A stretch of DNA of 20,799 bases from IMG/VR virus record IMGVR_UViG_3300037069_000968, positions 1-20,799 of that record; one strand, given 5' to 3'. Of this stretch, positions 1 to 20,799 are shown one piece after another. The DNA comes from a virus. The position numbers and the translations under genes were made by a program. The stretch's first letter is position 1. Each line of letters opens with the position of its first letter. A model generated the notes under the pieces. It worked only from the letters and a program-made list of their open reading frames with translations, searched no databases and was not told where the DNA came from.

Positions 1-439
1 AGTTATCGCCATTTAGGATGAGCACCGTGTCAAGCACCCGGATGAACTTCGGTTTGCCGCCGTTATTAACCGTTACCGTGTTGACGCTGCCCGTGTCTGC
101 CCCGGCGACCGTCCAACCCGTATCGCCTTCCTTACAATAGATAATCTGACCGCTCGTGCTACCTTTGGTTTTGGCGTCGGCGGTGATGTAGTAAATCAGC
201 CCGTTCCAAAGCACTGGGTAAATTTGGTATACAATGTCCACGGTATCTGGCAGGAAAGGGCTAAGATCGGGGCGCGGCGTCAAGAAGCCGTCAGGTGTCA
301 GCATCACGTCCTTGCTGTCGATGATGGCGTTAATGGGAGCTTGTTGGGCGCCATTCAAATTCAAACCGCTTGCGAAATTCGGCACATCTACCGTAGTAAT
401 TTCTTTCTGCGGAACTGGGGCTATCTTGCCAGTAAGCAT
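1..439 (-). CDS. Phage structural protein, probable tail beta-propeller type (N-terminal part, runs off left edge)
   Basis: The frame is open from an ATG at 439 to the window edge, about 146 codons with no stop. The N-terminus contains FASGLNLNGAQQAPINAI, followed by a stretch placing an early variable sequence in front of LTPDGFLTPRPDLSPF. This layout (short greeting strand, 'GLN' motif, then 'defined by DNG/PDG ... RPD') is typical of podovirus tail or head-stabilising proteins built of propeller-like beta repeats. The rest is beta-rich with Thr, Val, Gly and Asn and several aromatic strands (IYYIT, GWTVAG). The start lies 4 bases after the TAA of the adaptor-like gene, with AGGA inside that gene's last codons as the likely ribosome binding site, so the two are probably co-translated. 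The role as a tail tube/nozzle protein next to the adaptor is inference; the C-terminal part is not visible. Confidence 0.6.
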   Translation of the reverse strand, partial: MLTGKIAPVPQKEITTVDVPNFASGLNLNGAQQAPINAIIDSKDVMLTPDGFLTPRPDLSPFLPDTVDIVYQIYPVLWNGLIYYITADAKTKGSTSGQIIYCKEGDTGWTVAGADTGSVNTVTVNNGGKPKFIRVLDTVLILNGDN

Positions 440-443
440 GTCT

Positions 444-1247
444 TTAGAATCCTATCCCACCTATACCGCCTAGATCATCATAGTCGGCCGTCGGAGAAAC
501 TGCGCTACGAGTGCTCTGGTTGATGGCGTTTGTCAGAAGGTCGTTATACTTCTGCGTATACGACGGATTCAAGCCGCCCATCACGATGTCAGGCAGAATG
601 GCGTTTTTGACGGTCCCTAGTTTCAAAAGCGTTAGCGGTTTAACCGTCTTAAAGATGTCGGTATTAGTAGCCATAATCTGACTTGTTGTCGGGTTAATGG
701 TGGTAGTGACGCGCGGTAAGTAGGTGGTTACGTCACCGATAATCGTGCCACCATTCTCCTCTTGCCGGAAGGGGCGGCTGAAGTAGATATTGCCGTTAAC
801 GAGCGTGCACATGTCGATGGTATTGCGGCGACTGTCGTTGCTCATTTCATCCGGCGCAACAACCGTGAAATTGGCGACCGACTGCGTACTATCGGTTGGG
901 TTCAATATTTGTACAAACCGCTCCGTACCGACGCATAGATTGTTATAATCCGTGCTATCCCAGGCAATTGAAGGTAACGTCTTGCCGTCGGTATAAGTGG
1001 CTACGCCGAGGGTAGTGCCAGGTCGCCGCACCCAAATCCAATCAATTGGTTCGCCGTCGGCATTGATCTCCGTCTCTAGCTCATCAATAAACTCATTCAG
1101 CCAATCCACGACTTCCGACAGATACGTTTGACCGTCGGCGCTTGTCAGGTCGTCATAATAACGATTCTTAATCATCTTATAGACGCTCTGTGCGAACGCC
1201 TGTAACTGTGCCGTTTGGCTGCCTATGAGTAATCCCGTTGGTCCCAT
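444..1247 (-). CDS. Probable head-tail adaptor (tail tubular protein A-like)
   Basis: 267 aa. The N-terminal third is helical (AFAQSVYKMIKNRYYDD, then YLSEVVDWLNEFIDELETEI), followed by a beta-rich centre with WIWVRRPGTTLGVATY and IAWDSTDYNNLCVG. A helical pair, a strand with WxWxRR, and then a domain of short strands is what is seen in gp11/gp6-like adaptors that join portal to tail in podoviruses. The tail is Gly-rich and ends GGIGGIGF. The ATG at 1247 has GAGGT about 11 bases upstream. It sits 29 bases after the 1522-aa gene and 4 bases before the propeller-like gene, the usual adaptor/nozzle pairing. The family call is by pattern and position, not by a catalytic motif; it could instead be another neck protein. 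Confidence 0.5.
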   Translation of the reverse strand: MGPTGLLIGSQTAQLQAFAQSVYKMIKNRYYDDLTSADGQTYLSEVVDWLNEFIDELETEINADGEPIDWIWVRRPGTTLGVATYTDGKTLPSIAWDSTDYNNLCVGTERFVQILNPTDSTQSVANFTVVAPDEMSNDSRRNTIDMCTLVNGNIYFSRPFRQEENGGTIIGDVTTYLPRVTTTINPTTSQIMATNTDIFKTVKPLTLLKLGTVKNAILPDIVMGGLNPSYTQKYNDLLTNAINQSTRSAVSPTADYDDLGGIGGIGF

Positions 1248-1276
1248 GTCTATATCTTACCTCTAATGCTTACTTT

Positions 1277-4200
1277 TTAGTTGTAATTTCCTCTTGGGAA
1301 GCCGACTGAAATGGCGTGTGCCTTAATCAGCCCTTGCGGGGGGGTCAATTTAATCTGTGGGATTTGCGTGGTAATTCCCTTCGCGCTGAGGTTGGACACG
1401 AAACTCTCACGCGGTTGGCTCGGCAAACCGCTGATCGTATCGCTCTTAATCAAAGCAGCGGCCCTATTAGCAGCCGACTTGGAGCCACTAGAACTACTAG
1501 CGGTAAGCGAATACTTCTGATTACTACTAATCTTAGTGGTGCCGCTCGAACCGCTTATGCTACGGAATTCTCCAGCCACGCCAGCCTGTGCAAGCGCTTG
1601 GTCAATAGCCCACAATTTTTGATATGTCGCTGGGTCATAGGTACTCTTGGCGGGATTACCCATAGCGTTCCATGCAGCTTTACTAGTGCTGTTATAAAGT
1701 TGCATATCGGAATATGGTATTTTGTTTTTGTCTGCTACGTTAAGCTGTGTGATGCTATCCTGTAGCGCCTGTTTAGTGCTCGGCGGGGTGTCTTTAGTGT
1801 TATCTAATGTGTTCAACTTGTCCTGTAACCCGGCCACCGCCTTGTCGTAGTTCCCGGTTTGAATATCGGTATTCACCACGTCATCGAAGTTATAGCCCTT
1901 TGGGACTGACCCGGCTACCGGCTTGAACATCGGAATGTCATTATTGTAATTATCCTTCGCCTTACTGAGAGCAGTAGCGGCTTGCGCCTTGGCTGCGGCC
2001 TGGGGCGCACCAACGCTAGAGCCACGGGTGAAGCGATCAAGCAGGTCGGGCGCGTTGACCGCAGGGTTGCGAGGAAGCGCAAGTTGACTAGCCACTGGTA
2101 TGCGGTTTAAGAGGCTAGCGCCCAAAGAAGGAATAATATCTTTGGCGGTCGATAGATGCCCTGTAGCGGTTAATTGACCGTCCTGCCCTTTAGTAATCTT
2201 CGTTTGAGCCGCTTCGCCAGTTGGGTTTAGCGGCGTATGGTTAAGAACAGCATTGATGTCTCCCGTAAAGGCGGGGATACCTTGTGAAACTACACCTTCG
2301 CCTGCCTGAGCTGCGGCGGCAGCCGGGTCGCCGGGAACCTTACCGGTTCCGGTTAAGGTAGACTGTATTTTAACTGCGTTATTATCAACGCCTAGCTGCA
2401 TACCGCCAATCGATTTGTAGCCGTTCAGGATAGAAGCGCCAAGTGTTTTGCCGAATTGTTGCATGGCATTGCCGCCGCCATTTAAGCCCTGATACAATGC
2501 GTTACCGAGTATAAGGCTTGGAGAGAAGAAGCCTAAATCGTTGACGGGTATATACCGGTTGGCAACGTGCAGATATGCGCCGCCGTCGTTATAGCCGTTC
2601 GCATCGGTGTTGGTTAGCAGGCCATGTTGGGTCATTAAATAACCGAGCGCGTAAGTATAAGCAGCGTTATTGGCCGTCTTTGCTAAATTCTCAACAATAC
2701 CATCCACGTCGCCATGCGCTGCGCTATTGAGCAGCTTCAAGGATGAAGCTACTACGTTTTTGTCGGTAATTGAGTTCCACATGTTGCCGCCTAAGAAACT
2801 GGTAAACGGCAAGATTTGGTTCTTAATAGCTCCGGCAATAAAGTTGCCCATCTTCGCCCCAAAGGTCGCATCGGGGGGGAGTTTCGCAGGGTCAATCGCA
2901 TTAGAGAGACGATTCAGCGTGTTGCTGATCGGGTTATCGTTCATGTGGTTAAGAGACTTCCATAATTGATCTGCATTAGCCGACATCTGACGGGTAGGAA
3001 CAGCCGAACGGCCTTCAGCGTACTGTTGCAGCATGTCGCCGGTTAGCCCCTTTTGTTGCCCCTCTTTGACAGCCAACTGGTATAGTCGTTGGTCGCGCAC
3101 TCCCTGTGTCAGATCAGAGGACGCATGAGAAGCGGTGTTTATCAGATTCGTCGTCTTTGGGAAGTAATTAGTGCCTGGACCACTGCGTAAGTTGGTCAAC
3201 GCACTGGCATCTCCCTTTAATGCTTTCTGTGTATCGTCAACAAATTGTGCTCCATGCAGCTTGTCCCATATATCAGCCCCACCTTGCCGGACGCCCGACA
3301 ACACCTTGGAATTTCCTTGAAGGGTATCTGTGGCCGACCCTGGCTTAACGAGATTGACGGCTTTAGCTAGAAGCCCTTGTGTAATATTCTGTGCACCCTG
3401 ATACAAGGTATTCGCTCCAGCAAAACCAACCGTATTCGCGCGTCCCGTTGGGCTGCTCAACATACCCGTCCGGGCTAAGGCATTAAGCTTCTGCCCTACC
3501 GTTGAGCCGGGGGTTAGCGTCTGATAGTACTTAGTTATCTCACCGTTCTGTTTCGCCAAGGTTGCCCTATCAGTGGCAAGTTGGTTATGCAAACCGGACG
3601 TATCGACTTTTGTGCCATTCTCCGCAGATAGTGCCGCTGTGTTGGCGTGGTCTTCTAAGGAAGCAATCCGAGCTTTAGTAGCTTCCTGTTGAGCAAATAA
3701 TTTATCCAATTGCGACGTAACTTGGCTCTGGAGCGCAACGTCATCTTTAATCAATGGCATCCCAGCGGCTTCGCGTATATTGTCGAGCCGGGTAATGACA
3801 AATGGTATCTTCGCTTGGCGGGGTAAACTATCTATCATGCTCTGAGCGAAGTTCATGGACCGGCCAGCGCCGGATATGCCTTTTTCCAGTCCCTCGCCAA
3901 TATTATTCATAGCCTGCTTAATGGCGGCAGCATCTTCAGGAGAAGCCCCCTCAAGTGCCTGGGACAGCTTTATGATTGCCCCTCGTGCATAAGCCTGGTC
4001 AGCAGTCTTCGATAAATCGGGTACGCCGCTATACCTTTGCACTAGCTCGTTTATCGGAACCTGAGCAACCGCATTTTCTCCAGCCTGTTGCAGCTCCTTA
4101 TTCCCTAAGACATTGTGTTCGGTCGGCTCGCCTGCGATTTTAGCGGCGTCCTGTAACCGTTGATTAAGAGCAGTTCTAATATTCGGTGCGTTCGGTGCTG

Positions 4201-5845
4201 TCCTGTTTGATGGCGGCATATTGACATCTGTGGGCGGTTGTGCTACATTGTTAGGCAAAGGAGATTCAGATGGAACAATCGTGGAAGAAGGAATTGGCTC
4301 AGTTGGCGGTGTGGCTATTGGCTGTACCGGCATTGACGGTTGGGGTGTGGAAATTTGTGGATTGGCTGATACCGGACCCTCGGTCGGATTCGGTGGTGTT
4401 CCTGGTGATGTTCCCATTGATGCTTCTACTGGAGGCTGCGGGGGTACTTCTGCTGGTGAAACTGCTGGATTTGTAGCCTGCGCTTTCTGAAGCAATTGCG
4501 AAGCCGCGTCATTCGCCTGGTTGGGATTGACGCTTGTAAGTCCAGGGCTAACTTCCGTGGCCTCACGGGTCATGTTATCAATAATGCCATGCACCTCATC
4601 TGGCGTCTGCGCGGCAGTAAATGCCTTCGTCAAACGGTTCACAGTGTTATTATCGGCACCGCTTCCTGCTAAGCTTTGTACCACATTCCGAATGTCGCTC
4701 TTATTCGTCATCCGCGCCAAAGCATTAACTGTTAAGTTGTAGGGGTCTTGGATGCCAGTGTCTAAGTGAGACTGTATTACCTTGTCGCTGAAATGTGCGT
4801 TATTAACCTTCCCCATATTTGACTTGATGGCCTCTGACAGATCGGAGGTGGTAGGAGTTGGCGGTAAAAGATTTGGCTCGGCTGGTGCCGCATTATGTAA
4901 TGATTCCCCGGCAGCGGTGGCCGCATCAGCCGCGTCGGTTGCTGATTGCGCGGCCTTCTGGAAGCCAAGCGCTTTACCGACGGGATTTAATATGGCATCA
5001 GGCGACGTAAGCGCGAACGGCGTCGTGGCATCTAGCCCAGCCAAAGCGCCTGCTAGTAGAACGTGACGAGGGCCAGAATTAGGCGTTAAGTTGAATTCAC
5101 CAAGCGTCTTAATATCATCCTGAGCGTTTTGATTCTCCATCGTGAGCTGTTGGTATTGACCCCAGTTATGGGCGTATTGTCGGACTTGCGGGCTATCCCC
5201 ATATTTATTGATGAGGAAATTAAGCATATCCTGTTCGCTCTGCTGACCGGATTGTTGAGCGGCGTTTTCGCGCGACCCCTCCGTAAAATTCGATGCGAGA
5301 AGATCACCTACCTTCGTAAGTGGAGCAAAGATGTTATTTGCAACTGCGTCATTACTAGCATTTTGGTACGCCTGCTGATTGCCAGTCGCACTAGCAACAA
5401 CCTCTTTCCCGGCATCAATAACCGGACTTATCACCGACTTTGCAAGCGTAAAGGGAGACTTAACTATGCCGGAAACTATCTCGTCAGGTATATCTGGACC
5501 GGTAGGAGCTGGAGTGGGCGCGGGCTTCAATGCCCCAGTTACCAATTGGTGTACGAACGGGCTTGGCTGTGAGGATGTAAGGGGTTGAGGATTAGACTTT
5601 TGCAACGCGGGCGGCAAACTTATTTGATTCGGTGGGGGTGTCGCGGGCGCTTGGCTAATTTGGTTCGGTTGCTGCGCCGGAGCTGCTCCAGGCCGAAAGA
5701 GTTGCGCTGGCGCTTGAGTTGGCGGCGCAATCGAAACGGGACGCGGCTGTGGTTGGGGCTGCTGCTGTTGCGGTTGGTTATTACCACCGTTGAAGAAGCC
5801 GCCTATGGCATGGAAGATGTTGCCAAGGCCGCCAAGGAAGTCCAT
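1277..5845 (-). CDS. Giant virion-associated protein, probable internal/ejected protein
   Basis: 1522 aa, the largest gene in the window. Residues about 20-120 are Pro/Gln-rich and disordered-looking. A second Pro-rich linker lies at about 455-555. Between and after them are Ala-rich helical stretches, including a coiled-coil-like segment around residues 700-790 (SQLDKLFAQQEATKARIASL). Around residues 1005-1080 is a block with ILPFTSFLGGNMWNS and an Ala/Leu-rich helix ending YTYALGYLMTQHGLL. That block resembles the hydrophobic C-terminal regions of phage 'large polyvalent' and internal core proteins. No lysozyme, protease or kinase motif was seen. The ATG overlaps the stop of the 339-aa gene by one base (TAATG), so translation is coupled. 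Packed or injected with the genome is inference from size, composition and position beside the adaptor genes. Confidence 0.6.
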   Translation of the reverse strand: MDFLGGLGNIFHAIGGFFNGGNNQPQQQQPQPQPRPVSIAPPTQAPAQLFRPGAAPAQQPNQISQAPATPPPNQISLPPALQKSNPQPLTSSQPSPFVHQLVTGALKPAPTPAPTGPDIPDEIVSGIVKSPFTLAKSVISPVIDAGKEVVASATGNQQAYQNASNDAVANNIFAPLTKVGDLLASNFTEGSRENAAQQSGQQSEQDMLNFLINKYGDSPQVRQYAHNWGQYQQLTMENQNAQDDIKTLGEFNLTPNSGPRHVLLAGALAGLDATTPFALTSPDAILNPVGKALGFQKAAQSATDAADAATAAGESLHNAAPAEPNLLPPTPTTSDLSEAIKSNMGKVNNAHFSDKVIQSHLDTGIQDPYNLTVNALARMTNKSDIRNVVQSLAGSGADNNTVNRLTKAFTAAQTPDEVHGIIDNMTREATEVSPGLTSVNPNQANDAASQLLQKAQATNPAVSPAEVPPQPPVEASMGTSPGTPPNPTEGPVSANPQISTPQPSMPVQPIATPPTEPIPSSTIVPSESPLPNNVAQPPTDVNMPPSNRTAPNAPNIRTALNQRLQDAAKIAGEPTEHNVLGNKELQQAGENAVAQVPINELVQRYSGVPDLSKTADQAYARGAIIKLSQALEGASPEDAAAIKQAMNNIGEGLEKGISGAGRSMNFAQSMIDSLPRQAKIPFVITRLDNIREAAGMPLIKDDVALQSQVTSQLDKLFAQQEATKARIASLEDHANTAALSAENGTKVDTSGLHNQLATDRATLAKQNGEITKYYQTLTPGSTVGQKLNALARTGMLSSPTGRANTVGFAGANTLYQGAQNITQGLLAKAVNLVKPGSATDTLQGNSKVLSGVRQGGADIWDKLHGAQFVDDTQKALKGDASALTNLRSGPGTNYFPKTTNLINTASHASSDLTQGVRDQRLYQLAVKEGQQKGLTGDMLQQYAEGRSAVPTRQMSANADQLWKSLNHMNDNPISNTLNRLSNAIDPAKLPPDATFGAKMGNFIAGAIKNQILPFTSFLGGNMWNSITDKNVVASSLKLLNSAAHGDVDGIVENLAKTANNAAYTYALGYLMTQHGLLTNTDANGYNDGGAYLHVANRYIPVNDLGFFSPSLILGNALYQGLNGGGNAMQQFGKTLGASILNGYKSIGGMQLGVDNNAVKIQSTLTGTGKVPGDPAAAAAQAGEGVVSQGIPAFTGDINAVLNHTPLNPTGEAAQTKITKGQDGQLTATGHLSTAKDIIPSLGASLLNRIPVASQLALPRNPAVNAPDLLDRFTRGSSVGAPQAAAKAQAATALSKAKDNYNNDIPMFKPVAGSVPKGYNFDDVVNTDIQTGNYDKAVAGLQDKLNTLDNTKDTPPSTKQALQDSITQLNVADKNKIPYSDMQLYNSTSKAAWNAMGNPAKSTYDPATYQKLWAIDQALAQAGVAGEFRSISGSSGTTKISSNQKYSLTASSSSGSKSAANRAAALIKSDTISGLPSQPRESFVSNLSAKGITTQIPQIKLTPPQGLIKAHAISVGFPRGNYN

Positions 5846-6864
5846 TACGCTACCTGTCTCTTTTGAGCGGCAACGAGGCCGGGGATATTAAAGACGCTGC
5901 CGGAAGGTGTTGCGCCTGGTGTTGACTGAACAGTTGTATTGTTCGCTCTGCCTAAGTAAGAATTAAGCGTCGGGGCGGTATACGCGCCGCCTGAGTAACC
6001 GATGTCAACTTGCGGCACGTTCGTGGAAGCTATTTGCGGTGCGACCGCCACTAACTTATCGGTGTAATTCTTCGCCTGGGCCGCATTGCCCTCGGCACTG
6101 TAGTCGTTCGCCAGGTTCGTGAGGTATGCTTGTTCATTCTTATAGTAATCATTCTCAGCGATTTGCTTATCATTCGCGGCGTTAGTATTCGCCTGGGTGC
6201 GGCGCTCTTGATCGTTCCTGTTCCATGTGCCGTATGAGCTATCAAGCCCGTTTTGGTTTGTCGCGTAAGTATCGGCGGCTGTCGTAAGGTCCTGGTTGGC
6301 TCCCTGCTGAACGGCATGGTTCGCAAGGTCGATACCAGTACCACTAAGCGCCCCTAAGCTGGCAAGCGTGCCGAACAACCCCTGCCGACCTTGCCGGGCT
6401 GCCTGGAGAGCACTTTCTTTATTGCCCTGTAAGTCCTGCTCGTTAGCGGTAGATTCATTTTGATACGACTGGTCGGCCGCAGCCTTCTCGCTATCATAAG
6501 TCCCCAGCATGGCACTAAGCGCCTTCTGGATTGAACTCAGCATCGTGTCACGGGAAGTGGCTGCTGAATTCAGTCCGGCGTTATCAGCGGCAATACTGTT
6601 GGTTTTATCTTGGTATACGGGAGCGGCGGGAGTAGTGGAAGGAGCTGGAGGGAGATTATTAGTTTGTTGATTCGGAGTGGTGGCGGGTGTAGAAGCGGGT
6701 TGAGTAATAGTAGTGTTCGGATTATTCAAAGCAATGCCGGACACCGGGTTTTGCGCCAAAGTGCCAGCCGACGACCCCCCTTGCACTGCTGGGGAGGAAC
6801 CGTTCTGTAGCGATATAGGATTACCGCCTTGCAGGAAGTTTAAGCCGCCGCCTTGGAGGTTCAT
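5845..6864 (-). CDS. Virion-associated protein, Gln/Asn/Ala-rich with long coiled coil
   Basis: 339 aa. The N-terminus has repeated Gln-Gly-Gly/Gly-Asn runs (LQGGGLNFLQGGNPISLQNG), then a Pro/Thr-rich linker to about residue 85. Residues about 90-265 are helical and rich in Ala, Gln, Asn and Asp (YDSEKAAADQSYQNESTANE; ERRTQANTNAANDKQIAEND), consistent with a long coiled coil. A central Gly/Leu patch (LFGTLASLGALSGTGIDLAN) could touch membrane. Length, composition and position just upstream of the giant protein recall T7 gp14-like internal virion proteins, but no sequence motif proves this. The start at 6864 has AGGAG 8 bases upstream, lying in the last codons of the preceding 54-aa gene. Its TAA shares a base with the ATG of the 1522-aa gene. 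Confidence 0.5.
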   Translation of the reverse strand: MNLQGGGLNFLQGGNPISLQNGSSPAVQGGSSAGTLAQNPVSGIALNNPNTTITQPASTPATTPNQQTNNLPPAPSTTPAAPVYQDKTNSIAADNAGLNSAATSRDTMLSSIQKALSAMLGTYDSEKAAADQSYQNESTANEQDLQGNKESALQAARQGRQGLFGTLASLGALSGTGIDLANHAVQQGANQDLTTAADTYATNQNGLDSSYGTWNRNDQERRTQANTNAANDKQIAENDYYKNEQAYLTNLANDYSAEGNAAQAKNYTDKLVAVAPQIASTNVPQVDIGYSGGAYTAPTLNSYLGRANNTTVQSTPGATPSGSVFNIPGLVAAQKRQVA

Positions 6865-6869
6865 GGCTG

Positions 6870-7034
6870 TTACTCCTGGTCGTCGTCAGCGGTTGCAACC
6901 GGATTGGACTGTGGGGTTGGCAGTGCGGGAGCACCGGCAACCGTGTTACCCTTCTGTTGCTTCAAAAACGCAGCAACGGCACCTGCCTGTTTTGCGTTAA
7001 CTGGTTTCTTTTTAGGAGCTGCTTCTTTTGCCAT
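6870..7034 (-). CDS. Small basic/acidic phage protein, unknown
   Basis: 54 aa, read directly from the sequence. It starts MAKEAAPKKKPVNAKQAGAV, so a Lys-rich N-terminus, continues with an Ala-rich helix (AVAAFLKQQKG), a Pro/Ala linker, and ends acidic (DDDQE). The ATG at 7034 has AAAGGG about 8 bases upstream. It stops 5 bases before the start of the 339-aa virion gene and carries that gene's ribosome binding site. The 4-base gap from the 65-aa gene puts both small genes at the head of the virion cluster. The strong charge split might suit a scaffold or packaging accessory, but nothing identifies a function. Confidence 0.6.
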   Translation of the reverse strand: MAKEAAPKKKPVNAKQAGAVAAFLKQQKGNTVAGAPALPTPQSNPVATADDDQE

Positions 7035-7038
7035 TTCA

Positions 7039-7236
7039 CTACCCTTTCTTATGAAGACCCATTAGTGTGCTAGCGAGTGCCGCCTGCTTGCGCGTAACCG
7101 GACCGGCTTTGACCTTGCCGCTCTCCACTTTGCTCGCGTAAGCCTTGGTAGACATCTTGTCAGCCTTGGCCTTGGCCGCAAATTGGCCGTGGCTATTGGC
7201 TGTCGCCTTCTCTATCCAATGATCGTTGTTCGCCAT
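7039..7236 (-). CDS. Small conserved-type phage protein with N-terminal WI and C-terminal LMGLHKKG
   Basis: 65 aa and strongly basic: DHWIEKATANSHGQFAAKAK, then MSTKAYASKV, and a C-terminal QAALASTLMGLHKKG. The pattern 'WI..A...hG.f..kAk..gmst..ya...' ending 'r.A.lA.tL.glhkk' is one I associate from memory with short uncharacterised proteins found in many phage structural modules; I cannot verify this here. The start is ATG 7236. The best upstream purine run is AGAGG about 12 bases away, so initiation may be modest. It is the first gene after the candidate leftward promoter at 7269-7297 and is followed 4 bases later by the 54-aa gene. Confidence 0.65.
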   Translation of the reverse strand: MANNDHWIEKATANSHGQFAAKAKADKMSTKAYASKVESGKVKAGPVTRKQAALASTLMGLHKKG

Positions 7237-7268
7237 ACCTTTAGGGGACCTCTGTTACCTATACGCTT

Positions 7269-7297
7269 ATGTTATATCAAAAAAAGAGGCTTGACAA
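7269..7297 (-). promoter_or_regulatory. Candidate leftward late promoter before the virion genes
   Basis: On the minus strand TTGTCA (7292-7297, one mismatch to TTGACA) is followed after 17 bases by TAACAT (7269-7274), which overlaps a better -10 hexamer, TATAAC (7271-7276), at 15-base spacing. The -35 lies in the last codons of the VRR-NUC gene, and the site sits in the only real gap (40 bases) in the leftward late cluster. Transcription would start near 7262, about 25 bases before the 65-aa gene. Inference from consensus only. Confidence 0.4.
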
Positions 7298-7570
7298 TTC
7301 CGCTTTTATGCCACCCCAATTCTCCGGGTAACATTTGTATACGAAGGGGGACCACCGGCTCAAGCGGATTAGCGTCTCCGGTTGGAGCGACTGCATTTTA
7401 GCGGTCTTACTGGCCTTTACCTCAATAGCGCCCCAAGCGCCCTCAAACAAAAATATAATATCAGGGCAGCCAACAGGTATGCCCGGAGCCGGTCTTGTTT
7501 TGATGACATACGCACCCTTGCTCTTTAACCACTTAATAATCTCAGTCTGTAACTTGTTCTCAGCGGCCAT
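7277..7570 (-). CDS. VRR-NUC domain nuclease (Holliday-junction-resolvase fold)
   Basis: 97 aa from the ATG at 7570, about the size of a stand-alone VRR-NUC domain. The fold's signature residues are present in order: E4 and Q8 in the first helix (AENKLQTEIIKWL), then GCPDIIFLF with Asp37, then GAIEVKAS giving the E50-x-K52 pair, and a Gln in SLQPET (Q63). These form the metal-dependent PD-(D/E)xK nuclease core. Phage members are thought to resolve branched DNA before packaging or to act in recombination. An in-frame GTG lies one codon upstream, but GGAGG is 5 bases from the ATG, so the ATG is preferred. It overlaps the 3' end of the terminase-small-like gene by 11 bases, placing it between packaging and virion genes, a usual place for such resolvases. 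Confidence 0.85.
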   Translation of the reverse strand: MAAENKLQTEIIKWLKSKGAYVIKTRPAPGIPVGCPDIIFLFEGAWGAIEVKASKTAKMQSLQPETLIRLSRWSPFVYKCYPENWGGIKAELSSLFF

Positions 7571-8315
7571 CACCGCCTCCGAGCTTCTGCGCCCACATAT
7601 TTTGCGCCTGCATTGCTTCGAGTTGCAATACGCCGTCCTTATTCAATTGGGCTTCCGGCGGCGCAGTTAAAGCATAAGAGGTAATGAAAATGTCGTCACC
7701 GAGAATCTGGATAGTCTCTACCAACTTGCCGTCGATCTGGTCGAACACCTCATTGAGTGCGGTAATGTCGCGGCGCTGGGCCATTGCCAGCAAGTGCGCC
7801 GCTACCACGCTCTTGACTAGCGGCTTCTCAATCGGCTCCTCGGCCTGTCCGTTCAACCACTGCTGCGTCTGTGTGGCGTACTGAATAATAAAGTCCGGCA
7901 CCTGGCGCGGGTTGTCGCTCATCTTAGCGACGGTCTGCCTAAGTGATAAGCTCGGCAAGTCATTCTCTACCGGCGGCTCGTCGGGCAGCGCCTCGTATGC
8001 CAAGCCGTCCTCGGCCGCTTCCGGCGGTGGCAGTAGCACGGGGGGAGTAGGTGCGGGCACCGTGGCTGTGGCGTAAGGGAACAGATAATACACCTTCGGC
8101 ATTTCGATCTTTACCGGCGTCTTCAGCTTGCCGTCAATCCGGTTCAGCGCCAACTTAATGGCTTCCATTTTCTCCATCGCGCAGGACCGTACTAGCGCAA
8201 AGATCAACGCCTGGTTGGTCGTGTACGTCGGGTCGCCTTCGGCCCGGCAAAACTCCTCCCAGTTCCAGTTGGACACTTCCCGTAGGAAGTTGCCGAGTTT
8301 ATTCTCGTGGCTCAT
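7560..8315 (-). CDS. Terminase small subunit-like protein with a duplicated IDGKL unit
   Basis: 251 aa. Two copies of one unit are visible. Residues about 50-81 read MEAIKLALNRIDGKL then a strand-like KTPVKIEMPKVYYLFPYA. Residues about 183-214 read DITALNEVFDQIDGKL then VETIQILGDDIFITSYAL. The pattern 'A(I/L)...(L/F)..(R/Q)IDGK' followed by a beta strand is close to the 'RIEGKP' segment of many phage small-terminase and DUF5681-like proteins, which help recognise and package DNA. A Pro-rich linker (PAPTPPVLLPPPEA) separates the halves. Position just before a VRR-NUC nuclease and the virion genes fits packaging. The start ATG overlaps the 84-aa gene by 17 bases and has no strong ribosome binding site, suggesting coupling. 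The terminase role is inference; no large subunit is in the window. Confidence 0.5.
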   Translation of the reverse strand: MSHENKLGNFLREVSNWNWEEFCRAEGDPTYTTNQALIFALVRSCAMEKMEAIKLALNRIDGKLKTPVKIEMPKVYYLFPYATATVPAPTPPVLLPPPEAAEDGLAYEALPDEPPVENDLPSLSLRQTVAKMSDNPRQVPDFIIQYATQTQQWLNGQAEEPIEKPLVKSVVAAHLLAMAQRRDITALNEVFDQIDGKLVETIQILGDDIFITSYALTAPPEAQLNKDGVLQLEAMQAQNMWAQKLGGGDGR

Positions 8316-8553
8316 TTACCGGCGCACAGTCCGAACAATTAGGGCGGCAGGCTGGGTATGCCTCGTCGGGAGGGCAACCCTCAACTTCGCGCGACCCTTG
8401 CAGCGCTGCCAGCAATTCCGCGCCAGTCATGTGAACGAGAATGATCTCGCCAAAGGCGTGCCGGGGATTAAACCGTTCCGGCGTCACGAGATCGTGGGCC
8501 AACTCCGTTAACTGCTGGGCGTACTCGTCGCTGACATACTCGTATTTACTCAT
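8299..8553 (-). CDS. Small unknown phage protein with Cys-rich C-terminus
   Basis: 84 aa. The first half is helical and acidic (DEYAQQLTELAHDLVTPERF), then a hydrophobic strand (AFGEIILVHMTGAELLAAL). The C-terminus has four cysteines (C60, C69, C73, C76) in EGCPPDEAYPACRPNCSDCA, a possible single zinc site. GGAGG lies 9 bases before the ATG at 8553. It overlaps its neighbours by 8 and 17 bases, so it is part of the leftward operon. I do not recognise the family. Confidence 0.6.
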   Translation of the reverse strand: MSKYEYVSDEYAQQLTELAHDLVTPERFNPRHAFGEIILVHMTGAELLAALQGSREVEGCPPDEAYPACRPNCSDCAPVNEPRE

Positions 8554-8782
8554 TGCTTGGTCCCTCCTCTTTGGGCCAATCAGTTACTATTTGGTTATCC
8601 ACTAAGAACTTCCCCCACTCCATGTATACCTGGACGCGGGCCGCCTCGATTGCCTCATGCTCGATGCGCTCCGGGTTGTCGATAAGGTTATGGGCTAGGG
8701 CGTCCATGTCGTCGATCGTTAAGCCGTTACCCTGGCTGTCAAACCACTCATACGGCGGTTGGTTCTTGTTGCGCCGCTTCAT
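8546..8782 (-). CDS. Small unknown phage protein
   Basis: 78 aa from the ATG at 8782. The frame could also begin one codon earlier at a GTG, but GGAGG is 6 bases from the ATG, the better fit. The N-terminus is basic (MKRRNKNQPP); the middle is helical and acidic (DDMDALAHNLIDNPERIEHEAIEAARVQVYMEWGKF is one continuous amphipathic region, residues about 24-59). Trp and Asp/Glu residues lie near the end. It overlaps the preceding gene by 35 bases and the following one by 8. No recognised family. Confidence 0.6.
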   Translation of the reverse strand: MKRRNKNQPPYEWFDSQGNGLTIDDMDALAHNLIDNPERIEHEAIEAARVQVYMEWGKFLVDNQIVTDWPKEEGPSNE

Positions 8783-9062
8783 CACGCCCCTCCTTATGTA
8801 ATTGCAGGATATGCAAATGCGTCACCTTCGCCGGAACTCCGGGGTGATGGCGGGCGCACAGTTTGTAGTGGCGAAACGTGTGACGGCCTAAACGGTGGCA
8901 GCCATCCACATGGCACTCGTTGTGCCGCCACCAGCCGATAACAGCCACGAGGATGGTAATTTCCCCGATGTCCGAACCAAAGCCGCTCCAGAAGCCATAC
9001 TGAACGCCGCTCGTGTTATTCGAGCCGGTCCAGGTAAATAGCCAATTGATGATCTCGTGCAT
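8748..9062 (-). CDS. Small membrane protein with zinc-binding Cys/His tail
   Basis: 104 aa from the ATG at 9062, which follows the helicase stop by 7 bases. A longer frame starts at 9104 but would overlap the helicase, and the MHEIINWLF start fits better. Residues 1-30 are aromatic with a Gly/Asn turn (YGFWSGFGSD). Residues about 31-46 (IGEITILVAVIGWW) form one membrane segment. It is followed by RHNECHVDGCHRLGRH and YKLCARHHPG, with Cys50, Cys55, Cys69 and His72/73 positioned for one zinc ion. The arrangement 'YxFWSGFGSD(I/L)GE... H.CHV.GC.RLGRH ... C..HHP' is one I recall from small uncharacterised proteins of actinobacterial and other phages. No function is known to me; a holin-like or envelope-interaction role is only speculation. 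Confidence 0.6.
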   Translation of the reverse strand: MHEIINWLFTWTGSNNTSGVQYGFWSGFGSDIGEITILVAVIGWWRHNECHVDGCHRLGRHTFRHYKLCARHHPGVPAKVTHLHILQLHKEGRDEAAQQEPTAV

Positions 9063-9069
9063 ATAAGCG

Positions 9070-10530
9070 TTACCACTTATGGTTAAGTATACTCCCTTGC
9101 ACAAGAGGGGGTTCCGGTTCTGGTTTTACCACTGAAGGGGCATACCCGTCGGTCGTGAACAGCCCCGGCCGGGTTATGTTTAATTGCATCAGCGGCACGT
9201 CCCCGATATTACGCAAGCGGTACGCCTTACCGTACCTGTCGCCTTCCCGTTTCGTCACGCGCTCAAAGCCCAACGCGGTCATCGCCTTACGCAAGTTACC
9301 AATACCGAGCGGTGGGTAGCCCTCCTCGGCGCACCAGTTCTCGTAATCCATCCGCACCTGGTTATAACTCTGGAACGCTATCACGCCCTCGCGCACGATA
9401 GACGCGGCATACTCCTCGGCGCAACTGGCCTCGGCGTCGTACTCAGCTTTAGCCGCCAGCGTCTTGGCACTCCACTTATAGCGGTAGCCTTGGGCGGCAA
9501 TCTGCTTGGCGTAGCGGCATAGCTCACTGATAAACTGCCCGAAAAACTCCGGCGTAAACACCTGCGCCTCGAAGCCGGGATTGCTCTCGAACACCTGATT
9601 AAACGGAATAATGAACGTCCGTCTCCGGGCGCTATACCCCTTATCGTTAAAGCTCGGTATACTGTTGGCACTGAAAATGGTGTGCAGATTGCCGTCAATC
9701 TCCAGGTCATCTTGGCTGTGGAAGCGGTGCACCCGGAAATTCTCGTGGGTCCCCAATGCTTTATAAATCTCGGTGTCGTCTACCCGGCCCTCACTGCTCT
9801 CCTTGACGATATTGCCAAGCTGTCCGTTGAGGCTGGGGGTGTCCCGGCCGTCCATCAGCCGCTTCACCGTAATAGAGGCAAGCGCTCCGGGGAATACCCT
9901 ATATATAGCGTCCATCAGCGTGCTCTTGCCGTTCGCCCCGTTCCCAACCCACCAAATCACCCCGTCTGGTTTCCGCTCCATCACCAGCGGCGCGATAGAC
10001 TGCATAATGTCGTCATACAGGCCCTCGTCACCGCCCGCCAAATCCATAATGAACTTCAGCCTGGCTCCGTCCGGCACCGGCATCTTCGGGTGCGGTGAGC
10101 GCCACACGCAGTCGTCCACCGTTAAGTCGCGCTGCCACGACAAGTCACGGGTGCTCCACACGCTCGGCGGGTTATTGGTAAGGAACGATATGTCGGTGTC
10201 GGCCTCGATCGGATACTCCAGCAGGCTCACCCCGAAGCACACCAGGTGCTCGTTAGCCGACATGTCCGGCGCGACCGAGCAGACATACGCGTACATGTCG
10301 CTGACCTGGCTGCGCGTCAGGCCGCCCCAAAGTTGATACGCCAGCGTCTCGAACTGCTCTTTGCGGAGCGGTATGTAATGCGGGTGCGGCTCCTTAATCA
10401 GCACCATCGCCCGGCGCTTAAACCGTATAAACCGCCACGCCTCCATGAGCTTCTGGCTGCGCCTGGCGACAACCGTTCCCGTCGGCTGTGCAGCAGTTTC
10501 GCCGGGCAAGTCGATAGTCTCCCGTTCCAT
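9070..10530 (-). CDS. D5-like SF3 replicative helicase (phage/plasmid primase-helicase family)
   Basis: 486 aa. The ATPase core starts near residue 155. Walker A is GNGANGKST at 196-204. A Walker B/B' region follows (GQLGNIVKESSEGRVDD, about 236-252). The sensor motif TIFSANSIPSF lies at about 284-294, and an arginine finger patch ARRR at 301-304 is followed by TFIIPF. This order is characteristic of D5/poxvirus-type superfamily 3 helicases, which unwind DNA at phage replication forks. The N-terminal 150 residues resemble the D5_N region. The usual archaeo-eukaryotic primase domain is absent, so a primase would have to be elsewhere. The C-terminal part (SYNQVRMDYENWCAEEGY ... RKAMTALGFERV) looks like a small DNA-binding winged-helix domain. 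It starts 6 bases after the HTH regulator gene, with GGAG about 10 bases upstream. Confidence 0.88.
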   Translation of the reverse strand: MERETIDLPGETAAQPTGTVVARRSQKLMEAWRFIRFKRRAMVLIKEPHPHYIPLRKEQFETLAYQLWGGLTRSQVSDMYAYVCSVAPDMSANEHLVCFGVSLLEYPIEADTDISFLTNNPPSVWSTRDLSWQRDLTVDDCVWRSPHPKMPVPDGARLKFIMDLAGGDEGLYDDIMQSIAPLVMERKPDGVIWWVGNGANGKSTLMDAIYRVFPGALASITVKRLMDGRDTPSLNGQLGNIVKESSEGRVDDTEIYKALGTHENFRVHRFHSQDDLEIDGNLHTIFSANSIPSFNDKGYSARRRTFIIPFNQVFESNPGFEAQVFTPEFFGQFISELCRYAKQIAAQGYRYKWSAKTLAAKAEYDAEASCAEEYAASIVREGVIAFQSYNQVRMDYENWCAEEGYPPLGIGNLRKAMTALGFERVTKREGDRYGKAYRLRNIGDVPLMQLNITRPGLFTTDGYAPSVVKPEPEPPLVQGSILNHKW

Positions 10531-10536
10531 AGCCCG

Positions 10537-10782
10537 CTATCTCCACTCTCCGGTAGTCCAGTTAATCTCGTCATCGTCTGCAAACCGTAGCCCGCTCTCA
10601 TTCATTAAATATACCAGCACCCTAACTGGCGGCTCATACGTCGCCGTCTCCCACGAGCTGACCGCTTGCTTCGTCACGCCGAACCGCTCCCCGAATTCTT
10701 CTTGCGTTTCGTTTTTGTCCTCGCGGAGTTTTTTTATGTTTACGCACCAGACGGGCAATCGTTTTGCTTGTGGTTGTTCCAT
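10537..10782 (-). CDS. HTH XRE-family regulator (Cro/CI-like)
   Basis: 81 aa. Residues about 14-60 form a helix-turn-helix: VNIKKLREDKNETQEEFGERF, then GVTKQAVSSWE as the recognition helix and a third helix RVLVYLMNE. This is the lambda repressor/Cro fold, so it binds operator DNA as a dimer. It lacks a C-terminal peptidase domain, so it is not a self-cleaving CI repressor. The ATG at 10782 has AGGG 5 bases upstream. It is the first gene of the leftward operon and directly faces the divergent control region, where several palindromes could be its operators. Whether it represses the rightward genes, its own promoter, or both cannot be told. Confidence 0.85.
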   Translation of the reverse strand: MEQPQAKRLPVWCVNIKKLREDKNETQEEFGERFGVTKQAVSSWETATYEPPVRVLVYLMNESGLRFADDDEINWTTGEWR

Positions 10783-10893
10783 GGTGCCCTAAGCATACAG
10801 GGCTAGCTTGACCAGCACAAGCGCTATATGTAGGATTTTTTACAGACGCCCGACACCATACCACTGTTCGCTAGCGTGACATTTGAGGACATG

Positions 10894-10915
10894 ATAATAG
10901 TCATATGTCAATAGG
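10894..10915. repeat. Imperfect palindrome between XRE gene and its promoter
   Basis: GACAT at the left end and ATGTC at the right end are separated by 12 bases containing GATAATAGTCAT. The arms match over 5 bases with only partial symmetry inside. It lies about 110 bases upstream of the XRE gene on its leader side. It could be a weak operator half-site pair; the match is short and could be chance. Confidence 0.25.
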
Positions 10916-11062
10916 TGGGGAAACGGGAGAAATTTTTGGATGGGATGTAGCGCGAAAAGTTGCGACATCTTATAACACTGCCCCCCCGCCCTGTCAATAC
11001 CACTTTGCGCCGTGCCACGCATACTATTTGACAGCTTCGGGAGCCTCTTGACAAGAATATCG

Positions 11063-11077
11063 TTGTAGGATTTACAA
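11063..11077. promoter_or_regulatory. Palindrome TTGTA-N5-TACAA, candidate operator (copy 1)
   Basis: A perfect 5+5 inverted repeat with a 5-base centre. The 9 bases ATCGTTGTA at 11059-11067 recur exactly at 11420-11428, where they again begin a TTGTA...TACAA palindrome. The copy flanks the leftward promoter on its downstream side. Confidence 0.4.
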
Positions 11078-11094
11078 GCTAACAGGGGTCGGAG

Positions 11095-11124
11095 TACGTC
11101 GCACAATGTGTATTTTGCGACGTA
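11095..11124. promoter_or_regulatory. Strong 30-bp palindrome at the leftward start site, candidate operator or leader hairpin
   Basis: TACGTCGCA at 11095-11103 is exactly complementary to TGCGACGTA at 11116-11124. A further AAT/ATT pair lies inside, with one mismatch and a 4-base loop (GTGT). It lies immediately downstream of the leftward -10 hexamer, so it would cover the start site or form a hairpin at the very 5' end of that transcript. There is no T-run on either side, so it is not an intrinsic terminator. A partial second copy, TTGCGACATC, lies at about 10961-10970. Confidence 0.5.
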
Positions 11125-11132
11125 AAAAGCCT

Positions 11133-11141
11133 ATTATAACA
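11133..11141 (-). promoter_or_regulatory. Leftward promoter, extended -10 TGTTATAAT
   Basis: On the minus strand a perfect TATAAT (11133-11138) is preceded by TGn (11139-11141), a consensus extended -10. No good -35 hexamer sits 16-18 bases upstream, which extended -10 promoters tolerate. Transcription would start near 11126 and give the XRE/helicase operon an untranslated leader of about 340 bases beginning in the 11095-11124 palindrome. Confidence 0.55.
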
Positions 11142-11157
11142 CAATTAACAGGGGTGG

Positions 11158-11201
11158 AACGTGCTACATCATATTACAACATAACGTGCTACATGTTGTA
11201 A
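11158..11201. repeat. Direct repeat AACGTGCTACAT plus palindrome TTACAACAT-N10-ATGTTGTAA
   Basis: AACGTGCTACAT occurs exactly at 11158-11169 and 11183-11194, 25 bases apart. The second copy sits in the 10-base centre of a perfect 9+9 inverted repeat, TTACAACAT (11174-11182) and ATGTTGTAA (11193-11201). The core GTGCTAC recurs at 11475-11481 and 16745-16751, both times as the extended -10 part of a rightward promoter, and the related CGCTACATCC appears on the minus strand near 10940. It may be a set of regulator sites, weak promoters, or both. Confidence 0.5.
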
Positions 11202-11212
11202 GAATGTATGCT

Positions 11213-11220
11213 GTGTACAC
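11213..11220. repeat. Unpaired fifth GTGTACAC site
   Basis: The same 8-base palindrome as in the 11222-11410 element, only 10 bases (one helical turn) from the next copy at 11223. It has no mirror partner on the right side, which breaks the symmetry and gives the element a direction. Confidence 0.5.
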
Positions 11221-11221
11221 T

Positions 11222-11410
11222 TGTGTACACTTTTTGCCTTTTTTCTAACAGCGTTGTGTACACTTAGACACTTATTTTCTTGTTATTTAGGTTTTTTATA
11301 GCCACCTCTGTAGCGCTTGCCTCTATCCTACCAAAATAAAACATATATATAGAAAACTAACTGTCTAAGTGTACACACATCTGTTATTTTTTGAGTGAAA
11401 AGTGTACACA
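11222..11410. repeat. Nested 189-bp dyad of GTGTACAC sites, centre 11316
   Basis: Two inverted-repeat pairs share exactly one centre. Outer pair: TGTGTACACTTTT (11222-11234) against AAAAGTGTACACA (11398-11410). Inner pair: TGTGTACACTTAGACA (11255-11270) against TGTCTAAGTGTACACA (11362-11377). Start plus mirrored end equals 22632 for both pairs. TAACAG (11247-11252) also mirrors CTGTTA (11380-11385), and short TTA and TTT blocks continue inward. The centre is AT-rich with TATATATA near 11343-11350. Spacing conserved this precisely over 190 bp suggests a protein array or looped complex. It could be an origin of replication or a shared operator for both operons. Confidence 0.75.
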
Positions 11411-11423
11411 TACCCTAAAATCG

Positions 11424-11439
11424 TTGTAATTTTATACAA
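11424..11439. promoter_or_regulatory. Palindrome TTGTA-N6-TACAA, candidate operator (copy 2)
   Basis: An inverted repeat sharing ATCGTTGTA (11420-11428) with the copy at 11059. It lies 16 bases before the -35 of the rightward promoter, a normal place for an activator or repressor site. Confidence 0.4.
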
Positions 11440-11454
11440 TATCGTGCTCGCATG

Positions 11455-11484
11455 TTGACATAACGTGTTGCAGCGTGCTACGAT
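11455..11484 (+). promoter_or_regulatory. Rightward early promoter TTGACA-N18-TACGAT with TGC extension
   Basis: A perfect -35 TTGACA (11455-11460), an 18-base spacer ending TGC, and -10 TACGAT (11479-11484). The extended TGn element compensates for the imperfect -10. Transcription would begin near 11491, giving a leader of about 218 bases that includes the structured element at 11564-11690, before the first strong ribosome binding site at 11698. The 10-mer ACATAACGTG within it also occurs at 11179-11188. Confidence 0.6.
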
Positions 11485-11563
11485 GTGTGCATGATCAAAT
11501 TTAGATTGAATCATAAAGTTTAATACTGATTATTCTATAAACGATCATAAGAGTACATTAACA

Positions 11564-11690
11564 ATCTAGTCACCGCATCCGCATAACCGCCATTGCTCTG
11601 GACAAGTAACTTCGGCCTGTACTTCGTGAGACAGATAACCGCAAGGGTATAACAATTCATGCGATAGTTATGCGGACATGGTGACTAGAT
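11564..11690 (+). ncRNA. Candidate structured RNA element in the early operon leader
   Basis: The ends are complementary: ATCTAGTCACC (11564-11574) with GGTGACTAGAT (11680-11690), and TCCGCATAAC (11578-11587) with GTTATGCGGA (11667-11676). They are separated by a G-U pair and a 2x2 internal loop. By hand, CGC/GCG (11588-11590/11661-11663) and ATTG/CAAT (11592-11595/11653-11656) extend the stem. Inside lie a C(UUCG)G loop (11610-11615) with flanking AAGTA/TACTT, a hairpin CTGT...ACAG (11617-11634), and CC(GCAA)GG (11639-11646). UUCG and GNRA loops argue for a functional RNA rather than a DNA operator. The ribosome binding site AAGGAG begins 8 bases after the stem. It could be a cis-acting leader, a processed small RNA, or a stability element. 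No known family is recognised. Confidence 0.6.
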
Positions 11691-11708
11691 GAACAATAAG
11701 GAGTACAA

Positions 11709-11843
11709 ATGGCAACAAAATTAATACCTTGTGTAGCGTGTCCTAGAACCGCAACACATACAATTACAGCTAGTGGTGGCACTGCGGTTTATTACTGTAC
11801 GCCGCATTACAGGGGAGCAGTCCGGAAGTTACAACAACAATAA
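11709..11843 (+). CDS. 44-aa zinc-finger-like early protein
   Basis: Read directly from the sequence. AAGGAG (11698-11703) lies 5 bases before the ATG, one of the best ribosome binding sites in the window. The protein begins MATKLIPCVACPRTATHTI and continues with AVYYCTPHYRGAVRKLQQQ. The CxxC pair and the C-x-x-H pair could hold one zinc ion, a form common in small phage proteins that touch host RNA polymerase or DNA. It is the first gene after the rightward promoter and leader RNA, so probably the earliest protein made. Function unknown. Confidence 0.7.
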   Translation: MATKLIPCVACPRTATHTITASGGTAVYYCTPHYRGAVRKLQQQ

Positions 11844-11900
11844 TAAAACAAAATGACCTTACTATTAAACTAGCTAATAACTCTAAGGAGTAAACGCAAT

Positions 11901-11963
11901 ATGACATTATCAATTAGCGAATACATCGCGCTAGTGCTTACCATTCAAGGCAAGTCACTATGA
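11901..11963 (+). CDS. 20-aa mini-gene coupled to the next gene (possible leader peptide)
   Basis: AAGGAG (11885-11890) lies 10 bases before an ATG that encodes MTLSISEYIALVLTIQGKSL and then stops. Its TGA overlaps the next ATG by 4 bases (ATGA at 11960), and the next gene has no ribosome binding site of its own. The peptide therefore probably delivers ribosomes to the 97-aa gene. It is hydrophobic in the middle; whether the peptide itself matters is unknown. Confidence 0.55.
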   Translation: MTLSISEYIALVLTIQGKSL

Positions 11964-12253
11964 ATTACAAGATAACTTTTAGCACCTATGTAAACGCAAC
12001 AGGAGAACATACACCTAAAGCACGGCTATTGCATGATCTGGTCGAATTATCGAACATTCATAAAATCCAAGGTTGGAATTTAAGCGCAAGCGACGGCTAT
12101 TACGCCGGAGAGCTTGAGCTATCCTATAGCCTCACGGTGTACGATATCGAACCATTGCAAGCTGAGACGCTAGCGCTGGCAATTAAAGCACAGTATAACC
12201 AGCTTGAGGTAATACTTGAGAAGCTACCAAACACCGATGTGAGGTTTATTTAA
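11960..12253 (+). CDS. Early phage protein, unknown
   Basis: 97 aa. Alternating beta strands and a helical end: MNYKITFSTYVNATGEHT, then WNLSASDGYYAGELELSYSLTVYD, then a helix with QAETLALAIKAQYNQLEVILEKL. No Cys, no membrane segment and no recognised motif. The start overlaps the 20-aa mini-gene by 4 bases, so translation is coupled. Genes of this size and shape in phage early regions are often host-takeover factors, but nothing here proves it. Confidence 0.7.
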   Translation: MNYKITFSTYVNATGEHTPKARLLHDLVELSNIHKIQGWNLSASDGYYAGELELSYSLTVYDIEPLQAETLALAIKAQYNQLEVILEKLPNTDVRFI

Positions 12254-12255
12254 TC

Positions 12256-12369
12256 ATGCGTTTAACATCAGAACAACTTAAAAAATTAACAGAGTGCAAA
12301 AAAACACATCGTACACTGGCAAGCCTATTTGCTTGTGCAAGCTGTTCAATAATTTTACAGGAGGTATAA
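12256..12369 (+). CDS. Possible 37-aa early protein with Cys residues
   Basis: The open frame MRLTSEQLKKLTECKKTHRT... ends SLFACASCSIILQEV. It starts 2 bases after the previous stop, with only GAGG about 11 bases upstream. Cys14, Cys27 and Cys30 with His18 could form a small zinc site. It carries the strong AGGAGG of the next gene in its last codons. The fit into an otherwise empty slot supports it, but it is short and could be non-coding. Confidence 0.4.
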   Translation: MRLTSEQLKKLTECKKTHRTLASLFACASCSIILQEV

Positions 12370-12373
12370 CGGC

Positions 12374-12754
12374 ATGAATAACGACTATAAAACTGTATGT
12401 GATACCTGTTTTCAGCCTACCTGGTATGAGACAGAGCAACCCTGTAAACGTAGTTTAAGCACAGGCTGTGAGACGTGCGGAAGCCATGAATATATCAGCA
12501 AAGAATCACGCTGTACCGGAACATTAAGAGTAATTGACAATAGCAAGCTGGCAAGTAAGTTTACCCCGTTTTACCGGAACAGACAACGGATAATTGTTAA
12601 AACGCCGTATGGTGACACAATCAGGGGCTATGTAGGTAAAACTACAGGCTGGAAGCCATTGTACTTATTGATACTTAAGAGCAATAGCACGGGGTCAAGC
12701 GAGGTATTGAGTGATGATTATGAGATTGTGGGTACAGTCAATAAGTACCGCTAG
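12374..12754 (+). CDS. Zinc-ribbon early protein with C-terminal small barrel
   Basis: 126 aa. The N-terminus has Cys9/Cys12 (CDTC), Cys24, and Cys32/Cys35 (CETC) plus Cys47, enough for one or two zinc sites. From about residue 68 a basic, beta-rich domain follows: RQRIIVKTPYGDTIRGYVGK, then TTGWKPLYLLILKSNSTGSS. The 'GYVGKTTGWKPxYLL' segment resembles a small SH3-like barrel I recall from other phage orphans, but I cannot verify a family. AGGAGG lies 9 bases before the ATG. It may bind nucleic acid; this is inferred from fold and charge only. Confidence 0.7.
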   Translation: MNNDYKTVCDTCFQPTWYETEQPCKRSLSTGCETCGSHEYISKESRCTGTLRVIDNSKLASKFTPFYRNRQRIIVKTPYGDTIRGYVGKTTGWKPLYLLILKSNSTGSSEVLSDDYEIVGTVNKYR

Positions 12755-12782
12755 AACAATATAAAATAAGGAGAATTAAGAC

Positions 12783-13133
12783 GTGAAAGCATTTAACTTT
12801 AAGCAATATATCGAAGATCATACATTACGCTGTGAAGCAGGGTATCGGGGCGGTGGTATCGAGATAGATGCAACGGATTATCTAGGCTATAACGGCCGGT
12901 ACGAGTTACATATGACCGCCTACCAGAATTATTTAGGCGGTGGCATGTTAGGTAGCGTACAGGGTAGCATCGAAGGTAAATTACGAGACTATCCGAAGTC
13001 AATACAAGCTAAAGCATTAAAATTGAATGAACAGCTTAAGCGGTATTTTCACGGCATCACTAACCATGAGGACAATGAGTGGGAAAGTGCAAGCTATGAG
13101 GATAACCAGAATCGACCGGAAAGCGCATATTAA
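12783..13133 (+). CDS. Early phage protein, unknown
   Basis: 116 aa starting at GTG 12783, with AAGGAG 9 bases upstream; no better ATG fits. It is rich in Tyr and Gly (CEAGYRGGGIEIDATDYLGY; MTAYQNYLGGGMLGSVQGSI), suggesting a compact beta sheet. A helix follows (IQAKALKLNEQLKRYF), then an acidic Asn/Glu tail. AT-rich codon use matches the neighbouring early genes rather than the leftward arm. No recognised family. Confidence 0.7.
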   Translation: MKAFNFKQYIEDHTLRCEAGYRGGGIEIDATDYLGYNGRYELHMTAYQNYLGGGMLGSVQGSIEGKLRDYPKSIQAKALKLNEQLKRYFHGITNHEDNEWESASYEDNQNRPESAY

Positions 13134-13189
13134 TATGAAATTAACCGTAAGCGCAATTATCGTAATTAATAACATGGGGAGGCATAAAC

Positions 13190-13678
13190 ATGGCACGCAA
13201 ACAATACAATCAACGGATATTTAAGCCTACACGCACGATAACAATTGAAGCGTGGGCGGAAGATACCTCATATGGCTTTAGGCACTTAGTACGATTGTTA
13301 TTTAATAAGCACGGTAATGAATATACATGGCAAACTAAAGCCTGTTACTACAATCGCACATGGGAACAATACGAATATGAATCAGTTATTCATAAAGTAA
13401 TAGATAACAGTAATATACGCAATAAAAAAGCTACGATTAAAAAAATAGATGATATAGCCTTGCATCGTATACGCCGTGAATTTAACACAATTGGAACAGT
13501 AATGGCATTAGGGAGTGTGTTAAGCGATACGCCTATACAAGCAAACGATTGGAAACTACGGATGCTAAAAGCCGGAATACCGCAAGATGCGATTAGCTTG
13601 CCGGATGGGTGGGATGCATTGTCGGAAACTGAGAAAACACGGCGGCTAGATGCGATAATTGCAGAATTTACCAAGTAA
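13190..13678 (+). CDS. Early phage protein with CYYNRTWEQYEY motif, unknown
   Basis: 162 aa. The N-terminal half is basic and beta-rich, with EYTWQTKACYYNRTWEQYEY followed by SVIHKVIDN; comparable 'CYYNRTWE.Y.Y.S' segments occur, to my memory, in small uncharacterised phage proteins. The C-terminal half is helical and holds a DGWDALSETEKTRRLDAIIA segment. GGGGAGG lies 7 bases before the ATG at 13190. The gene follows a 56-base gap. Nothing points to an enzyme. Confidence 0.7.
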   Translation: MARKQYNQRIFKPTRTITIEAWAEDTSYGFRHLVRLLFNKHGNEYTWQTKACYYNRTWEQYEYESVIHKVIDNSNIRNKKATIKKIDDIALHRIRREFNTIGTVMALGSVLSDTPIQANDWKLRMLKAGIPQDAISLPDGWDALSETEKTRRLDAIIAEFTK

Positions 13679-13696
13679 TTGGAGAGGTATATAACT

Positions 13697-14029
13697 ATGA
13701 CTAACGATTTAACATTAGACGAATTAAAGCAGACACAGCGAGCACTTGATTATTTTCTAGCTAATTTTGACCTAACGACCAGCGAGAAGCGAGCAGCTAA
13801 CAGGGCATATGACAAGCTAGATGCGTTTATTGATGAGCAGCAATTGAACTATGGCATCGATCATGTCACCGATGCTGATACAGCACAGCAAGTAGCTATA
13901 GATTGGCAAAATTGGGCTTCTAATCAGTCGCTCAGTTACGGCGAGCTGGCATCTTGGACAAGTAAACTTGAGGCAATAGCGACTAAGTTTAACCTAACAG
14001 ATGAATTTAAGGAGAACGGCATTATATGA
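13697..14029 (+). CDS. Helical acidic early protein, unknown
   Basis: 110 aa from the ATG at 13697, with GGAGAGG 9 bases upstream; a TTG in the same frame at 13679 would sit on that ribosome binding site and is rejected as start. The protein is almost wholly helical (LDELKQTQRALDYFLANFDL; SEKRAANRAYDKLDAFIDEQ) and acidic. Its TGA overlaps the next ATG by 4 bases. No recognised family. Confidence 0.7.
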   Translation: MTNDLTLDELKQTQRALDYFLANFDLTTSEKRAANRAYDKLDAFIDEQQLNYGIDHVTDADTAQQVAIDWQNWASNQSLSYGELASWTSKLEAIATKFNLTDEFKENGII

Positions 14030-14646
14030 TTCACTACGATAACACCGCTATAGATGCGGTAAACGAGGGGCGCGATACGCCGGATGCGTTTTACCATAAG
14101 AGCACGCTAATTGCTACGAGCGAGTATGTGCATACTGATGGCTGGCGCGGATATACCAAGATCAAACCCGTGCAAGGTTTTAAAGAAGTTGAGGCCGATT
14201 GGGTGACGGGTGATTGGGATGATGCACCAGAGGGCAATAGCTCAAGCGAGGTTGAAGCTAAAATTAAAGAACTAGAAAAACAATATGGTGACATATTTGT
14301 AATATTTGCGCCGACTAGCAATGTATTTTCTACCAGCTATGCGGTAATTGTTCGCGACCCTGACGCTGTACCGCTGAAAGGTAAGACTATCGCGCATAAA
14401 ACAAAGCGGTATGACACCAGTAATGGTGGTTGGCGCGTGCAGTACCACGCTACGGATGTGGTAACGTATGACCCGAATAAGCAACCGCATTACACATTGA
14501 ACACCGGCGGTTGGGATACCATGACCACGGCCAAGCGCATGACTGACGCGCTACCATCCGGCTACTATGTGTACCGGCGCAACTGGATTATGTATGTGCA
14601 CACGCCGGATGGTGACAGGGAACTTAAAGACGGAATGGAGGTATAG
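14026..14646 (+). CDS. Conserved-type phage protein of unknown function
   Basis: 206 aa. The middle contains an acidic coiled segment (SSSEVEAKIKELEKQYGDIF), and the C-terminal third reads PHYTLNTGGWDTMTTAKRMT, then YYVYRRNWIMYVHTPDGDRE. Segments of the form 'hYTLNTGGWdT.TTakRm' followed by a Trp/Tyr-rich strand are ones I recall from uncharacterised phage proteins. AAGGAG lies 11 bases before the ATG, and the start overlaps the previous stop (ATGA). No catalytic pattern seen. Confidence 0.7.
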   Translation: MIHYDNTAIDAVNEGRDTPDAFYHKSTLIATSEYVHTDGWRGYTKIKPVQGFKEVEADWVTGDWDDAPEGNSSSEVEAKIKELEKQYGDIFVIFAPTSNVFSTSYAVIVRDPDAVPLKGKTIAHKTKRYDTSNGGWRVQYHATDVVTYDPNKQPHYTLNTGGWDTMTTAKRMTDALPSGYYVYRRNWIMYVHTPDGDRELKDGMEV

Positions 14647-14651
14647 CAGGA

Positions 14652-14945
14652 ATGATGGTTATACAGCGTAACTTTGAAAGAGGCGACTTAGTATATATAA
14701 CCGACGGATTATTTAGAGGTGAGTACGGCAAAATAATCGACATACTATACCCAAATCATTTTTACCGATTGACTACTGACAGCGGAGAAATAGCATGTTT
14801 AGGCGCAAACGAATTAGTAAAACCATATAAGAGAATAGGAACCATGAAAACAATCGAAGTGCAACAGCTAGGGCTGGCAACCGGCCAAATCGTACCAATC
14901 CGCCGAATTAAACGAATTAAAATAGAGGTGATATACATACCATGA
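14652..14945 (+). CDS. Small KOW/SH3-like barrel protein
   Basis: 97 aa. Residues about 8-58 read FERGDLVYITDGLFRGEYGK, then IIDILYPNHFYRL and a strand IACLGANELVKP. 'GDLV.I..G.F.GE.GkI..' matches the KOW pattern found in NusG and ribosomal proteins, so it may bind RNA or RNA polymerase. A basic C-terminal tail follows (IRRIKRIKIEVIYIP). GGAGG is 10 bases before the first of two adjacent ATG codons. An internal ATG at residue 65 with AGGA could give a second short product. The stop overlaps the next start (ATGA). An anti-termination or host-takeover role is speculative. Confidence 0.6.
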   Translation: MMVIQRNFERGDLVYITDGLFRGEYGKIIDILYPNHFYRLTTDSGEIACLGANELVKPYKRIGTMKTIEVQQLGLATGQIVPIRRIKRIKIEVIYIP

Positions 14946-15391
14946 TTGCAAGCAAAGTGACTATTTCCCCGAATCTTTTAGATCGACCGACGCTCAAAGG
15001 CAGACGTAAGAGTAATTTACGCCGTAAAGTCATAATCGAATATATCCAAAGTAAACCGGCCGGTACGGTGATACGCCTAACTGATTTCCAAGTAGTAGGA
15101 CGGTTTAATAATGCTGGTAGCACCCTGTCATGTATCAAGGCGATGATACGCGAAGGCGTGATTAACCGCTATGAGGCCGACAAGCCGAGGCAATACTATT
15201 ACAGCGTGACCGGCGCGGTACGCACCCATAAGCTTATTGAAACCGATGGAGTACTACAGCCACGACCACCCATGCGGTTACATGAGGCGCTGTTACCGCT
15301 AGCTAAGGATTTTGTATGGGAACGCACCAGTGACAGTTTGCGCGAGTTTATCGCATACGTTGAGGGGCGTGAGCAACATGAAGCGCGATAG
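14942..15391 (+). CDS. Winged-helix-like DNA-binding protein, probable
   Basis: 149 aa. Residues about 25-90 show a helical start (RRKVIIEYIQSKPAGTVI), a TDFQVVGRFNNAGSTLSCIK helix pair, then IREGVINRYEA and a beta pair (PRQYYYSVTG), which together look like a winged-helix domain. The basic stretch (KGRRKSNLRRK) before it would suit DNA contact. The C-terminal part is helical (LHEALLPLAKDFVWERTSDS). Start at ATG 14942 overlaps the previous stop by 4 bases, with GAGGTGAT about 11 bases upstream. It overlaps the SNF2 helicase start by 14 bases. A transcription or replication role is inference. Confidence 0.55.
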   Translation: MIASKVTISPNLLDRPTLKGRRKSNLRRKVIIEYIQSKPAGTVIRLTDFQVVGRFNNAGSTLSCIKAMIREGVINRYEADKPRQYYYSVTGAVRTHKLIETDGVLQPRPPMRLHEALLPLAKDFVWERTSDSLREFIAYVEGREQHEAR

Positions 15392-16721
15392 CTACAAAGA
15401 GGATAACCGCGAGCGGTTGAAATACAATACCGCTGACGGCCATAAGCCGGTAGAGCTGTATGAATTCCAACGGCAATATTTACAAGGGTTGCCAGATAAA
15501 TACCTATTTGCAGCCGATACCGGCACGGGTAAAACTTTCATGGCGCTTGCCCACTACGATAAGCACGCCTATTTGAAACCACTACTGATTCTCGCACCGG
15601 CCAGCAAGGTACGCACCGGCGATTGGGAACGCGACATAAACGCCTATTTTGCCGGACGGTTGCGGCCGCTGGTAGAGATATGGAGCTATGAGAAATTCAG
15701 CCGGATGCCGAGCATCAAGAAATTCCGTGAAACCGGCGATCAGGGGCTAGCCCACCAGTGGCTCAAAGACCATCCGACTGACTTTGCGATGATTTGCGAT
15801 GAGGTGCATAAGGCCAAGAATCCGCAATCAGGCATTGGCAAACGCGTTTTCATGGTGGGTCAATGCGCTTCATTCTGGCTAGGGTTAAGTGGTACGCCGC
15901 TACCGAACGGCTGGATAGATGCCGCTAACTATTTCAAGATATTTGGCTACGTTAAAAACATCAGCGATTTCAAGAGACGCTACTGTAATATCCAAACCTA
16001 CAAGGGCTTTCCAGAGATCATCGACTATTACCATAAGGACGAATTACAGGCGCGGTGGAACCGCATCGCTAAACCGCTTGATAAGCAGCACGCACTCGAT
16101 CTACCGCCATTGACGACCGTTCCCGTGGTACTGCCAAGCAGTAAAGAGTATCTGGCTATCGAGCGCGACCGGATATTCGGTGGCAAATTCCTAGACAATC
16201 CAAGCGCCCTGTTGCACGCGCTCAGGCAAAGTCTCATCGAGCCAAAGGTGGCGTGGCTGGATGACTTCTTGGAGGGTGTCAGCGATAACGTGATAGTGTT
16301 TTACAACTACACTTCCGAGCGTGACGCGATGTTGAAAATGATTAAGCAAAAGCATAAAGGCCGGACAGTGTTCCGGCAGGACGGAGAGAAGCATGAAGTG
16401 CCAGATAAGACTAAATGGAGCGGACTACGCCGCACTATTACACTCGCGCAGTATCAGAGTGGAAGTACAGGTATCGAACTTACTTATGCGGCCACTACTG
16501 TATATTTTAGCCCGACCTACAGCTACTCTAATTATGAGCAGTCAATCGGGCGAACGAACCGTAACGGTCAAACTCAAAAGATGACCATGTACCTGCTATG
16601 CGCCCCGACTACTGTTGAAAAAGAGGTATGGGCGGCATTACGCGACAAGACGGACTTCCAAACCACTCAATGGCTGAAAGAAAAGATTGAAGCTGGTGAA
16701 ATCAAAGAAACAGTCTATTAA
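15378..16721 (+). CDS. SNF2-type superfamily 2 helicase
   Basis: 447 aa from the ATG at 15378, with GAGGGG 10 bases upstream; the frame is open further left but that part lies over the previous gene and has no start signal. Motif I ADTGTGKT is at 46-53, motif II DEVH at 141-144, motif III LGLSGTP at 168-174, motif V QYQSGSTGIELTYA at about 358-371, and motif VI QSIGRTNRNGQ at 388-398. The N-terminal ELYEFQRQYL is the Q-like motif of SNF2 and related phage helicases. The size is that of a minimal two-domain translocase with no added nuclease domain. These proteins use ATP to move along duplex DNA; in phages they sit near replication and recombination genes, as here. Confidence 0.9.
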   Translation: MKRDSYKEDNRERLKYNTADGHKPVELYEFQRQYLQGLPDKYLFAADTGTGKTFMALAHYDKHAYLKPLLILAPASKVRTGDWERDINAYFAGRLRPLVEIWSYEKFSRMPSIKKFRETGDQGLAHQWLKDHPTDFAMICDEVHKAKNPQSGIGKRVFMVGQCASFWLGLSGTPLPNGWIDAANYFKIFGYVKNISDFKRRYCNIQTYKGFPEIIDYYHKDELQARWNRIAKPLDKQHALDLPPLTTVPVVLPSSKEYLAIERDRIFGGKFLDNPSALLHALRQSLIEPKVAWLDDFLEGVSDNVIVFYNYTSERDAMLKMIKQKHKGRTVFRQDGEKHEVPDKTKWSGLRRTITLAQYQSGSTGIELTYAATTVYFSPTYSYSNYEQSIGRTNRNGQTQKMTMYLLCAPTTVEKEVWAALRDKTDFQTTQWLKEKIEAGEIKETVY

Positions 16722-16726
16722 AGGTG

Positions 16727-16754
16727 TTGCATTTACTAACTAATGTGCTACACT
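16727..16754 (+). promoter_or_regulatory. Rightward promoter TTGCAT-N16-TACACT with TGC extension
   Basis: TTGCAT (16727-16732), a 16-base spacer ending TGC, and TACACT (16749-16754). The GTGCTAC core is the same as in the early promoter at 11475-11481, suggesting a shared promoter type. It lies just after the SNF2 stop, and AAGGAGGAT follows at about 16762-16770 for the next mini-gene. It could allow the recombination genes to be made separately from the early genes. Confidence 0.55.
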
Positions 16755-16778
16755 GTTAGCGTAAGGAGGATACAGACT

Positions 16779-16853
16779 GTGTTTGGCGACGATGATTGGC
16801 AAAACTGGTTTGAACACGAATTACAAAAAAGATTAAACCCCCTGGAGGAGTAA
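16779..16853 (+). CDS. 24-aa acidic mini-gene (GTG start)
   Basis: A clear AAGGAGG (ending about 10 bases before GTG 16779) precedes an open frame encoding MFGDDDWQNWFEHELQKRLN and four more residues. It is acidic at the start and amphipathic after. The stop is one base before the ATG of the ribbon-helix-helix gene, and its last codons supply GGAGGAG as that gene's ribosome binding site. It is the first gene after the promoter at 16727; a coupling peptide or a tiny partner of the next protein is possible. Confidence 0.5.
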   Translation: MFGDDDWQNWFEHELQKRLNPLEE

Positions 16854-16854
16854 G

Positions 16855-17022
16855 ATGGCGAATAAGGTTAAGAGCGAGTGGCTCGGCGGCCGCGTTGATG
16901 AGGAGTTAAAAGAACTCGTCGAAGAATACATTGACAATTCAGCCGAGATCGAAACGGTAGGGCAGCTCATGCGTGCAGCACTCCGTGAATACATGCGGTT
17001 GCATCCGATCGAGGAGAAGTAG
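16855..17022 (+). CDS. Ribbon-helix-helix (CopG/Arc-like) regulator
   Basis: 55 aa. A short strand (KSEWLGGRV) is followed by helix 1 (DEELKELVEEYIDNS) and helix 2 (TVGQLMRAALREYMRLHP). This is the size and order of dimeric CopG/Arc repressors, which bind DNA with the N-terminal strand. The strong ribosome binding site is in the 24-aa gene before it. Position directly behind a promoter suggests that it controls this transcript, inferred from location. It is followed one base after its stop by a 51-aa gene. Confidence 0.75.
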   Translation: MANKVKSEWLGGRVDEELKELVEEYIDNSAEIETVGQLMRAALREYMRLHPIEEK

Positions 17023-17023
17023 T

Positions 17024-17179
17024 ATGAACCGTATCCGTAAATATATTCTTAGCTTCCGGCGTCCCCATATATTCGTGGTACATGTCGGGCAAGTGGTAGT
17101 GATAAATGGACGCGCATACCGGGTAGGGGAACACCATCTATTCCCATTAACCATAAGGAGTAACCATGACTGGCATTAA
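17024..17179 (+). CDS. 51-aa basic small protein, unknown
   Basis: Start ATG 17024 follows the regulator stop by one base, with GGAG about 8 bases upstream. The protein starts MNRIRKYILSFRRPHIF, then VVHVGQVVVINGRAYRVG, a basic helix and a beta hairpin; it ends with several His residues. It overlaps the Sak4-like gene by 14 bases and carries its AAGGAG. The tight fit supports it as real. No family recognised. Confidence 0.55.
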   Translation: MNRIRKYILSFRRPHIFVVHVGQVVVINGRAYRVGEHHLFPLTIRSNHDWH

Positions 17180-17858
17180 AGACTTGATTGTTAAGGGTAA
17201 ACCGAAACCACCATCCAAATTTATTGTGATGGGCGACCCAATGACCGGCAAGACCACGCTAGCCGCCAAAGCCCCGAAGCCGCTGTTTTTAAGTACTGAC
17301 GGCAATGCGGCAAAAGCCGGACTGGACGCGGTAGAGATCACCAGCCGTGGCATCCTATTGGAAGCCATTACCTACTTCAAGGACGCACCGGAATATGAAA
17401 CGCTTGTGGTTGACACCATCGAGGGCATAGCTGATTTGTTCGAGAAGGTGGTAATTGATAATTGGAACCAGGAAACTGGCGCTCAGGCGAGTGCCCTGAA
17501 CGATGTGGCGTATGGCAAGCTGACCGGCCAGTTCAACAAGCGTATGGCCGCCTTCAGCGAGACACTGTGGGGGTTGCCGAAGAATGTAATAGTGCTGACG
17601 TATACCAAGCGGCAGATCGACGACGTGACCGGCTCTATCGTGCTTGCCAGCGAGTTAAAGAGCATCCGGCAGTTTACGAAATTTGCCGATGGGCTGATAC
17701 TGACAAGCTTTGACGGCGAGAAGTACCGCGCCCAAGTCGTCAGCAAGCGCACGGTGATGCAAGGCGAGGTGGTATATGGCAGTATCGAGCCATTCCTCCG
17801 GGCAGCCGGATGGGAATTGCCGACAAAGAAAACTAAGATCGGGTCAACCCGTAAATAA
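17166..17858 (+). CDS. Sak4-like RecA-fold ATPase (single-strand annealing/recombination)
   Basis: 230 aa. Walker A GDPMTGKTT is at 23-31 and Walker B TLVVDTIEG at 79-87 with Asp83. A Gln/Tyr-rich core follows (NDVAYGKLTGQFNKRM), then NVIVLTY as the next core strand. The compact ATPase without the N- and C-terminal RecA domains matches the AAA_24/Sak4 group, which loads on single-stranded DNA and promotes annealing with an SSB partner. The next two genes are an SSB-like protein and a YqaJ exonuclease, the usual Sak4 neighbourhood. AAGGAG lies 6 bases before the ATG. The Sak4 name rests on core motifs and context; other RecA-fold ATPases are possible. Confidence 0.75.
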   Translation: MTGIKDLIVKGKPKPPSKFIVMGDPMTGKTTLAAKAPKPLFLSTDGNAAKAGLDAVEITSRGILLEAITYFKDAPEYETLVVDTIEGIADLFEKVVIDNWNQETGAQASALNDVAYGKLTGQFNKRMAAFSETLWGLPKNVIVLTYTKRQIDDVTGSIVLASELKSIRQFTKFADGLILTSFDGEKYRAQVVSKRTVMQGEVVYGSIEPFLRAAGWELPTKKTKIGSTRK

Positions 17859-17872
17859 CTAAGGAGATATAC

Positions 17873-18433
17873 ATGAGCCATAAATTTACACCAGAGGAAA
17901 AAGAAGTGAGCGAACGCACGGGCGGTAACTATTTCGGATTTGGCGTGTTCAAGGTGACTATCGGCCAAATCGAACTGGACGAAACCGACAGCGGTAAAGA
18001 ATATATCGAAGTAACGGTGCTAGGGGATAACGGCGAAGAAGACACTGCCCGTGTCTGGTTTACCTCTCCGAAAGCCGCTAACTACAGCTTCAACGTGTTG
18101 CGGCAAATCTATGTGCACAACGCGCCCGAAGAAGCAAAAGATGAGGCCCGTGATACGATGGATACCGCTAAGGATGCCGAGGAACTAGCCCGGTTGCTCA
18201 ACGAGAAGCTGATTGGCCGCGAGTGCTGGTTTAGCAAATACCCTGACCCGACGCGCACTTACACTGCTAAAGACGGCACCGTGAAGCCGAGCGTCAATAA
18301 GAATGTTTATGGGTACGAGCCGAAAGCACGCCCGGAATTGTTAAATGCAGATAGCGCTACAAACCTGCTAGCAGGTGCGAAAAAGGTTGAACCAGGCAGC
18401 GATGCCGCTAAGAACATCCCGTCAAGTTGGTAA
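17873..18433 (+). CDS. SSB-like single-stranded DNA-binding protein, probable
   Basis: 186 aa. Beta strands (YFGFGVFKVTIGQIELDE; KEYIEVTVLGDNGEEDTARVWF) are followed by a helical insert and further strands (CWFSKYPDPTRTY), which suits an OB-fold. The C-terminus is low complexity and ends DAAKNIPSSW. Proteins of this size between a Sak4-like ATPase and a YqaJ nuclease are usually single-strand binding partners (DUF669-like). AAGGAGATATAC sits directly before the ATG, a near-ideal ribosome binding site, so it should be strongly expressed. There is no direct binding motif to prove the function. Confidence 0.6.
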   Translation: MSHKFTPEEKEVSERTGGNYFGFGVFKVTIGQIELDETDSGKEYIEVTVLGDNGEEDTARVWFTSPKAANYSFNVLRQIYVHNAPEEAKDEARDTMDTAKDAEELARLLNEKLIGRECWFSKYPDPTRTYTAKDGTVKPSVNKNVYGYEPKARPELLNADSATNLLAGAKKVEPGSDAAKNIPSSW

Positions 18434-18438
18434 GCGCC

Positions 18439-19170
18439 ATGATGCAATTTGAATACCTTGGAGCGCCACAGCGCAGCCCGGAATGGCTGGCAGTGAAGCG
18501 CGGTAAGATCGGTGCGTCACGCCTGGAGGACTGGCTGGCTGTCAGTAAGGCGAAGAATGGTACTGGCAAACCACTGAAGGCACGGCTCGATTACGAGAAA
18601 GAGCTTATGTTCGAGCGGCAATTCGGCGTCAGCTTCCAGACATTCGTGACCGACGCCATGCAAGACGGTATTGACTATGAGGATTTTGCCCGTAAGCAAT
18701 ATGAGCAAATTACCGGCTCGCATTGCTACGAAGTTGGTTGCTGGTACAATGATTACTTCGTGGCTAGCCCCGACCGTGGGGTGGGCAATGGTGACGACGA
18801 CCCGGCCGCTGCCACTGACGATGGCTTAATTGAAATCAAGATCGTTAAGGACAATACCTTTACCGAAGTCCTGATGAATGGCGTGCCACCAAAGCACTGG
18901 AAGCAGATACAGGGGCAGTCGTGGGCTAGCAAACGGCCGTGGTGCGACTATGTGTGCCTGAATTTCAATACTAAGAAACTCGTTATCATCCGAGTGCTGC
19001 CCGACCTAGAGTTCCACGCCTACCTTGAGCTGGCGGTGCAGGAGCAATTGGTAACGCAGCCGTTTGCTCTAACGAACGTACATGACGTGATTGGGGAGAT
19101 ACCGAGCGGCATGGAATTGGGTGCGGATATTAGTAAAAGCAATAGTAATGTAATCAATAGGGGATGGTGA
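18439..19170 (+). CDS. YqaJ-type viral recombinase exonuclease
   Basis: 243 aa from ATG 18439 (a second ATG follows directly). The family pattern is complete: QRSPEWLAVKRGKIGASRLE at residues 11-30; Glu81 in DYEDFARKQYE; Asp112 in VASPDRG; the E132-x-K134 pair in GLIEIKI; and KQIQGQSWAS with Gln158/Gln160. These make the metal-dependent PD-(D/E)xK exonuclease core, as in lambda exonuclease, which degrades one strand from a double-stranded end to expose DNA for annealing. It begins 5 bases after the SSB-like stop, with a weak ribosome binding site, so it is probably coupled. In-frame TTG 18427 is not preferred because it lies within the previous gene. Confidence 0.88.
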   Translation: MMQFEYLGAPQRSPEWLAVKRGKIGASRLEDWLAVSKAKNGTGKPLKARLDYEKELMFERQFGVSFQTFVTDAMQDGIDYEDFARKQYEQITGSHCYEVGCWYNDYFVASPDRGVGNGDDDPAAATDDGLIEIKIVKDNTFTEVLMNGVPPKHWKQIQGQSWASKRPWCDYVCLNFNTKKLVIIRVLPDLEFHAYLELAVQEQLVTQPFALTNVHDVIGEIPSGMELGADISKSNSNVINRGW

Positions 19171-19706
19171 TGGAGATAGAAGCAAACACAACGACTGAAA
19201 TAGTGCGTAACGCCCACAAGTTTACCTACTTGGCGAAAGCGTACCCGGAGAAAAGTATTAAGAAAATTATCGAGCTGATGCAGTTACCGCAAATAGACGT
19301 GAATTGCGCGATTTGGCTGACGCTTGATGCCGGATGGGTGCGTGTCGTTAAGCATGAGGAAACTGATTACGCTGAAACCCCTAAACTGCCGGACGCTTGG
19401 GACTTCGGGCCGGAAGTTGACAACCTGAAGACCGCTATCATTTACATGTTCGCAAAGTTGAACGCCGAAGAAAAAGATTTAGAGGAGCATTACCTTGCCA
19501 ACCTGCTTGCCGGATACCCGGTGCGCGACACCTTAGTAGCCATTAAACACTTGCTCGAAACCGGGACTATCCATGAATACCAGATTGAGGATGGCGAGGA
19601 CAGTTATATCTTCTACACCTTGAAAGTCAATGCCGGGAAGAACTGGGGACAAAAGCAGTTTAAGACTAACCCATTAACCGGTGAGCCTAAGAAAAATAAT
19701 TATTAG
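19170..19706 (+). CDS. Unknown phage protein, possible wHTH
   Basis: 178 aa from ATG 19170, which shares a base with the TGA of the YqaJ gene; an in-frame ATG at 19164 is also possible, but AGGGG is better placed for 19170. Residues about 10-55 (AHKFTYLAKAYPEKSIKKII, then DVNCAIWLTLDAGWVRV) could be a winged helix, and a second similar pair appears at about 85-140. Acidic overall. Ends basic (GEPKKNNY). No recognised family. Confidence 0.6.
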   Translation: MEIEANTTTEIVRNAHKFTYLAKAYPEKSIKKIIELMQLPQIDVNCAIWLTLDAGWVRVVKHEETDYAETPKLPDAWDFGPEVDNLKTAIIYMFAKLNAEEKDLEEHYLANLLAGYPVRDTLVAIKHLLETGTIHEYQIEDGEDSYIFYTLKVNAGKNWGQKQFKTNPLTGEPKKNNY

Positions 19707-19723
19707 GGCCGTGAGGGGGCTAT

Positions 19724-19918
19724 ATGACACGCATGGAAGCACTGTTAACAAGGATTGAGAATTACGCCTGGCGACTGAACGATTTAGCATTACAGCGCAA
19801 ACAGCTCTACGATCAGATGTGGAATATCGAGCAAGGGGCGCAACAGGAGGGGGAGGAACTACTGAAACTCCTGAAAGAGTGGCACGACATCAAGAAGCGC
19901 GAGAAGAAAACGAAATGA
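19724..19918 (+). CDS. 64-aa coiled-coil protein, unknown
   Basis: MTRMEALLTRIENYAWRLND, then QRKQLYDQMWNIEQ and EELLKLLKEWHDIKKREKK: one long amphipathic helix with heptad-like hydrophobic spacing, ending Lys-rich. GAGGGGG lies 4 bases before the ATG. The stop overlaps the next start by 4 bases (ATGA). Could be a small oligomer or a partner of a neighbour; function unknown. Confidence 0.6.
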   Translation: MTRMEALLTRIENYAWRLNDLALQRKQLYDQMWNIEQGAQQEGEELLKLLKEWHDIKKREKKTK

Positions 19919-20064
19919 ACGAATATCTTAACGCTAACCCCGAAGATGGTACGACTGAAGAAACCTATCCTACCCCCCACGAGCGGCGAGAAATCGTCAT
20001 CGGCAAAGCGCGAGAACTAATAGACGAATTACCAGCGGAAATTGGGGTACAGGTAAAGCTATGA
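19915..20064 (+). CDS. 49-aa acidic protein, unknown
   Basis: Start ATG 19915 overlaps the previous stop; upstream codons in this frame lie over the previous gene. It begins MNEYLNANPEDGTTEETYPT and ends with a helix (IVIGKARELIDELPAEIG). No ribosome binding site better than GAGAAG, so translation is probably coupled. The ATGA overlaps on both sides argue that it is real. Confidence 0.5.
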   Translation: MNEYLNANPEDGTTEETYPTPHERREIVIGKARELIDELPAEIGVQVKL

Positions 20065-20402
20065 CCCCATCAAGCAATGCAGGAGATGAGCTGGACGAAC
20101 TTGAAATTGAGTTCTTGCATGGCGTGCCAGTTAAGCTACCGCCCGAAGCCATCGCCGCTATCCGAGCTTGGTCAGCCCAACAGGTACGGGAAGCGCGGAT
20201 TGATGAGCTACACGAACTAGAGCTTTCGTATAAGAATGGCGCTTACTACTCCGTGGCGAACGATTGGTGGACAAGTCTAGAGGGGTATGTTGAAGAACGC
20301 CTTTCTGCCCTCCAAGCCATAGCCAACCAAGGCGTACTGCCAACTAGTAATGAAACTGAATTGGAGCCAGCGGCTCAGGAAGGACGAGATGAACAACTGT
20401 GA
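20061..20402 (+). CDS. Unknown acidic early protein
   Basis: 113 aa. Acidic N-terminus (ELDELEIEFLHGVPVKLPPE), a helix AIAAIRAWSAQQVREARIDE, then an aromatic centre (YKNGAYYSVANDWWTSLEGY) and an acidic tail. ATG 20061 overlaps the previous stop by 4 bases. A 14-base overlap with the 26-aa gene follows. 'AI.AWS..QV..ARI.E' recurs, in looser form, near the start of the 94-aa neighbour (EAKAAIRAAIQ), which may be chance. Confidence 0.6.
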   Translation: MTPSSNAGDELDELEIEFLHGVPVKLPPEAIAAIRAWSAQQVREARIDELHELELSYKNGAYYSVANDWWTSLEGYVEERLSALQAIANQGVLPTSNETELEPAAQEGRDEQL

Positions 20403-20469
20403 GCATCCAGTGACAGCTCCATATACAAAGCACTTTAGACTGTGCTGCTACTGTGGGATACTCGTATGA
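20389..20469 (+). CDS. 26-aa zinc-motif mini-gene
   Basis: MNNCEHPVTAPYTKHFRLCC, then YCGILV and stop. Cys4, His6, His15, Cys19, Cys20 and Cys22 form a plausible single zinc knuckle. AGGA with GAAGGA just upstream of ATG 20389 can serve as ribosome binding site. Its stop overlaps the next ATG (ATGA at 20466), so it fits the coupled chain. Short, so only moderately supported. Confidence 0.45.
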   Translation: MNNCEHPVTAPYTKHFRLCCYCGILV

Positions 20470-20750
20470 CCTCTCCAGCCAATGAGCCAGTAGATGAGCG
20501 GATAGACGAGATACTGGCAGAGCTTTTTGATAGAGGCGAACGGCTTGGTGCTTCTAAATGGGTAAGCAATGATGAAAAAGCTCATGCAGTGTCTGAAGCC
20601 AAAGCCGCTATCCGCGCCGCCATTCAGTCGGCACTGCCGGGGAAGTTAGCAGATGATGATTCTGGTGACTGGCGACGAGGGGTTACGAGTGGCTTCAACG
20701 CCGCCATCAGTGAGATTGAGACGAAACTTAAGGAGAAGGGGCTGCTATGA
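20466..20750 (+). CDS. 94-aa helical acidic protein, unknown
   Basis: ATG 20466 overlaps the 26-aa gene stop; the longer frame upstream lacks a start signal. The protein is helical (VDERIDEILAELFDRGERLG; DEKAHAVSEAKAAIRAAIQS) and ends with a Lys-rich helix. AAGGAG near its end serves the next gene, whose ATG overlaps its stop by 4 bases. No recognised family. Confidence 0.6.
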   Translation: MTSPANEPVDERIDEILAELFDRGERLGASKWVSNDEKAHAVSEAKAAIRAAIQSALPGKLADDDSGDWRRGVTSGFNAAISEIETKLKEKGLL

Positions 20751-20799
20751 ACCCTACCGACCATACCGCAGACAGCGCAGCGGAGCGGATAGAGTATCC
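20747..20799 (+). CDS. Next coupled gene, N-terminal fragment
   Basis: ATG 20747 overlaps the previous TGA, with AAGGAG about 11 bases upstream. The visible part reads MNPTDHTADSAAERIEY and is open to the window end. It continues the coupled cluster; nothing more can be said. Confidence 0.5.
   Translation, partial: MNPTDHTADSAAERIEY

Follow-up and report, generated by a model that had tools for sequence, protein, structure and literature searches.

The window, by which is meant the whole stretch of DNA analysed here, is a 20.8-kb IMG/VR virus record in which late-type genes and a primase-like gene occupy the minus strand up to position 10530 and are followed by a gene for a small HTH repressor (10537-10782). 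The early genes lie on the plus strand and encode a SNF2-type helicase, a Sak4-like annealase and a YqaJ exonuclease, together with a gene at the position of a single-strand-binding protein (SSB), for which no family match was found and whose assignment is the reading adopted here. The minus-strand and plus-strand gene arms are separated by an origin-like region rich in repeats and by a promoter-like site. Around an A+T-rich centre, the origin-like region (10880-11450) carries TAACAGGGGT / ACCTCTGTTA repeats, present on both strands, and repeats of the TGTGTACACTT type; it also contains an imperfect inverted repeat of 33-57 nt at 11222-11410. Such a region is present at the same place in the related contigs L001, L002, L004, L006, L022, L029, L034 and L057, and its TGTGTACACTT-type repeats differ in sequence between phages.

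The promoter-like site was the best of a promoter scan and, read by eye, is found at the same place in most relatives. A hairpin of 127 nt (11564-11690) starts approximately 73 nt downstream of the inferred transcription start and ends shortly before the first early ribosome binding site, which agrees with its placement in the preliminary description. The features of the leader are:

11455-11484, plus strand: TTGACA-18-TACGAT, a promoter-like site for the early genes whose second hexamer is preceded by TG
11558-11563, plus strand: TTAACA motif immediately 5' of the stem, a motif that nine further hairpins in the phage group also carry
11564-11575, plus strand: outer helix, 5' strand; pairs with 11679-11690 over 12 bp including one G-U, from the predicted fold and the leader ensemble
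11576-11577, plus strand: 2x2 internal mismatch, 5' side; CA opposite CA at 11677-11678 in the predicted fold
11578-11587, plus strand: inner helix, 5' strand; pairs with 11667-11676 over 10 bp, from the predicted fold and the leader ensemble
11588-11666, plus strand: interior of 79 nt; three weak hairpins, with stability at chance
11667-11676, plus strand: inner helix, 3' strand, from the predicted fold and the leader ensemble
11677-11678, plus strand: 2x2 internal mismatch, 3' side, in the predicted fold
11679-11690, plus strand: outer helix, 3' strand, from the predicted fold and the leader ensemble
11698-11703, plus strand: Shine-Dalgarno sequence AAGGAG, starting 8 bases past the stem and partly open in the fold
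11709-11843, plus strand: 44-aa ORF, the first of the early genes, containing CxxC and CxxH motifs

At 11490-11520 an ATG lies approximately 6-8 nt past the -10 hexamer of the early promoter and opens an ORF of 10 aa; the same placement is seen in L006 (54-aa ORF), L022 (23-aa ORF) and L008, and, provided that transcription starts where inferred, these short ORFs would have no leader.

The ends of the hairpin are complementary over 24 nt (11564-11587 and 11667-11690) around an internal loop, as had been described beforehand, and form 22 pairs (21 Watson-Crick and one G-U) arranged as 12 bp, a CA/CA 2x2 mismatch and 10 bp. The predicted minimum free energy is -48.4 kcal/mol (z -5.3), none of 200 shuffled sequences was as stable, and the inverted-repeat score was 22 versus a best of 20 among 100 dinucleotide-shuffled windows. 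RNA folding was among the checks originally proposed; for the whole leader it gave ensemble pair probabilities of 0.88-1.00 for the stem. The 79-nt interior folded alone has no stability beyond chance (z +0.3), indicating that the closing stem carries the signal, and the leader minus the element has a z of -0.8. Other parts of the preliminary description did not survive folding: UUCG and GCAA had been read as tetraloops, but neither is one in the predicted fold and GCAA lies within a stem. ATAACCGC does occur twice inside the element (11583-11590 and 11635-11642), but the alternative fold proposed to use its second copy has negligible weight, with AUAAC pairing below 0.03 and the local pairing of CGC at 0.92-0.94. 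What stands is a structured leader RNA without a known family; the switch via the second ATAACCGC and the tetraloops do not.

As in the preliminary description, no known family was recognised: a search of Rfam 15 gave no match at the gathering level for the window or the loci of ten relatives, nor a hit of any relevance at E<=10, and neither ARAGORN nor Rfam found a tRNA or tmRNA in the window, L029, L057, L059, L064, L065, L036 or L192. T-arm-like sequences do lie in two hairpin interiors (L190 3940-4120, plus strand, and L061 reverse complement 10069-10177; GGGTTCGATTCC and GGCGGTTCAAATCCGC). A tRNA-like content of the elements was nevertheless rejected, as L190 has only a sub-threshold tRNA-Sec match and no tRNA according to ARAGORN, and most elements lack any such likeness. 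Outside any element, ARAGORN reports a tRNA-Pyl with anticodon CTA in L006 (14503-14595, plus strand). A riboswitch was rejected on the chance-level interior, which is not conserved among the elements seen, and on the lack of an Rfam match; an intrinsic terminator, because 11564-11690 is absent from the terminator scan and GAACAATAAGG lies 3' of the stem; an attC-like site, because its boxes are wrongly placed; and TTAACA as a -35 box, because by eye there is no -10 at proper spacing.

Relatives of the window phage were found by scans with Sak4, primase, helicase, YqaJ and a 97-aa early protein, which yielded approximately 25 related contigs from uncultured phages. The Sak4 scan of genomes returned nothing, the primase scan only distant relatives, and matches to cultured phages are remote. 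No DNA homologue of the hairpin was found in phages, plasmids, the whole records of nine relatives or all fetched loci, and its exact arm pattern has no match in viral contigs. The hairpin is not essential to the group, since L001, L002 and L004, which are among the closest relatives, have unstructured leaders of approximately 95-120 nt (z -0.4 to +0.2) without one. The short leaders of L001 and L002, neither with a long hairpin, both contain TAGGCGGCAACGGTAGCACAT.

Long-armed hairpins nonetheless recur ahead of the early genes of the group and are unrelated in sequence. The L029 leader (628 nt, z -7.9) contains about five long hairpins in succession (1780-2250, plus strand) with arms of 20-27 nt, most of them without TTAACA; the L034 leader has one long hairpin (z -3.4), the L057 leader a 186-nt multibranched hairpin (z -4.4), and those of L008 and L022 other hairpins (z -3.1 and -4.8, respectively). 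Such structures are found between early genes as well as in leaders: a tandem pair of long-armed hairpins lies ahead of the SSB-like gene in L029, and a single one follows yqaJ in L034.

In ten elements, that of the window included, the stem begins 0-4 nt after TTAACA, and 3' of the stem lies a gene start or, in a tandem, the next hairpin and then a gene start. Across 25 group loci, long-armed hairpins scoring at least 40 follow 10 of 177 TTAACA rows versus 2 of 898 for permuted hexamers, where the ten rows include one origin repeat and one duplicate contig and a further element, that of L057, scores 37.5. Fisher's test on 9/175 versus 3/898 gave p 9.6e-6 (at thresholds of 37 and 38, which differ slightly). 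TTAACA had been spotted before it was tested, so this first test was not blind; the control sets were. In 125 unrelated loci there was no significant TTAACA excess (4/576 vs 9/3639 at a score of at least 38, p 0.09), and 297 kb of mostly late-gene DNA from the same phages contained no TTAACA hairpin at 40 or above. Contigs fetched later added a single new TTAACA hairpin, in L192 (1/60, which alone is not significant): ATTAACAA, a stem of 12 bp + 1x1 + 13 bp with z -5.4, and downstream of it TAACTAATAAGGAG and a gene.

The data describe a class, well supported, that consists of UUAACA, a mismatched stem of approximately 20-26 bp around a loop that varies in both size and content, and a gene start. 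Its definition, a stem with arms of at least 20 nt that begins 0-4 nt past TTAACA and is followed by a gene start, describes what is found in the window at 11558-11711. The hairpins span 64-186 nt and their loops 50-110 nt, and the sequence upstream of TTAACA differs in all ten elements. Because sequence is unconserved, ordinary homology and Rfam searches miss the class, which was found by its anatomy of motif, stem and gene start.

Covariation, proposed beforehand as a test on homologous leaders, was examined in four of the other hairpins, a subfamily with arm sequence in common. The L065 hairpin matches that of L190 by sequence in both arms, and in the outer helices a T-A pair in one is replaced on both sides by C-G in the other, with pairing kept. 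When the arms of L065, L190, L192 and L064 are aligned, 96.8% of cells are paired and two-sided changes occur at 9 of 24 pairs, a signal that is lost when partners are slid or shuffled; interiors were trimmed before this alignment, and three of its four hairpins had been found via complementarity and only L190 by sequence alone. Covariance model R1, built on this subfamily, gave no match to the window among 55 sources at E<=10. With filters off the window reaches approximately 10 bits at best (E 0.03-0.1 for 351 bases), off the stem as such, and membership of the window element in the class is therefore a matter of anatomy and not of demonstrable descent. A second TAACAATTCAT within the element near the 3' arm (window 11648-11697) could pair with the ATGAAC that precedes the Shine-Dalgarno sequence (approximately 10 bits to R1), a pairing that is probably due to chance.

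Compensatory changes of this kind could likewise be produced by an exchange between the arms. The inverted repeat may act solely at the DNA level, as a cruciform, a small mobile element or a site of recombination or replication, leaving the RNA without function. The arms are perfect or near-perfect, AACAAT lies on both flanks of the window hairpin and the element adjoins the origin-like repeat region, all of which would suit such a site. On the other hand, the motif is sense-oriented and a gene start adjoins the elements, and G-U pairs exceed A-C mismatches across the element arms, albeit only modestly (23 vs 14) and with no clear strand bias; the window stem itself has one G-U and two A-C. 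A transposable element or MITE would be expected to share its ends, but no second copy is present in the relatives' records or the fetched loci, the arms are unrelated and no ends are common. A purely DNA-level function is regarded as improbable.

The element might instead be an independent small RNA, or a decoy, of approximately 127 nt that is cut out of the early transcript, for which the compact, very stable and self-contained fold and the tandem arrangement of related elements in L029 and L064 would be appropriate. Against this, the interior is unconserved among elements and structured at chance level, and no terminator lies downstream; this explanation is the most doubtful of those considered.

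The presence of a gene start 3' of the stem, with the window Shine-Dalgarno sequence 8 bases away, raises the question of translation, whose control was among the suggestions of the preliminary description. Repression by the stem is not what the fold shows, since the stem is unpaired with the ribosome binding site, which has a probability of being unpaired of approximately 0.4-0.7 in the window and 0.8-1.0 in L192. The stem could alternatively bring upstream single-stranded RNA near the Shine-Dalgarno sequence as a standby or protein-binding site and so set the initiation rate of the next gene, and the mostly open Shine-Dalgarno sequences of L192 and L029 are compatible with this. However, elements differ widely in how far the start codon lies from the stem, and the genes downstream are mutually unrelated, and control of this kind is considered rather unlikely.

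The main rival explanation starts from the motif. UUAACA(A) is the 3' half of the boxA of E. coli rRNA leaders. UUAACA could be a boxA, bound by NusB/S10, and the hairpin an oversized boxB or a put-like structure, and RNA polymerase would then be modified shortly after leaving the early promoter and again where internal gene blocks begin. The element does lie directly past the early promoter, and the spacing of motif and hairpin is tight in the ten elements. Against nut-like antitermination, the GCUCU half of boxA is missing in 10/10 elements, the hairpins measure 64-186 nt compared with 15 nt for boxB, no antiterminator protein was recognised, and a scan for intrinsic terminators found no sense-strand terminator-like site in the early operon of the window. 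It is judged unlikely, although less so than the explanations above.

The explanation tentatively preferred, at somewhat less than an even chance, is that the element is a cis-acting 5'-UTR hairpin that would set the 5' end and the lifetime of the early mRNA, analogous to a T7 RNase III leader site or a 5' stabiliser. That the element is transcribed and takes part in early mRNA processing or stability is inferred. The transcript would be cut at or beside the stem, either within the duplex by RNase III or, in the A/U-rich segment with UUAACA, by an endonuclease specific for single strands, and the downstream gene would then sit behind a folded 5' end that resists 5' decay while its ribosome binding site stays open. 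Elements are present both in leaders and between early genes, as before the SSB-like gene of L029, which is how mRNA processing sites are distributed and argues for processing. Also counted in favour of the leader hairpin were a stem beyond chance and near certain in the ensemble, its location between promoter-like site and first ribosome binding site, the group-specific TTAACA association, the L192 case, the subfamily covariation and the operon without terminator-like sites. Counted against it were the absence of a homologue of the element, the R1 mismatch, the hairpin-free leaders of L001, L002 and L004 and the lack of a wobble strand bias. The loops of 50-110 nt exceed those of T7 sites, and cleavage by RNase III would leave UUAACA unexplained. 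Among the functions suggested in the preliminary description, processing or protection of the mRNA end is the best candidate.

A bolder and less probable possibility is that the elements constitute a new class of cis-RNA: modular hairpins that have UUAACA as their common entry motif and whose arms and interiors can be exchanged, which might recruit one host or phage factor for early-mRNA processing, antitermination or decay evasion. On the same reading, and with the same reserve, the modules may turn over freely before early genes, giving from none to about five hairpins per leader.

The window hairpin is real and belongs to the class defined here; its function is a candidate only. An architecture that is kept while its sequence turns over would help to explain how the first transcripts of these uncultured phages are controlled and protected. 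If UUAACA is the site of a nuclease or Nus factor, the element would be a compact and testable cis-signal.

Several known systems offer points of comparison. The lambdoid nut sites (boxA-boxB) and the rRNA-leader boxA share with the window element a leader position, a sequence resembling UUAACA in the 3' half of boxA and a hairpin next to it, whereas the window element lacks the GCUCU half, has a hairpin far above boxB size and has neither a known antiterminator nor terminator-like sites ahead. HK022 put sites, which consist of two small hairpins, are likewise structured RNA in a phage early leader. RNase III cuts T7 early mRNA at five sites (PMC4858673), and these resemble the present elements in occupying leader and intergenic positions in an early polycistronic phage mRNA and in forming about two helical turns with an internal mismatch; the window stem, with 22 predicted pairs and its 2x2 mismatch, is such a duplex of approximately two turns. 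The class differs from the T7 sites in its larger loops (50-110 nt) with little conserved structure, in the UUAACA that precedes the stem in ten cases and in its unrelated sequence. In B. subtilis and E. coli, mRNA can be stabilised by hairpins placed at the 5' end or close to it, those of aprE and papA being examples (PMC3997798), and the window element shares with them a predicted near-5' hairpin followed by an open ribosome binding site. Unlike these stabilisers, the class also occurs inside operons and the window hairpin lies approximately 73 nt from the inferred start, so that a prior cut would be needed for it to act as one.
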